DNA from: Bordetella parapertussis
Lineage (GTDB): Bacteria > Pseudomonadota > Gammaproteobacteria > Burkholderiales > Casimicrobiaceae
Reading direction: 5' to 3'
Assembly (NCBI GenBank): GCA_943331295.2
Contig: CALQLA020000009.1
Coordinates: 58,477 to 122,476 of the forward strand
DNA: 64,000 bases
A program made the position numbers and the translations under genes. Position 1 is the stretch's first letter; each line of letters starts with the position of its first letter. A model generated the notes under the pieces. That model was not told the origin of the DNA and did no database searches. It was given only the letters and a program-made list of their open reading frames with translations. Positions 1 to 64,000 of this stretch are shown here, in pieces.

Positions 1-115
1 AGACGACCTTCAGCGAGAGGTCGAGGCCCTCGTCCCGAAAGAACCCCTGCGCGATGCCGAGCCGCAGCTGGATCGCTTCCTTGTCGGTGGGGATGCCGTA
101 TTCGATCGTTCGCAT
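1..115 (-). CDS. NMT1/THI5-like ABC substrate-binding protein, N-terminal fragment
   Basis: A leftward gene enters from the left edge; only its first 38 codons are present, from an ATG at 115. The visible protein begins MRTIEYGIPTDKEAI and continues with a GIAQGFFRDEGLDL stretch, which matches the opening strand and helix of NMT1/THI5-type binding proteins for nitrate, sulfonate or pyrimidine transporters. No signal peptide precedes this fold, so the product may be cytoplasmic or the true start may lie elsewhere; no upstream in-frame leader is obvious. It lies 80 bp downstream of the hydroxyacid dehydrogenase in the same orientation and is probably the last visible gene of the Rieske operon. 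The ligand cannot be deduced. Confidence 0.6.
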   Translation of the reverse strand, partial: MRTIEYGIPTDKEAIQLRLGIAQGFFRDEGLDLSLKVV

Positions 116-195
116 CGCGGTCCTCGTTCACCACCCGGCAGCAAGGCACGCATCGCGCGGAAACGTGGCGCGCCTCGCCGCGGGAGGGGGTGAAG

Positions 196-1350
196 CTAGT
201 ACTCCAGTTCGCGATCGACGATGTTGGCCAGCTTGCGGCCGGCCATGAACCGCTCCATCTGCCGGAACAGCAGGTCCAGGGTCTTCGGCGTGTAGCGCTC
301 GGTGTCGTCGGACGACGAATGCGGCGTGATGATGAGGTTCGGCGTCCGCCACAGCGGCGAGTCGGCCGGCAGGGGCTCGGGATCGAACACGTCGAGCACG
401 GCCGTCAGTTCGCGGCGCTCCAGGCGCTCGCGCAGCGCCTCGTAGTCGACCAGCGCCGCGCGGCTGTAGTTGAGGAGGCCCGCGCCCTTCTTCAGCAGCG
501 CGATCTCCTCGCGGCCGAGCAGCCGCTTGGTCTTCGTCGTCGCGGGCGTCGCGACCGCGACGAAGTCGGCGCGGGGCAGCAGCTTCGGCAGCGCGTCGGG
601 CGTGTGCATCTCGTCGACGCCGCGGCGCGGCCGGCCGGTGCGGCGCACGCCGATCACGTACATGCCGAACCGCTTTGCCCAGGTCGCGATGCCGCCGCCG
701 ACGCTTCCGACGCCGATCACCAGCAGCGTCTTGCCCTCGATTCCGCTGTTGAACAGCTGCTCCCACCGCCCTTGGCGCTGGTTCGTCACCATCTCCGGCA
801 GGCGGTTGTTGAGCATCAGGATCGCCATGATCGCGTATTCGTGCGCGCGCGCGCCGTGAATGCCGCGGTTGTTGGTGAACACCATCCGCGCGGGCAGCCA
901 GTCGAAGGGGATGAAGTGGTTGATGCCCGCGCCCGGCGCGTGGATCCAGCGCAGCTTCGGGGCGCGCTGTTCGAGGTTCGACCGGTCGAAGCGCCAGCCG
1001 AACAGGACGTCCGCGGTCGCGAGGTGCTCGTCGAGGCGATGGCCGTCGGTCTCCATCGTGATGCGCAGATGCTGCGCCACATGCGGAAATGCCTTCAGCG
1101 CGGCGTCGAGCCGGGCGGGGGTGACCTCGAACACCTCGCCGAGCTGGCTGTCGTTGTCGATGTGCAGGTGGATGCGCTCCCTGCCGGCGACGGCTCCCGC
1201 CCGCGGCCTCGGCCCGGACTCGCCGCCTGTGCCTCGGGCGAGCTTGCCGCCCGCGGTCGCGGCAGGAGCCCGCCTGGCGCCGGCCGTCGTGGTGGCGCTG
1301 CGCTTCTTGCCCGCGGTCGTGGTGTTGCCGGTACGCTTGCCGCTCGCCAT
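196..1350 (-). CDS. D-2-hydroxyacid dehydrogenase (NAD-dependent) with basic N-terminal tail
   Basis: This 384-residue protein belongs to the D-isomer-specific 2-hydroxyacid dehydrogenases, which reduce 2-keto acids or oxidise D-2-hydroxy acids with NAD(P)H. The Rossmann motif GVGSVGGG lies at about 213-220. The catalytic Arg, Glu and His are R297 (in NYSRAAL), E325 (in DPEPLPAD) and H344 (in TPHSSS). The substrate half occupies about 60-185. Residues 1 to about 57 are a low-complexity tail rich in Lys, Arg, Thr, Ala and Gly with a repeated TTTAG motif; it is not part of the enzyme fold. No better internal start with a ribosome site is seen, so the long form is kept. It lies downstream of the Rieske gene in the same direction. 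Its substrate is unknown; it could process a keto-acid product of the cluster. Confidence 0.85.
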   Translation of the reverse strand: MASGKRTGNTTTAGKKRSATTTAGARRAPAATAGGKLARGTGGESGPRPRAGAVAGRERIHLHIDNDSQLGEVFEVTPARLDAALKAFPHVAQHLRITMETDGHRLDEHLATADVLFGWRFDRSNLEQRAPKLRWIHAPGAGINHFIPFDWLPARMVFTNNRGIHGARAHEYAIMAILMLNNRLPEMVTNQRQGRWEQLFNSGIEGKTLLVIGVGSVGGGIATWAKRFGMYVIGVRRTGRPRRGVDEMHTPDALPKLLPRADFVAVATPATTKTKRLLGREEIALLKKGAGLLNYSRAALVDYEALRERLERRELTAVLDVFDPEPLPADSPLWRTPNLIITPHSSSDDTERYTPKTLDLLFRQMERFMAGRKLANIVDRELEY

Positions 1351-1393
1351 TCGTTGCCGCCTTAGGCCCGTTGCCTGGTGATATTGCAGGACC

Positions 1394-1430
1394 GCGGCCG
1401 GGTGCGCGCGATGCGCGCCACCCGGGCCGC
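1394..1430 (-). other. GC-rich intergenic stem-loop
   Basis: An imperfect inverted repeat (GCGGCC-GGGTG arms with small bulges) lies in the 85-bp gap between the Rieske gene and the dehydrogenase gene. No T-tract follows it on the leftward strand, so it looks like a processing or attenuation hairpin rather than a full terminator. Confidence 0.35.
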
Positions 1431-1435
1431 GTCGC

Positions 1436-2614
1436 TCAAACGCGTCGCAGCGACGCGCCGCGGTCGACCGTGTGCCCGATCCACCACTCGCCGAGCTTCG
1501 GGATCAGGTACTCGAGCGAGGACATCCGGCCCGGCATCGCCAGCGGCGAGTTGAGCCCGTTCTGCTGCAGCCGCGCGATCACGTTGTCCTCGCCGATCGA
1601 CTTGTCCCACCGCTTGTAGTAGTACTTCGCGCGTTCGGCGAAGTCCGGCAACGCGACGGTGGGCTTCGGGAAGCACGAGCCGACGACGACCCGCGTGCGG
1701 GTGGGGCCGAGCGGATGCAGCTCGATGTACCAGACGCAGTCGAGCGTCATCCCCAGCATCGTCGACGGGTTGATGCAGACGAAATTGGTGCCTTCGGCCG
1801 CGTGGCCGCTGATGCTGGGATTGAGCGGGAAGGCGTGCTTGCGGTCCTCCTCGAGCAGCGCGCGCGTTCCGGTGTGGCGCTCGCGCATGTTGAACCAGGC
1901 ACCCTTCGTCGGCACGTTGAAGTGGTCGACCTTGAGCAGGTTCAGGGTCGAGCCGTGCACGGTCGGGACGTGGTAGTCCTCCATCGCGTTCTCGATGTGG
2001 GTCTTCCAGTTGCAGTCGACCTCGTGGACCTTGATCCGCGTGAGCACCAGGTCCTCGCACTTGTAGGGCGCGAGCACGTCCGGCATGTCGCCCAGGTACT
2101 CGAGGAGCGAAGGCGCCCCGGGGTCGAAGTTCACGAAAAGGAATCCGCCCCAGGTGTCGACGCGGACCGGCAGCAGCCCGAACTCGCTCTTGTCGAACCC
2201 GACCGTTTGCTCCATGCCCGGGCAGCCCTTGAGCGCGCCGTCGAGGCCGTACACCCACGAGTGGTAGGGGCACTTGAGCCCGCGCGTGTTGCCGATGGTG
2301 TCGAGCATCTCGGCGTCGATCATCCGCGTGCCGCGGTGACGGCAGCTGTTGGCGAACGCCTTGATCGAACCATCCCGGTCGCGCAGGATGATCAGCGGCA
2401 CGCCGACGTAGTCGACGGCGAAGTGGTCGCCGACGTTCGGGATGCGGTCGGCGCGGCCAAGGAAGTTCCAGACCTTCATGAACATGTGCTTCACTTCCGC
2501 GCGATAGAACGCGTCGGTCGTGTAGCACTCGGGGGGCAGCGTCCACGCCTCGGTCGCGGGCTTCCGTATCCCGTCGTAGGTTCGCGGATCGAACAGTGCC
2601 GCGTCAGATTCCAT
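1436..2614 (-). CDS. Rieske non-haem iron oxygenase, alpha subunit
   Basis: A 392-residue oxygenase that would use electrons from a reductase to hydroxylate or dealkylate its substrate. The Rieske [2Fe-2S] ligands are C91/H93 (in SCRHRG) and C115/H118 (in CPYHSW). The mononuclear iron site is in MEDYHVPTVH at 211-220, with H215 and H220 as ligands. The acid that normally bridges the two metal sites aligns with E212 instead of the usual Asp. A Glu at this place is known from carnitine monooxygenase CntA and related quaternary-amine oxygenases. The start ATG at 2614 has an AGGAGG site five bases upstream; the frame stays open further upstream but that part is not Rieske-like. It is divergent from the creatininase-family gene. 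No beta subunit is present. Substrate unknown; an amine is suggested by neighbours. Confidence 0.88.
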   Translation of the reverse strand: MESDAALFDPRTYDGIRKPATEAWTLPPECYTTDAFYRAEVKHMFMKVWNFLGRADRIPNVGDHFAVDYVGVPLIILRDRDGSIKAFANSCRHRGTRMIDAEMLDTIGNTRGLKCPYHSWVYGLDGALKGCPGMEQTVGFDKSEFGLLPVRVDTWGGFLFVNFDPGAPSLLEYLGDMPDVLAPYKCEDLVLTRIKVHEVDCNWKTHIENAMEDYHVPTVHGSTLNLLKVDHFNVPTKGAWFNMRERHTGTRALLEEDRKHAFPLNPSISGHAAEGTNFVCINPSTMLGMTLDCVWYIELHPLGPTRTRVVVGSCFPKPTVALPDFAERAKYYYKRWDKSIGEDNVIARLQQNGLNSPLAMPGRMSSLEYLIPKLGEWWIGHTVDRGASLRRV

Positions 2615-2671
2615 GTGGCCTCCTGTGGCTGGATTTCGAATGCTTGATTGCCGGGTTGAATGCCGTTTGCA

Positions 2672-2684
2672 GAATATGATATAC
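2672..2684. promoter_or_regulatory. Candidate operator/-10 region in divergent Rieske-creatininase spacer
   Basis: The 211-bp spacer between the two divergent genes has an AT-rich island in an otherwise GC-rich sequence. Its core ATATGATAT is a 9-base palindrome and overlaps a plausible leftward -10 element for the Rieske operon. Such a TATAT-N-ATAT site would suit a GntR-type regulator, but no regulator gene is adjacent. The assignment is inferred from position and symmetry only. Confidence 0.35.
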
Positions 2685-2825
2685 ACGCTTCCAAGGCAAG
2701 TAAATTTCTTGTAGTGAAACATCGGCCGGCGGCAACGGGTGCGGCAATGCACCCGCCGGGAGGGCGCCGCGCCGGTGATGGGCGCGGCGCACCCGGGTGC
2801 CGGCAACCGCAGCGAGGAGCGATCG

Positions 2826-3605
2826 ATGGCAGGCAAGGCCGTACGTTGGGACGAACTGTCGTGGGAAGATGTCGCGGCGCTGCGCGACGGCGGCATCGAC
2901 ATGGTGATCCTGCCGGTCGGCGCGACCGAGCAGCACGGGCTGCACCTGCCGACCGGGGTCGACACCATCTCGGCGCGCGCCGTCGCGGAAGCTGTGTCGG
3001 CGCGGACCGGGATTCCGGTGCTCCCCGAACTGCCGTACGGCTGCTCGCTCGGTCATTCGACGAAGTGGCCGGGCACGCTCTCGCTGCGCCCGGAGACGCT
3101 TGCGCGGATCGTGCACGAGCTGGGGCAGCAGGTGCTGGCGTCGGGCTTCCGTCGGATGCTGCTGTTGAACGGCCACGTGACCAACTGGGCGCCGCTGCGC
3201 TGCGGGCTGGAGACGATCCGCGCCGACCTGCCGCAGATGCGGATCGCGCTCCGCTCGGTCTGGGAGCTCTCGCAGGAAGTGCACGCGTGGTACCACCGCG
3301 ACGGCGGCAGCAACTGGCACGCCAACGATGCCGAGACGTCGGTGATGCTTTCGCTGCGCCCGGATCTCGTGCGGATGGAGCGGGCGGTCGACGAGCCCGA
3401 TCGCTCGACCTGCTGTTTCTTTTCCTACACGGTCGACAAGGAGAGCGTGCACGGTGGCGTCGGCAAGCCGACGCAGGCCACCGCCGATCTCGGCCGCCGG
3501 ATACTCGAGTCGTGCGTCGAGTCCCTCTCCGGGCAGCTCGTCCGCGCGTTGAAGGAGCGCACGCCGCTGGAGGACTGGCTCGGCGTGCCGCCCGCGGTTT
3601 CCTGA
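2826..3605 (+). CDS. Creatininase-family amidohydrolase
   Basis: A 259-residue metal-dependent amidohydrolase of the creatininase family (creatininase, MftE, FAPy deformylase relatives). The metal-binding signature PVGATEQHGLHLPTGVD carries E35, H37 and D46, which match E34, H36 and D45 of Pseudomonas creatininase. NGHVTN supplies H117, and HANDAETS supplies H165 and E170. The start ATG at 2826 follows a GAGGAG ribosome site; the open frame begins earlier at 2739 but that extension is not family-like. The gene is followed after 57 bp by the glutamine-synthetase-like gene, so the two are likely co-transcribed. Within this cluster it could hydrolyse a gamma-glutamyl or other amide intermediate. 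The family is clear; the substrate is not. Confidence 0.88.
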   Translation: MAGKAVRWDELSWEDVAALRDGGIDMVILPVGATEQHGLHLPTGVDTISARAVAEAVSARTGIPVLPELPYGCSLGHSTKWPGTLSLRPETLARIVHELGQQVLASGFRRMLLLNGHVTNWAPLRCGLETIRADLPQMRIALRSVWELSQEVHAWYHRDGGSNWHANDAETSVMLSLRPDLVRMERAVDEPDRSTCCFFSYTVDKESVHGGVGKPTQATADLGRRILESCVESLSGQLVRALKERTPLEDWLGVPPAVS

Positions 3606-3662
3606 CTGCGCCGCGCTATCGCGACGGGCAGCTTTTTTCGTTCACTGGAGGGAATTGAGTTC

Positions 3663-5018
3663 ATGAATCAGGGATCGGATTCCAAGTCGTTCGGCGCAAC
3701 GCTCGAGCAGCAGGGCGTGAAGTACCTGCTGCCCACCTACGCCGACATGCACGGGGTGTCGAAGTCGAAGGTCGTTCCGGTCGCGCACTACGGGCGGATG
3801 ATGGGCGGCTCCGAGTTGTGCACGGGGGCGGCGGTCGACGGCGTGCCGCAGGAGGTCAGCGACGAGGAGATCTCCGCGCATCCCGATCCCGCTTCGTGCA
3901 CGGTGCTGCCGTGGCGGCCCGACACCGCGTGGTTCGCGAGCGACCTGTGGTGCGAGGGCAAGCCGTTCGAGCCGTGCAGCCGCAACATCCTCGGCCGCGT
4001 GCTCGCGGACGCCGCGAAGATGGGATACGGCGTGCACGCCGGCATCGAGGCGGAATTCTTCGTGCTGAAGGACGAGCCGGACGGCGGCTACGGCCCGGTC
4101 AACGCGCGGCACAACCTCGCGAAGCCCGCGTACGACGTCGCGCGGCTGATCGAGAACCTGCCGTGGCTGGGGGAACTCGTCGACGCGATGAACAAGCTCG
4201 ACTGGGGCGTCTACTCGTTCGACCACGAGGACGGGATCGGGCAGTTCGAGATCGATTTCAAGTACTTCGACGCATTGACCATCTCCGACCGGTACGTGTT
4301 CTTCCGGCTGATGGCCGACGAGATCGCGCGACGGCACGGCGCGTTCGCGAGCTTCATGGCCAAGCCGTTCGGCGACCGCGCCGGCAGCGGCGCGCATTTC
4401 AACATGTCCCTGTTCGACCCCGCCGACAAGCGCAACCTGTTCGAGTCCGCCGCCGACCCGCGCGGCTGTGGGCTGTCGGATCTCGGCTATCGGTTCATCG
4501 CCGGCGTGCTCAGGCACCTGCCGGCAATCTGCGCGGTGGTGGCGCCCACCGTCAACAGCTACAAGCGCCTGGTGCCCAAGGGCAGCATGCCGGGTTTCAC
4601 CTGGGCGCCGATCTTCGTCTGCTACGGCGGCAACAACCGGACGAACACGGTGCGCATCCCGCTTGGCGGCGGCCGCGTGGAACTGCGGCTCCCCGATGCT
4701 GCGTGCAACCCGTACCTGGGCCTCGCGATGACGGTTGCGGCGGGACTCGAGGGGATTCGCGAGGGGCTCGATCCCGGCGCCCCGCACGCCGAGAACATGT
4801 ACCTGAAGTCGCCGGCCGAGCTCGACACGCTCGGCGTCTCGATGCTGCCGCGTTCGCTGGACGAGGCGCTCGACGCGTTCGAGGCAGACCCGCTTTCCCG
4901 TGCCGTGATGGGCGACAAGATGTTCGGCGCCTGGCTGGAGTACAAGCGCGCCGAGTGGCACGCGTACTCGGTGCACGTCACCGACTGGGAAAAGCGGCGC
5001 TACCTCAAGATGTTCTGA
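3663..5018 (+). CDS. Glutamine-synthetase-like ligase (type III GlnT / gamma-glutamyl-amine ligase group)
   Basis: A 451-residue member of the glutamine synthetase superfamily that would couple glutamate to ammonia or to an organic amine with ATP. Metal-site residues are visible in GIEAEFFVL (E129, E131), GQFEID (E196) and GSGAHFNMSL (H245); the ATP/phosphate region KGSMPGFTWAP and an Arg-bearing NNRTNTVRIP follow. Its length and motifs fit the type III GlnT and gamma-glutamylmethylamide/putrescine ligase groups rather than housekeeping GlnA, and the usual adenylylation region is absent. A GGAGGG site lies 11-12 bases before the ATG. It overlaps the convergent binding-protein gene by 14 bp. 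Next to a Rieske oxygenase and an amidohydrolase it suggests amine activation by glutamylation, as in aniline degradation (AtdA1); this role is inferred. Confidence 0.85.
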   Translation: MNQGSDSKSFGATLEQQGVKYLLPTYADMHGVSKSKVVPVAHYGRMMGGSELCTGAAVDGVPQEVSDEEISAHPDPASCTVLPWRPDTAWFASDLWCEGKPFEPCSRNILGRVLADAAKMGYGVHAGIEAEFFVLKDEPDGGYGPVNARHNLAKPAYDVARLIENLPWLGELVDAMNKLDWGVYSFDHEDGIGQFEIDFKYFDALTISDRYVFFRLMADEIARRHGAFASFMAKPFGDRAGSGAHFNMSLFDPADKRNLFESAADPRGCGLSDLGYRFIAGVLRHLPAICAVVAPTVNSYKRLVPKGSMPGFTWAPIFVCYGGNNRTNTVRIPLGGGRVELRLPDAACNPYLGLAMTVAAGLEGIREGLDPGAPHAENMYLKSPAELDTLGVSMLPRSLDEALDAFEADPLSRAVMGDKMFGAWLEYKRAEWHAYSVHVTDWEKRRYLKMF

Positions 5019-6069
5019 TGGCGAGGCGGCCGGCCGACACCCGCGCTGCCAAGAGAAGCGCATGCAGCCTTTCGTAACCAGGCACGATGCCGTACTGGAG
5101 GCATCGCCCGAGGTCTGCGTCGAGGGTGTCCCATTGCATCGCTTCGAGCGCGTCGCGACCGATCGCCGCGAACACGGCGGGGTCGCGCATCTGCAGCACC
5201 GGGTTGGCGGCGCCTCCGGCCAGCGCGGCGCGTGCCGCGGCTTCAGGTCGCAGCAGGTAGGCGAGGAACGCCTCCGCCTCGGCCGGCTGCGCCGCGAACG
5301 CCAGCGCGGCGTTGACCTCGACGAATGCGATTGCTCCCTTGCCGCCGACCGGCCCGTGTCGCGGCGTGATGGCGCGCACCCGGGCGTGCCCCTCCAGGCG
5401 CGCGCAGGACGCCGTATAGATGCCACCACCGAGGTAGAAGTCGATCGCGCCGCTGACCAGCGCGCGATTGAGCGCGACGTGATCCCCTGTCACCATGCGG
5501 GCCGCGGAGAACCAGCGCTGCGCGGTGGCCGCAAACGCCCTGCACTCGGCGTCGCCGACGGGGATGAACGGATCGAAACCCGACGCCAGCGCGATGTGCA
5601 GCACGTTGAAGTCGTCATAGGCGAGGATGCCGTAGCGGCCGGCGTTACGGGGGTCGGCAGCCAGCGCGAAGCCCTGGTCCTCGGCCATCGCGACCGAGAC
5701 TGCGTCGCTGTCGACGACCAGGTTGAACGGTCCGAAGCGCTGGCACACGCCGATCGGCGCGCCGCCAGGGTCGATGCCCCACTGCGCGAGCGGGCGCCAC
5801 TCCGAAGGCAGCGCCGCCGTGTCCAGCACCGCGCCGAAGCGGTCCGGATCGAGCGCGCGGATCGTTCCGCGCGGGGCGAGCGCGTCGCGGACGAACGGGC
5901 TGTTAATATTCACGAGGTCCCACGCGCCGTCGCGGCGCAGCACGCGCTGCGCGGCGGCGAAATCCGACAGGTGGGTGTCGACGCGGACGCGGCAGTTCCG
6001 TTCGCGCTCGAACGGCGCCAGCACGTCCGGATCGTCGTAGCCTTCCCAACTCAACATGCCGACATGCAC
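5005..6069 (-). CDS. PotD-like extracellular-type solute-binding protein lacking a signal peptide
   Basis: About 354 residues with the fold of spermidine/putrescine or iron-type ABC binding proteins: an opening SWEGYDDPDVLAPFE strand-loop, a central YDDFNVLHIALASGFDP stretch and a late FLAYLLRPEAAA segment. There is no signal peptide, lipobox or Tat motif, which is unusual for this family. The frame opens at 6099 (ATG ATG). A GGAGGAG ribosome site sits six bases before an in-frame GTG at 6069, so translation more likely starts there. The gene runs against its neighbours and overlaps the 3' end of the ligase gene. No permease or ATPase lies nearby, so it may act as a cytoplasmic ligand-binding protein. 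The ligand is unknown. Confidence 0.75.
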   Translation of the reverse strand: MHVGMLSWEGYDDPDVLAPFERERNCRVRVDTHLSDFAAAQRVLRRDGAWDLVNINSPFVRDALAPRGTIRALDPDRFGAVLDTAALPSEWRPLAQWGIDPGGAPIGVCQRFGPFNLVVDSDAVSVAMAEDQGFALAADPRNAGRYGILAYDDFNVLHIALASGFDPFIPVGDAECRAFAATAQRWFSAARMVTGDHVALNRALVSGAIDFYLGGGIYTASCARLEGHARVRAITPRHGPVGGKGAIAFVEVNAALAFAAQPAEAEAFLAYLLRPEAAARAALAGGAANPVLQMRDPAVFAAIGRDALEAMQWDTLDADLGRCLQYGIVPGYERLHALLLAARVSAGRLAIRTS

Positions 6070-6134
6070 AGCAGTCTCCTCCAAGAAGGCTCTCATCATG
6101 CCTCACCCGCTACCCGACTGCAGGGCGCTCCGCG

Positions 6135-7379
6135 ATGACCGGGCTTGAGCGCGTGGTGATCGTCGGCGGCGGCCAGGCCGGCGCGCGCGCGGCGCAGGCG
6201 ATGCGCGCGGGGGGCTACACGGGCTCCATCGCCATCGTCGCGGAGGAGGGGCACCCGCCCTACCAGCGGCCGCCGCTGTCGAAGGCCGTGCTGACCGCGG
6301 CCGGAGGCTTCGATCAGGTCCGCATCCACGCCGAAGACTACTGCGTCACCGCCGGCATCGACGTTCTGCTGGGCAGCCCTGCGCGCGCAATCGATCGCGC
6401 TCGATGCGAGGTGCACGTGGCGGATGGCCGCATCCTCCCCTACGACCGCCTGCTGCTCGCAACCGGGGCACGGCCCCGGCGGATCGCCTTGCCGGGCGAC
6501 GACCTCGACGGCGTCCTGTATCTCCGCAGCTACGACGATGCGCAGGTGCTGCGTCGGCGGCTCGTCCCCGAAGCCCGCGTCGTCATCATCGGCGGCGGCT
6601 TCATCGGCCTCGAGGTCGCGGCGAGCGCGCGGGCGCTGGGCTGTGCAGTGACGGTGCTCGAGGCGGGGGACCGACTGATGGGTCGCGCCCTGGCCCCGGC
6701 AGTGGGCGACTGGTTCGCAGGCCTGCACCGGGAGCGCGGCGTCGACGTCAGGCTGGCGACGACGCCGGTCGGGTTTTCCGGCGCCGACAAGGTGGGCGCG
6801 GTCGTGCTGCCGGGCGGCGAGCGGATCCCGGCCGACCTCGTCGTCGTCGGCATCGGCATCGTGCCCAACGTCGAACTCGCGTCCGACGCGGGGCTGGAGA
6901 CCGCCAACGGCATTGTCGTCGACGTGCACTGCCGAACGTCCGACGAGCGAATCTTCGCCGCCGGGGATGTGACCAGCCAGCGGCATCCGGCGCTTGCCGG
7001 CCGGATTCGCCTCGAGTCCTACCAGAACGCGCAGGGCCAGGGCCTTGCCGCCGGCCGCAACGTCATTGGAATCGATACCCCCTATGTCGATCGGCTCTGG
7101 GTGTGGTCCGACCAGCACGGCGTGAACCTGCAGATGCTGGGCATGCCCGGCGCCGGCGACCGCCTCGTCTATCGCGGGGACCCGGCCTCCGGCGCATTCA
7201 CCGTGTTCTACATGCGCGGCCGGCGCATCGCCGCCGTCAACGCGATCAATACGGGCCGCGATCTCCGCCAGATCGAGGGCCTGATGGGCGCCGGGGTCGA
7301 CGTCGATCCCTGGCAGCTGGAAGACGCAGCCGTACGCTACCGTGATCTCATGCCGCCGGCGCCGGGGGCCGCCGCGTGA
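6135..7379 (+). CDS. FAD-dependent ferredoxin/rubredoxin-type reductase
   Basis: A 414-residue NAD(P)H:acceptor oxidoreductase of the BphA4/CamA/rubredoxin reductase class. The FAD-binding dinucleotide motif GGGQAG is at 11-16. The NAD-binding motif GGGFIG is at 153-158, followed by an acidic LEAG turn typical of NADH use. A second FAD contact, [10 protein letters not shown], lies at about 274-283, and the C-terminal dimerisation domain follows. It overlaps the flavodoxin gene by four bases (GTGA), so the two are translationally coupled. It probably passes electrons to the flavodoxin and then to the Rieske oxygenase. That partnership is inferred from gene order and from the absence of a ferredoxin gene. 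Confidence 0.87.
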
Positions 7380-7843
7380 CGCCGATAACCATCCTTGTCG
7401 GCACGATGACCGGCAACGCGGAGTACGCGGCGGAAGAGGTGCAGAAGGTGTTGTGCGACGAGTGCGGCCGCGACGTCGAGTTCCTGCTCATGGACAAGCT
7501 GCGGCCGGATGTCTTCGAGCGGGGCGGGGTCTTCGTGATCTGCACCTCGACGTACGGCCAGGGCGACGTGCCGGAGAATGCGCAAGACCTCTACCGCGGG
7601 CTGTGCGAGCAGCGACCGGACCTCGGGCAGGTCCGCTACGCGGTGCTGGGGTTCGGCGACTCGACGTACTCCGACACCTTCAACTTCGGCGGCAGGCGCT
7701 TCGACGACATCCTGGCTGCACTGGGCGCGACCCGGCTGGGCGAGCGCGCGAAGCACGACGCGAGTTCCGCCGTGCCGGCGGAGGTCTTCGGCCGAGAATG
7801 GGTGCGCACCTGGTATGGCGTTGTCAGGGAATCGCTCGATTGA
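7376..7843 (+). CDS. Flavodoxin / MioC-like FMN protein
   Basis: A 155-residue single-domain flavodoxin. The FMN phosphate loop GTMTGNAE is at 9-16 and the isoalloxazine loop [13 protein letters not shown] begins at 56, close to MioC and to the flavodoxin domain of sulfite reductase. A GFGDST loop follows at about 92. The start is a GTG that overlaps the stop of the reductase gene, which implies tight co-expression. It most likely shuttles single electrons from the FAD reductase to a terminal oxygenase. A flavodoxin in this place instead of a 2Fe-2S ferredoxin is uncommon for Rieske systems. Confidence 0.85.
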
Positions 7844-7895
7844 TCGATGGCGGGCGCGTTCAGCACCGCCGCCGCGCCGGAGCCCCGTCGACTAA

Positions 7896-8048
7896 GTACG
7901 GATTGCCGTGGCGCTGACGTTCGCCGGGCTGCTGGCGGAGCGCTGGTTCTTCCTCGCGCAGGCGAACCATCCGCCGAACCTTTACTACCAGGCGATTTCC
8001 GAGCGACGCCGAGCTCGCGCCTCAACCCTACCAAGAGCATGGGTTTGA
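7896..8048 (+). pseudogene. Relic of a DMSO-reductase anchor subunit (DmsC-like) C-terminus
   Basis: Downstream of the flavodoxin, and right after an in-frame TAA at 7893, a short frame encodes LLAERWFFLAQANHPPNLYY. This resembles the last membrane helix and C-terminal tail of DmsC-type membrane anchors of molybdoenzymes. It has no start codon or ribosome site, and the rest of the gene is missing. It is best read as the remnant of a deleted gene. The identification rests on this short motif only. Confidence 0.5.
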
Positions 8049-8087
8049 TCGCGCAAGAAGAATTTTTGGGCAGGTGCCTCCGTTCCA

Positions 8088-8115
8088 TTGACAGTGTCCG
8101 GACCCGGCGTAAACT
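8088..8115 (+). promoter_or_regulatory. Sigma-70 promoter of the subtilase gene
   Basis: A perfect -35 TTGACA (8088-8093) is followed after 16 bp by TAAACT (8110-8115). It lies 87 bp before the subtilase start and nothing else is encoded between them. Confidence 0.7.
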
Positions 8116-8202
8116 CCGCGGATTGGTCGCACCGCCACCCGCCATAAGACGGGGTGCATGCGGCCTCCGGTCCGAAGGTACAACCTTCAATAGGGGAGAA
8201 AC

Positions 8203-11200
8203 ATGGCTGGTCGCGCTTTGCGTGCCTTGGCAGCAGGTGTGGTGGCAATTGCGGTATTGGGAAGCTCCGCCTCGTTCGGGGCGGGACGGTTCCAGAAGGC
8301 CAGTCCGCTGGTCGTCGAAAGCGGGGCGCGGATCCCGCCCGGTCTCGACACCACGCCGGTTACCGTCGTCGTGATGCTTGCCGGCGACCCGGTCGCCACC
8401 GCGCAGGAAACCGCGGGCCGCAGGCTGTCGCGCGGCGAGAAGGATGCCGTCAAGGGCATGCGCAAGAGCGAGCAGAAGTCCATCGAGCCGCAGATCAAGG
8501 CGGCAGGTGGCAAGATCGTCGGCTCGTTCCAGAGCGCGATCAACGGCATCAAGGTGCAGATCGCCCGCAACAAGCTGGGCGCGCTGTACCAGATCGCAGG
8601 CGTGGTCGACGTCAAGAGCGTGAACCGCTACGAGCGCGACAACGCGATCAGCGTGCCGCGCGTCCAGGCGCCGGCCGTCTGGGCGGGCATTCCCGGCTAC
8701 CGCGGCGAAGGCATCAAGGTCGCCGTGATCGACACCGGCATCGACTACACGCACGCAAACTTCGGCGGGCCGGGAACCACGCTCGCGTTCGACACCGCGG
8801 CCGCTTCCAGCGCGTCGCCGGCGAACCCGGCGCTGTTCGGGCCCGGCGCGCCGAAGGTCAAGGGCGGCATCGATCTGGTCGGCGACGACTACGACGCCGA
8901 CAACAACCCGGTCGCCGTTCCCGATCCGAACCCGCTCGACTGCATCGACGCCGGGCACGGCTCGCACGTCGCGGGCACAGTCGCCGGCTACGGCGTGCTG
9001 CCGAACGGAAGCAAGTACACCGGTCCGTACGACCTCAGCACGCACAACACCACGTTCCGCATCGGACCCGGCGTCGCGCCGAGGGCCGACCTGTACGCGG
9101 TCCGTGTGTTCGGCTGCTTCGGTACGACCGACGTCGTCGTCGAGGCGCTCGACTGGGCCGTCGACAACGACATGGACGTCGTCAACATGTCGCTGGGCTC
9201 GTCCTACGGCACTTCCGACAGCGCCGATGCCACGGCGTCGGACAATGCGGTCAAGGCGGGCATCGTTGTCGTCGCCTCGGCGGGCAACTCCAATGCGTTG
9301 AAGTACATCACCAGCTCGCCGGCGTCGAGCACCCGCACGATCTCGGTTGCCGCCGCCACTACACCGGCGATTATTCCGTTCGCCGCTATGGCGCTGCCGT
9401 TGGCCGGTAGCGATCCCGCAGGGACGGTCACCGGCATAGACGCCAATGGCTACGTATTTGCCGGCCCGGTTGCAGGCATTGTCAAAGTGCTGACGGATGG
9501 CAACGTACTTGGTTGCAGCACGGCGGCGTTCGCCGGCGCTGCCGGTAAGATCGCTGTCGTCCAGCGCGGCTCGTGCGGCCGTACCGCCAAGGCGATCTAC
9601 GGCCAACAGGCAGGTGCGATCGCCGTGATCATGGTCAACAACTCCACCGGCCTTCCGCCCTACGAAGGTCCGATCTTCCAGAATCCGGACGACGGCGCGT
9701 ACTACGACGTCACCATTCCGTTCATCGGTGTCACGCCGGAAGATGGAGCCCGGTTGGCGCTGCGGGATGGCCTGTCGATCACGATGACTGCCGGCGCGCC
9801 GCAGTTGTCCGATCTCGCCGGCTTCTCGTCCGGCGGCCCGCGCAACGGCGACAGCATGCTGAAGCCCGACATCGCGGGGCCCGGCACCGGCATCGTGTCG
9901 ACGTTCGTCGGCAGCGGCAACCTGCAGGAAGCGCTGTCCGGTACGTCGATGGCGTCGCCGCACGTCGCGGGTGTTGCAGCGCTGGTGCAGCAGGCGCATC
10001 CGAAGTGGAAGCCGAGCCAGGTGAAGGCGGCGATCATCAACAGCGGCGATCCGCTGCAGATCGCGGGCTACGTCACGCGCAACGCGGGTGCCGGCATGGT
10101 CAACGCCGCGGCCGCCGCCAAGACGCAGGTCACCGCAACCGCGGACGACCAGGCGACCAGCATGAGCTTCGGCCTCGAGGAGATCGACAAGAACTACTCG
10201 AAGCAGCGGACGATCAAGCTGCACAACGACGGCGCCACGGATGCCACGTTCACCGTCTCGACGATGCTGCCGCAGGGTTCGCCGCACACGGTGACGCTGA
10301 GCGCAACGACGGTGACGGTCAAGGCAAAGAAGGACGCCGAGGTCAAGGTCACGCTGAACGTGCCGGTCGGCACGGCGGGCAACTCCGACGCCTTCCGCGA
10401 CGTGGCGGGCCTCGTCAAGTTCACGCCGCTGTCCGTGGCGCACAACAACGGCATCGGCATGAAGGTGCCGTACTACATGGTGCCGCGCGTGATGTCGAAG
10501 GTCGACGCCAAGCTGGCGGCGCCGGTCAAGCTGGCGAACCCGAACGGGATCGTCAACCTGACCAACAAGAACAGCCCGATCGCCGCGACCGCCGATTTCT
10601 ACAGCTGGGGCCTGCAGGGCAAGGGCAAGGACAGCACCAAGAAGAACCAGACCATCAACCTGGCGGCGGCCGGCGTCCAGCAGTGGGACTCGCCCGACGG
10701 TCAGGTGCTGGTCTTTGCGCTGACGCATGAGGAAGGCTGGTCGGCGCCGTCGACGCGCGAATTCGACGTGTACATCGACCTCGACGGTGACGGGCAGGCG
10801 GATGTCGCGGTGATCGGCATCGACTACGGGCTGATCACTACCGGGGCGGACAATGGCCAGATGGCGGCAGCGATTGCGTACTGGAATGGCTCCTTCTTCG
10901 ACATCGTCGGCGTCGGTTTCCTCGCCCAAGCCTCCACCGACGGCAGCACGATCCTGTTGCCGGTCCTCGCGGCGGATCTTGGCCTGTCGCCGGCGAACCC
11001 GCGATTCAGCTACACCGCTCAGGTGTACGACCTGCTGAGCAACGCGACCGACGCGTTCGCGAAGAGCGCGAAGTACAACGCGTTCGGCAGCGCCATCACC
11101 GACGGCCAGTACGGACCGATCGCGCCGAATGCCGCGATAGCGGTTCCGTTCACGGTAAACCCCACCGAGCTCGTGTTGACGCCGGCGCTGGGCCTGATGG

Positions 11201-11268
11201 TCGTCACGCAGGACAACAAGAACGGCAAGGAAGAAGCCAACCTGGTGAAGATCGAAGTCAAGCCCTGA
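8203..11268 (+). CDS. Secreted subtilisin-like serine protease (peptidase S8) with PA insert
   Basis: A 1021-residue exported protease. Residues 1 to about 27 are a signal peptide (basic start, ALAAGVVAIAVLG core). An inhibitor-I9-like propeptide spans about 50-145. The catalytic triad is D177 (VAVIDTGIDYTHA), H252 (GHGSHVAGTV) and S582 (SGTSMASPHVAG). A protease-associated (PA) domain is inserted between His and Ser at about 400-480 (GKIAVVQRGSCG). About 380 residues after the catalytic domain form a beta-rich Fn3-like C-terminal region that includes an EFDVYIDLDGDGQADV segment, possibly calcium-binding. An AGGGGAGA ribosome site precedes the ATG. A clear promoter lies upstream and a terminator downstream, so it is a single-gene unit. 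It probably digests extracellular protein; peptides could feed the Dpp transporter downstream, which is inference. Confidence 0.93.
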   Translation: MAGRALRALAAGVVAIAVLGSSASFGAGRFQKASPLVVESGARIPPGLDTTPVTVVVMLAGDPVATAQETAGRRLSRGEKDAVKGMRKSEQKSIEPQIKAAGGKIVGSFQSAINGIKVQIARNKLGALYQIAGVVDVKSVNRYERDNAISVPRVQAPAVWAGIPGYRGEGIKVAVIDTGIDYTHANFGGPGTTLAFDTAAASSASPANPALFGPGAPKVKGGIDLVGDDYDADNNPVAVPDPNPLDCIDAGHGSHVAGTVAGYGVLPNGSKYTGPYDLSTHNTTFRIGPGVAPRADLYAVRVFGCFGTTDVVVEALDWAVDNDMDVVNMSLGSSYGTSDSADATASDNAVKAGIVVVASAGNSNALKYITSSPASSTRTISVAAATTPAIIPFAAMALPLAGSDPAGTVTGIDANGYVFAGPVAGIVKVLTDGNVLGCSTAAFAGAAGKIAVVQRGSCGRTAKAIYGQQAGAIAVIMVNNSTGLPPYEGPIFQNPDDGAYYDVTIPFIGVTPEDGARLALRDGLSITMTAGAPQLSDLAGFSSGGPRNGDSMLKPDIAGPGTGIVSTFVGSGNLQEALSGTSMASPHVAGVAALVQQAHPKWKPSQVKAAIINSGDPLQIAGYVTRNAGAGMVNAAAAAKTQVTATADDQATSMSFGLEEIDKNYSKQRTIKLHNDGATDATFTVSTMLPQGSPHTVTLSATTVTVKAKKDAEVKVTLNVPVGTAGNSDAFRDVAGLVKFTPLSVAHNNGIGMKVPYYMVPRVMSKVDAKLAAPVKLANPNGIVNLTNKNSPIAATADFYSWGLQGKGKDSTKKNQTINLAAAGVQQWDSPDGQVLVFALTHEEGWSAPSTREFDVYIDLDGDGQADVAVIGIDYGLITTGADNGQMAAAIAYWNGSFFDIVGVGFLAQASTDGSTILLPVLAADLGLSPANPRFSYTAQVYDLLSNATDAFAKSAKYNAFGSAITDGQYGPIAPNAAIAVPFTVNPTELVLTPALGLMVVTQDNKNGKEEANLVKIEVKP

Positions 11269-11351
11269 GCGATTCGCCGGTGAGGCGTGCGGGGTAGCCG
11301 GGCTCGACCCGCCGGCACCCGCCGCCCGCCACGATAGCGACCGCTGCACGA

Positions 11352-11386
11352 CAGGCCGGCTCCTTCGGGAGGCCGGCCTGTTTTTT
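11352..11386 (+). terminator. Rho-independent terminator of the subtilase gene
   Basis: Arms CAGGCCGG-CTCC and GGAGGCCGGCCTG pair with one bulged base around a TTCG loop and are followed by six T residues. It lies 84 bp after the subtilase stop codon. Confidence 0.88.
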
Positions 11387-11433
11387 CCGGGGGGAGCGTG
11401 AAGCGCAGCGGGGTTCCGGGATTCCGGGACCGT

Positions 11434-11472
11434 GAAATGGAACGGCCCGCGTTGCGCGGGCCGTTCCATTTC
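11434..11472. terminator. Perfect 17-bp hairpin between subtilase and tRNA-Thr
   Basis: Arms GAAATGGAACGGCCCGC and its exact complement enclose a five-base loop. It lies about 40 bp past the 3' end of tRNA-Thr on the leftward strand and could end that transcript, or insulate both sides. There is no strong T-tract on either side, so factor-independent termination is uncertain. Confidence 0.5.
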
Positions 11473-11512
11473 GTGCATGCGGCGGCGAGTTGACGCCCGG
11501 TGCCTGTTCAAA

Positions 11513-11588
11513 TGGTGCCGGAAAGAGGAGTCGAACCCCCGACCTTCGCATTACGAATGCGCTGCTCTACCGACTGAGCTATTCCGGC
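11513..11588 (-). tRNA. tRNA-Thr (CGT anticodon)
   Basis: A 76-nt cloverleaf on the minus strand with acceptor GCCGGAA/TTCCGGC, discriminator A and an encoded CCA. The anticodon stem GCGCA encloses loop TTCGTAA, which gives anticodon CGT, reading ACG. D-arm (AGCTCAGTCGGTAGAGC) and T-arm (GGTTCGACTCC) are canonical and close to E. coli tRNA-Thr. Confidence 0.96.
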
Positions 11589-11690
11589 ACTAACTTGGTT
11601 CCGCACGCGACCTGCCTGCGGGCGGAAAATTCGTGGCGTATGCCGCGCCGAAGAAAGTACCCGGCGACGACATCCGCAAGACAGCCCCGA

Positions 11691-11719
11691 ATTATACCCG
11701 ACGAGCCCGCACCTGCCAA
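11691..11719 (-). promoter_or_regulatory. Promoter driving tRNA-Thr
   Basis: On the minus strand TTGGCA (11719-11714) is followed after exactly 17 bp by a perfect TATAAT (11696-11691). The predicted start site near 11684 leaves a leader of about 95 nt before the tRNA, which RNase P would remove. The promoter begins just past the marC stop codon. Confidence 0.7.
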
Positions 11720-11739
11720 ACCCGTCGTCGCCTACGCTG

Positions 11740-12417
11740 TCACCGGGCCTTCAGCCACGGCAGCGAATCGAGCAGCGCACTTACCCCGTTCCAGAAGATC
11801 TGCACGCCGATGCACAGCAGGATGAACGCCGACAGCCGGACGAGCACGCCGGTCCCGGCGGGGCCCAGCATCCGCAGCATCCGGTCCGCGTAGCGATAGC
11901 AGACGAGGATCGTCGCCGCGATCAGCGTCACGCCGATCAGTTCGGCGGCCGCGTTGGCGACCACCGAAGGGACGTTGGTCGCGTGGTTCGCGCCCAGCGT
12001 GATCGCGACCGAGATGGTGCCGGGGCCCACCGTCAGGGGCAGCGTCAGCGGATAGAACGCGCGGGTGGCGATGTCGGAGGCGCCGCCGCCGGCGCTGGTG
12101 GCCTCGCTCGGGGCATGCGATTCCTGGCGCAGCAGGTCCCAGCCCAGGCCGCAGACGATCAGCCCGCCGGCAACCTGGACGATCGGCACCGACAGACCGA
12201 AGAACGCCAGCACGTACGACCCGACGAAGATCGAGCCGAACAGCAGCACGAACGCATTGCGCGCGACGCGCGTGGCCAGCGCCTTGCGCAGGTCCGGCGT
12301 GCAATCGGCGGTCATCGCCAGGAACACCGGCGCGCCGCCGAACGGGTTCACGATCGGGAGGAGGGCGGCGAACACCAGCAGCACGCCCTCGACGAACTGG
12401 CGCGTCTCTACGCTCAT
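11740..12417 (-). CDS. MarC family integral membrane protein
   Basis: A 225-residue inner-membrane protein of the MarC (UPF0056) family, of unknown transport function. About six hydrophobic segments are visible. The family signatures NPFGGAPVFLAMT (near residue 24) and FYPLTLPLTVGPGTI (near 125) are present, with the conserved Asn-Pro and Gly-Pro-Gly turns. The start ATG at 12417 is chosen because family members begin a few residues before the first helix; the open frame extends further upstream with Pro/Arg-rich sequence that is not MarC-like. It is divergent from rlmB and lies upstream of the tRNA-Thr promoter. Confidence 0.88.
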   Translation of the reverse strand: MSVETRQFVEGVLLVFAALLPIVNPFGGAPVFLAMTADCTPDLRKALATRVARNAFVLLFGSIFVGSYVLAFFGLSVPIVQVAGGLIVCGLGWDLLRQESHAPSEATSAGGGASDIATRAFYPLTLPLTVGPGTISVAITLGANHATNVPSVVANAAAELIGVTLIAATILVCYRYADRMLRMLGPAGTGVLVRLSAFILLCIGVQIFWNGVSALLDSLPWLKAR

Positions 12418-12536
12418 CGGGATTCCTGATGCGTTTGACCTGCGGCACGACGAAGGTCGCCGCTGCGCTACACTACCACGTCGAATCCATCGTCCCGCCG
12501 CCCGACGCTTCCGCCGGCGGCAAACGTCCCTTCCGC

Positions 12537-13280
12537 ATGGCCTCCAACCGCATCCTCCATGGCTTCCACGCCGTTTCCGCCTGCCTGCGCCAGCGGCCGG
12601 AATCCGTGCGCGCCCTCTACCTGTCGGGCGCCCGGCACGACCCGCGGATGCGCGAACTGCTGGTCCAGGCGGAGGCAGCGGGCTGCGCCGTGCACATGGT
12701 CGCGCCCGACCGACTCGACGGCCTGGCGGGATCACCCCGGCACCAGGGTGTGGTGGCCGAAGTGGACGCGGCGACGCGTGCGCTGACGCTGGACGACGTA
12801 CTGGAAACCCTGGCCGAGCCGGCGCTGCTTCTGGTGCTGGACGGCGTCACCGATCCGCACAACCTCGGGGCCTGCCTGCGCAATGCCGACGCGTTCGGCG
12901 CCCATGCGGTGATCATCCCGAAGGACCGCTCGGTCGGCGTCAATGCGACGGTGGCGAAGGCGGCGAGCGGGGCCGCGGACACGATTCCCGTCATCACCGT
13001 CACCAACCTTGCCCGGGCGCTGCGCGACATGAAGGCGCGGGGTATCTGGGTGCTGGGCGCCGATGCCGGCGGCGAGAGCCTGTTCACCGCGGACGTCGGC
13101 GGCCCGGTCGCCTGGGTGCTGGGCGCGGAAGGCGACGGGCTGCGCCGGCTGACCCGCGAGTTGTGCGACCGCATCGTCGGCATTCCGCTCTCGGGCAGCG
13201 TGGGCAGCCTCAACGTGTCCGTCGCCGCGGGCGTGTGCCTCTACGCGACGCGGCAGCAGCGCGCCAGGCAAGTCCCGTAG
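12537..13280 (+). CDS. rlmB: 23S rRNA (guanosine-2'-O-)-methyltransferase RlmB
   Basis: A 247-residue SpoU/TrmH-family enzyme that methylates G2251 of 23S rRNA with S-adenosylmethionine. An N-terminal substrate-binding domain (ILHGFHAVSACL) precedes the knotted SPOUT domain. Its three motifs are visible: LDGVTDPHNLGACLRNADAFG, trimmed here to DPHNLGACLRNADAFG near 105; LGAEGDGLRRLT near 195; and IPLSGSVGSLNVSVA near 220. ATG 12537 is chosen over the upstream in-frame ATG at 12429 because the protein then has the usual family length. The stop codon TAG lies inside a dispersed palindrome. Confidence 0.93.
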   Translation: MASNRILHGFHAVSACLRQRPESVRALYLSGARHDPRMRELLVQAEAAGCAVHMVAPDRLDGLAGSPRHQGVVAEVDAATRALTLDDVLETLAEPALLLVLDGVTDPHNLGACLRNADAFGAHAVIIPKDRSVGVNATVAKAASGAADTIPVITVTNLARALRDMKARGIWVLGADAGGESLFTADVGGPVAWVLGAEGDGLRRLTRELCDRIVGIPLSGSVGSLNVSVAAGVCLYATRQQRARQVP

Positions 13281-13311
13281 CCCGGGTTGAGCGAAGCGAA
13301 ACCCGGGCTAC
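13277..13311. repeat. GTAGCCCGGGTT palindrome (REP-like), copy 1
   Basis: Perfect 12-bp inverted arms GTAGCCCGGGTT and AACCCGGGCTAC enclose an 11-base loop. The left arm contains the TAG stop codon of rlmB. A second element with the same arms overlaps the gltX stop codon at 38808. Such palindromes are common between genes in betaproteobacteria and may stabilise or end transcripts. Confidence 0.8.
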
Positions 13312-13352
13312 GCAAACCCCTCGAGCCACGCGAAGGCACGGGCCCCCCGCAG

Positions 13353-13381
13353 TTGCCTTCGCGCGCCGACGCGACTAGCAT
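13353..13381 (+). promoter_or_regulatory. Promoter of the dpp operon
   Basis: TTGCCT (13353-13358), a 17-bp spacer and TAGCAT (13376-13381) lie 53 bp before the dppA start codon, directly after the REP-like palindrome. Confidence 0.55.
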
Positions 13382-13433
13382 TGGCCGGTTATTCGCCCGC
13401 GGGCGATTTTCACGACTTTCGACCGAGGAAATC

Positions 13434-15068
13434 ATGTCGCACACCGCATTCCCCACCCGTTCGCGCCGCGTCGCCACGGCACTGGCCGTGGCACTCGCCG
13501 CAGCGCTGCCGTTCGCAGCCGGCGTCACCCAGGCCAAGGGCACGCTCGTCTACTGCTCGGAAGGCAGCCCCGAGGGCTTCCAGCCGCAGTTCTTCTCGAC
13601 CGGAACCACGTTCGACGCCGTGTCGGTGCCGATGTTCAACCGGCTGGTCGAGTTCGACATCGGCACCACGAACATCGTGCCGGCGCTGGCCGAGTCGTGG
13701 ACCGTGTCGCCGGACGGCAAGGTCGTGACGTTCAAGCTGAGGAAGGGCGTCAAGTTCCACAGCAACGCGAACTTCAAGCCCACCCGCGACTTCAACGCCG
13801 ACGACGTGCTGTTCAGCTGGAGCCGGATGGCCGACGACGCCAACCCGTTCCACAAGATCACGGCGGGCCAGACGTTCGCGTACTTCGAAGACATGGGCAT
13901 GAAGAACATCGTCGACAAGGTCGAGAAGATCGACGACTACACGGTGAAGTTCACGCTGAAGCGCCCCGAGGCGCCGTTCCTCGCCGACATGGCGATGGAC
14001 TTCGCTTCGATCCTGTCGAAGGAGTACTTCGAGGCGATGATGAAGAAGGGCACGCCCAACGCGGCCGACGTCTACCCGATCGGCACCGGCCCGTTCGAGT
14101 TCGTGTCGTACCAGAAGGACGCCACGATCCGCTACAAGGCGTTCGACGGCCACTTCCGCGGCCGGCCGAAGGTCGACTCGCTGGTGTTCTCGATCACCCG
14201 CGACGCCACCGCGCGCTACGCCAAGCTGAAGACCGGCGAATGCCACGTGATGGCGTTCCCGAAGCCCGCCGACCTGCCGGCGATGAAGGCCGACCCGACG
14301 CTCGACGTGCTGCAGAAGGAAGGCCTCAACATCGGCTACATCGCGTTCAACACCGAGAAGAAGCCGTTCGACAACAAGCTCGTCCGCCAGGCGCTCAACA
14401 TGGCGATCGACAAGGAGTCGATCCTGAAGTCCGTGTACCAGGGCCAGGGCCAAGTCGCGAAGAACCCGATCCCGCCGATCCTCTGGAGCTACAACAACGC
14501 CGTCAAGGACTACCCGTTCGACATCGCCAAGGCCAAGGAACTGCTGGCCAAGGCCGGCTATCCGAACGGTTTCGAGGTCGACCTCTGGTACCTGCCGGTC
14601 ACGCGGCCGTACAACCCGGACGGCAAGCGGATGGCCGAACTGATCCAGGCCGACTGGGAGAAGATCGGGGTCAAGGCGAAGCTCGTCACCTACGAATGGG
14701 CCGAGTACCGGAAGCGCAGCAAGACCGGCGAGCAGTCGGTGATGATGTTCGGCTGGTCCGGCGACAACGGCGACCCCGACAACTTCTTCGTCCCGCTGCT
14801 GGGCTGCGAGGCGGTCAAGGGCGGCGGCAACGTCGCGCGCTGGTGCAACAAGGAGTTCGAGGACCTGATCATCAAGGCGGCGCAGACGCCGAAGCAGGCC
14901 GACCGCGCGAAGCTCTACGAGCAGGCGCAGGTGATCTTCAAGGAAGAGGCGCCGTGGATCACCGTGGCGCACTCGATCCGCTTCGACCCCATCCGCAAGG
15001 AAGTGAAGGGGTACAAGATGGACGCGACGGCGCACCATTATTTCAACAACGCCGACATCGTTAAGTAA
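13434..15068 (+). CDS. dppA: Dipeptide ABC transporter, periplasmic binding protein
   Basis: A 544-residue SBP_bac_5 family protein that captures di- or oligopeptides in the periplasm. A signal peptide covers about residues 1-33 (basic RSRR start, hydrophobic core, AQA-type cleavage region near VTQAKG). The mature start GTLVYCSEGSPEGFQPQF matches DppA of gammaproteobacteria, and family blocks GTGPFEFVSYQKDA and RQALNMAIDKESI are present. Start ATG 13434 follows a GAGGAA site; the longer frame from 13287 would bury the signal peptide. It heads a five-gene operon with both permeases and both ATPases. Haem or 5-aminolevulinate are other known DppA ligands, so substrate range is not fixed. Confidence 0.92.
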   Translation: MSHTAFPTRSRRVATALAVALAAALPFAAGVTQAKGTLVYCSEGSPEGFQPQFFSTGTTFDAVSVPMFNRLVEFDIGTTNIVPALAESWTVSPDGKVVTFKLRKGVKFHSNANFKPTRDFNADDVLFSWSRMADDANPFHKITAGQTFAYFEDMGMKNIVDKVEKIDDYTVKFTLKRPEAPFLADMAMDFASILSKEYFEAMMKKGTPNAADVYPIGTGPFEFVSYQKDATIRYKAFDGHFRGRPKVDSLVFSITRDATARYAKLKTGECHVMAFPKPADLPAMKADPTLDVLQKEGLNIGYIAFNTEKKPFDNKLVRQALNMAIDKESILKSVYQGQGQVAKNPIPPILWSYNNAVKDYPFDIAKAKELLAKAGYPNGFEVDLWYLPVTRPYNPDGKRMAELIQADWEKIGVKAKLVTYEWAEYRKRSKTGEQSVMMFGWSGDNGDPDNFFVPLLGCEAVKGGGNVARWCNKEFEDLIIKAAQTPKQADRAKLYEQAQVIFKEEAPWITVAHSIRFDPIRKEVKGYKMDATAHHYFNNADIVK

Positions 15069-15120
15069 TCCGGCGGTCCGGCGTCGGGCCTGGCCGCGCG
15101 CCGCCTGACGCCCGGCGTCG

Positions 15121-16128
15121 ATGTTCACCTTCGTCCTGCGCCGCGCGGCGCTGATCATCCCGACCTTCATCGGGGTGACGCTGCTCGCGTTCGCGCTGAT
15201 CCACCTGATTCCCGGCGACCCCGTCGAAAACCTGTCGGGCGAGCGGGGGATGGACCCGGAGCGGCGGGCGCGCCTGCTGCACGAGTTCGGCCTCGACAAG
15301 TCGCTGCCGCGCCAGTACGCCGAGTACATCGGGCAGGTGCTCTCCGGCGACCTCGGCACCTCGCTGACGACGCACGAGCCGGTGCTGACCGAGTTCCTGA
15401 CGCTGTTCCCGGCCACCATCGAGCTCGCGTTCTTCGCGCTGCTGTTCGCGCTGCTGCTGGGCCTGCCGGCGGGCATCATCGCGGCGTTGAAGCGCAACAC
15501 GGTCGCCGACTACGCGGTGATGGGCGTCTCGCTTACCGGCTACTCGATGCCGATCTTCTGGTGGGCGCTGCTGCTCATCCTGTTCTTCTCGGTGCAGCTG
15601 GGGTGGACGCCCGTGTCGGGGCGGATTGCCGTGCAGTTCGACATCCCGATGGGCAGCGGCTTCATGCTGCTCGACACGCTGCGCTCCGGCGACATGGCCG
15701 CGTTCCGGTCCGCGATCTCGCACCTGATCCTGCCGGCGATCGCGCTCGGCACCATTCCGCTCGCGGTGATCGCGCGGATGACGCGCTCGTCGATGCTCGA
15801 GGTGCTGCGCGAGGACTACGTGCGCACCGCGCGCGCCAAAGGGCTGCCGTACTGGGAGGTGGTGCTGGTGCACGCGCTGCGCAACGCGCTGATTCCCGTC
15901 ATCACGGTCATCGGCCTGCAGGTCGGCCTGCTGCTGTCCGGCGCGATCCTGACCGAGACCATCTTTTCCTGGCCGGGGGTGGGTAACTGGCTGATCCACG
16001 GCGTGCAGTCGCGCGACTACCCGGTGGTGCAGGGCGGCATCCTGCTGATCGCGGCGATCGTGATCACGGTGAACCTGGTCGTCGACCTCCTGTACGGCGT
16101 CGTGAATCCGCGGATCCGCCATGGCTGA
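15121..16128 (+). CDS. dppB: Dipeptide ABC transporter permease DppB
   Basis: A 335-residue inner-membrane permease with six predicted helices, starting MFTFVLRRAALIIPTFIGV as is typical for DppB/OppB. The cytoplasmic EAA loop that contacts the ATPase is visible as YVRTARAKGLPYWEVV near residue 235. It lies 52 bp after dppA and overlaps dppC by 8 bp, consistent with one polycistronic message. Confidence 0.93.
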   Translation: MFTFVLRRAALIIPTFIGVTLLAFALIHLIPGDPVENLSGERGMDPERRARLLHEFGLDKSLPRQYAEYIGQVLSGDLGTSLTTHEPVLTEFLTLFPATIELAFFALLFALLLGLPAGIIAALKRNTVADYAVMGVSLTGYSMPIFWWALLLILFFSVQLGWTPVSGRIAVQFDIPMGSGFMLLDTLRSGDMAAFRSAISHLILPAIALGTIPLAVIARMTRSSMLEVLREDYVRTARAKGLPYWEVVLVHALRNALIPVITVIGLQVGLLLSGAILTETIFSWPGVGNWLIHGVQSRDYPVVQGGILLIAAIVITVNLVVDLLYGVVNPRIRHG

Positions 16129-17035
16129 GCCGGCTGCGGCCGCCATCGACGACGCCGTGCCCGAATCGGCGCCGGCGCCGGGCCCGCTGCGCGAATTCTG
16201 GGACGCCTATGCGCAGAGCCGCGGCGCGCTGATCGGCCTCGCGCTGGTCGTCATCCTGCTGCTGCTGGCGGTGGGCGCCGACGTCGTGTCGCCGCATCCG
16301 CCCAACGAGCAGTACCGCGACGCGACGCTGGTTCCTCCGATGTGGCAGGAGGGCGGCAGCGCGAAGTTCATCCTCGGCACCGACCCCGTCGGCCGGGACA
16401 TGCTCTCGCGCCTCATCCACGGCACGCGGCTCTCGCTCGCGATCGGCGCGATCTCGGTCACGATCTCGCTCTTCCTGGGCGTGCTGCTGGGGATGCTGGC
16501 CGGCTACCTGCGCGGGTTCACCGAGACGTTCATCATGCGGCTGATGGACGTGATGCTGGCGCTGCCCTCGCTGCTGCTCGCGATCGCCGTCGTCGCGATC
16601 CTCGGGCCGGGGCTCGCCAACGCGATGTACGCGATCGCGATCGTGCTGCTGCCGCACTACGTGCGCCTGACGCGGGCGGCGGTGATGGCCGAGGCCGGCA
16701 AGGAATACGTCGCGTCGTCCCGCATCGCCGGCGCCGGGCCGCTGCGGCTGATGTTCTCGACGATCCTTCCCAACTGCATCGCGCCGCTGATCGTGCAGGC
16801 GACGCTCGGCTTCTCGACCGCGATCCTCGACGCCGCGGCGCTGGGCTTCCTCGGCCTCGGCGCGCAGCCGCCGACGCCGGAGTGGGGCTCGATGCTGGCC
16901 GGCGCGCTCGAGTTCATCCAGCGCGCGTCGTGGGTCGTCACGTTCCCGGGGCTCGCCATCCTCGTCACCGTGCTCGCGTTCAACCTGATGGGCGACGGCC
17001 TGCGCGACGCGCTCGACCCGCGGCTGAAGCGATGA
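16121..17035 (+). CDS. dppC: Dipeptide ABC transporter permease DppC
   Basis: A 304-residue permease of the DppC/OppC type. An N-terminal cytoplasmic segment and first helix ([18 protein letters not shown]) are followed by the HxLGTDxxGRD-like motif [15 protein letters not shown] near 85. The EAA loop [16 protein letters not shown] lies near 195, with five further helices. It overlaps dppB by 8 bp and is followed after 10 bp by dppD. Confidence 0.93.
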
Positions 17036-17045
17036 GGCCCCGCTG

Positions 17046-18071
17046 ATGGCGCTGCTCGAGATCGAGGGCCTGACGGTCGAGTTCGGCACGGAGGCGGCGC
17101 CTTTCACGGCGGTCGACGGGGTCGACCTCACGCTCGACGCCGGCGAGGTGCTGGGCTGCGTCGGCGAATCGGGCTCCGGCAAGAGCGTGACGGCGCTGGC
17201 CGTCATGGGGCTGATCGACTTTCCGGGCCGCGTTCGCGCGAAGCGGATGACGTTCGACGGCCGCGACCTGCTCGCGCTGCCGGAGCGGGCGCGCCGCGCG
17301 ATCGTCGGCAAGGACATCGCGATGATCTTCCAGGATCCGCTCGCGAGCCTCAATCCCTGCTACACGGTCGCGTTCCAGCTGATGGAAACGCTGCGCATCC
17401 ACGAGGGCGGCGACGCGAAGGCGCGGCGCGCGCGGGCGCTGGCGCTGCTCCAGCAGGTCGAGATCCCGGATGCCGCGGCGCGGCTCGACGTGTACCCGCA
17501 CCAGCTCTCCGGGGGCATGGCGCAGCGGGTGATGATCGCCATGGCCATCGCCTGCAATCCGCGCCTCCTGATCGCCGACGAGCCCACCACCGCCCTCGAC
17601 GTCACGGTGCAGGCGCAGATCCTCGACCTGCTCGTCACGCTGCAGAAGGAGCGCGGGATGGCGCTGCTGCTGATCACGCACGACCTCGCGGTCGTCGCCG
17701 AGACCGCGCAGCGCGTCGCAGTGATGTATGCGGGGCAGCAGGTCGAGACCGGCGCGCTGCCGCAGATCTTCGCTGCGCCGCGGCACCCGTACACGCAGGC
17801 GCTGCTGGCCGCGCTGCCCGAGCACAATCTCGGCCGGCTGCGCCTGCAGGCGATTCCCGGCGTCGTGCCCGGCCAGCATGACCGGCCGGCCGGCTGCCTG
17901 CTGGCGCCGCGCTGCCGCTATGCGCTGCCGCGCTGCACGGCGACGCAGCCCGCGCTTGCCGGCGCGGACTTCGAGCGCGTGCGCTGCCACTTCCCGCTCG
18001 ACGCCTCGGGTCGGCCGACGGCGGGCTGGAAGGCGGACGACGCCCGCCCTGCGACGGCAGCCGCAGGATGA
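17046..18071 (+). CDS. dppD: Dipeptide ABC transporter ATP-binding protein DppD
   Basis: A 341-residue ATPase subunit. Walker A is GESGSGKSV (about 40-48), the Q-loop is [10 protein letters not shown], the signature is LSGGMAQRV (about 155) and Walker B is [12 protein letters not shown] (about 174-185). The oligopeptide-transporter C-terminal domain ([15 protein letters not shown]) carries Cys residues that in relatives bind an iron-sulfur cluster. It ends in a 4-bp ATGA overlap with dppF. Confidence 0.93.
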
Positions 18072-19054
18072 CCTCGCCCCTTCCCCCGCCGCTGCTCGAG
18101 GCACGCGCGCTGACGCGGCACTACTCGGTTTCCCGCGGGTTGTGGAAGCCGAAGGGGATCGTGCAGGCGCTGACCGGGGTGTCGTTCACGCTGGCGGCCG
18201 GGCGCACGCTGGCGATCGTCGGCGAATCGGGCTGCGGCAAGTCGACGCTGGCGCGGCAGGTGACGATGATCGAGCGCCCGACGTCCGGCGCGTTGCTGCT
18301 CGACGGCGCCGACGTCGCGCAGGCGGATGCGGCGGGCCGCAAGCGGCTGCGACCGCTGGTGCAGATGGTGTTCCAGAACCCGTATGCGTCGCTCAATCCG
18401 CGCAAGAAGGTCGGCACGCTGCTCGGCGAGCCGCTGGCGATCAACACCGCCCTGTCCGCCGACGCGCGGCGCGAGGCCGCCGCGGCGATGATGGCACGGG
18501 TGGGCCTGCGGCCCGAGCACTACCGCCGCTATCCCCACATGTTCTCGGGCGGCCAGCGGCAGCGGATCGCGATCGCCCGCGCGCTGATGCTGAAGCCGCG
18601 GCTGCTCGTCGCCGACGAACCGGTATCGGCGCTCGACGTGTCGATCCAGGCGCAGGTGCTGAACCTGCTGATGGACCTGCAGCAGGAGATGGGCGTCGCC
18701 TACCTCTTCATCTCGCACAACCTGCAGGTCGTGCGGCACATCGCGGATGATGTCGCCGTGATGTACCTCGGCCGCATCGTGGAGGAGGGCGCCAAGCCGG
18801 CGCTGTTCGCGCAGCCGATGCACCCGTACACGCGCGCGCTGCTCGCATCCACGCCGTCGCTCGACCCCGGCACGCGTCGCGCCCGGGGCCGGCTGCAGGG
18901 TGAGTTGCCGTCGCCGCTCGACCCGCCCCCGGGCTGCGCGTTCCACAAGCGCTGCCCCTATGCGATCCCGCGCTGCGCGGCCGAGATTCCCGAGCTGCGG
19001 CCCCTCGACGGCATTCGCGTCGCGTGCCACCGCGCCGGCGAACTCGAAACCTAG
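18068..19054 (+). CDS. dppF: Dipeptide ABC transporter ATP-binding protein DppF
   Basis: A 328-residue second ATPase that pairs with DppD. Walker A is GESGCGKST (about 53-61), the Q-loop is [15 protein letters not shown], the signature is FSGGQRQRI (about 160) and Walker B is [12 protein letters not shown]. The C-terminal Cys-containing domain ([15 protein letters not shown]) is present. Its ATG overlaps the dppD stop codon. It closes the five-gene operon; a 139-bp gap follows in which no clear terminator is seen. Confidence 0.93.
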
Positions 19055-19193
19055 GCGCGAATGAAGTGTCTGATCCCGGGAACCACCGCCGCCCGCACCA
19101 CGGTCGCCGCCGCCGCGGCATCCGTGGTTCAATGACTCGCCCCGGCCGCCTGCCCGTGACGCGGCCGCACCGATACCCGCTGGAGAAATGCGA

Positions 19194-20381
19194 ATGACCC
19201 CCGTCGATCAGATCAAGCACTGGCAGGCCGATTTCACCGATATCCGCCACGACCTCCACATGCACCCGGAGCTCGGGTTCGAGGAGCATCGCACCGCGCG
19301 CATCGTCACCGACGTCCTCGCCGCGCTCGGGATCGAGCATCACACCGGGATCGGCAGGACCGGCGTCGTCGGCGTCATCCGCGGCCGGCGCAACGACAGC
19401 GGCCGCGGCGTCGGGTTGCGCGCCGACATGGACGCGCTGCCGATGCAGGAGGAGAACGAGTTCGCGCACAAGTCGCGGCACGAGGGCCGGATGCACGGCT
19501 GCGGCCACGACGGCCACACGACGATGCTGCTCGCCGCCGCCCGCTACCTCAACGAGACGCGCAACTTCGACGGCACCGCGTACCTGATCTTCCAGCCCGG
19601 CGAGGAGGGCTATGCCGGCGCGAAGGCGATGATCCAGGACGGGCTGTTCGACCGCTTTCCGGCCGACGAGGTCTATGCGCTGCATAACTGGCCGGGGCTG
19701 CCCCCGGGGAAGATAGGGATCACGCCGGGGCCGGCAATGGCCGCGGCGGACCGCATCGAGATCCGCATCGACGGCCGCGGCGGCCACGGCGCGCATCCGC
19801 ATTCGGCGGTCGATCCGGTGCTGGTGGCCGGGCACATCATCACGGCCGCGCAGTCCATCGTGAGCCGCAACGTGAGCCCGATCGACACCGCCGTCGTCAG
19901 CCTGTGCTCGATGCAGGCAGGCAATCCCGGCGCGATGAGCGTCATCCCGTCGCACGCGACGCTGGTCGGTACCGTCCGGACGTTCCGCCCGGCCACGCAG
20001 GACTACATCGAGCGGCGGCTGAAAGAGATGATCCCGTCGATCGCCGCGGCCTTCGGCGCCACGGCGACGGTGAAGTACGAGCGGATCTATCCGGCGACGA
20101 TCAACCATGCGACGCAGGCCGTCTTCGCCGGCAACGTGGCCGCTTCGCTGGTCGGCGGCGACAACGTCGTCCGCGACCTCGATCCGTCGATGGGGTCGGA
20201 GGATTTCTCGTTCATGCTGCAGGCGAAGCCCGGCGCCTTCGCGCGGCTGGGGCAGGGCGGCATGGAAGGAGGCTGCTTCCTGCACAACAGCCGGTATGAC
20301 TTCAACGACGCGGTGATTCCGCTCGGCGCCGGCTACCTGGCGGCGCTGGCCGAGCAGGCGATGCCGCTCCGCGGGGCCTGA
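19194..20381 (+). CDS. M20D amidohydrolase (hippurate hydrolase/IAA-amino acid hydrolase group)
   Basis: About 395 residues of the M20 peptidase family, subfamily D, which removes acyl groups from amino acids. Metal ligands are visible: the HMHPELGFEEH opening, the MHGCGHDGHT block with the conserved Cys and His residues, the GEEGYAGA acid pair, and a late MGSEDFSFM block. The small dimerisation domain lies between (GGHGAHPH). Two in-frame ATGs are six bases apart. The GGAGA ribosome site sits seven bases from the second (19194) and only about one base from the first (19188), so the second is preferred. It follows the dpp operon in the same direction and could act on imported acyl-peptides; this link is inferred. 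Confidence 0.9.
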   Translation: MTPVDQIKHWQADFTDIRHDLHMHPELGFEEHRTARIVTDVLAALGIEHHTGIGRTGVVGVIRGRRNDSGRGVGLRADMDALPMQEENEFAHKSRHEGRMHGCGHDGHTTMLLAAARYLNETRNFDGTAYLIFQPGEEGYAGAKAMIQDGLFDRFPADEVYALHNWPGLPPGKIGITPGPAMAAADRIEIRIDGRGGHGAHPHSAVDPVLVAGHIITAAQSIVSRNVSPIDTAVVSLCSMQAGNPGAMSVIPSHATLVGTVRTFRPATQDYIERRLKEMIPSIAAAFGATATVKYERIYPATINHATQAVFAGNVAASLVGGDNVVRDLDPSMGSEDFSFMLQAKPGAFARLGQGGMEGGCFLHNSRYDFNDAVIPLGAGYLAALAEQAMPLRGA

Positions 20382-20448
20382 CGCGCGCTGCCTGTGCAGT
20401 CAGCAAGGCGCCGGCACCGATGCCGTCTACACCAACAGGAGACTGATC

Positions 20449-20832
20449 ATGCGCAAGACACTTTATGCCGCCGCCGTGCTGCTGCTGGCCGGGTGCCAGA
20501 CCTGGGGCCCGACCTGGAGCGAGGTCACGGGCGCCCGCTACACCCGCGCGACGATGAACCGGTATCCCGCGATCATCGAGCACATCGACGGCAACGGCGC
20601 GTTCGCGCAGAACCCGATCAAGATCGAGCCGGGCAAGCACGAGGTCACGGTGCAGGGCCCGACGCCGCAGCGCCCGGGCGGCTCGCTGCTGATCGCGTTC
20701 ACGCTCGATGCCGAGCCGTGCAAGCGCTACTACATCAATGCGCAGTACGAGAACCCGGTGATGAACAACTTCACGCCGGTCATCGATTTCGTCGAGGACA
20801 TCGCAGGCTGCAAGGTGCCGGCGAAGCCCTAG
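20449..20832 (+). CDS. Small putative lipoprotein
   Basis: A 127-residue protein with a lipoprotein signal: MRKTLYAAAVLLLAGC gives a lipobox LLAGC with the modified Cys at 16. The mature part is predicted to be beta-rich (PIKIEPGKHEVTVQGP; ITF-like strands) and has two more Cys residues (CKRYYINAQYE and a late AGCKVP). This resembles small outer-membrane-anchored proteins with a PEGA-like strand pattern. AGGAGA precedes the ATG at a good distance. It stands alone between the amidohydrolase and smc. Function is not recognised. Confidence 0.75.
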   Translation: MRKTLYAAAVLLLAGCQTWGPTWSEVTGARYTRATMNRYPAIIEHIDGNGAFAQNPIKIEPGKHEVTVQGPTPQRPGGSLLIAFTLDAEPCKRYYINAQYENPVMNNFTPVIDFVEDIAGCKVPAKP

Positions 20833-20873
20833 CGAGGCGGCGCATCGGGGGCCGCCCGGGAGCCCGGATCGGC

Positions 20874-20879
20874 TATAAT
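20874..20879 (+). promoter_or_regulatory. -10 element upstream of smc
   Basis: A perfect TATAAT in the GGCTATAATCC context typical of betaproteobacterial promoters lies 137 bp before the smc start. The -35 region is weak. It is the only AT-rich stretch in this 183-bp gap. Confidence 0.5.
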
Positions 20880-21015
20880 CCAAGGCTGTGGTTGCACGGC
20901 CCGGGCACCTCGCCGGGCGGCTGGCCACCCGCGGCGTCGGCGGGCGCCGGCAGGCCCGCCTTGTTCCGCGAATCCGGCCTTTTCCGTCCACGCTTCCCGA
21001 CCGCAGAACGTCCCT

Positions 21016-24000
21016 GTGCGCCTCACCCAGATCAAACTCTCCGGGTTCAAATCGTTCGTCGACCCGACCTCGATCGGCACGCCCGGCCAGCTCGTAGGCA
21101 TCGTCGGGCCCAACGGCTGCGGCAAGTCGAACGTCATCGACGCCGTCCGCTGGGTGCTGGGCGAATCGAAGGCGTCGGCACTGCGCGGCGAGTCGATGCA
21201 GGACGTCATTTTCAACGGCGCCGGCGACCGCAAGGCGGTGGGTCGCGCGTCGGTCGAGCTCGCGTTCGACAACAGCCTGGGCCGCATCGGCGGGCAGTGG
21301 GGCCAGTACGCCGAGTTGTCGATCAAGCGGGTGCTGACGCGCGACGGCGATTCGTCCTACTACATCAACAACATCCCGGTCCGCCGCCGCGACATCCACG
21401 ACCTCTTCCTCGGCACGGGCCTGGGCCCCCGCGCCTACGCGATCATCGAGCAGGGCATGATCTCGCGCGTGATCGAGGCGAAGCCCGAGGAGCTGCGGAT
21501 CTTCCTGGAGGAGGCGGCCGGCGTCTCCAAGTACAAGGAGCGGCGCAAGGAAACCGAGAGCCGGATCGCCGACACGCGCAAGAACCTGTCGCGGGTCGAG
21601 GACATCCGGCTGGAGCTCGGCGCGCAGCTCAGCCGGCTCGAGGCGCAGGCGAAGGTCGCCGCGGAGTACCGCGACTTCGAGGCGCGGCTGAAGGAAGCGC
21701 AGCACATGCTGTGGTTCTCGAAGCAGCAGGACGCGGCCCGCGCGCGGGAGCGCTGCTCGACCGAGATCGCCGGCCTCACGGTGGCGTTCGAGAGCCTGCA
21801 GGCGGAGCTGCGCGGCAGCGAGTCGAAGCTCGAGACGCTGCGCAGCGATCACTATGCCGCCGGCGACGCGATGCACGAGAAGCAGGCGGCGTTCTACGCG
21901 ACGAACGCCGAGGTGACGCGGCTCGAGCAGCAGCTCTCGTTCGCGCGCGAGAGCGAATCCCGCCTCTCCCAGCAGGTCGCCCAGATCACCGAGCAGCTGG
22001 CGGCGCTGGCCGCGCAGGAGGAGGCGCTGGCCGACGATCGCGTCGCCGCGGAGATGGCGCTCGAAGCGGCGCTGGCCGCGCGCGAGGCCGCCGCCGTCGA
22101 GGAGTCCACCGCGGCAGCCGCGCTGCCGGCGCTCGAGGAGGCCGTGCGGCAGGCCGCCGCCACCGCGGCGGAAATCCAGCAGCAGATCGCGCTGACCGAG
22201 CAGGCGATTCGCGTCGCCGAGACCAGGCGCGAGAACAGCGCGCGCGTGCTCGCGCAGCTCGCGCAGCGCAGGGAGCGCCTGGAGACGGAGCTCGCGAGCC
22301 TCCCGCCGCCCGATTCCGACGCGGTGCGCGAGGTCGAGGAGCAGCTGGCGCAGGAGACCGAGGACCTCGCCGCGAAGGAGGCGGCGCTCAATGCGCTGCG
22401 CGAGAACGTCCAGGCGCTGCAGGCGCGGCAGCGCGAGGCGAGCGAGGCGTCGCAGCAGGCGAACCGCCGGCACGGCGAGCTCGAGGCGCGGGCGCAGGCA
22501 CTCTCCGCGCTGCAGGCGAAGATCGGGCAGAACAAGGACAACGCGGCGTGGCTGGAGGCCAAGGGCCTCTCCCGCGCGCACCGGCTGTGGCAGGGACTCG
22601 ACATCGAGCCGGGCTGGGAGGACGCGCTGGAGGCCGTGCTGCGCGAGCGGCTCAACGCGGTGGAGATCGATCGCCTCGACGCGACGCTCGAGTGGCTCGA
22701 TGCGGCGAACTCGCCGCCGGGCCGGCTGGTGCTGTACGCGCCCGAGGCCGGCGGTGCCCCGGCGGCCGCCGACCGGGCGGACGACACGCTGCTGTCGAAG
22801 GTGCGCTCCGGGCGGCCGGAGATCGCCCGTCTGCTCGCGGACTGGCTGCAGGGGGTGCGCTGCCGCCCGGCCGTGGCCGAGGCGCTCGCCGCCCGCGGCG
22901 CCCTCGGTGTCGGCGAAGCATTCGTCACGCCGCAGGGCCACGTCGTCAGCACGCAGGCGATCGGCTTTTTCGCGCCCGACAGCGAACTGCACGGCGTGCT
23001 CGCGCGGCAGCGCGAACTGGCGGAACTCGCGCAGGCCATCGCGATCGCCGAAGAGGTCGCCGCCGAGGCCCGGGAAGCGCTGGCCCTCGTCGTCAGCGAG
23101 CTCGACGACGCGCAGCGGCGGCTCCACGCCGAGAGCCTCGCCTTCACGTCGCAGCAGCGGCGCTGCCACGACCTCGAGCTGGAGCTGATGCAGCTGCAGC
23201 AGGCGGCCGAGGCGGCGATGCGCCGGCGCACGCAGATCACGCAGGACCTGGCCGACCTCGCCGCGCAGGAAGCCGCCGAGCGGGAGCGCGGGGAGGCCGT
23301 GGCTGCCGAGCGGGCCGACGCCCAGTCGCGGCTGCACGACGAGATCGCCGGCCGCGATGCCGTGCGGCATGCCCGCAACGAAGCCGACGTGGCAATGGCG
23401 CGCGGGCGCGAACGTGTCCGGGTGGCCGAGCGCGCCGCGCAGGAAGCCGTGTTCGGCGAGCGCACCTGCCGCGACCGCCTGGCCGAAATGGGGCGCCGCC
23501 GCGAGGCGCTGGCCGCCCAGGCGGCGCAGCAGCAGGGGTTGCTGTCGCAGCTGGGGTCCGAGCGTGCCGCGATCGACTGGACGCCGGTGGAGGAGGCGCT
23601 GCAGCGCGAGCTCGCCGCCCGCGGCGCGGCCGAGCAGGCGCTCGCGACGGCGCGCGACCGCCTCGAAAGCCTGGGCGCCGAGCTCCGCGCCGCGGAAGAA
23701 AACCGGATGACCGTCGAGCAGCGGCTCGACCCGGCCCGGGCACGGATCGAGGAAATGCGCCTCAAGGAACAGGCGGCAGTTCTCCTCGAGCAGCAGTTCG
23801 TCGAGCAACTGGCGGCGGCGCAGGCCGACCTGGTCGGGCTGCCGGCCCAACTCAAGGCCTGGGGCAGCAAGGCGACGCTGGCCGGCGAGATCGAGCGGCT
23901 GCAGCAGGCGATCGTGGAACTGGGGGCGGTGAACCTTGCCGCGCTCGACGAGCTCACCGTCGCGCACCAGCGCAAGCTCTACCTCGACACGCAGGCGGCC

Positions 24001-24543
24001 GACCTGACCGAGGCGCTGACCACGCTGGAAAGCGCGATCCGGGAGATCGACAAGGAGTCGCGCCAGCTGCTGCAACTCACGTTCGACACCGTCAACGAGA
24101 ATTTCTCGAAGCTCTTCCCCACGCTCTTCGGCGGCGGCCAGGCACGGCTCGTGCTGACCGGCGAGGAGGTGCTCGACTCCGGCGTGCAGGTGATCGCCCA
24201 GCCGCCGGGAAAGCGCAACACGTCGATCCACCTGCTGTCCGGCGGCGAGAAGGCGCTGACTGCGATCTCGCTGGTGTTCGCGCTGTTCCAGATCAACCCG
24301 GCGCCGTTCTGCCTGCTCGATGAAGTCGACGCCCCGCTCGACGACCCGAACACGGATCGCTTCTGCCGGATGGTGAAGACGATGTCCGCGCAGACGCAGT
24401 TCCTGTTCATCTCGCACAACAAGATCACCATGGAAATGGCGAACCAGCTGGTGGGCATCACGATGCCCGAGCCCGGCATGTCGCGCGTCGTGGCGGTCGA
24501 CATCGAGGAAGCGCTGCAGATTGCCACCGCCGGCGCCGGCTGA
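21016..24543 (+). CDS. smc: Chromosome segregation ATPase SMC
   Basis: A 1175-residue condensin subunit that organises and segregates the chromosome. The N-terminal ATPase head opens MRLTQIKLSGFKSFVDP and holds Walker A GPNGCGKSN near 33-41. Long Ala/Glu/Arg-rich coiled coils (about 165-500 and 670-1000) flank a hinge near 505-650. The C-terminal head carries the signature LLSGGEKALTAISL near 1075 and Walker B FCLLDEVDAPLDD. The start is GTG at 21016. It is followed by zipA and ligA, a gene order known in betaproteobacteria. Partner genes scpA and scpB are not in the window. Confidence 0.95.
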   Translation: MRLTQIKLSGFKSFVDPTSIGTPGQLVGIVGPNGCGKSNVIDAVRWVLGESKASALRGESMQDVIFNGAGDRKAVGRASVELAFDNSLGRIGGQWGQYAELSIKRVLTRDGDSSYYINNIPVRRRDIHDLFLGTGLGPRAYAIIEQGMISRVIEAKPEELRIFLEEAAGVSKYKERRKETESRIADTRKNLSRVEDIRLELGAQLSRLEAQAKVAAEYRDFEARLKEAQHMLWFSKQQDAARARERCSTEIAGLTVAFESLQAELRGSESKLETLRSDHYAAGDAMHEKQAAFYATNAEVTRLEQQLSFARESESRLSQQVAQITEQLAALAAQEEALADDRVAAEMALEAALAAREAAAVEESTAAAALPALEEAVRQAAATAAEIQQQIALTEQAIRVAETRRENSARVLAQLAQRRERLETELASLPPPDSDAVREVEEQLAQETEDLAAKEAALNALRENVQALQARQREASEASQQANRRHGELEARAQALSALQAKIGQNKDNAAWLEAKGLSRAHRLWQGLDIEPGWEDALEAVLRERLNAVEIDRLDATLEWLDAANSPPGRLVLYAPEAGGAPAAADRADDTLLSKVRSGRPEIARLLADWLQGVRCRPAVAEALAARGALGVGEAFVTPQGHVVSTQAIGFFAPDSELHGVLARQRELAELAQAIAIAEEVAAEAREALALVVSELDDAQRRLHAESLAFTSQQRRCHDLELELMQLQQAAEAAMRRRTQITQDLADLAAQEAAERERGEAVAAERADAQSRLHDEIAGRDAVRHARNEADVAMARGRERVRVAERAAQEAVFGERTCRDRLAEMGRRREALAAQAAQQQGLLSQLGSERAAIDWTPVEEALQRELAARGAAEQALATARDRLESLGAELRAAEENRMTVEQRLDPARARIEEMRLKEQAAVLLEQQFVEQLAAAQADLVGLPAQLKAWGSKATLAGEIERLQQAIVELGAVNLAALDELTVAHQRKLYLDTQAADLTEALTTLESAIREIDKESRQLLQLTFDTVNENFSKLFPTLFGGGQARLVLTGEEVLDSGVQVIAQPPGKRNTSIHLLSGGEKALTAISLVFALFQINPAPFCLLDEVDAPLDDPNTDRFCRMVKTMSAQTQFLFISHNKITMEMANQLVGITMPEPGMSRVVAVDIEEALQIATAGAG

Positions 24544-24690
24544 CCGCGGCGGCGCCGGCGCGCGCGCTGCAATGGGCCCGAACCCCGGCGTTTTCGGCTT
24601 CGCGCGTTATAATCGGCACCAGTCGCGCGCGGGGCGCCATGCCGCGCGCGCAGGTCACCGTGATCAGGGTAGCGGCATCCAGGCCAAGGC

Positions 24691-28030
<3,340 letters not shown>

Positions 28031-28051
28031 CACCGAGGGAACGCGAATACG

Positions 28052-28933
28052 ATGCGCAAGATAACGAAGGCTGTTTTTCCGGTGGCGGGGCTGGGCAGCC
28101 GCTTCCTGCCGGTCACCAAGGCGAGCCCGAAGGAAATGCTGCCGATCGTCGACAAGCCGCTGATCCAGTACGCGGTCGAGGAGGCCGCGGCGGCGGGCAT
28201 CACCGACATGGTGTTCATCACCGGCCGCAACAAGCGCGCGATCGAGGATCACTTCGACAAGGCCTACGAGCTCGAAACCGAACTCGCGCTGCGCAACAAG
28301 ATCGAGCTGCTGGAAATGGTTCAGTCGGCGGCGCCGCCCGGCGTCAACTGCATCTACATCCGGCAGACCGAGGCGCTGGGACTGGGCCACGCGGTCCTGT
28401 GCGCGGCGCCGGTGATCGGCGACGAGCCGTTCGCGGTGCTGCTCGCCGACGACCTGATCGACGCGACCGTGCCGGTGATTCGCCAGATGACCGAACTCGC
28501 GTGCCGCGAGGACTGCGCCGTGATCGGCGTGATGCCGGTGGACGCGTCCGAGACGGGCAGCTACGGGATCGTCGAGACCGGGCCGATGTCCGGTCGCGCC
28601 GCGAAGATCACGCGGATGGTCGAGAAGCCGAAGCCGGGCACGACGACGTCGACGCTCGCCGTCGTCGGCCGCTACGTGCTGACGCCGCGGCTGTTCCACC
28701 ACCTGCGCACGATGCCAGCGGGTGCCGGCGGCGAGATCCAGCTGACCGACGGCATCGCCCGGCTGCTCGAAGAGGAGCGCGTGCTGGCCTACGAGTTCGA
28801 GGGCCGCCGCTACGACTGCGGCAGCAAGCTGGGGTACGTCGAGGCCACGGTCGACTACGGGTTGAAGCACCCGGAGCTCGCGGAGCCGTTCGGCGCGTTC
28901 ATGCGGCGGCGCTGCAAGCAGTTCCGGGAATGA
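28052..28933 (+). CDS. galU: UTP-glucose-1-phosphate uridylyltransferase
   Basis: A 293-residue nucleotidyltransferase that makes UDP-glucose for envelope polysaccharides. The signature [20 protein letters not shown] lies at 9-28 and [14 protein letters not shown] follows. The LLADDLIDA metal site is near 130 and VEKPKPG is near 190. GAGGGAA precedes the ATG. Its stop codon overlaps the oxyR start (ATGA), so the two are translationally coupled. Confidence 0.94.
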
Positions 28934-29865
28934 CGTTCACCGAGTTGCGCTACCTGGTGGCGGTCGCCAACGAACGGAGCTTCGGCCGGGCGGCGCAGAA
29001 GTGTTTCGTCAGCCAGCCCGCGCTGTCGGTGGCGATCCAGAAGCTGGAGGAGGAGCTCGGCACGCGGCTGTTCGAGCGCGGCAAGAGCGAGGTGACGGTC
29101 ACGCCGGTCGGCGAGCGCGTCGTCGAGCAGGCGCAGCGGGTGCTGGAGGAAATGGCGCGCGTGCACGAGATCGCGCAGGCGGATCGCAACCCGCTGTCGG
29201 GCCCGCTCAAGCTGGGGATCATCTACACGGTGGCGCCGTACCTGCTGCCGGACCTCATACCGGCGCTGCGCGAACTCGCGCCCCAGATGCCGCTCGACCT
29301 CGAGGAGAATCTCACCGAGAACCTCGAGGCGGCGCTGAAGGCCGGGCGCATCGACGCCGCTATCGTCGCGCTCCCGTTCGACCTGCCGGGCGCGGTCACC
29401 GAGCTGCTGTACGAGGAGCCCTTCCAGGTGGTGGTGCCGCTCGACCACAAGTGGGCCCGGCGGGCGTCGATCCATCCGTCCGAGCTCGCCGCGGAACACA
29501 CGATACTGCTCAACGTCGGCCACTGCTTCCGCGACCAGGTGCTGGACGGCTGCCCGGAACTCAACCGCGCGGGATCCCACGTGACGCGGACCAACTCGCT
29601 GGAGACGGTTCGCAACATGGTGGCGTCGGGACTCGGCATCTCGGTGCTGCCGCGCGACGCGCTGACGCCGAAGTATCACAGCCGCCTCGTGGTGCCGGTG
29701 CCGTTCGCACGCCCCGTGCCGTCGCGCCTGATTGCAGTCGCCAGCCGCAAGCGGTTCCCGCGGCCGGAAGCGGTGGCGGCGGTTCGTGCCGCCGTCGCCA
29801 TGTGCCGCACGCCCGCGACGCCCCGCGCGCCCCACGCGCCCCGCGCCAAGTCGGGCACGCGCTGA
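28930..29865 (+). CDS. oxyR: OxyR-type hydrogen peroxide-sensing LysR regulator
   Basis: A 311-residue LysR-family activator. The N-terminal winged helix-turn-helix ([20 protein letters not shown]) binds DNA; the effector domain starts near 90. The redox cysteines fall exactly at C199 (NVGHCFRDQ) and C208 (LDGCPEL), the numbering of E. coli OxyR, so peroxide-driven disulfide formation is expected. The C-terminus has an added Arg/Pro/Ala-rich tail (about 295-311). The ATG overlaps the galU stop, an unusual partner for oxyR. Confidence 0.9.
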
Positions 29866-30143
29866 CGCCGGCCGTGCGCCGCACCGGCGGCGCGCGCGGA
29901 TCGCGACCGCGGCAACGGGCGGGCTTGCGCCTCGACACCGTTGGATGCGGCATGCGGGTGTAACCTGTGGGCACGATGGGACATCGACGCAGCATTTCGG
30001 CCGGTGCGCAATTCGCCGCGCGCAATCGCGAGTGTTGCCGCGCGCCGTGCGGGATCGAGGCGTGAGCGCCGCGCCGTGCCGGCGGTCAGCGCGCCGCGCG
30101 TCAGTGGGGCGTCGCGTGTCCGGACTGCGGACTTTGCCAGCGC

Positions 30144-30180
30144 AAAAAAAGAAGGGGTTGCCCATTCAGGACAACCCCTT
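30144..30180 (-). terminator. Rho-independent terminator of tRNA-Val
   Basis: On the minus strand AAGGGGTTG and CAACCCCTT pair around an 11-base loop, followed by C and seven T residues (the A-run at 30144-30150). It starts 9 bp past the tRNA 3' end. The remaining gene-less sequence from 29866 to 30143 shows no gene or repeat I can support. Confidence 0.9.
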
Positions 30181-30188
30181 GATTCGCA

Positions 30189-30263
30189 TGGTGGGCGATA
30201 CTGGTTTCGAACCAGCGACCCCTGCCGTGTGAAGGCAGTGCTCTACCACTGAGCTAACCGCCC
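30189..30263 (-). tRNA. tRNA-Val (CAC anticodon)
   Basis: A 75-nt cloverleaf on the minus strand with acceptor GGGCGGT/ATCGCCC, discriminator A and encoded CCA. The anticodon stem CTGCC/GGCAG encloses TTCACAC, giving anticodon CAC, reading GTG, the favoured Val codon of a GC-rich genome. D- and T-arms are canonical. Confidence 0.95.
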
Positions 30264-30286
30264 CGCGAACCCAGACAGGAGCGAGC

Positions 30287-30316
30287 ATTTAACCATAGCG
30301 CCCGGAGCAGGGTCAA
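30287..30316 (-). promoter_or_regulatory. Promoter of tRNA-Val
   Basis: On the minus strand TTGACC (30316-30311), an 18-bp spacer and TTAAAT (30292-30287) lie 24 bp before the tRNA. The region 30264-30506 also separates this unit from the divergent ATP-grasp operon and has no other gene. Confidence 0.6.
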
Positions 30317-30506
30317 ACGGCCAGAAATGTGTTGTATATGGTTGTCCAAGACATATCACGCACCAAATGGGTGCCGACTGCGATCCGTTTTGTTGCATTT
30401 GTCCCGGGCGCCGTAGCTCTCCCGGTGTAAGTGGCCCGTCGCAAAGGGGTTTGTCCGGATGGCCCGGCGCTTGCTTGATACTGCAAACGAACCACTGAAA
30501 ACGAAC

Positions 30507-31922
30507 ATGTCCCGCCAACCTTACGACGAAATGCATCACCCGGACGGCAGCATCCGGCCGCATTACCAGCCGTTTGCCGACTGGCTCGCCGCAACGCCGG
30601 CCGGCCGGATCGCGCAGAAGCGGGAGGAGGCCGAGCGGGCGTTCCATCGGCTCGGCATCACGTTCGCGGTCTACGGCGAGGAAGCCGGCACCGAGCGCCT
30701 CATCCCGTTCGACCTTGTCCCGCGGATCATCCCGGCGTCGGAGTGGGCGTCGCTCGAGCGCGGCCTCCTGCAGCGCGTGCAGGCGCTCAACCTGTTCCTG
30801 CACGACATCTATCACGAGCAAAAGATCATCGCGGCCGGGCGCGTGCCGGCCGAGCGCGTGCTCGGCAACACGCAGTACCGGCCGGAGATGCAGGGCCTGA
30901 ACCTGCCCGGGGGAATCTACGCGCACATCACGGGCGTCGACCTCGTGCGGGCCGGGGAGGGCGAGTGGTATGTCCTCGAGGACAACATGCGCGTGCCCTC
31001 CGGCGTGTCGTACATGCTGGAAAACCGCCGGATGATGATGCGGCTCCTGCCCGAGCTCTTCGCCACGCAGTCGATCCGCCCGGTCCAGCACTACCCCGAC
31101 ATGCTGCTGAAGACGCTGCACGCCGTGTCGCCCGCCGGCGAGGATTCGCCAACGGTGACGGTGCTGACGCCCGGCGCCTACAACTCCGCCTATTTCGAGC
31201 ATGCGTTCGTCGCCCAGCAGATGGGCGTGCAGCTGGTCGAGGGGCAGGACCTCTTCGTCCAGAACGACACCGTGTTCATGCGCACGACGCGCGGCCCCGA
31301 GCGGGTGCACGTGATCTACCGGCGCGTCGACGACGATTTCCTCGACCCGAACGCGTTCCGGGCCGACTCGATGATCGGCGTCCCGGGGCTCTTCGCCGCG
31401 TATCGCGCGGGCCGGGTGACCCTCGCCAACGCGATCGGCACCGGCGCCGCGGACGACAAGTCGGTCTACCCGTACGTGCCGGACATGATCCGCTACTACC
31501 TCGGCGAGGAGCCGATCCTCAACAACGTCCCCACCTACCAGTGCGGGCGCCAGCCCGAGCGCGACTACGTGCTGGAGCACCTCGACGAGCTGGTGGTCAA
31601 GGAGGTCCATGGCGCTGGCGGCTACGGCATGCTGGTCGGCCCGGCCAGCACCGCCGAGGAGCGGGCCGTGTTCCGCGAGCGGATCCTCGCCTCGCCGCAG
31701 ACGTACATCGCGCAGCCGACGCTGGCGCTGTCGACCTGCCCGACGTTCGTCGAGTCGGGGCTCGCCCCGCGCCACATCGACCTGCGGCCGTACGTGCTGT
31801 CCGGCAAGACCGTGACGCTGGTGCCGGGCGGGCTCACGCGGGTGGCGCTGCGCGAGGGGTCGCTGGTGGTGAACTCGTCGCAGGGCGGCGGCACCAAGGA
31901 CACCTGGGTGGTCGAGGATTGA
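30507..31922 (+). CDS. Circularly permuted ATP-grasp protein (Anbu-operon peptide ligase)
   Basis: About 471 residues of the circularly permuted ATP-grasp family (DUF404/DUF407 type). Family blocks are visible: YDEMHHPDGSIRPHY at the N-terminus; NLFLHDIYHEQKI; the VLEDNMRVPSGVSYMLENR region; the permuted ATP-binding HGAGGYGMLVGP glycine loop; and a C-terminal LRPYVLSGKTVTLVPGG. The enzyme is predicted to form an amide bond using ATP. The start at 30507 begins just before the conserved part; an in-frame ATG at 30459 would add 16 non-conserved residues. It heads a gene set with the alpha-E protein, Anbu and the transglutaminase/GS-like ligase. Its substrates are unknown. Confidence 0.85.
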   Translation: MSRQPYDEMHHPDGSIRPHYQPFADWLAATPAGRIAQKREEAERAFHRLGITFAVYGEEAGTERLIPFDLVPRIIPASEWASLERGLLQRVQALNLFLHDIYHEQKIIAAGRVPAERVLGNTQYRPEMQGLNLPGGIYAHITGVDLVRAGEGEWYVLEDNMRVPSGVSYMLENRRMMMRLLPELFATQSIRPVQHYPDMLLKTLHAVSPAGEDSPTVTVLTPGAYNSAYFEHAFVAQQMGVQLVEGQDLFVQNDTVFMRTTRGPERVHVIYRRVDDDFLDPNAFRADSMIGVPGLFAAYRAGRVTLANAIGTGAADDKSVYPYVPDMIRYYLGEEPILNNVPTYQCGRQPERDYVLEHLDELVVKEVHGAGGYGMLVGPASTAEERAVFRERILASPQTYIAQPTLALSTCPTFVESGLAPRHIDLRPYVLSGKTVTLVPGGLTRVALREGSLVVNSSQGGGTKDTWVVED

Positions 31923-31972
31923 CCGCCGGCGGCGGACATCGAACAGCAGTCAGCGAACAAGGGGACGAGTGA

Positions 31973-32935
31973 ATGCTTTGCCGGGTAGCCAGTGAACTGT
32001 TCTGGATGGCGCGCCATATCGAGCGGGCCGAGAACATGGCGCGGATGCTGGACGTCACGTACCGCACGTCGCTGCTGCCGTACCAGGTGACCGAGCCGGG
32101 GTTGAGCTGGGCGGAGCCCTGGTCGGTGCCGCTCATCACCAGCGGCCTCGCCACGACCTACTACGAGCGGCATCCGGTGCTGTCGGCGGAGACGGTGCTG
32201 AAGTTCATGATCCTCGACAGCACCAACCCCTCGTCGGTCTACTGCTGCCTGCGCGCGGCCCGCGAGTCGGCGCGCAGCGTGCGCGGCGCCATCACGTCGG
32301 AGATGTACGAGGACCTCAACACGGCCTGGCTCGAGATGCGGCGCTACGACTACGACACCGTCCGCCAGATGGGCGTGTCCGACTTCCTCGAATGGGTGAA
32401 GATGCGCTCGCACCTGTTCCGCGGCGTGACCTTCGGCACGATGCTGCGCGACGAGGCATACCACTTCATCCGCCTCGGCACGCACCTGGAGCGCGCCGAC
32501 AACACCGCCCGGATCCTCGACGTGAAGTACCACCTGCTGCTGCCGTCGGCGCACGATGTCGGCGGCGCGGTCGACTACTACCAGTGGGCGGCGGTGCTGC
32601 AGTCGGTGTCGGGGTTCGAGTCGTACCGCAAGATCTACAGCGACGTGATCACGCCGCGCCGGGTCGCCGAGCTCCTGATCCTGCGCGACGACATGCCGCG
32701 GTCGCTGCACTGCTGCATGAACTTCATCAACGAGACGATCGAGCGCCTCTCCGACGGCCACGCGCACTCCGGGGAACTGGAGCGGGTGTCCGGCCAGCTG
32801 CATGCGCTGCTCCACTACGGCCGCACCGACGACATCATCGAGCTCGGCCTGCACGAGTACCTGATGGACTTCCTGGAGCGGATATCCGAGCTGGGCGACG
32901 AGATCAGCCGCGTTTTCCTGGCGCCTTCGAATTAG
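31973..32935 (+). CDS. Alpha-E domain protein (DUF403)
   Basis: A 320-residue all-helical protein of the alpha-E family. It starts MLCRVASELFWMARHIERAE, the hallmark opening, and repeats a similar helix later (HLERADNTARILD). No catalytic motif is known; the family is almost always next to the permuted ATP-grasp protein and is thought to be its partner. It lies 50 bp after that gene and 59 bp before Anbu. Confidence 0.88.
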   Translation: MLCRVASELFWMARHIERAENMARMLDVTYRTSLLPYQVTEPGLSWAEPWSVPLITSGLATTYYERHPVLSAETVLKFMILDSTNPSSVYCCLRAARESARSVRGAITSEMYEDLNTAWLEMRRYDYDTVRQMGVSDFLEWVKMRSHLFRGVTFGTMLRDEAYHFIRLGTHLERADNTARILDVKYHLLLPSAHDVGGAVDYYQWAAVLQSVSGFESYRKIYSDVITPRRVAELLILRDDMPRSLHCCMNFINETIERLSDGHAHSGELERVSGQLHALLHYGRTDDIIELGLHEYLMDFLERISELGDEISRVFLAPSN

Positions 32936-32994
32936 GTTCCCCCGAAGTTCGGTAGAATCGGAGGCTCGACCCACGCCTGCCCGACCCTCCAAAG

Positions 32995-33726
32995 ATGACC
33001 TACTGCGTTGCCATGTCCCTCGACGCGGGACTTATATTCGCGTCTGACTCCCGGACCAACGCCGGGGTCGACCAGATCGCCCGCTTCTCGAAGATGCGGA
33101 CCTTCGTCAAGCCGGCCGACCGCGTGGTCGTCACGCTGTCGTCGGGCAACCTGTCGATCACGCAGAACGCGCTCAACACGCTGGAGCAGCGCGCGCGGCA
33201 GGGCGACGGCCAGCTGCACCTGTGGAACGCGACGTCGATGTTCGACATCGCGCGGCTGATCGGCGACGCGCTGCGCGAGGTCAAGAACCGGGACGGCGTG
33301 TACCTCGCCCAGAACAACATCGACTGCAGCGCCAATTTCCTGGTCGGCGGCCAGATCCGGGGCGAGCCGCCGCGGCTGTTCGAGGTGTACAGCGAAGGCA
33401 ACTTCATCGAGGCCACGCCGGACACCTGCTATTTCCAGATCGGCGAGAGCAAGTACGGCAAGCCCGTGATCGACCGGGTGGTGAACCGCCACACGTCGCT
33501 GATCGACGCGACCAAGTGCACGATCGTGTCGTTCGACTCGACGATGCGCTCGAACATCTCCGTCGGGCTGCCGATCGACCTCGTCGTCATCGAGACCGAT
33601 GCGCTCAACATCCGGATGCAGCGCCGGATCGAGGAAACCGATCCGTACTTCCAGATGGTCCACACACAATGGGGCGAAGGCCTGCGGCGCGTGTTCGCGC
33701 AGCTGCCGAACCCCGAATGGGGATGA
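32995..33726 (+). CDS. Anbu, bacterial proteasome-related NTN-hydrolase
   Basis: A 243-residue homologue of proteasome beta subunits and HslV. It opens MTYCVAMSLDAGLIFASDSR; removal of Met would expose Thr as the N-terminal nucleophile, and the SDSRTNAGVD and FSKMRTF segments supply the conserved Asp/Ser and Lys region. In studied cases Anbu forms open helical or ring-like assemblies; a natural substrate is not established. A TAGAAT -10-like element sits 37 bp upstream, so it may also have its own promoter. It is followed after 23 bp by the large ligase gene. The shared neighbourhood suggests it processes a peptide made or attached by the ligases. Confidence 0.9.
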   Translation: MTYCVAMSLDAGLIFASDSRTNAGVDQIARFSKMRTFVKPADRVVVTLSSGNLSITQNALNTLEQRARQGDGQLHLWNATSMFDIARLIGDALREVKNRDGVYLAQNNIDCSANFLVGGQIRGEPPRLFEVYSEGNFIEATPDTCYFQIGESKYGKPVIDRVVNRHTSLIDATKCTIVSFDSTMRSNISVGLPIDLVVIETDALNIRMQRRIEETDPYFQMVHTQWGEGLRRVFAQLPNPEWG

Positions 33727-33749
33727 CGGCCTCGACGCCGTCCTGACAC

Positions 33750-36700
33750 ATGGCTATCCGAGTCGCCCTGCAGCATCGCACCACGTATCGCTTCGACCGG
33801 CAGGTCAATCTCGGTCCGCACGAGATCCGGCTGCGCCCGGCGCCGCACTGCCGCACGCCGATCCTCGGGTACTCGTTCAACGTCGCCCCCGACAAGCATT
33901 TCCTGAACTGGCAGCAGGACCCCTACGGCAACTGGGTCGCGCGGCTGGTGTTCACGGCGCCCGCCGACCGGCTCGAGATCGTCGTCGACGTCGTCGCCGA
34001 CATGACGGTGATCAACCCGTTCGACTTCTTCGTCGAGCCCTACGCCGAACTGTTCCCGCTCAGGTACGCGCCGGCGCTCGGGAAGGAGCTGATCCCGTTC
34101 CTCGAGACCGAGCCGCCGGGGCCGCTGCTCGCCGCATGGCTCGAGCGGTTCCGCGCCACGCTCACCGGCGGGGAAAAGACCGTCGACATGCTGGTGGCGC
34201 TCAACCAGCAGCTGCAGCGCGAAATCCAGTACCTGGTCCGGATGGAGCCGGGCGTGCAGACGCCGCAGGAAACCCTTGAGTCCGCGCGCGGCTCCTGCCG
34301 CGACAGCGGCTGGCTGCTGGTGCAGATCCTGCGCCACCTGGGGTTGGCCGCGCGGTTTGCCTCGGGCTACCTGATCCAGCTCGTCGCCGACATCAAGCCG
34401 CTGGACGGCCCCGGCGGCCCCAGCCATGACTTCACCGACCTGCACGCCTGGGCCGAGGTGTACCTGCCCGGCGCCGGCTGGGTCGGCTTCGACCCGACCT
34501 CCGGCCTGCTCGCGGGCGAGGGCCACATCCCGCTCGCGTGCACCGCCGACCCCGGCAACGCGGCTCCCGTGATCGGCTTCACCGATGTCTGCGAAGTCGA
34601 GTTCGAGGTGGCGATGACGCTGACGCGCGTCCACGAGGACCCTCGGGTCACGCGGCCCTACAGCGACGAGCAGTGGGACGCGATCCAGGCCCTCGGCCGG
34701 CGCGTCGACGCCGACCTCGTTCGCAACGACGTCCGGCTGACGCAGGGCGGCGAGCCCACGTTCGTGTCGATCGACGACATGGACGGCGCCGAATGGAACT
34801 TCACGGCGCTGTCGGCGAAGAAGCGCGAGTTGGCCGAGGCCCTGACGCGCCGCCTCGCGCTGAAGTTCGGTCCCAACGGCTTCCTGCACGACGGTCAGGG
34901 CAAGTGGTATCCCGGCGAGCCGCTGCCGCGCTGGGCGCTCGGCATCTACTGGCGCACCGACGGCAAGCCGCTGTGGCACGACCGCGAGCTGATCGCCGAC
35001 ACCCGGAAGCCCGGCGCCGCGGACATGCCCGCCGGCGAGAGTTTCGCGACGCTGCTCGCCACCGGGCTCGGACTCGCCCCGTCCGCGGTGATCACCGCCT
35101 ACGAGGACATGCCGAAGCTCCTCGCCGCCGAGGCGGCGCTGCCGGTCAACGCCGATCCGCTGAAGGCCGACCTCACCAAGTATGACGAGCGCGCGCGGCT
35201 CGCGCGGCTGCTGCAGCAGGGCCTCGACCGGCCCGCGGGGTTCGTGCTGCCGCTGCGCGCCGTTCCCCCCGCCACGCCCGGCGCGGATGGCGCGACCGCC
35301 TGGCAGACGAGCCCGTGGCCGCTGCGGCGCGAGCGGCTCTACGCGACTGCCGGCGACTCGCCCCTCGGACTGCGGCTGCCGCTGTCGTCGCTGCCCGAGG
35401 TGCTGCCGGGCGACGAGGACCCGGACCGCGAGCGCGACCCGTTCGCACCGCGCGACGCGCTGGCCGACCCGCCGGCGCGAGCGAAGGCGCCGCCGCCGAA
35501 GTGGCCGCCGCATCCGGCGCCGGACGCGCTGGCGGTGCAGGCGCCGCCGCGCGACGACGGCCCCGCCGAACTGCGCTTGCCCGCGGCAATGACCCCCGGC
35601 AGCCCGCCCGCCGCCGGCGGGGTCTGGCGCAGCATCCTCGCGGCGCTGTCGCCGCGGCGCGCGCCGCCGCCGGCGGCCGTCCCGCCGACGCCGTCTGCCG
35701 TGGATGCTGCCGTGGATGCTGCCGTGGATGCTGCCGTGGATGCTGCCGCGGTCGCGACGAGAGCGAAGCCCGACGCCACGGCGACGGCTGCGCCGGCCGC
35801 CATCGCGGCGAAGGACGTGATCAAGACGGCGCTGACGGTCCAGGTGCGCAACGGCCACGTCTACGTGTTCATGCCGCCGCTGGTGCGCCTCGAGGACTAT
35901 GTCGCGCTGCTCTCGGCGATCGAGACGACGGCCGCCACGGTCGGCGTGCCCGTCGCCATCGAAGGCTACACGCCGCCGCGCGACCCGCGGCTTCGCGTGT
36001 GCAACGTCACGCCGGACCCGGGCGTGATCGAGGTCAACGTCCATCCCGCGTCGTCGTGGGACGACCTGGTCGCCACCACCGAGACGCTGTACGAGGAAGC
36101 GCGCCAGTCGCGGCTCGGCACCGAGAAGTTCATGCTCGACGGCCGGCACACCGGCACCGGCGGCGGCAACCACGTCACGCTGGGCGGCGCGGTGTCGGCC
36201 GACAGCCCGCTGCTGCGACGGCCGGACCTGCTGCGCAGCCTCATCGCATACTGGCAGAACCACCCGTCGCTGTCGTACCTCTTCTCCGGCATGTTCATCG
36301 GCCCGACGAGCCAGGCGCCGCGCGTCGACGAGGCGCGCGACGACCGGCTCTACGAGCTGGAGATCGCCTTCCAGCAGATGGCGCAGAAGCACGGCGCCGG
36401 CGGGGAGTCGCCCGCGCCCTGGCTCGTCGATCGACTGCTGCGCAACCTGCTGACCGACCTCACCGGCAACACGCACCGGTCCGAGTTCTCGATCGACAAG
36501 CTCTATTCGCCCGACGGGCCGGCCGGGCGCCTGGGCCTCCTCGAGTTCAGGGCCTTCGAAATGCCGCCGCACGCGCGGATGAGCGCCGTGCAGATGCTGC
36601 TGCTGCGCGCGCTGGTCGCCCGTTTCTGGAAGACCCCGTACGAAGGAGGGCTGGTGCGCTGGGGCACGGCGCTGCACGACCGCTGGCTGCTGCCGCATTT

Positions 36701-37343
36701 CGTCGCGCAGGACATGCGCGACGTGGTCAACGACCTCAACGCCGCCGGCTACCCGTTCTCCAATTCGTGGTTCGCGCCGTTCGTCGAGTTCCGGTTCCCG
36801 AGCTTCGGCACTGTCAGCTACGACGGCGTCACGATCGAGCTGCGGCAGGCGATCGAGCCGTGGCACGTGCTGGGCGAGGAGATGAGCGGCGGCAGCACGT
36901 CGCGCTACGTCGACTCGTCGGTGGAGCGCCTCGAGGTCAAGGTCGTCGGCATGACCGGCGCGCGGCACAAGGTGACCTGCAACGGCCGGTCGCTGCCGCT
37001 GGCGCCCACCGGCATACCCGGCGTGTTCGTCGCGGGCGTCCGCTACCGCGCGTGGAACCCGCCGTCGGCGCTGCACCCGACGATCGGCGTCCAGGCGCCG
37101 CTGGTGTTCGACCTGATCGACACCTGGGCCGCCCGCGCCATCGGCGGCTGCACCTACCACGTCGTGCATCCGGGCGGGCGCAACTACGACAGCTTCCCGG
37201 TCAACGCCAACGAAGCCGAAGCGCGCCGGCACGGGCGGTTCTGGGCGCACGGCCACACGCCGGGCCCGCAGCGCCTGGCCGACGAGCCGGCGAACCCGGC
37301 GACGCCGACCACGCTCGACCTGCGCTGGCAGCCCAGGGCGTGA
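33750..37343 (+). CDS. Transglutaminase-like protein fused to permuted glutamine-synthetase-like ligase (DUF2126)
   Basis: A 1197-residue multidomain protein. Residues 1 to about 160 are the transglutaminase-associated N-terminal domain. The transglutaminase fold (about 165-270) has its triad: C183 in RGSCRDSG, the His in DLHAWAEVY and the Asp in GFDPTSG. From about 320 onward lies DUF2126, described by comparative genomics as a circularly permuted glutamine-synthetase-like amidoligase: TQGGEPTFVSIDD, the metal-site-like HTGTGGGNHVTLGG near 800, and LLEFRAFEMPPHARM. A Pro/Ala/Arg-rich insert at about 520-680 holds a 12-bp tandem repeat and is probably disordered. The ligase would add an amino acid or amine; the transglutaminase-like domain may cleave or transfer. 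It ends the Anbu gene set, 61 bp before gltX. Confidence 0.88.
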   Translation: MAIRVALQHRTTYRFDRQVNLGPHEIRLRPAPHCRTPILGYSFNVAPDKHFLNWQQDPYGNWVARLVFTAPADRLEIVVDVVADMTVINPFDFFVEPYAELFPLRYAPALGKELIPFLETEPPGPLLAAWLERFRATLTGGEKTVDMLVALNQQLQREIQYLVRMEPGVQTPQETLESARGSCRDSGWLLVQILRHLGLAARFASGYLIQLVADIKPLDGPGGPSHDFTDLHAWAEVYLPGAGWVGFDPTSGLLAGEGHIPLACTADPGNAAPVIGFTDVCEVEFEVAMTLTRVHEDPRVTRPYSDEQWDAIQALGRRVDADLVRNDVRLTQGGEPTFVSIDDMDGAEWNFTALSAKKRELAEALTRRLALKFGPNGFLHDGQGKWYPGEPLPRWALGIYWRTDGKPLWHDRELIADTRKPGAADMPAGESFATLLATGLGLAPSAVITAYEDMPKLLAAEAALPVNADPLKADLTKYDERARLARLLQQGLDRPAGFVLPLRAVPPATPGADGATAWQTSPWPLRRERLYATAGDSPLGLRLPLSSLPEVLPGDEDPDRERDPFAPRDALADPPARAKAPPPKWPPHPAPDALAVQAPPRDDGPAELRLPAAMTPGSPPAAGGVWRSILAALSPRRAPPPAAVPPTPSAVDAAVDAAVDAAVDAAAVATRAKPDATATAAPAAIAAKDVIKTALTVQVRNGHVYVFMPPLVRLEDYVALLSAIETTAATVGVPVAIEGYTPPRDPRLRVCNVTPDPGVIEVNVHPASSWDDLVATTETLYEEARQSRLGTEKFMLDGRHTGTGGGNHVTLGGAVSADSPLLRRPDLLRSLIAYWQNHPSLSYLFSGMFIGPTSQAPRVDEARDDRLYELEIAFQQMAQKHGAGGESPAPWLVDRLLRNLLTDLTGNTHRSEFSIDKLYSPDGPAGRLGLLEFRAFEMPPHARMSAVQMLLLRALVARFWKTPYEGGLVRWGTALHDRWLLPHFVAQDMRDVVNDLNAAGYPFSNSWFAPFVEFRFPSFGTVSYDGVTIELRQAIEPWHVLGEEMSGGSTSRYVDSSVERLEVKVVGMTGARHKVTCNGRSLPLAPTGIPGVFVAGVRYRAWNPPSALHPTIGVQAPLVFDLIDTWAARAIGGCTYHVVHPGGRNYDSFPVNANEAEARRHGRFWAHGHTPGPQRLADEPANPATPTTLDLRWQPRA
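35697..35744 (+). repeat. Four perfect copies of a 12-bp unit inside the DUF2126 gene
   Basis: GCCGTGGATGCT is repeated four times without a mismatch and in frame, encoding (AVDA)x4 at about residues 650-665. It lies in the Pro/Ala-rich insert between conserved ligase blocks. Because the unit is a multiple of three, copy-number change would alter linker length and keep the frame. Confidence 0.95.
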
Positions 37344-37404
37344 AAGCGCCGGGCGCGGGATCCGCGTCCGGTAAAATCCGGGGTTTGCCCGACAGGCTGC
37401 CCAC

Positions 37405-38811
37405 GTGACCGCTTCGATCCGCACCCGCTTCGCCCCCAGCCCGACGGGGTTCCTGCACCTGGGCGGCGCCCGCACCGCGCTCTTCGCCTGGGCGCTCGCA
37501 CGCCGGAACCAGGGGACGTTCATCCTCCGCATCGAGGACACCGACGTCGCGCGCTCGACGCAGGCGGCGGTCGACGCGATCCTCGACGCGATGCGCTGGC
37601 TGGGCCTCGACTACGACGAGGGCCCGTATTACCAGATGCAGCGGATGGACCGCTATCGCGCGGTCGTCGCCGACATGGTCGAGCGCGGGCTCGCCTACCG
37701 GTGCTACATGCAGCCCGCCGAGCTCGACGCGCTGCGCGCCGAGCAGATGGCGCGCGGCGACAAGCCGCGCTACGACGGCCGCTGGCGGCCGGAGAACGCC
37801 GCGGGCAGGGTGCCGCCCGCGGGCGTCGCGCCGGTGATCCGCTTTCGCAACCCGCTGGAAGGCAGCGTCGCCTGGGACGACCGGGTCAAGGGCACGATCA
37901 GCATCGCCAACGCCGAGCTCGACGACCTCGTGATCGCGCGCCCGGACGGCACGCCGACGTACAACTTCTGCGTCGTCGTCGACGACATCGACATGCGGAT
38001 CACCCACGTCGTCCGCGGCGACGACCACGTCAACAACACGCCGCGGCAGATCAACATCTTCCGCGCGCTCGGCGCGGCGCCGCCGGTGTACGCGCACGTG
38101 CCGACGGTGCTGGGCGAGGACGGGCAGAAGCTCTCCAAGCGCCACGGCGCGGTGAGCGTGATGCAGTACGAGGAGATGGGCTACCTCCCCGAGGCGCTGG
38201 TCAATTTCCTGGCGCGCCTCGGGTGGGCGCACGGCGACGCCGAGGTCTTCACCCCGGCGGAATTCGTCGCCTGGTTCGACCTCGACCACATCAGCCCGTC
38301 GCCGTCGCGCTTCGACACCGAGAAGCTGCGCTGGGTGAACCAGGAGCACATGAAGCGGATGGACGGCGAGGCTCTGGGGCGGCGGCTCGTGCCCTACCTG
38401 CAGCGCGCCGGGCTCGATCCGGCCACGGGCCCCGCGCCGGCGGCGGTGGCGCTGCTGCTGCGCGACCGGGCGGCCACGCTGGTCGAGATGGCCGACGCCG
38501 CGCATTACCTCTACGTGCCGCCGCGGCCGGATGCGCAGGCGATCGCGGCGCAGGTGAATGCGGCGAACCGGCCGGCGCTCGACGACCTCGCTGCCGAGTT
38601 TGCAGGCCTCGCGTGGACCCGGGAGGCCCTCGGCGCGGCGATGAAGGCCGCCGCGACCCGCCACGGGATCAAGGCGCCGCAGGTGATGATGGCCATGCGC
38701 CTCCTGGTCTGCGGGACGCCCCAGACACCCGCGATCGACGCCGTGCTGACGCTGCTGGGGCGCGACGCGACGCTCGCGCGCCTGGCGGCCGGGCTCGCCG
38801 CCATTTCGTAG
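37405..38811 (+). CDS. gltX: Glutamyl-tRNA synthetase
   Basis: A 468-residue class I aminoacyl-tRNA synthetase. The HIGH-type motif is [14 protein letters not shown] at about 11-24 and the KMSKS-type motif is KLSKRHG near 242. The Rossmann core, stem-contact and C-terminal anticodon-binding domains are full length. The start is GTG at 37405, with a TAAAAT -10 element 27 bp upstream. Its TAG stop lies in a GTAGCCCGGG palindrome. Confidence 0.95.
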
Positions 38812-38897
38812 CCCGGGTTTCGCGCACGCGAAACTCGGGGGAACCTTGCCCGATCGCGCGATTGCCCCGGGTTTCGCTGTTACTCAACCCGGGCTAC
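38808..38897. repeat. Compound GTAGCCCGGGTT palindrome (REP-like), copy 2
   Basis: The outer 12-bp arms GTAGCCCGGGTT (38808-38819) and AACCCGGGCTAC (38886-38897) are identical to those at 13277. The interior holds a perfect small hairpin (GTTTCGCG/CGCGAAAC, 38817-38834) and further CCCGGGTTTCGC pieces. It therefore looks like nested or two fused elements. The first arm contains the gltX stop codon. Confidence 0.75.
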
Positions 38898-38936
38898 GGG
38901 AGCGCGGAATTCCGCGAAAGGTCCGGGCCGAAATCT

Positions 38937-40686
<1,750 letters not shown>

Positions 40687-40690
40687 CGCC

Positions 40691-42903
<2,213 letters not shown>

Positions 42904-42911
42904 CGATCGCC

Positions 42912-43283
42912 TTGCGCTGGCTCGCCCTCGTCTTCGTCGCGCTGATCGCCGCATTGCAGTATCCGATGTGGCTGGGCAAGGGCGGCTGGCTGCAGGTGCG
43001 CGAGACCGGTCGCGCGGTGGCGAAGCAGCAGGGCATCAACGCCGGGCTGAAGGCGCGCAACGAGGCGCTCGATGCCGACGTGCGCGACTTGAAGACCGGT
43101 TTCGAGGCGGTCGAGGAGCGCGCGCGCTCGGAGCTCGGGATGATCCGCCAGGACGAGGTCTTCTTTCAGGTGCAGGCCGGCGCCCCGGGTGCCGTCGCGG
43201 CGAAGCCCCGTCCCGCGCCCGCCGGCACCGACGCGGCGTCCCCCGCGCCGGACGGCACCCAGGCCGTGCCGGCGGCGCGTTGA
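42912..43283 (+). CDS. ftsB: Cell division protein FtsB
   Basis: A 123-residue divisome protein. One N-terminal membrane helix (LALVFVALIAALQYPMWLG) is followed by a coiled coil (about 35-75, ARNEALDADVRDLKTGFEAV) and the conserved ERARSELGMIRQDEVFF block. A Pro/Ala-rich tail of about 30 residues is longer than usual. The start is taken as TTG at 42912, eight bases after the enolase stop, because no ATG or GTG precedes the helix. Position after eno is typical for betaproteobacteria. Confidence 0.88.
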   Translation: MRWLALVFVALIAALQYPMWLGKGGWLQVRETGRAVAKQQGINAGLKARNEALDADVRDLKTGFEAVEERARSELGMIRQDEVFFQVQAGAPGAVAAKPRPAPAGTDAASPAPDGTQAVPAAR

Positions 43284-43305
43284 CGCGCGCCGCGCGCGAA
43301 CCCCG

Positions 43306-44118
43306 ATGCAGCGCGCGACGTCCCGCCAGAACCTGCGGCTGAAGGCCGCGGCACGGCTGATCGCGTCGTCGCGCGACCGCCGCAAGGCCGGCCGCTGCGT
43401 GCTCGAAGGCGAGCATCCGGTCGGCGTGTACTGGGAACGCCACGGCGCGCCGGAAACGCTGATCGTGACCGACGATGCGCTGCTGCGGCCGGCGACACGT
43501 GCGCTGGCCGAGCGCGACCCGTCGCGCACGCTCGTCGTCGCCCCCGCGCTGTTCGCCGAACTCGCGACGCTGCCGGCCGGCGTCGGCGTGCTGGCGTTCG
43601 TGCCGACGCCGCATCCGGCACCCGCGGCGCCCGCCGATTTCTGCCTGCTGCTGGAGGACATCCAGGACCCGGGCAACGTCGGCTCGATGCTGCGCTCGGC
43701 CGCCGCCGCGGGTGTTCGCCAGGTGCTGCTGTCGGCCAATTGCGCGTTCGCATGGTCGCCCAAGGTGCTGCGCGCGGGGCAGGGCGCCCATTTCCTGGTC
43801 GACGTGTTCGAAGACGTCGATCTCGTGGCCTGGGCGGCAGCCTATGCCGGCTGCGGCGGCATGGTCGTCGGCGCGGTTGCCGCCGGCGGCACGGACCTCT
43901 ACGCGCTGGCGCTGCGCGGCCGCGTCGCGCTCGCGCTGGGCAACGAGGGGGCGGGGCTGTCGCCGGCGCTGGCCGCGGCGACGACGCACCGCGCGACGAT
44001 CCCGATGCCCGGCGGCATGGAGTCGCTCAACGCCGCGGCGGCCGCCGCGGTCTGCCTGTTCGAGTGCGTGCGGCAGCGCGGACCCGCCTGCGCGTCGGGT
44101 CAGCGCAGCGCCGAATAG
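43306..44118 (+). CDS. SpoU/TrmH-family RNA 2'-O-methyltransferase
   Basis: A 270-residue SPOUT methyltransferase with an N-terminal substrate domain (SRQNLRLKAAARLI; RRKAGRCVLEG) of the TrmH/RlmB group. The knotted-domain motifs are LEDIQDPGNVGSMLRSAAA near 120-138, ALGNEGAGLS near 209 and IPMPGGMESLNAAAAAAV near 230. It probably methylates a ribose in rRNA or tRNA; the target is not deducible. ATG 43306 is 22 bp after ftsB. It overlaps the convergent mutarotase gene by 19 bp. Confidence 0.87.
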   Translation: MQRATSRQNLRLKAAARLIASSRDRRKAGRCVLEGEHPVGVYWERHGAPETLIVTDDALLRPATRALAERDPSRTLVVAPALFAELATLPAGVGVLAFVPTPHPAPAAPADFCLLLEDIQDPGNVGSMLRSAAAAGVRQVLLSANCAFAWSPKVLRAGQGAHFLVDVFEDVDLVAWAAAYAGCGGMVVGAVAAGGTDLYALALRGRVALALGNEGAGLSPALAAATTHRATIPMPGGMESLNAAAAAAVCLFECVRQRGPACASGQRSAE

Positions 44119-44546
44119 CTGTTGACGACGCCCTTCACGAGCAGGATGTTGCCGTAGGGGCGCAGTTCGCCGGTCAGCACGATCGCCGCGGCGCCCCGGG
44201 CGCGCTGGTAGAACGCGTGGCGCTCGAGGCTGCCGATCTCGGAGTCGGCGTGATCCATGTCCGTGAACACGGCGGCAAAGTCCGCGACTGCCTCCGGCAC
44301 GGCGTCCGGATCGCCGATGACCTGCATCGTGATCGCGGCGGGATCGGCGTCGGCATCCAGCGGGAAGACCGTCAGCACCGCGGCCAGCGCTTCCGGCGAC
44401 GAGGCGCCCGCCAGCGCGATGACCGGCGGGCCGAGCGTCCACGCCGGGAAATTGGCGTCGACGATGGCGATCTCGTCGCCGTGCCCCATCGCGGCGAGTG
44501 CGCGCAGCAGGTCGGGCGTGAGCAGCGGATGGATGCCGATGAGCAT
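44100..44546 (-). CDS. RbsD/FucU-family sugar mutarotase
   Basis: A 148-residue protein of the RbsD/FucU family, which interconverts sugar anomers before they enter catabolism. It starts MLIGIHPLLTPDLLRALAAM; the catalytic-type His of GHGDEIAIVDANFPA and a C-terminal NILLVKG(V)VNSY-like tail are present, as in FucU. GGAGG lies ten bases upstream of the ATG. It is the last gene of the leftward sugar operon. Together with the aldo/keto reductase and lactonase across the regulator it points to L-fucose or a related deoxysugar. Confidence 0.87.
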   Translation of the reverse strand: MLIGIHPLLTPDLLRALAAMGHGDEIAIVDANFPAWTLGPPVIALAGASSPEALAAVLTVFPLDADADPAAITMQVIGDPDAVPEAVADFAAVFTDMDHADSEIGSLERHAFYQRARGAAAIVLTGELRPYGNILLVKGVVNSYSALR

Positions 44547-44572
44547 GGCGGGTGCCTCCCGGTATGGCAGCG

Positions 44573-45451
44573 TCAGCCGCTGCCCTTGACGCCGCCGTGC
44601 GTGAGGCCGACGACGATCTCCTTCTGGATCACGATCGTCAGCAGCAGCACCGGCAGCGTCACGATGATTGCCGCCGCCGCCAGCGGTCCCCAGGCGAGCT
44701 GCTCGAAGGTCAGCACGTTGTAGACCGCCACCGGCAGCGTGCGCGTCTCGCGGCCGGCCAGCACGGCGCCGAACACGAAGTTGTTCCACGAGAAAATGAA
44801 CGCGAGGATCGTGCCGACGACGATCCCGGGCCGGGCGAGCGGCAGCGCGACGTACAGGAACGTCGTCCACACGCTGCCGCCGTCGATCAGCGCCGCCTCC
44901 TCGAGCTCCTTCGGCAGCGTCTCGAAGTAGCCGGCCATGATCTAGACGATGATCGGCACCGTGATCACGAGGTGCGTGATGACGAGCGCCGTCAGCGTGT
45001 TGTTGAGGCCGAGGAACTGGAACACCGTGAACAGCGGGATCAGGTAGGACAGCGCGGGCGTCATGCGCGCGATCAGGATCACGACCGTCAGCCGGTGCGC
45101 GCCGGCACGGGCGATGCCGAAGCCGGCGGGAACGCCGATCAGCAGCGCGACCAGCGTCGCGCCGCCCGACACCACGACGCTGTTCCAGAAGTAGCGCCCG
45201 ATCGCGTTCTGCTCGAACACCGAGACGAAGTTGGCAAACGTCGGCGGGCTGGGGATGAACACCGGCGGGTAGGCGATGTTCTCGATCTCGGTCTTCAGCG
45301 ACAGCGAGAGCATCCACAGGAACACCAGCGCCGCCGGAGACACGATCACGACGACCGACAGCCAGAAGCCCAGCTTGCGCAGCCAGCGGCGGCGCGGCGC
45401 CCGGCGCGCGGCAGACGGGGACGGCACGGCAGGTGCAGCGGACGCGTTCAT
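44573..45451 (-). pseudogene. MalG-type carbohydrate ABC permease, interrupted by an amber codon
   Basis: The reading frame would give a normal 292-residue permease of the MalG class. It has an N-terminal helix (WLSVVVIVSPAALVFLW), further helices and the EAA loop region MAGYFETLPKELEEAALIDG. A TAG codon at 44942-44944 splits it into 169 and 121 codon pieces. It stands where homologues have Trp (VPIIVWIMAGYF), so one G-to-A change explains it. The second part begins with an ATG but lacks the first helices. The gene is probably inactive. TAG is used as a normal stop by rlmB, gltX and eno here, so routine read-through is unlikely. Confidence 0.82.
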
Positions 45452-45455
45452 CCGG

Positions 45456-45785
45456 TCATCCCCACTTGGTCTTCTCCCGCACGTGCAGCAGCAGGAGGGC
45501 CAGCGCCATCACGATCACGAAGAACACGACGACCACAGCCTACGCGTTGCCGATGTTGTAGAACGCGAACGCCTGCAGGTACAGGTAGAGGTTGATCGTC
45601 TCCGACGCAGTGCCGGGCCCGCCGCCGGTGATCACGTAGATGGTGTCGAAGGTCTTCAGCGCGTCGATCGTGCGGATCACCGCGGCGACGACGACCAGCG
45701 CGGGAACGATGAAATAGTAGTAGCTGCGCCGGCGGCGCGCGAGGAAGCCTGCACGCGTGACGGGCGGCTGCGCGATGGAGGACAT
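45456..45785 (-). pseudogene. MalF-type carbohydrate ABC permease, internally deleted and interrupted
   Basis: Only 110 codons remain of a gene that usually has about 290. The N-terminal helix (SYYYFIVPALVVV) runs in frame straight into the C-terminal block ALKTFDTIYVITGGGPGTAS; roughly 180 codons between them are missing. A TAG at 45540-45542 then cuts the last helix where homologues have Ser (GNASA). The frame after it continues to HVREKTKWG and a TGA just before the MalG start. Two separate lesions make this a clear pseudogene. Confidence 0.82.
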
Positions 45786-45855
45786 CGGCGGCGGGGGGGG
45801 CGCGCCGCGAAGCCGCCGGCTGGCGCCGGCCGCTTCGCGGGACGGGGCTCGGCCG

Positions 45856-47217
45856 TCAGGCCTTCTCGCTCTTGTCCAGCACGGGCTGGAATTCGGCCGT
45901 GGCCTTCTTGAGTTCGGTGGCAGGATCGGCGCCGTTGATCATGTTGGTCAGCGCGATGCCGAACACGTCGCGGAACTCGGTGACCGGTGCGATCACCGGC
46001 AGGCCCGGCAGCGCGATCCGCGCCGACGTCAGCATGCACTCGATCCACTGCTTCGGCGCCTTGAAGTCGGCCGCCGACGCCGCTGCCGCATACGCGGAGT
46101 TGCGCACCGGCGCGCCGGCCGCGGCCTGCAGCATCCGCGTCTGGTTCACCTTGTTCGACGCCCACTGCAGGTAGAACCAGGACGGACCCTTTTTCTTGCT
46201 GAACCGCGAGATGCCGGAGCCGTCGCCGAACAGCGCCGCGGCCTGCAGCTTCGGGCCGGCCGGCATCACGCCGTAGCCCACCTTGCCGACGATCCGCGAC
46301 TTGGTCGGGTCTTCCAGCGGCTGCGCGAAGCCGATGCCGTCGAGCCACATCGCCGCCTTGCCCTGCAGGAACAGGCTCTGCGACTCGTTCCAGTTGAACC
46401 CGGCGACGCCCTGCGGACCGTACTTCGACATCAGCGTCTGGTACATCTTCGCGGCGTCGATCGCGGCGGCGCTGTCGGTCACGAGCTTGCCCTTGTCGTC
46501 GATGAACGCGCCGCCGTAGCCCAGCAGGAAGCTCGACCAGACGGGGACGTTGGCGTTCTTGAGGCCGCGCGCGACGAAGCCCGAGATGCCCTTGGCCGGA
46601 TCATTCAGCTTCGCCGCGGCGTCGACCATTTCGGCGAAGGTCTTCGGGTAAGCCACGCCCTTGGCGTCGAACAGTTCCTTGTTGTAGTAGACGACCCAGG
46701 GATCGAGATTGAGCGGAAGGCTGTCGATGCGGCCGTCGGCCTGCGTCGCGTAGTTGAGGCCGCCCTTGGCGAAATCGGCGAAGTCGAGGTTGGGGTCGAC
46801 GAGCGACTTGTCGGCCATCATCGGCCGCACGTCGTCCAGCCACTTGTTCTTGCCGAACAGCGCCTTCTGCACGTGATAAGAGATCGCGATCACGTCGAAG
46901 CTCGTGTTGCCGGAGTTGAACTCGATCACCGCCTTCTGCCGCTGCTGCTGCTCGGGGATCATTTCCGAGCCGACGGTGATGCCCGTCATGTCCTCGAATT
47001 CCTTGTGGTACTTGGTGAGGAGGTCGCCGCGAGGGCTCTTGACCAGGAACACCTCGATCTTCTCGCCCTTGAACCGCTTCCAGTCGAAGGGGGCCTGCGC
47101 ATGGGCAGCCAGCTGGCCGGCGCCCGGAATGGCGCCCAGCGCCGCGGCGCCCAGTCCCGCCTGCAGGAGGCGCCGGCGCTGGTTGCCGGGGCCCGTGTCT
47201 CGATCGTGGTCTGCCAT
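45856..47217 (-). CDS. Sugar ABC transporter substrate-binding protein (Tat-exported, SBP_bac_1 family)
   Basis: A 453-residue family 1 binding protein. The N-terminus has a twin-arginine signal (NQRRRLLQAGLGAAALGAIP) and a cleavage-like AAHAQA near 41. The mature protein has the usual two-lobe pattern, including DVIAISYHVQKALFG, PLNLDPWVVYYNKELFD and GKAAMWLDGIGFA. AAGGAGGAAA precedes the ATG at 47217. It is intact although both partner permeases are broken, and no ATPase gene is near. Sugar specificity is inferred from neighbouring deoxysugar enzymes. Confidence 0.87.
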   Translation of the reverse strand: MADHDRDTGPGNQRRRLLQAGLGAAALGAIPGAGQLAAHAQAPFDWKRFKGEKIEVFLVKSPRGDLLTKYHKEFEDMTGITVGSEMIPEQQQRQKAVIEFNSGNTSFDVIAISYHVQKALFGKNKWLDDVRPMMADKSLVDPNLDFADFAKGGLNYATQADGRIDSLPLNLDPWVVYYNKELFDAKGVAYPKTFAEMVDAAAKLNDPAKGISGFVARGLKNANVPVWSSFLLGYGGAFIDDKGKLVTDSAAAIDAAKMYQTLMSKYGPQGVAGFNWNESQSLFLQGKAAMWLDGIGFAQPLEDPTKSRIVGKVGYGVMPAGPKLQAAALFGDGSGISRFSKKKGPSWFYLQWASNKVNQTRMLQAAAGAPVRNSAYAAAASAADFKAPKQWIECMLTSARIALPGLPVIAPVTEFRDVFGIALTNMINGADPATELKKATAEFQPVLDKSEKA

Positions 47218-47357
47218 GGTGTTTCCTCCTTGTCGTTGCCGGATCTCGTCGCCGGATCGCTGCCGCCGGGTGTCCCGGTCGGCCGGTGCCGCGGAAAACG
47301 TCCGGCGGCGCTCCGCCAATCATAGCCGAGCGCCGCCGCATTGCAACGCGCGTCGCG

Positions 47358-48068
47358 TCAGTGGATGCCGTCCTGCGCGGGGAATGCGGCGATCAGCCGC
47401 TCGGCCGTGCATTCGCCGCCCCGCGCCACCGCGAGGATGCGCGCCTCCTCGACCGCGACGGCGCGCGCCGCCTCCGGCACCGCCCGCGCCAACGCGACCG
47501 GAACCACGACGGCGCCATGACGGTCGGCATGCAGCAGGTCGCCCGGCCGCACCCTGAGGCCGAACACCTCGATCTCGATGCCGATCGCAACCGGCATCGC
47601 GTAAGCATGCGACGCGGCGACGCAACCGGCGAGGAACTGGAAGCCGGGCGCCCACTGGTCGAGGTCGCGCACCGAGCCGTTGGTGATCACGCCTAGCGCG
47701 CCAAGGCCGACATGGATGGCCGATTGCACCTCGCCCCAGAAGGCGCCATAGCCGGCGGCCGCGCCGTCGACGTCCTCGATCACGGCGATCGACGGCCGCG
47801 GCCCGGTGTCGATGTGCCGGTAGTATTCGTCGCGCAGGCGCCGGAGCTGCGTTGCGGACAGCGAATGCACCTGCGCCGAGCGCAGCACCGCCGTGCGCGC
47901 ATAGCCGACGATGGGCTTCATCGCCGGGAACCCGCACAGCGGCGGCCGCGTGGTGTAGCCGCGGCCCTGCAGCGCGGGGTCGAGGCGCTCCAGCGCGTTG
48001 CATACCGTCGGCGTGTCGAACGCCGCCAGCGCGTCGAGGTCGGCGGCGGTGAGATCGATGGTCGTCAT
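47358..48068 (-). CDS. RraA-like / HMG-aldolase family lyase
   Basis: A 236-residue member of the RraA/4-hydroxy-4-methyl-2-oxoglutarate aldolase family. The metal-site block GEVQSAIHVGLGALGVITNG followed by SVRD matches the conserved G-x-GAVTDGxxRD active site of the class II aldolases, and the HADRHGAVVVP loop is present. It overlaps no neighbour and lies 13 bp after the DapA-like gene. In sugar-acid clusters such enzymes cleave or decarboxylate keto acids. An RNase E regulator role is unlikely in this context. Confidence 0.8.
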   Translation of the reverse strand: MTTIDLTAADLDALAAFDTPTVCNALERLDPALQGRGYTTRPPLCGFPAMKPIVGYARTAVLRSAQVHSLSATQLRRLRDEYYRHIDTGPRPSIAVIEDVDGAAAGYGAFWGEVQSAIHVGLGALGVITNGSVRDLDQWAPGFQFLAGCVAASHAYAMPVAIGIEIEVFGLRVRPGDLLHADRHGAVVVPVALARAVPEAARAVAVEEARILAVARGGECTAERLIAAFPAQDGIH

Positions 48069-48081
48069 CGCTGCTCCGGGG

Positions 48082-49011
48082 TCAGTAGGGGCCGGCGCCG
48101 TCGCGCACGGGATCGAGCCCGATGGCGGCGAGGCCGGAAAGCAGGGCGGCACGCTCGTCGGCGGTCAGCGCGACCAGCGGCGGGCGCACGCCCAGCCAGC
48201 CCTCGTCGCCCGTCAGGTGCGCCGCGATGGCCTTGAACGCCGGGTTGAGCTGGAAGCGACCGAGCAGCTCCACCAGCTGCTCGATGGGGGCGAGCTCGGC
48301 GCGGCGCGTGGCTTCGTCCCGGGCGTCGAACAGGCGCCGCAGCGCGCGCGGGTAGAGGTTGGCGATGCCGCAGATCGTGCCGCGACCGCCCGCCGCGACG
48401 GTAGCCGGCATGTGTGGCTCGAAGCCGACGAAGATGGAGAGCTTCGTGAAATGGCGGACGAACGCGAGCTCGTGCTCGAGGATGCAACTGCTGTCCTTGA
48501 TGCCGGCGATGATCCCCGGATAGGCGGCGCAGAGCCGGTCGACCATCGCCGTCGACGTATCGACGGAGGTGACCTGGGGGATGTGGTACAGGTACAGGCG
48601 CAGGCGCGGATCGTTGACGCCGTCGATCACGCGCGCATAGCTCGCGTAGACCCCTTCGTCGCTGACGCCCTTGAAGAAGAACGGCGGGAGGACCAGCGCG
48701 CCGGCGCAGCCCGAGGCAACGGCGTGCCGCGTGAGCTCGATCGTGTCGGTCGGCGCGGCGCAGGCCGTGCCGACGAGGATGCGTTGCGGGGCGACGCCGG
48801 CGGCGAGCAGCGCCTCGAGGCCCGCCCGGCGCTCGGCCACCGAGAACGACTGGCCCTCGCCGGTGGTGCCGAACAGCGCGACGCCGTCGGTGCCGGCCGC
48901 AAGGAGGCGCCGGACGTGCGCGACGAGGCGCGCATGATCGGGGTTGCCCGCGGCAGTGAGCGGGGTCAGCGTGGCGCACCAGACGCCGGACAGGGCGGCA
49001 GCGGCGGTCAT
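48082..49011 (-). CDS. DapA-family aldolase/dehydratase (2-keto-3-deoxy sugar acid type)
   Basis: A 309-residue class I aldolase of the DHDPS/NAL family. The GTTGEGQSFS phosphate/keto-acid loop is near 48, the catalytic Tyr is in RLYLYHIP near 138 and the Schiff-base Lys is in GIIAGIKDSS near 170. Members act on pyruvate-derived keto acids. Here 2-keto-3-deoxy-fuconate or a similar sugar acid is the likely substrate, because true lysine biosynthesis would not sit in a GntR-controlled sugar cluster. It is the first gene of the leftward operon, divergent from the regulator. Confidence 0.85.
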   Translation of the reverse strand: MTAAAALSGVWCATLTPLTAAGNPDHARLVAHVRRLLAAGTDGVALFGTTGEGQSFSVAERRAGLEALLAAGVAPQRILVGTACAAPTDTIELTRHAVASGCAGALVLPPFFFKGVSDEGVYASYARVIDGVNDPRLRLYLYHIPQVTSVDTSTAMVDRLCAAYPGIIAGIKDSSCILEHELAFVRHFTKLSIFVGFEPHMPATVAAGGRGTICGIANLYPRALRRLFDARDEATRRAELAPIEQLVELLGRFQLNPAFKAIAAHLTGDEGWLGVRPPLVALTADERAALLSGLAAIGLDPVRDGAGPY

Positions 49012-49054
49012 TGCGGCAGGGCCCGCGACGGGGCGGCGGTGGGCAGGGCGTGGT

Positions 49055-49066
49055 TCGACATGTCAG
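49055..49066 (-). promoter_or_regulatory. Candidate GntR operator, site 1
   Basis: CTGACATGTCGA on the minus strand contains the palindrome GACATGTC and shares nine bases, CTGACATGT, with site 2. It lies 44 bp before the DapA-like start codon, where it could block the leftward operon. Confidence 0.5.
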
Positions 49067-49197
49067 TGGGTCCGGTGGTCGGCGAGGGGGATTCGCGCGG
49101 CGTGTTGCCGGGGACGGGCGGACCGCAAGAAAGGTATCGGCCGGACGAAACGGCATCCGAATCCGCAACCGGACGGGCGACACCAATGCGGGGCGAC

Positions 49198-49225
49198 TTG
49201 ACAGCGCGAACTGACATGTTAGTGT
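49198..49225 (+). promoter_or_regulatory. Promoter of the GntR gene
   Basis: A perfect TTGACA (49198-49203), a 16-bp spacer and TAGTGT (49220-49225) lie 27 bp before the regulator start. The candidate operator site 2 lies within the spacer and -10. Confidence 0.55.
49211..49222 (+). promoter_or_regulatory. Candidate GntR operator, site 2
   Basis: CTGACATGTTAG is a near-perfect 12-base palindrome around ACATGT. It sits between the -35 and -10 of the GntR promoter, the place expected for autorepression. The centre lies about 155 bp from site 1. Confidence 0.5.
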
Positions 49226-49252
49226 TGTCGGCACACATAAGCAAGGGGTCGC

Positions 49253-49909
49253 ATGGCTTCCGCCAGACCGACGACGCTCCGTGAGAAGGCGTATTCGAGC
49301 TTCACCGAGCGCCTCGTCGCCCATGAAATCCAGGCCGGGCAGTTCGTGACGCAGCGCGAGCTGGTCGCGATGACCGGCATGACGCTGGGCGCCGTCCGTG
49401 AACTCATTCCGCGGCTCGAGGCCGAGGGCCTCGTCACGACCGAGCCGCAGCGCGGGCTCCGGATCGCCAGCGTCGACCTCGACCTCATCCGCGACGCGTT
49501 CCAGTTCCGCCTGCTGCTGGAGCGCGAGGCGGCCGCCAATTTCGCGCGCCACGCCCCCGAGGCCGAACTCGCACGGTTGCGGTCGGCGCACGAGGCGGTA
49601 CGCAAGGATGCCGGCCGGCGCATCACGCCGAAGCTGGTCGCTCGCGCGCAGGCCGTCGACTGGGACCTGCACGACACGCTGGTCGACTTCCTCGGCAACC
49701 GGATCATCTCGGCCAGCTATCGCGTCAACTCGCTGAAGATCCGCCTGATCCGGCAGCAGCAGACGCGCATCCACGAAGCGCTGGTGGTGCCGGTGATGGA
49801 CGAACACCTCGCGATCGTCGCCGCGCTGGAATCGCGCGACCCGGCGCGCGCCGCGGACGCGATCGGCACGCACATCGCGAGCGCGCGCAACCGCGCGATG
49901 CGGATCTGA
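49253..49909 (+). CDS. GntR-family (FCD) transcriptional regulator
   Basis: A 218-residue regulator. The N-terminal winged helix (about 10-75) includes QRELVAMTGMTLGAVRELIP and a GLVTTEPQRGLRI wing. The C-terminal FCD effector domain (about 85-210) is all-helical with a DWDLHDTLVDFLGN metal-site segment and a late DEHLAIVAALESRDP block. Such proteins usually repress sugar-acid genes until a keto or sugar acid binds. It divides the leftward lyase/transport operon from the rightward reductase and lactonase genes, which it probably controls. Confidence 0.9.
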   Translation: MASARPTTLREKAYSSFTERLVAHEIQAGQFVTQRELVAMTGMTLGAVRELIPRLEAEGLVTTEPQRGLRIASVDLDLIRDAFQFRLLLEREAAANFARHAPEAELARLRSAHEAVRKDAGRRITPKLVARAQAVDWDLHDTLVDFLGNRIISASYRVNSLKIRLIRQQQTRIHEALVVPVMDEHLAIVAALESRDPARAADAIGTHIASARNRAMRI

Positions 49910-49911
49910 GG

Positions 49912-50190
49912 TGACGACCCCCACGCTCGCTGCGCTCGCTGCCCCCCGAGGGGGAGCATCAGCGCCCTCCGGGCGGCCGCGCGGGCGCTGAGATGACGAC
50001 CCCCACGCTCGCTGCGCTCGCTGCCCCCCGAGGGGGAGCACGACTTCCCTTGGGACGGCCCGGCGGGAAGTCGACGACCCCCACGCTCGCTGCGCTCGCT
50101 GCCCCCCGAGGGGGAGCATCAGCGCCCTCCGGGCGGCCGCGCGGGCGCTGAGATGACGACCCCCACGCTCGCTGCGCTCGCTGCCCCCCT
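49912..50190. repeat. Array of four CCCCCACGCTCGCTGCG repeats with covarying hairpins
   Basis: Four copies of a GC-rich unit begin at about 49912, 49994, 50073 and 50154: ACGACCCCCACGCTCGCTG, CGCTCGCTGCCCCC and, in the first three, a GAGGGGG arm that folds back on CCCCC. Each of the first three is followed by a hairpin with a 9-bp stem and a 15-base loop. Tails 1 and 3 (49959-49991 and 50119-50151) use TCAGCGCCC/GGGCGCTGA. Tail 2 (50041-50073) uses CGACTTCCC/GGGAAGTCG. The stems differ in most pairs and stay fully complementary. Copy 4 is truncated and becomes the first codons of the aldo/keto reductase. Confidence 0.9.
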
Positions 50191-51169
50191 CGGGTTCGGC
50201 GGGGCACCGCTCGGCAACCTGTTCGCGCCGATCGCCGACGCCGACGCGGTCGCGCTGGTGCGCGCCGCCTGGGACTGCGGCCTGCGCTATTTCGACACCG
50301 CGCCGCATTACGGCAACGGCCTGTCCGAGCACCGGATCGGGCACGCGCTGCGCGGCCTGCCGCGCGACGACTACCTGCTGTCGACGAAAGTCGGGCGCCT
50401 GCTGCTGCCGGACCCCGGCGCGCCGCGCGCGCAGAACGGCTACGTCGACGTGCTGCCGTTCGTCCAGCGCTGGGACTACTCGTTCGACGGCACGCTGCGC
50501 AGCATCGACGACAGCCTGCAGCGGCTCGGGGTGGCCCGCATCGACTACGTGTTCATCCACGACGTCGCCGGCGACGCGCACGGCGCGCTGCAGCCGCAGC
50601 GCTTCCGGGAAGCGATGAACGGCGCCGTGCCGGCGCTGGCGCGGCTCAAGGCGGAAGGGCGGATCAAGGGGTTCGGGCTCGGTGTCAACGAGTGGCAGGT
50701 CTGCCTCGACGCGCTCGCGCACGCCGACCTCGACATCCTGCTGCTGGCCGGCCGCTACACGCTGCTCGACCAGACGGCATTGCCGGTGCTGCTGCCGGAG
50801 TGCGTGCGGCGCAGCGTTCGCGTGGTGATCGGCGGGCCGTTCAACTCCGGCATCCTCGCCACCGGCGCGCAGCCGGCGGACGGGCGCGCGCCGTACTTCA
50901 ACTACGCGCCGGCGACGCCCGCGGTAATCGCGCGCACGCTGGCGATCGAGGCCGCCTGCCGCCGCCACGGCGTGCCGCTCAAGGCGGCCGCGCTGCAGTT
51001 CCCGCGCGCCCATCCCGCGGTCGCCTGCGTGATCCCCGGCGCGCGCAGCGTCGGCGAACTCGAACAGAACATCGCGCTGGCAGACCATGCGATTCCCGCG
51101 GACTTCTGGCGCGCTCTCCGCGACGAGGGGCTGGTGCCGGAGGGCGCGCCGCTCCCGGGGCTGTCGTGA
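50153..51169 (+). CDS. Aldo/keto reductase (L-fucose/D-threo-aldose dehydrogenase type)
   Basis: A 338-residue NAD(P)-dependent oxidoreductase. The conserved opening LGFGGAPLGNLF starts at residue 13. The catalytic Asp/Tyr block is FDTAPHYGNGLSEHRIG, the Lys is in STKVGR, and the His is in YVFIHDVAGD. C-terminal nucleotide contacts (CVIPGARSVGELEQN) are present. The length and the GNGLSE block match L-fucose or D-threo-aldose 1-dehydrogenases. The only start codon available, ATG 50153, lies in the repeat array, so the first 12 residues are repeat-encoded and replace the usual strand before LGFGG. No ribosome site precedes it. The lactonase gene overlaps its stop (GTGA). Confidence 0.87.
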   Translation: MTTPTLAALAAPLGFGGAPLGNLFAPIADADAVALVRAAWDCGLRYFDTAPHYGNGLSEHRIGHALRGLPRDDYLLSTKVGRLLLPDPGAPRAQNGYVDVLPFVQRWDYSFDGTLRSIDDSLQRLGVARIDYVFIHDVAGDAHGALQPQRFREAMNGAVPALARLKAEGRIKGFGLGVNEWQVCLDALAHADLDILLLAGRYTLLDQTALPVLLPECVRRSVRVVIGGPFNSGILATGAQPADGRAPYFNYAPATPAVIARTLAIEAACRRHGVPLKAAALQFPRAHPAVACVIPGARSVGELEQNIALADHAIPADFWRALRDEGLVPEGAPLPGLS

Positions 51170-52017
51170 GCGCCGCGACGCCGATTCGGGTCGACGCCCA
51201 CCATCACGTCTGGCGGCTGGCCCGGGGCGACTACGGCTGGCTCACGCCGGCGCTCGCGCCGATCCACCGCGATTTCTCGCTCGCCGACCTGCGACCGCTG
51301 CTGGCCGGCGCGGGCATCGGCGCCACCGTGCTCGTCCAGGCGGCGCCCACCGTCGCCGAGACCGAATTCCTGCTCGCGACCGCGCGCGAGAACGGCAGTC
51401 CCGTCCGCGGCGTCGTCGGGTGGCTCGACTGCGCGCACCCGGACGCGCCCACGACACTTGCGCGCCTTGCGCAGGACCCGTTGCTTAAATCGGTACGCCC
51501 GATGCTGCACGACCTGCCCGATCCGGAATGGATCCTTCGCGCCGAGGTGCAGCGCATGCTCGAGCTGCTGCCGGCGCACGGCCTTGCCTTCGACGCGCTG
51601 GTCAAGCCGCCCCAGCTGCCGGCGCTGCGCGCGATGGTCGAGCGCAATCCTGACCTCGACGTCGTCGTCGACCACGGCGCCAAGCCGCCGATCGCCGCCG
51701 GCGGCTGGGAGCCCTGGGCCGCGTCCATGGCGGCACTCGCGCGCCACCCGCGGGTGCACTGCAAGCTGTCGGGGCTGGCCACGGAGGCCGGCCCCGGCTG
51801 GACGGCGGCGTCGCTTGCCCGGTACGTATCGCACCTGCTGGACTGCTTCGGCAGCGACCGGCTGATCTGGGGCAGCGACTGGCCCGTCGTCGACCTGGGC
51901 GGCGGCTACCGCCGCTGGGTCGAGGCCACCACGGCGCTGCTCGCCGCGCTGACGGATGCCGAGCGCGACGCGGTCCTGGGCGGGAATGCGCGGCGGTTCT
52001 ACCGGCTCGATGGATGA
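51166..52017 (+). CDS. Amidohydrolase 2 family lactonase (L-fuconolactonase-like)
   Basis: A 283-residue TIM-barrel hydrolase. The HxH metal motif is DAHHHVWRL near 9-17, and the C-terminal RLIWGSDWPVVDLGG block carries the conserved Asp. A KLSGL strand and the DHGAKPP His site lie between. The family includes L-fuconolactone and L-rhamnono-lactone hydrolases, which open the lactone made by the aldose dehydrogenase encoded just upstream. The start is GTG 51166, overlapping the previous stop codon. Confidence 0.87.
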   Translation: MSAATPIRVDAHHHVWRLARGDYGWLTPALAPIHRDFSLADLRPLLAGAGIGATVLVQAAPTVAETEFLLATARENGSPVRGVVGWLDCAHPDAPTTLARLAQDPLLKSVRPMLHDLPDPEWILRAEVQRMLELLPAHGLAFDALVKPPQLPALRAMVERNPDLDVVVDHGAKPPIAAGGWEPWAASMAALARHPRVHCKLSGLATEAGPGWTAASLARYVSHLLDCFGSDRLIWGSDWPVVDLGGGYRRWVEATTALLAALTDAERDAVLGGNARRFYRLDG

Positions 52018-52085
52018 ACGACGGCGCGTGCCGCGACAGTCGTGCCCTGTCGGCCCCCCCCGTTTGCTGAACCGGCTGACTGCGA

Positions 52086-52913
52086 TCAGTAGACGTGCCG
52101 CGCCAGCTCGCCGTGGTGGAGGATCGTGGTGGCAATTTCCTCGATCGACTTGGCGGTCGTGTCTAGCATCGGGATGCGCTCGCGGTGCATCAGGTCCTCG
52201 GCCTCCCGCACCTCCTGGCGGCAGTTCTCGATCGACGCGTATTTGCTGCCCGGGCGGCGCTCCTCGCGGATGTGATGCAGCCGGTCGGGATTGATCGTGA
52301 GGCCGTAGAGCCGCGCGCGGTGCGGGACGATCGACGCCGGCAGGCGCCGGTCGGCGAAGTCGTCGGGCGTCAGCGGGAAATTGGCGGCGCGGATGCCGAA
52401 CTGGAGCGCGAGGTACAGCGACGTCGGCGTCTTGCCGCAGCGGGACACGCCCACCAGGATCACCTGCGCCTTCGAGAGGTCGCGCGTCGCGGCGCCGTCG
52501 TCGTGGGTCTGCGTGAAGTTGATCGCGTCCATCCGCGCGAAGTACTCGTGGCTGTTGGCGATGCCGTGCGAGCGCCCCGCCGTGTGCGAGCTCTTCGCGT
52601 GCAGCTCGGCCTCGAGCGGGGCGATGAAGATCTGGAACAGGTCGAGCGTCAACGCGCGGACCTCGCGCCGTATCGTCGCGCTCGCGGCCTCGTCGACCAC
52701 GGAGCTGAACACGATCGGCGGGCGGCCTTCGCGGACGCCGGTCTCGTTGATCTGGCGGATCACCGCCTCGACCTTTTCCGTCGAATCGACGAACGGGATC
52801 GTCTGCCGGCGGAACTCGAAGCCCTCGAACTGCGACAGCAGGCTATTGCCGAGCATCTCGGCGGTGATGCCGGTGCGGTCGGAGACGAAGAATACGGTGC
52901 GGCTGTTGGGCAC
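52086..52913 (-). CDS. ppsR: PEP synthase regulatory protein (bifunctional kinase/pyrophosphorylase)
   Basis: A 275-residue DUF299 protein that switches PEP synthase off and on by ADP-dependent phosphorylation and phosphate-dependent dephosphorylation. The opening RTVFFVSDRTGITAEMLG and the P-loop VGVSRCGKTPTSLYLA (near 150-165) are conserved. The start is taken as GTG 52913, six bases before the PHP stop on the same strand; the frame extends upstream but that part only shadows the PHP gene. Its target, ppsA, is about 3.4 kb away on the other strand. Confidence 0.93.
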   Translation of the reverse strand: MPNSRTVFFVSDRTGITAEMLGNSLLSQFEGFEFRRQTIPFVDSTEKVEAVIRQINETGVREGRPPIVFSSVVDEAASATIRREVRALTLDLFQIFIAPLEAELHAKSSHTAGRSHGIANSHEYFARMDAINFTQTHDDGAATRDLSKAQVILVGVSRCGKTPTSLYLALQFGIRAANFPLTPDDFADRRLPASIVPHRARLYGLTINPDRLHHIREERRPGSKYASIENCRQEVREAEDLMHRERIPMLDTTAKSIEEIATTILHHGELARHVY

Positions 52914-52918
52914 CGGCG

Positions 52919-53749
52919 TTACCAGTTCTTCCAGATCGGTGCCACGCCGGCCGGGAGGTCGGGCAGGTCGCCCAGGTCCATCCAGCTCTCGCCCGGGCCG
53001 TGGTAGTCGGAGCCGCACGAGGCGAGCAGGCCGAAGACGCGGGCGTAGCCGGCGTATTCGGAGAATTGCGACGGCGTGTGCGACGGCGAAAGCACCTCGA
53101 TGCCATCGCCGGAGAGGTCGCGGAACTCGCCCAGCAGGCGCCGCATCCCGCCGCGCTCGAGCTTGTAGCGGCCGGGATGGGCAATCACTGCCTGGCCGCC
53201 GGCGCCGTGGATCCAGCCGACGGCATCGGCCAGCGAGGCCCATTCGTGCGAGACGTAGCCCGGCGTGCCGGCCACGAGGTACCGGGAGAAGACGTCCTTC
53301 ACGTCCTTGCAGCGCCCGGTCTCGACGAGATGGCGCGCGAAATGCGTGCGCGACACGAGCCGTTCGCTGGTCACGTATTTCATCGCCCCCTCGTAGGCGC
53401 CCGGAATGCCCGCCGCGGCGAGCCCTTCGCCCATCCGGCGCGCCCGCGTCGAGCGGCCCCTGCGGATATCGGCGAGGCCCCCGGCCAGCGCCGCGTCGGC
53501 GGGGTCGATGCCGAGGCCGACGATGTGCAGCGTGACGTCCTCCCAGCTCACCGACAGCTCGGCGCCGGCGACGAAGCGCAGGCCGGCATCGCGCGCGGCG
53601 GCCGCGGCCTCCGCCAGCCCGCTCACCTCGTCGTGGTCGGTCAGCGCGAACACGTCGACGCCGCGGGCCGCGGCGCGCAGGGTCACGGCGGCGGGCGACA
53701 GCAGTCCGTCGGAGTGCGTCGAATGGCTGTGCAGGTCGTAGCGCGGCAT
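52919..53749 (-). CDS. PHP-domain phosphoesterase (RNase AM / YciV type)
   Basis: A 276-residue polymerase-and-histidinol-phosphatase domain protein. Metal ligands are visible in YDLHSHSTHSDG (H7, H9, D14), TDHDE near 38, a GAELSV Glu, AVIAHPGRY near 193 and a late CGSDYHGPG. The family hydrolyses 3',5'-nucleotide bisphosphates and trims RNA 5' ends. It is immediately upstream of ppsR, with five bases between, and both probably share a promoter in the 135-bp gap divergent from the ABC-F gene. Confidence 0.88.
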   Translation of the reverse strand: MPRYDLHSHSTHSDGLLSPAAVTLRAAARGVDVFALTDHDEVSGLAEAAAAARDAGLRFVAGAELSVSWEDVTLHIVGLGIDPADAALAGGLADIRRGRSTRARRMGEGLAAAGIPGAYEGAMKYVTSERLVSRTHFARHLVETGRCKDVKDVFSRYLVAGTPGYVSHEWASLADAVGWIHGAGGQAVIAHPGRYKLERGGMRRLLGEFRDLSGDGIEVLSPSHTPSQFSEYAGYARVFGLLASCGSDYHGPGESWMDLGDLPDLPAGVAPIWKNW

Positions 53750-53884
53750 CGGGCGGCAACGGCGCCCGGACCGGGCATGCCGTTATTCCTTGAGATAACC
53801 GGTCCAGTCTAGCAGAATAGCGGGTTGCCCCGCTGCGGGGCCACCGCCGTTCCCGCAGCCGCTGCCCACCCGAGACCGCATACC

Positions 53885-55489
53885 TTGCTCACCGCCGCCA
53901 ACATCACCGTGCAGTTCGGGGCCAAGCCCCTGTTCGAGAACATCTCCGTCAAGTTCGGCGACGGCAACCGCTACGGCCTCATCGGGGCCAACGGCTGCGG
54001 CAAGTCGACGCTGATGAAGGTGCTGGGCAGCGACCTCGAGCCCGCGAACGGGAACGTGTCGCTCGACCCCAACGACCGGCTGGGCAAGCTCCGGCAGGAC
54101 CAGTTCGCCTACGAGGACGTGCGCGTGCTCGACGTCGTGCTGATGGGGCACGAGGAGATGTGGCGGACGATGGAGGAGAAGGACGCGATCTACGCCGACC
54201 CCGAGGCGACCGAGGCCGACTACCTGCACGCGGCCGAGCTCGAGACGCGCTTCGCCGAGTACGACGGCTACACCGCCGAGGCCCGCGCCGGCGAGCTGCT
54301 GCAGGGCGCCGGGATCGCGCGCGAGTTGCACCAGGGTCCGATGAGCGCCGTGGCGCCCGGCTGGAAGCTGCGCGTGCTCCTGGTCCAGGCGCTGTTCTCC
54401 GACCCGGACATCCTGCTGCTCGACGAGCCGACCAACAACCTCGACATCGACTCGATCCGCTGGCTGGAAGGCGTGCTCGACCAGCGCGCGTCGACGATGG
54501 TGATCATCTCGCACGACCGGCACTTCCTGAACAGCGTCTGCACGCACATGGCCGACCTCGACTACGGCACGCTGCGCGTCTATCCGGGCAACTACGACGA
54601 CTACATGATCGCGTCGACGCAGGCGCGCGCGCAGCTTCTTTCGGCCAACGCCAAGAAGAAGGACCAGATCTCGGACCTCGAGGAGTTCGTCCGCCGGTTC
54701 CGCGCCAACAAGTCGAAGGCGCGGCAGGCGACGTCGCGTGCCCGGCAGATCGAGAAGATCAAGCTCGACGACGTGAAGCCGTCGAGCCGGCAGAACCCGT
54801 ACATCATCTTCGACGTGGACCCGAAGCAGAAGCTGCACCGGCGCGCGGTCGAGGCGACCGGCCTCGCCAAGACCTATCCCGGCCTCCCGCGGCCGCTGTT
54901 CACCGGCCTGTCGCTGGCGATCGACGCCGGCGAGCGGGTGGCGGTCATCGGCCCCAACGGCGCGGGCAAGACGACGCTGCTCAACCTGCTGCTGGGAGAA
55001 CAGCCGCCGGACGCCGGGACGGTGAAGTGGGCGGAAAAAGCCAACGTCGGCTACTACATGCAGGACCAGACGGCCGCCTTCGACTCGGACCTGACGGTGT
55101 TCGAGTGGATGCAGCAGTGGACGCAGCCGGGCGACGACGAGCAGGCCGTGCGCAGCGTGCTGGGCCGGCTGCTCTTCACCGGCGACGACGGCGCCAAGCC
55201 GGTCCGCGTGCTGTCGGGCGGGGAGAAGGGCCGGATGATCTACGGCAAGCTGATCATGAGCCGCTGCAACGTGCTGGTCATGGACGAGCCGACCAACCAC
55301 ATGGACATGGAAACCATCGAATCGCTGAACCTTGCGCTCGAAAAGTTCACCGGCACGCTCGTTTTCGTATCGCACGACCGGCAGTTCGTGTCGTCGCTCG
55401 CCACGCAGATCATCGAATTGGGCGGCCCGGAGCCGATCCATTTCGTCGGCAACTACGAGGACTTCCTAGGCACCCGCGGCGCCGCCTGA
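53885..55489 (+). CDS. ABC-F family ATPase, YbiT type
   Basis: A 534-residue soluble protein with two ABC domains and no membrane part. Domain 1 has Walker [10 protein letters not shown] and the YbiT-style signature [16 protein letters not shown] in place of LSGGQ. Domain 2 has GPNGAGKTT and the signature [10 protein letters not shown] charged P-site-tRNA-interaction linker ([20 protein letters not shown]) joins them. ABC-F proteins act on the ribosome. The start is TTG at 53885, where homologues begin ([12 protein letters not shown]); no strong ribosome site is present. Confidence 0.9.
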
Positions 55490-55541
55490 CGCCCCGTCCC
55501 CGCAAGGATGCGGGCCGTTCGGCGCCGCATTCACAAGGCAC

Positions 55542-55571
55542 TTGCCAATTGTGCCGGAAAGGGTCGAGAAT
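55542..55571 (+). promoter_or_regulatory. Candidate promoter and inverted repeat upstream of the HTH gene
   Basis: TTGCCA (55542-55547), an 18-bp spacer and GAGAAT (55566-55571) precede the gene. The -35 overlaps an inverted repeat with arms GGCAC and GTGCC (55537-55555) that could be an autoregulatory site. If this promoter is used with the ATG at 55583, the leader would be only a few bases long. Confidence 0.4.
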
Positions 55572-55582
55572 ATGCCGTTGGG

Positions 55583-56041
55583 ATGACGCAGTCGCCGAAT
55601 CCACGGTTCGGCGCAACGAATAACAGGGCGACCAATCTCGTGAAACTCTTTGACCGCGTACTGAATCCTCGGGAAATCCGGCGGCGGCTGGGGCTGAACC
55701 AGGAACAGTTCTGGACGCAGATCGGCGTCACGCAGAGCGGCGGATCGCGCTACGAAAGCGGCCGCGAGATGCCGAAGCCCGTGCGCGAACTGCTGCGCCT
55801 GGTGCACGTCGAGCAGATCGACCTGTCGCAGGTCAAGCGCGTCGACTTCGAGATCATCAGCTACCTCAAGGATTCCCATCCGGACCTCTACCGGAGCCTG
55901 CGTCGCGCCGTGAAGAGCCCGCATCGCACCGGTGTCGCACCTGATGGTTCGGAGCTCGGCGCGGTTCCGGCCGCGCTCGAGGAGCCGGGCGATCACGTAT
56001 TGCCGCTCGAGCCGCCGCGCACGCCAGTACAGTCGGATTGA
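55583..56041 (+). CDS. XRE-like helix-turn-helix regulator
   Basis: A protein of about 152 residues. The helix-turn-helix spans about 27-70, with NPREIRRRLGLNQEQFWTQI and GVTQSGGSRYESGREMPKP. A short helical region follows and then a Pro/Glu-rich tail. The start could be ATG 55583 or GTG 55640, which begins right at the conserved KLFDRVLNPREI block; no clear ribosome site decides it. It stands alone between the ABC-F gene and ppsA, on the same strand. Target genes are unknown. Confidence 0.78.
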   Translation: MTQSPNPRFGATNNRATNLVKLFDRVLNPREIRRRLGLNQEQFWTQIGVTQSGGSRYESGREMPKPVRELLRLVHVEQIDLSQVKRVDFEIISYLKDSHPDLYRSLRRAVKSPHRTGVAPDGSELGAVPAALEEPGDHVLPLEPPRTPVQSD

Positions 56042-56352
56042 TCTCCCGTCGCCGTCCTCGTCGTCGTCGTAGCCCGGGCGAATAGCCGACCGCGGCAACT
56101 CCGGTCACCCGCGACGTTTGGCGGCGCCGACTCCGCTCCCCAAGTTCACCGCGCCGCCCCAATCTTGGGGCCGCAAGCCGCATCGCGCAGGGTAGAATTC
56201 AGTTCTGCACTGCACCATTTCCGCCATCGCCCATTCGCCTCGCCGCGACACGGTTTCCGCCCGGCGTGTCGCATCCCGGCGCACCGGAGCGGTCAATCTG
56301 CGGGCAGGTCGCACGCCCGACCGTGGGCGTGAACAAACTAGGGGTAGGCGAG

Positions 56353-58734
56353 ATGGGTGAAGAGCAACGCGTAATCTCGTTCGAACGTTTGCGGATGACC
56401 GACGTCGACCGCGTCGGCGGCAAGAATGCATCGCTCGGCGAAATGATCAGCCAGCTCGCCGGCGCCGGCATCCGCGTGCCGGGCGGGTTCGCCACGACGG
56501 CGTTCGCGTATCGCGAGTTCCTTGCCCACGAGGGCCTCGCCGCGCGGATCGCGGGGCGGCTCGACGGCCTCGACATCGACGACGTGGTTGGGCTCGCCAA
56601 GGTCGGCGCCGAAATTCGCGGCTGGATCCTCGGGGCACCGCTGCCGCCCGCGCTGGACGCGGCGATCGCCGAAGCCTACGCGGCGCTGGCCGGCGCGTCT
56701 CCGGGGGCAACCTGGGCCGTCCGCTCGTCGGCCACCGCCGAGGACCTGCCGGATGCCTCGTTCGCCGGACAGCAGGAAACATTCCTGAATATCATAGGAT
56801 TGGATAATATACTTCATGCAGTTAAGGAGGTATTTTCCTCGCTCTACAACGATCGCGCGATCTCGTATCGCGTCCATCAGGAGTTTGCCCACGACGAAGT
56901 CGCGCTGTCGGTCGGCGTCCAGCGGATGGTGCGCAGCGACCTCGGCGCCTCCGGCGTGATGTTCACGATGGACACGGAGTCCGGCTTCGACCAGGTGGTC
57001 TTCATCACCGCCGCCTACGGGCTGGGCGAGACCGTCGTCCAGGGGGCAGTCAATCCCGACGAGTTCTACGCCTGGAAGCCGGGCATCGCCGCAGGTCGGC
57101 CGGCGATCCTGCGGAAGTCGCTCGGCACCAAGGCGATCAAGATGGTCTTCACCGGCGAGCGGCGGGCCGGCAAGTCGACGGCGACGGTTGACGTCCCTGC
57201 CACCGAGCGCATCGCGTTCTCGATTTCCGATGCGGAAGCCGAGGAACTGGCGCGCTACGCGATCACCATCGAGGCCCACTACGGCCGCCCGATGGACATC
57301 GAATGGGGGCGCGACGGGCAGGACGGCAAGCTCTACATCCTGCAGGCCCGGCCCGAGACCGTGAAGTCGCGCGAGCGGACCGAATCGCTGCGGCGCTACC
57401 GGCTGAAGAGCCATTCGGCCGTGCTGACGAGCGGCCGCGCGATCGGACAGAAGGTGGGGCAGGGCACCGTCCGCCTGATCAAGTCGGCCGCGGAGATGGA
57501 CAAGGTTCGCGCCGGCGACGTGCTGGTCGCCGACATGACGGACCCCGACTGGGAGCCCGTGATGAAGCGTGCCGCGGCGATCGTCACCAACCGTGGCGGC
57601 CGCACCTGCCATGCGGCGATCATCGCGCGCGAGCTCGGCATTCCGGCGGTCGTCGGCTGCGGCGACGCCACCGGCGTGCTCGTCGACGGCAGCAGCGTCA
57701 CCGTCTCCTGCACCGAGGGCGACACCGGTCACGTCTACGAAGGCCTGCTCGAGGTCGAGATCATCGATGTCGCGCTGGACAGGATGCCCGTCTCGCCGAC
57801 CAAGATCATGATGAACGTTGGCAACCCCGAGCTCGCGTTCGAGTTCCGCCGGCTGCCCAACGAGGGCGTCGGCCTTGCCCGGCTCGAGTTCATCATCAAC
57901 AAGAATGTCGGCATCCACCCCAAGGCGCTGATCGAGCTCGACAAGCAGGCGCCCGAGCTGCAGCGCGAGATCCGCAACCGGATCGGCGGCTATGCGAGCC
58001 CGACCGAGTTCTACATCAGCAAGATCGCCGAGGGTGTCGCGACCATCGCCGCCGCGTTCCACCCGAAGCCGGTGATCGTGCGTCTGTCCGACTTCAAGTC
58101 GAACGAGTACTCGAACCTGATCGGCGGCCAGCGCTACGAGCCGCACGAGGAGAACCCGATGCTCGGGTTCCGCGGCGCCTCGCGCTACATCGCGCCGGAG
58201 TTCCACGACTGCTTCGCGCTCGAATGCGCCGCGATGAAGCGCGTCCGCGACGTGATGGGGCTCACCAACGTCGCGCTGATGATCCCGTTCGTGCGCACGC
58301 TGACCGAGGCCGAGCGGGTCATCGCGCTGCTGAAGGCGGAAGGGCTGCAGCGCGGGGTGAACGGGCTCAAGGTGATCATGATGTGCGAGATTCCGTCGAA
58401 CGCGATCCTCGCCGACCGTTTCCTCGAGCACTTCGACGGCTTCTCGATCGGGTCCAACGACATGACGCAACTCACGCTGGCCGTCGACCGCGACGCCGGC
58501 GGCCCGATTGCAGCGAGTTTCGACGAGCGCGACGACGCCGTGAAGGCGATGCTCTCGATGGCGATCACGGCTTGCCGCAAGGCGGGCAAGTACGTCGGCA
58601 TCTGCGGGCAGGGCCCGTCCGACCACCCGGACCTCGCGCTGTGGCTGGTCGACCAGCAGATCGAGAGCATGTCGCTCAACCCGGATACGGTCGTCGCCAC
58701 GTGGCTGGCGCTCGCCGCACACAAGCCCGGCTGA
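56353..58734 (+). CDS. ppsA: Phosphoenolpyruvate synthase
   Basis: A 793-residue enzyme converting pyruvate and ATP to PEP, AMP and phosphate for gluconeogenesis. The N-terminal ATP-binding domain has the [12 protein letters not shown] and [20 protein letters not shown] blocks. The phospho-carrier His is H420 in [14 protein letters not shown], matching H421 of E. coli PpsA. The PEP-binding barrel has [19 protein letters not shown] and a catalytic Cys in [13 protein letters not shown]. The target Thr for PpsR lies two residues before the His, as expected. Start ATG 56353 follows GGCGAG; a TAGAAT -10-like element at 56193 suggests a leader of about 150 nt. An odd AT-rich patch lies at codons 144-162. 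Confidence 0.95.
56781..56840 (+). other. AT-rich rare-codon patch with perfect internal Shine-Dalgarno in ppsA
   Basis: Only 20 of these 60 bases are G or C, inside an otherwise strongly GC-rich gene. The codons ATA, GGA, TTG, AAT, ATA, CTT, GTT, GTA and TTT follow closely. TAAGGAGGT at 56823-56831 is a perfect nine-base match to the 16S anti-Shine-Dalgarno. The encoded residues ([18 protein letters not shown]) remain normal for PpsA, so the change is at DNA or RNA level. Confidence 0.8.
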
Positions 58735-58750
58735 CGCCTGCCGCCGGTCG

Positions 58751-58777
58751 GCCGGGTGCCAGGCTAGGCCACCCGGC
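58751..58777 (+). terminator. Stem-loop after ppsA
   Basis: GCCGGGTG and CACCCGGC pair around an 11-base loop, 16 bp after the ppsA stop codon. There is no T-tract, so intrinsic termination is uncertain. Confidence 0.4.
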
Positions 58778-58818
58778 GGATTGCTCCGTTGCCTCGTCGC
58801 CGCCTTCAATGGCGGACG

Positions 58819-59283
58819 ATGAAGGCGTTGCCACCCCCGGTCGAACTCGTGGTTTGCCGCACGCGGGGCGCGGCGTGCCTCGTCGTGGCGCTGCATGCAG
58901 CGGTACTGGCAGCGGCCGCGGCGCTGCCGTGGCCACCCGGCGCGCTGGCGGCGGCGGTCGCCGCGCTGGCGCTCTGCGGCGCGCTCGCCTTGCGGCGCGT
59001 GCTCGGGTCCGATGCGCCGGCGGCGGTGGCCGTCGGCCTCGACCGGCGCATCGCGGTGACGCCGCGCCGCGGGGTGACGCGCCACGGCGCCATCCTCGAC
59101 GACTCGTACGTCGGCGCGTGGCTCACCACGATCGTGTGGCTTCCCGATGAATCCCGGCCGGCGCGCACGCTGCTGGTCCTGCCCGATACGTTCGCGGCCG
59201 CCGATTTCCGGCGCCTGCGGGTGGCGCTCCGCTACGGGCGGGTCGCCGCCGCCGACGGCAACAGCGACGTCGACGCCGGCTGA
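58819..59283 (+). CDS. YgfX/CptA-like membrane protein
   Basis: A 154-residue protein with two adjacent N-terminal helices (LVVALHAAVLAAAAALPW and ALAAAVAALALCGALAL) and a cytoplasmic beta domain. The C-terminal LLVLPDTFAAADFRRLRVAL matches the end block of YgfX-type proteins. YgfX is usually encoded with SdhE, but no sdhE is in this window. Start ATG 58819 is used; 58789 is also open. It overlaps the convergent SDR gene by 52 bp. Confidence 0.65.
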   Translation: MKALPPPVELVVCRTRGAACLVVALHAAVLAAAAALPWPPGALAAAVAALALCGALALRRVLGSDAPAAVAVGLDRRIAVTPRRGVTRHGAILDDSYVGAWLTTIVWLPDESRPARTLLVLPDTFAAADFRRLRVALRYGRVAAADGNSDVDAG

Positions 59284-60044
59284 CCGGCGAGCCAGGCCTG
59301 GGCATCGATCAGCGCGTTGCTCTCGGCCTTCGGCTGCCCGCCCAGCAGGTAGAGGTAGAGCGGCACCAGCGACTCGGGCGCGGGCAGCGCGGCGCGCACT
59401 TCGCCGGGGTGCGTCTGCGCGCGCAGCGGCGAGTTGATCGGCCCGGGCACCACCGCGTTGACACGGAGATTGGCGCGGTTCTCCCATTCGTCGGCCAGGA
59501 TCGTCGCCAGTGCGGCGAGCCCGGCCTTCGCGGCGGCGTAGGCGCCCCAGTACGCGCGCGGGTCCTGCCCGCGGTTGTCGAGCGTCAGCACCACCGAGGC
59601 GTCGGGCGCAGCGTCGAGCAGCGGCAGCACCGCCCGAGTGATCGCCATCGCGGCGACCAGGTCGACGCGGACGACCTTGAGCCATGCGTCGAACGCCTGG
59701 TGCTCGATCGGCCCCAGCGACCCCAGCGTGTTCGCCGCGTGCACCACGCCGTCCAGCCGGCCGAGCTGCGAGCGGATCGCGCTGCCGACGTTGGCGTATT
59801 CGTCCCCGACCGCCGTTGCGAGGTCGAGCGGAAGGATCGTGGGCTCTGGGTACCCGCCCGCCACGATGTCGTCGTAGAGCGCCTCGAGCCGGCGCACGAT
59901 ACGGCCGTGCAGCACGACGGTAGCGCCGGCCGCGGCGCAGGCAAGTGCCACGGGCCGGCCGAGGCCGCCGGTGGCGCCGGTGACGAGGATGGCGCGGCCC
60001 GTGAGGTCGGGAGCGGACGTCGAAGCGGGTGAGGGCAGGGGCAT
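59232..60044 (-). CDS. Short-chain dehydrogenase/reductase (YciK-like)
   Basis: A 270-residue SDR oxidoreductase. The cofactor motif is VTGATGGLGR near 21-30, followed by HGR, which suggests NADPH. HAANTLGSLGPIEHQAF resembles the YciK group. The catalytic Tyr and Lys are in YWGAYAAAKAG near 167-177. ATG 60044 begins a few residues before the Rossmann strand; an in-frame upstream extension to 60224 is not SDR-like. The C-terminus has a Ser/Ala-rich tail. Substrate unknown. Confidence 0.87.
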   Translation of the reverse strand: MPLPSPASTSAPDLTGRAILVTGATGGLGRPVALACAAAGATVVLHGRIVRRLEALYDDIVAGGYPEPTILPLDLATAVGDEYANVGSAIRSQLGRLDGVVHAANTLGSLGPIEHQAFDAWLKVVRVDLVAAMAITRAVLPLLDAAPDASVVLTLDNRGQDPRAYWGAYAAAKAGLAALATILADEWENRANLRVNAVVPGPINSPLRAQTHPGEVRAALPAPESLVPLYLYLLGGQPKAESNALIDAQAWLAGQPASTSLLPSAAATRP

Positions 60045-60264
60045 GGGGTGAGTGTGAATACGTGAGGCGGGTGGCAATGGGTGACGCGCGTTCGCAAGCG
60101 GGCTATGGCGCGAACATAGGCTGGCGAGGTCGGGCGCGCACAATGCGGAGGATCGCACGGCGCACGCATTCGGGCTAGGAGCGCGGCCGCAGCGACGAGC
60201 CGAAGCGCGCGGGGTCGCGTGCAACCGGCCGGTCGTCCGCGTTGGCGTTCGCGGAAGTTTGCGA

Positions 60265-60293
60265 TTGCAAAAACCGCGACGGCTCCGTATAAT
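60265..60293 (+). promoter_or_regulatory. Strong promoter of the tRNA-Ala/tRNA-Glu unit
   Basis: TTGCAA (60265-60270), an exact 17-bp spacer and a perfect TATAAT (60288-60293). The predicted start near 60300 is about 8 bp before tRNA-Ala. A GC-rich discriminator is not evident. Confidence 0.8.
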
Positions 60294-60307
60294 TTCGAGT
60301 TCGCCGT

Positions 60308-60383
<76 letters not shown>

Positions 60384-60431
60384 CAGCACCAGCCGCAACC
60401 CGGGGAATATCCCGGGGAAGCGGAGCTTCAG

Positions 60432-60507
60432 GTCCCCATCGTCTAGAGGCCTAGGACACTACCCTTTCACGGTAGGTACGCGGGTTCGAATCCCGCTGGG
60501 GACGCCA
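60432..60507 (+). tRNA. tRNA-Glu (TTC anticodon)
   Basis: A 76-nt cloverleaf starting GTCCCCATCGTCTAGAGGCC, with discriminator G and encoded CCA. The anticodon stem CTACC/GGTAG encloses CTTTCAC, giving anticodon TTC. It is 48 bp after tRNA-Ala and shares its promoter. Confidence 0.96.
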
Positions 60508-60558
60508 ATATCAACAAGAACTTAAGCGTTCTCAGCGCCAAGAGTTAGCTGGAAATCC

Positions 60559-60633
60559 CGGTTTCGGCCCAACCGTCACCCCAACCGCGCTTCCGGGCGC
60601 AGACAGTGACCCCCACGGCGATCGTCACGCCGG
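60559..60633 (+). repeat. Degenerate IS-end-like repeats, left of tehA
   Basis: Two or three degenerate units read TTTCGGCCCAACCGTCACC, CTTCCGGGCGCAGACAGTGACC and GATCGTCACG. They resemble, in the opposite orientation, the regular repeats at 62253-62342. This fits the multiple terminal repeats of some insertion sequences, for example of IS21 type, but no transposase is left. The rest of 60508-60813 holds no gene I can support. Confidence 0.35.
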
Positions 60634-60813
60634 GAAAAATCCTACCCATTCGCGGCATTGCACGCGCGGCCACCACCCAGGTGGCCGGTTGGTGTGTCCT
60701 GAACATCAACATGGCCCTATCCCCGGGCCGCCCCAGCGCCGCGCCTGCCCACCCGATCAACGCCCGTAGGCCGCGTCGCTCGCTGTGCTTCACCGCCTCG
60801 AAGGATTATCGCC

Positions 60814-60879
60814 ATGAAAGGATTCAAAGCGCCATGCGCCCCCGTGAACCGCGGTCACTCTGAGGCGCGCGCGCAATGA
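60814..60879 (+). CDS. Candidate 21-codon leader ORF coupled to tehA
   Basis: An ATG preceded by AAGGA at eight bases opens a 21-codon frame, MKGFKAPCAPVNRG then seven more residues. Its TGA overlaps the tehA ATG (ATGA). The tehA start itself has only a distant GAGG, so tehA may depend on coupling to this leader. A GTGAACCGCGGTCAC near-palindrome lies inside it. There is no homology to support a functional peptide. Confidence 0.45.
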   Translation: MKGFKAPCAPVNRGHSEARAQ

Positions 60880-61853
60880 AAGGTTGTCGCATCGCGGTTC
60901 CGGCATCCTTCTTCGGCATCGTCCTTGGGCTGGTCGGACTGGGAGATTGCTGGCGCGCGGCGTCCAAGGCATGGGGGCTGCCGCCCGCCATGGGCGAACT
61001 CGTCATGGCTTGCGCCTTCGGCGTGTGGCTCCTGCTGCTTGCGCTCTTCGCGGGCAAATGGGTGTGGGCACGCGAGGAAGCGCTGGCCGAGTTGCGCCAT
61101 CCGGTGCAGAGCTGTTTTGTCGGACTGGTGGGTGTCGCGACCCTGCTGGCGGCAGTGGCCATCGCCCCGCATGCGAAGTCGCTGGCCCTGATCCTGTTTG
61201 TGGTGGGGGCGGTGCTGCAGGGAGGTTACGGCCTGCTGTTCGTAGGCGGGCAATGGCAGGGGGAGCGCGAACCCGGCACAGCCACGCCCGCCCTGTACCT
61301 GCCGACGGTCGCCGGCAACTTCGTCACGTCCTTCGTGGCGGGCTATTTCGGGTATGTCGAAGTGGGCACCCTGTTTTTTGGTGCAGCCCTGCTGTCCTGG
61401 CTGGCGCTGGAATCGCTGCTGCTGTATCGCCTCTCGTTCCTGGCGATGCCGCCGCCGTTGCGACCCACGCTGGGCATCATGCTGGCGCCCCCTGTGGTCG
61501 GCTGCGTGGGCTACCTCTTCATTACGGGCGGCCTGGCCGGCGGCAAGCCCGACCTGTTTGCGCAGGTGCTGCTGGGCTATGGACTGCTGCAATTGCTGCT
61601 GCTCGCGCGTTTGCTGCCGTGGATCCTCAAGCAGCCTTTCGGTGCGTCTTACTGGGCCTTCAGTTTTGGTGTGACGGCGCTGGCCTTCGATGCCATCGTC
61701 TTCGTCGTCCGCGGACAGGCGGGGTATATCGAGTGGCTGTCGATGGGGCTATTCGGCCTAGCAAACGGAGTCATCGCCTTGCTGGTGGCCGGCACGCTCT
61801 GGCGGCTACTCACCGGGAACCTGTTGCCGCCGCCGCTGACCGAGGTAAAGTAA
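60876..61853 (+). CDS. tehA: TehA-like transporter (TDT family, tellurite/C4-dicarboxylate)
   Basis: A 325-residue membrane protein with about ten helices. It follows E. coli TehA closely: ASFFGIVLGLVGLGDCWR at the start, EALAELRHPVQSCFVGL, TPALYLPTVAGNFVTS, LGYGLLQLLLLARLLPW and QPFGASYWAFSFGVTALAF. The family comprises anion channels and carboxylate transporters; overexpressed TehA gives tellurite resistance. No tehB lies nearby. Base composition is less GC-rich than the core genes to the left. Together with the flanking repeats this suggests transfer. Confidence 0.9.
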   Translation: MKGCRIAVPASFFGIVLGLVGLGDCWRAASKAWGLPPAMGELVMACAFGVWLLLLALFAGKWVWAREEALAELRHPVQSCFVGLVGVATLLAAVAIAPHAKSLALILFVVGAVLQGGYGLLFVGGQWQGEREPGTATPALYLPTVAGNFVTSFVAGYFGYVEVGTLFFGAALLSWLALESLLLYRLSFLAMPPPLRPTLGIMLAPPVVGCVGYLFITGGLAGGKPDLFAQVLLGYGLLQLLLLARLLPWILKQPFGASYWAFSFGVTALAFDAIVFVVRGQAGYIEWLSMGLFGLANGVIALLVAGTLWRLLTGNLLPPPLTEVK

Positions 61854-61884
61854 TCGTCATCGCCGATTCCTGTGCTCTTCCCAT

Positions 61885-62010
61885 GTGATCCTGGTTGCCG
61901 GTGGCACGAGGGTGGTCTTGGCCGCGCGGCCTACCGCGCGTTTCTCGAGGCGGGCGCCACGGTGCTGGCGACCTATCGCACGCAGCCCGGACTCGATGCC
62001 CTGTGGGTCG
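61885..62010 (+). pseudogene. Frameshifted N-terminal fragment of a short-chain dehydrogenase
   Basis: VILVAGGT at 61885 continues after a 2-base shift as GGLGRAAYRAFLEAGATVLA then TYR, which is a classic SDR opening with its TGxxxGxG turn. The two extra bases near 61910 break the frame and the rest of the enzyme is absent. It sits just after tehA in the same direction. Confidence 0.55.
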
Positions 62011-62252
62011 TCGCGGCAGGTCGCGCCTATACTGGGCAGGCTGAAGGTTAACTGTTTGCAGGCAGCAGAAGCGGCACAACAATCCTTTTGTGGGAAGTCG
62101 ATAACGCCGACCAGCTTACGTCCGCTCCGCCGGCGGCGGAAGATCCCCCGCCGCATCAACTCGCATTGCCTTGCCCCGTCACCTCACTGCGCGGTGATAC
62201 ATTCCGCGAGAAAGAGGCCGGTGGATCACGAAGAAAAGAGAGAGACAACAGC

Positions 62253-62342
62253 CGGTCACGATCAGCCGAAAGGCGCGGTCACGATCGTCCGAAACGCGCG
62301 GTCACGATGCCGAAATCACCGGTCACGATGGGCCGAAATACG
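62253..62342 (-). repeat. Four IS-end-like repeats, right of tehA
   Basis: On the plus strand CGGTCACGAT followed by 2-4 bases and CCGAAA occurs four times, starting at 62253, 62276, 62299 and 62320, a spacing of 21-23 bp. Read on the minus strand each is TTTCGG...ATCGTGACCG. Such arrays are typical of transposase-binding ends of IS21-like elements. No istA or istB gene is present in the window. Confidence 0.55.
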
Positions 62343-62733
62343 CAGTTTAGTTGGGCGGCGACAATGATCTTGACCGGTCGGTGGAACGTCGGTGGAACGA
62401 CAAGCAGGATGACCGGTAGCGAGGAGTCGAAGGCGGCGTAGCCGCCGTAGACGACGAGCTACCGGCGGCGCCGGGTTGGTGGGGTTCACGATGGAGGGCC
62501 GAGGTCTCAACAAGAGGTCGGCCCAGTGCCAGGAACCCGTATCACCGATCAACAGGTCTGCCTCTACAGGTTGCCTCGACCGCGGCCGTGGGCGGGGGCT
62601 GGCAGTCTTTGTTCCGGCATTTCTCGCACGTGAAGGCATGGTCGTGGCGCGCTGGCAGCGGCATCCTGACCCTGGTCATCCGGTATACTCCAGGCAGAGC
62701 CGGCCTCGCAACATTCCCCATCTCCAGGCGCCC
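62343..62733. other. Gene-poor stretch between repeats and kinase gene
   Basis: This 391-bp stretch continues the IS-like sequence (GGTGGAACG appears twice near 62379-62400) and has no gene I can support. A TATACT at 62684 could be the -10 element of the kinase gene; the -35 is weak. The short minus-strand frame across it is Arg/Pro-rich and unlike any family I recognise. Confidence 0.3.
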
Positions 62734-63462
62734 ATGACGACCAAATCCCAACCCGCTCCCGTGGTCATTCTCGTCAACGGGCCGAGCTCATCCGGAAAAT
62801 CAACTGCCTGTCGAGCCTTGCAGGAACGGCTGACCGATCTCGCAGACGGTGACATCACCGCCACCTTTGCGTCTGTGGCGTTTGACGACAAGTTTCGATT
62901 GATCTCCGACAAGCTCTATTCCATCGATTTCGTGAAATGTTCGGGTGGCGACCTCAACCGGCTTGCCTCCCGCGAGCCGAACGACGGTCGTGCCGCCTGG
63001 GAATACATCGATGACGGCAACGCCGAGGGGAAGCACGGGGGGAGTCCCCGCATCCGGCTCGTCCTCAACCCTCACACCCGCCGATTGCTGACTGGAATTC
63101 ACCGCGGCTGGGGTGAACACCTCAAACTCGGCACGAATCTCATCATCGATCATTTCCTGCAGGAAAGGGAGTGGTGCGAAGAGGTCATCGGGGTCATCAA
63201 GGATTCGGGGGCCCGCATTTTCCTGGTGGGGATTTTCTGCTCACTGCAGGAACTGGAGCAGCGCGAAACCTCCCGCGGCGACGGGCGAGTGGAGGGCCGC
63301 CCCCTCGGAATGGCGCGAAGAAGCGATGAGATCTGCCACTCGCATGGTCTGCAGTACGACGTGACGGTCCGGACAGATCAGCAGACCACCGCGGAATCGG
63401 TCGATACGATCGTTGCAGCACTCCGGGCGGCCGATTGCCTGCCGGGAAAACCGGCTGCGTGA
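62734..63462 (+). CDS. Chloramphenicol phosphotransferase-like kinase
   Basis: A 242-residue P-loop protein of the chloramphenicol 3-O-phosphotransferase (CPT) family. The Walker A GPSSSGKST is at 16-24. The LIIDHFLQ block matches the DDVFL region of CPT, and IFLVGIFCSLQELEQRE followed by TSRGDGR matches the Arg-containing lid. YDVTVRTD corresponds to the family end block. Streptomyces CPT is about 178 residues; the extra length lies in the middle (about 55-125). ATG 62734 starts a few residues before the first strand. Real antibiotic resistance is not shown; many family members have unknown substrates. Confidence 0.8.
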   Translation: MTTKSQPAPVVILVNGPSSSGKSTACRALQERLTDLADGDITATFASVAFDDKFRLISDKLYSIDFVKCSGGDLNRLASREPNDGRAAWEYIDDGNAEGKHGGSPRIRLVLNPHTRRLLTGIHRGWGEHLKLGTNLIIDHFLQEREWCEEVIGVIKDSGARIFLVGIFCSLQELEQRETSRGDGRVEGRPLGMARRSDEICHSHGLQYDVTVRTDQQTTAESVDTIVAALRAADCLPGKPAA

Positions 63463-63579
63463 TCGGCGCGTAAAGATGGGGTTCGGCAGTGGCGCACGCT
63501 CCCCGCAAGGCCTGCCTCGGACCGCCTGATCGTCTACGGCCTGCGCCGCGCGCTGCGCTGGTCGCCCAACCCTCTTCCG

Positions 63580-63808
63580 ATGATGAATGCCACCAGGGTC
63601 GATGCCCGCCAACTGTCGAAGGTGTTTGCCGAGCCCGGCTCGGCGAAGCAGACGGAGGCGCTCTCCGACGTCTCGCTCACGATCGGTACATACGAAATCG
63701 TCTGCCTGCTAAGTCCTCACGAGTCCGCGCTTCATTGAGCTGAAGCGCGAGATCCTGGGCTCGATCCGCGCGGAAGCCCGCGCGGCGGCGGAGGTCCCGA
63801 TCGCCTGA
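63580..63808 (+). pseudogene. ABC transporter ATPase (nitrate/sulfonate/taurine type), internally deleted
   Basis: The N-terminal part reads MNATRVDARQLSKVFAEPG and reaches LSDVSLTIGTYEIVCLL, the normal approach to Walker A, but then changes to SPHESALH and stops. In another frame the typical C-terminal end PRFIELKREILGSIRAEA follows at once and ends at 63808. Walker A, signature and Walker B are all missing, so about 170 codons were lost. Its family would suit the NMT1-type binding protein seen at the other edge, but no link is shown. Confidence 0.7.
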
Positions 63809-63881
63809 CGCATCCCGGCGGCGGCAGGCGCTGCGACCCATCGGTCCCGGCCGGCGCGTGTCAAGGGGGTTGTCGCCTGAA

Positions 63882-64000
63882 TCATGCAGCTTTTTTCTCT
63901 ATGCTTCCGATGTCTAACGCCGCTTTGACGACGGCGTCGCGTTCCGGGTTGAGCGTGACCGCAGCGATCGGCGTCCAGTCGCGGGTGTGGCGTGTCCAGC
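63882..64000 (-). CDS. C-terminal end of an unrecognised leftward gene
   Basis: A minus-strand frame enters from the right edge and ends with TGA at 63882. The last residues are RHTRDWTPIAAVTLNPERD, then a helix, then IEKKAA. I do not recognise the family. The position next to relic genes suggests an accessory or mobile gene. Confidence 0.4.
   Translation of the reverse strand, partial: WTRHTRDWTPIAAVTLNPERDAVVKAALDIGSIEKKAA

Follow-up and report, generated by a model that had tools for sequence, protein, structure and literature searches.

An Anbu gene set with a transglutaminase–DUF2126 fusion, preceded by putative nitrogen-control sequences

Described Anbu operons and their regulation

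Anbu is a widespread relative of the proteasome without a known job, and the Anbu operon is a kind of gene set that is already known, reportedly from Valas and Bourne 2008 and Iyer et al. 2009. As described in the available portions of two papers (PMC6376114; PMC5666114), it joins a permuted ATP-grasp protein, an alpha-E protein, a transglutaminase-like protein and Anbu, as does the locus presented below. Published functional hypotheses for the operon include protein tagging; the Yersinia ATP-grasp protein releases phosphate from ATP, and for Yersinia Anbu the available part of that study reports neither peptidase nor amidase activity nor a specific complex (PMC6376114). Anbu forms an open ring and is bound by proteasome inhibitors, and the authors of that work, in the sections consulted, favour protein degradation and argue against peptide synthesis (PMC5666114).

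Nitrogen control of such operons is likewise already known and is not new in itself, having been published for relatives. Up-regulation under nitrogen limitation, and unchanged expression in several conditions, are noted in part of one study (PMC5666114), and I35_5080–5083 of Burkholderia cenocepacia are reported to depend on NtrC and sigma54 (PMC5491218, excerpt). In nitrogen-limited Pseudomonas putida, PP_2686–2688 are up 11 to 15-fold in the wild type (1.12 for PP_2685, the Anbu gene), and an rpoN mutant still induces PP_2686–2688 14 to 20-fold, which speaks against sigma54 dependence there; the authors name NtrB/NtrC as the putative regulator (PMC7801951, in the portion available). The published relatives conflict with regard to rpoN. 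P. putida reporters show a 3.7-fold response to nitrogen limitation for the region upstream of PP_2688 (ATP-grasp) and none for that of PP_2685, but PP_2685 mRNA itself is up on nitrate (log2 4.44; excerpts of PMC8050072). COG3484 is listed in proteobacterial sigma54 regulons (PMC12316311), and these domains are linked with urea metabolism in marine metagenomes (PMC3597751), in both cases according to the sections available. The portions of the literature consulted contain no statement of ligase-side nitrogen control across genomes, or of its presence with the DUF2126 fusion.

Organization of the gene set and its products

The window (the whole stretch of DNA analysed, 64 kb) contains four intact, consecutive genes at positions 30507–37343, all on the + strand and coding for an ATP-grasp protein, an alpha-E protein, Anbu and a transglutaminase–DUF2126 fusion (Table 1). 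Their co-directional arrangement and intactness, as given in an initial annotation of this DNA, are borne out by the Pfam and solved-structure matches and by frames that are open throughout, each with a match to a family or to a solved chain. The permuted ATP-grasp, alpha-E, transglutaminase-like and Anbu genes are thus adjacent and co-directional, and the region is an Anbu gene set, of the type that carries a DUF2126 fusion, and likely an operon. Its assignment to a published amidoligase set that lacks an established product agrees with the Pfam matches, the solved Anbu sequences and the literature. The set was also called complete, which holds in that all four genes are intact here; the term is otherwise relative, for 10 of 39 Anbu genomes yielded no DUF2126 and a second Anbu is present elsewhere in this genome. 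Pfam reveals neither an unfoldase nor an exporter among the four genes.

Table 1. Positions of the four genes, of the two domains of the fusion protein and of the putative upstream control sequences in the window.
Feature	Position	Strand	Basis or remark
NtrC-type enhancer palindrome GCACC-N5-GGTGC, exact	30360..30374	+	no second exact site in the window (64 kb)
Predicted sigma54 (-24/-12) promoter TGGCCCG-GCGC-TTGCT	30460..30475	+	the sole exact TGGCNCGN4TTGCW site of the window
Circularly permuted ATP-grasp ligase, 471 aa	30507..31922	+	Pfam PF14403, 568.7 bits; 3n6x
Alpha-E protein, 320 aa	31973..32935	+	Pfam PF04168, 329.9 bits
Anbu, proteasome-beta-like Ntn hydrolase, 243 aa	32995..33726	+	5loy, 5nyw and 5lox matches over residues 2–240 or more
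Transglutaminase–DUF2126 fusion, 1197 aa	33750..37343	+	Pfam, DUF2126 1298.7 bits; model
Transglutaminase-like domain, predicted triad C183, H232, D248	33750..34580	+	
DUF2126, predicted glutamine-synthetase-like ligase domain	34584..37325	+	low-confidence linker ~35475–35795

The first gene product matches CP_ATPgrasp_2 and, over the same residues, CP_ATPgrasp_1 (514.5 bits), and so contains a single permuted domain. Its nearest solved relative is 3n6x (745 bits, E 3e-223), annotated as a putative glutathionylspermidine synthase. The profile match is accompanied by conserved residues, as in circularly permuted ATP-grasp proteins: an alignment of 39 sequences has 130 invariant positions, including E158-D159-N160, K365 and a GGG-x-K-D tail. 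The start at 30507 is preferred over that of the longest open reading frame (30459) because the match to 3n6x begins two residues past 30507 and the predicted promoter overlaps 30459. Open frames of ~840–1100 aa that combine ATP-grasp and alpha-E domains also occur.

The alpha-E protein is modelled as all-helical (pLDDT 90.1), with no confident match among the known folds compared, and has two related motifs, ERAENMAR (residues 17–24) and ERADNTAR (residues 173–180). Among 41 aligned sequences 21 residues are invariant (e.g. W11, R14, E17, R18, E20, R24, R97, R104, E113, N116, E173, D176, R180 and R243), and as these are mostly charged or polar they would fit a surface for binding or catalysis better than a passive scaffold.

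Anbu matches no Pfam family at 1e-3 but is similar to five solved Anbu sequences (5loy, 5lox, 5nyw, 5nyj and 5nyf; E 8e-93 to 6e-73), with residues 2–242 aligned to 5loy 1–239, the C-terminal part included. It begins with M1-T2, as the initial annotation had it, and T2, D18 and K33 are present in 81/81 sequences, for D18 partly by selection as this residue sits in the scan pattern. Thr2 is the predicted nucleophile, exposed once Met is removed. The predicted protein is alike to the solved complexes over nearly its full length and keeps their Thr, Asp and Lys. The 17 kb around the second Anbu gene of the genome contain no ATP-grasp, alpha-E or DUF2126, and neither NtrC-type nor sigma54-type sites lie directly upstream of it. 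Genes of the N-formylglutamate amidohydrolase family adjoin some Anbu genes.

In the fusion protein, Cys183 and Asp248 of the transglutaminase-like domain are present in 40/40 aligned sequences and His232 in 36/40. The model of DUF2126 (residues ~300–1170) follows the fold of glutamine synthetases (GS) in linear order, with gamma-glutamylmethylamide synthetase GmaS among the GS-like matches, and the two permuted amidoligases proposed at the outset are reduced to one, only the ATP-grasp being permuted. Placed by motif order, the putative GS metal ligands are E335, E738, E761, H808 and E932, with an invariant Thr337 at the sixth position. With five of six putative ligands in DUF2126 and the invariant positions of the ATP-grasp, a loss of ATP- or metal-site residues in both ligases is not seen. 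The DUF2126 profile does not retrieve the genome's own GlnA, and at the sequence level (1e-3) the fusion protein has no match among solved chains.

Putative nitrogen-control sequences and their recurrence

Nitrogen-control sequences that are absent from the initial annotation lie upstream of the first gene, where an NtrC-type palindrome and a predicted -24/-12 promoter start 100 bp apart, an arrangement by sequence like that of NtrC/sigma54 regulon members; transcription is predicted to start near 30486. The NtrC box consensus, the sigma54 consensus and the start-site offset are those that we presume to apply. When the upstream 300 bp were dinucleotide-shuffled 4000 times, four of the shuffled sequences reached the sigma54 score, six contained an exact box and none had both. 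Exact NtrC boxes occur at 30 sites in the 5.1 Mb genome, compared with 14 for a reversed control pattern; the exact sigma54 pattern taken by itself shows no genome-wide enrichment, with four sites versus eight for its reversed control.

The genome encodes NtrC (709 bits), sigma54 and two P-II genes. One of its operons, glnK-amtB, is opened by a Gcw_chp gene. As an internal control, upstream of this Gcw_chp-glnK-amtB operon a sigma54-like site is accompanied by a 9-of-10 NtrC box 89 bp upstream (100 bp at the Anbu operon). At glnA a sigma54-like site lies 82 bases ahead of the start, with an NtrC box of only 8 of 10. At the thresholds used, neither type of site was found in the surroundings of the second P-II gene.

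Related loci were taken as the best 80 Anbu loci of a longer list, of which 74 were scored; six were dropped because their ATP-grasp gene was truncated, inverted or too close to the end of its contig. Scores and thresholds were set by us from the presumed consensus sequences and not fixed beforehand: a strong sigma54 site has at least 13.5 of 15.5, and a good NtrC box at least 9 of 10. Class A comprises loci with DUF2126 after Anbu (n=12, including L033 with DUF2126 on the other strand) and class B has 23 loci, including L025 and L058, in which DUF2126 matches precede the ATP-grasp gene. Class C (n=39) has no ATP-grasp match in the stretch examined, which is the full 8 kb upstream for 25/39, and includes L023 for the sole reason that its contig stops inside alpha-E. 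Locus and genome counts ignore kinship among genomes.

Among these best 80 loci, 27/35 operons have a strong sigma54 site ahead of their first gene (nine of 12 in class A and 18 of 23 in class B), as against none of the 39 class C Anbu genes (Fisher 2e-13); shuffling gives an expectation of 0.95/35, and the rate in 3200 random stretches is 2.0%. Good NtrC boxes are present at 18/35 operons versus 2/39 class C Anbu genes, leaving eight operons without a strong sigma54 site and 17 without a good box. Where Anbu is not nearby, the ATP-grasp genes of class C genomes have the promoter in 15/21 cases and the box in 10/21; these 21 are the class C genomes among the 30 loci listed, the other nine rows (classes A and B) being repeats of operons already scored and not recounted. 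Because strong sigma54 sites occur at the operons and at the separate ATP-grasp genes but not at class C Anbu genes, putative nitrogen control seems to track ATP-grasp, on the ligase side, and not Anbu. The P. putida reporters, responsive for PP_2688 and unresponsive for PP_2685, agree with this, as do the wild-type fold changes of PP_2686–2688 and PP_2685.

The partner genes co-occur closely. Among 274 genomes of the host's class, 69 contain Anbu, 79 alpha-E and 66 both (odds ratio 325, p 4e-46); of the three with Anbu and no alpha-E, the Anbu match is of half length in two, and the remaining genome has a completeness of 78%. Among the copies listed, 21/71 Anbu copies are more than 8 kb from alpha-E or on a different contig, so the association is not merely one of linkage. 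Alpha-E is present in 2/14 named control genomes. The 39 Anbu genomes examined as sources of the loci (of class C in 29 cases, class A in 3 and class B in 7) all contain a circularly permuted ATP-grasp and alpha-E, and 29/39 contain DUF2126. From this co-occurrence the core appears to consist of ATP-grasp, alpha-E and Anbu, and the GS-like ligase to be an optional addition.

Possible function and comparison with known systems

As NtrC-type and sigma54-type sequences precede the gene set, the operon is likely on at nitrogen shortage; it is very probably under nitrogen control, and this control probably acts through NtrC and sigma54. That the promoter sequences are there by chance or belong to another gene, with the operon constitutive or otherwise controlled, is highly improbable: such a reading could draw on the induction kept in the P. 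putida rpoN mutant (PMC7801951, in part), on the lack of genome-wide enrichment of the sigma54 pattern and on control of this organism's operon being known, unlike that of the P. putida genes, solely from sequence, but it would have to accommodate both the shuffles, none of which has the two motifs together, and the strong sites at 27/35 related operons and 0/39 class C Anbu genes (among the best 80 loci).

The best explanation that we can offer, and a tentative one, is a nitrogen-limitation module, on at nitrogen shortage, that builds and cuts amide bonds and thereby conserves or recycles nitrogen. Phosphorylated NtrC bound near 30367 would contact the sigma54 polymerase at 30460–30475. The ATP-grasp protein, aided by alpha-E through its conserved Arg and Glu residues, would activate a carboxylate, which we guess to be glutamate or a glutamyl compound, and couple it to an amine; DUF2126, where present, would contribute a second ligation, and the Cys (transglutaminase-like) and Thr (Anbu) hydrolases would release or transfer the acyl group. 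This proposal draws on the families, folds and conserved active sites, on the control sequences with their recurrence and on the co-occurrence of the partner genes. Weighing against it are the Yersinia Anbu assays, the inhibitor-based case for degradation with its unchanged expression in several conditions, and Thr337 at a DUF2126 metal position together with the GlnA that the DUF2126 profile misses; against its control weigh the P. putida rpoN mutant, the higher PP_2685 mRNA on nitrate, the related operons that lack a strong sigma54 site or a good box, the weak box at glnA, the absence of both sites around the second P-II gene, the unenriched sigma54 pattern and the second Anbu gene without such sites. 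Ligate-then-cleave chemistry is slightly favoured; nitrogen recovery as its purpose is put forward with some hesitation.

The main rival is protein tagging or turnover at nitrogen starvation in the manner of the Pup-proteasome system, with the GS-like and ATP-grasp ligases attaching a short peptide and Anbu removing the tag or degrading proteins. The kinds of parts are the same (GS-like ligase, proteasome homologue and nitrogen-control sequences), tagging has been proposed in print for this operon (PMC6376114) and proteasome inhibitors bind Anbu (PMC5666114, both in the portions available). However, the genome has no member of the Pup ligase family, the four genes include no unfoldase, the GS-like part is not found in 10/39 Anbu genomes and, in the available part of PMC6376114, neither peptidase activity nor a complex was found for Yersinia Anbu; we regard this rival as doubtful. 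Less probable still, and unlikely, is a dedicated small peptide or glutamylated amine that is made and released for storage, as a signal or as an antimicrobial, and for which the hydrolases would serve in editing or maturation. The name of the nearest solved relative of the ATP-grasp, the presence of GmaS among the GS-like matches and the N-formylglutamate amidohydrolase-family genes next to some Anbu genes would fit such a product, but the four genes include no exporter, and induction by nitrogen shortage would argue against pure storage.

The nitrogen-limitation module thus remains the preferred reading. A bolder reading, which we consider improbable, is that Proteobacteria have a second, independent nitrogen-starvation tagging machine: two ATP-dependent ligases would mark proteins or peptides with a short glutamyl tag, the ATP-grasp would have alpha-E as an essential binding partner, and Anbu, a tag-removing or tag-transferring enzyme rather than a bulk-degrading protease, would be shared by the ligase operon with its nitrogen control and the Anbu copies to which this control does not extend. 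The ligase-linked control, the rarity of Anbu without alpha-E (3/69) and the optional GS-like ligase point to the core proteins, to nitrogen limitation as the condition and to the genes to target first.

The Pup ligase also has a GS fold. With the Pup-proteasome system the present set shares a GS-like ligase, a proteasome-like protein and nitrogen stress, and it differs in having no adjacent unfoldase and an extra ATP-grasp and alpha-E; Pup ligase family matches number zero in this genome, which is 90% complete. The RimK/RimB and rlo systems are alike in pairing an ATP-grasp ligase with a hydrolase, and in the available portion of their description have an aspartic peptidase where the present set has Anbu, with an inactive membrane transglutaminase in rlo (PMC12239564). 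P. putida PP_2688–2685 and B. cenocepacia I35_5080–5083, induced by nitrogen limitation or dependent on NtrC and sigma54, share ATP-grasp or DUF404/407, alpha-E/DUF403 and transglutaminase genes with the present set; as far as the available sections go, the description of PP_2686 is of a protein with a transglutaminase domain and mentions no DUF2126, and no proteasome-type gene is listed for the B. cenocepacia cluster, unlike the set described here. The known Anbu operon has a separate short transglutaminase gene before Anbu (e.g. L034 and L040), whereas here the transglutaminase comes after Anbu and is fused to DUF2126.

Gene downstream of the set and the fusion-protein linker

The four-gene Anbu set is followed after a gap of ~60 bases by gltX (glutamyl-tRNA synthetase), which lies on the same strand; gltX has no match in the stretches around the best 80 Anbu loci listed. 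The linker of the transglutaminase-DUF2126 fusion protein contains four tandem VDAA units, and the alignment of this protein is without consensus there.

Features in the window and elsewhere in its genome
Feature	Position	Strand
Large subtilase-family peptidase with PA domain	window 8203-11268	
Extracellular solute-binding protein family 5	window 13287-15068	
Co-directional frames of transporter size, next after the solute-binding protein gene	window, to about 19050	
VDAA repeat	window 35700-35759	+
gltX	window 37405-38811	+
Frame containing a chloramphenicol phosphotransferase-like P-loop domain	window 62476-63462	
Full-consensus sigma54 site, TGGCACG-N4-TTGCT (locus L020)	contig C39:33853-33868	-
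Second Anbu (locus L115)	L115:8898-9623 = contig C47:28897-29622	-

Second Anbu gene and a further sigma54 site

The same genome encodes a second Anbu with 56% identity to that of the set, followed by a further transglutaminase-like gene and by an amidohydrolase-family frame. ATP-grasp, alpha-E and DUF2126 have no match in the stretch around it, and neither a strong sigma54 site nor a strong NtrC site is found directly upstream. Elsewhere in this genome, a type IV pilin gene has a sigma54 site (L020) ~0.6 kb ahead of it.

Other Anbu neighbourhoods

Among the best 80 Anbu loci listed, L064 has mutS upstream of Anbu and an alpha/beta hydrolase gene downstream, as identified by Pfam. The protein cluster of its upstream gene is common to 19 loci without an ATP-grasp match in the surrounding stretch (L064 and 18 others); the Pfam search, which gave the mutS name, covered L064 only. 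An N-formylglutamate amidohydrolase-family gene adjoins Anbu in three loci, from a Mycobacterium, a Synechococcus and a gammaproteobacterium MAG (L039, L042 and L060), with a separate transglutaminase-like gene also present in L039 and L042; this pairing of Anbu with an N-formylglutamate amidohydrolase-family gene is another Anbu neighbourhood.
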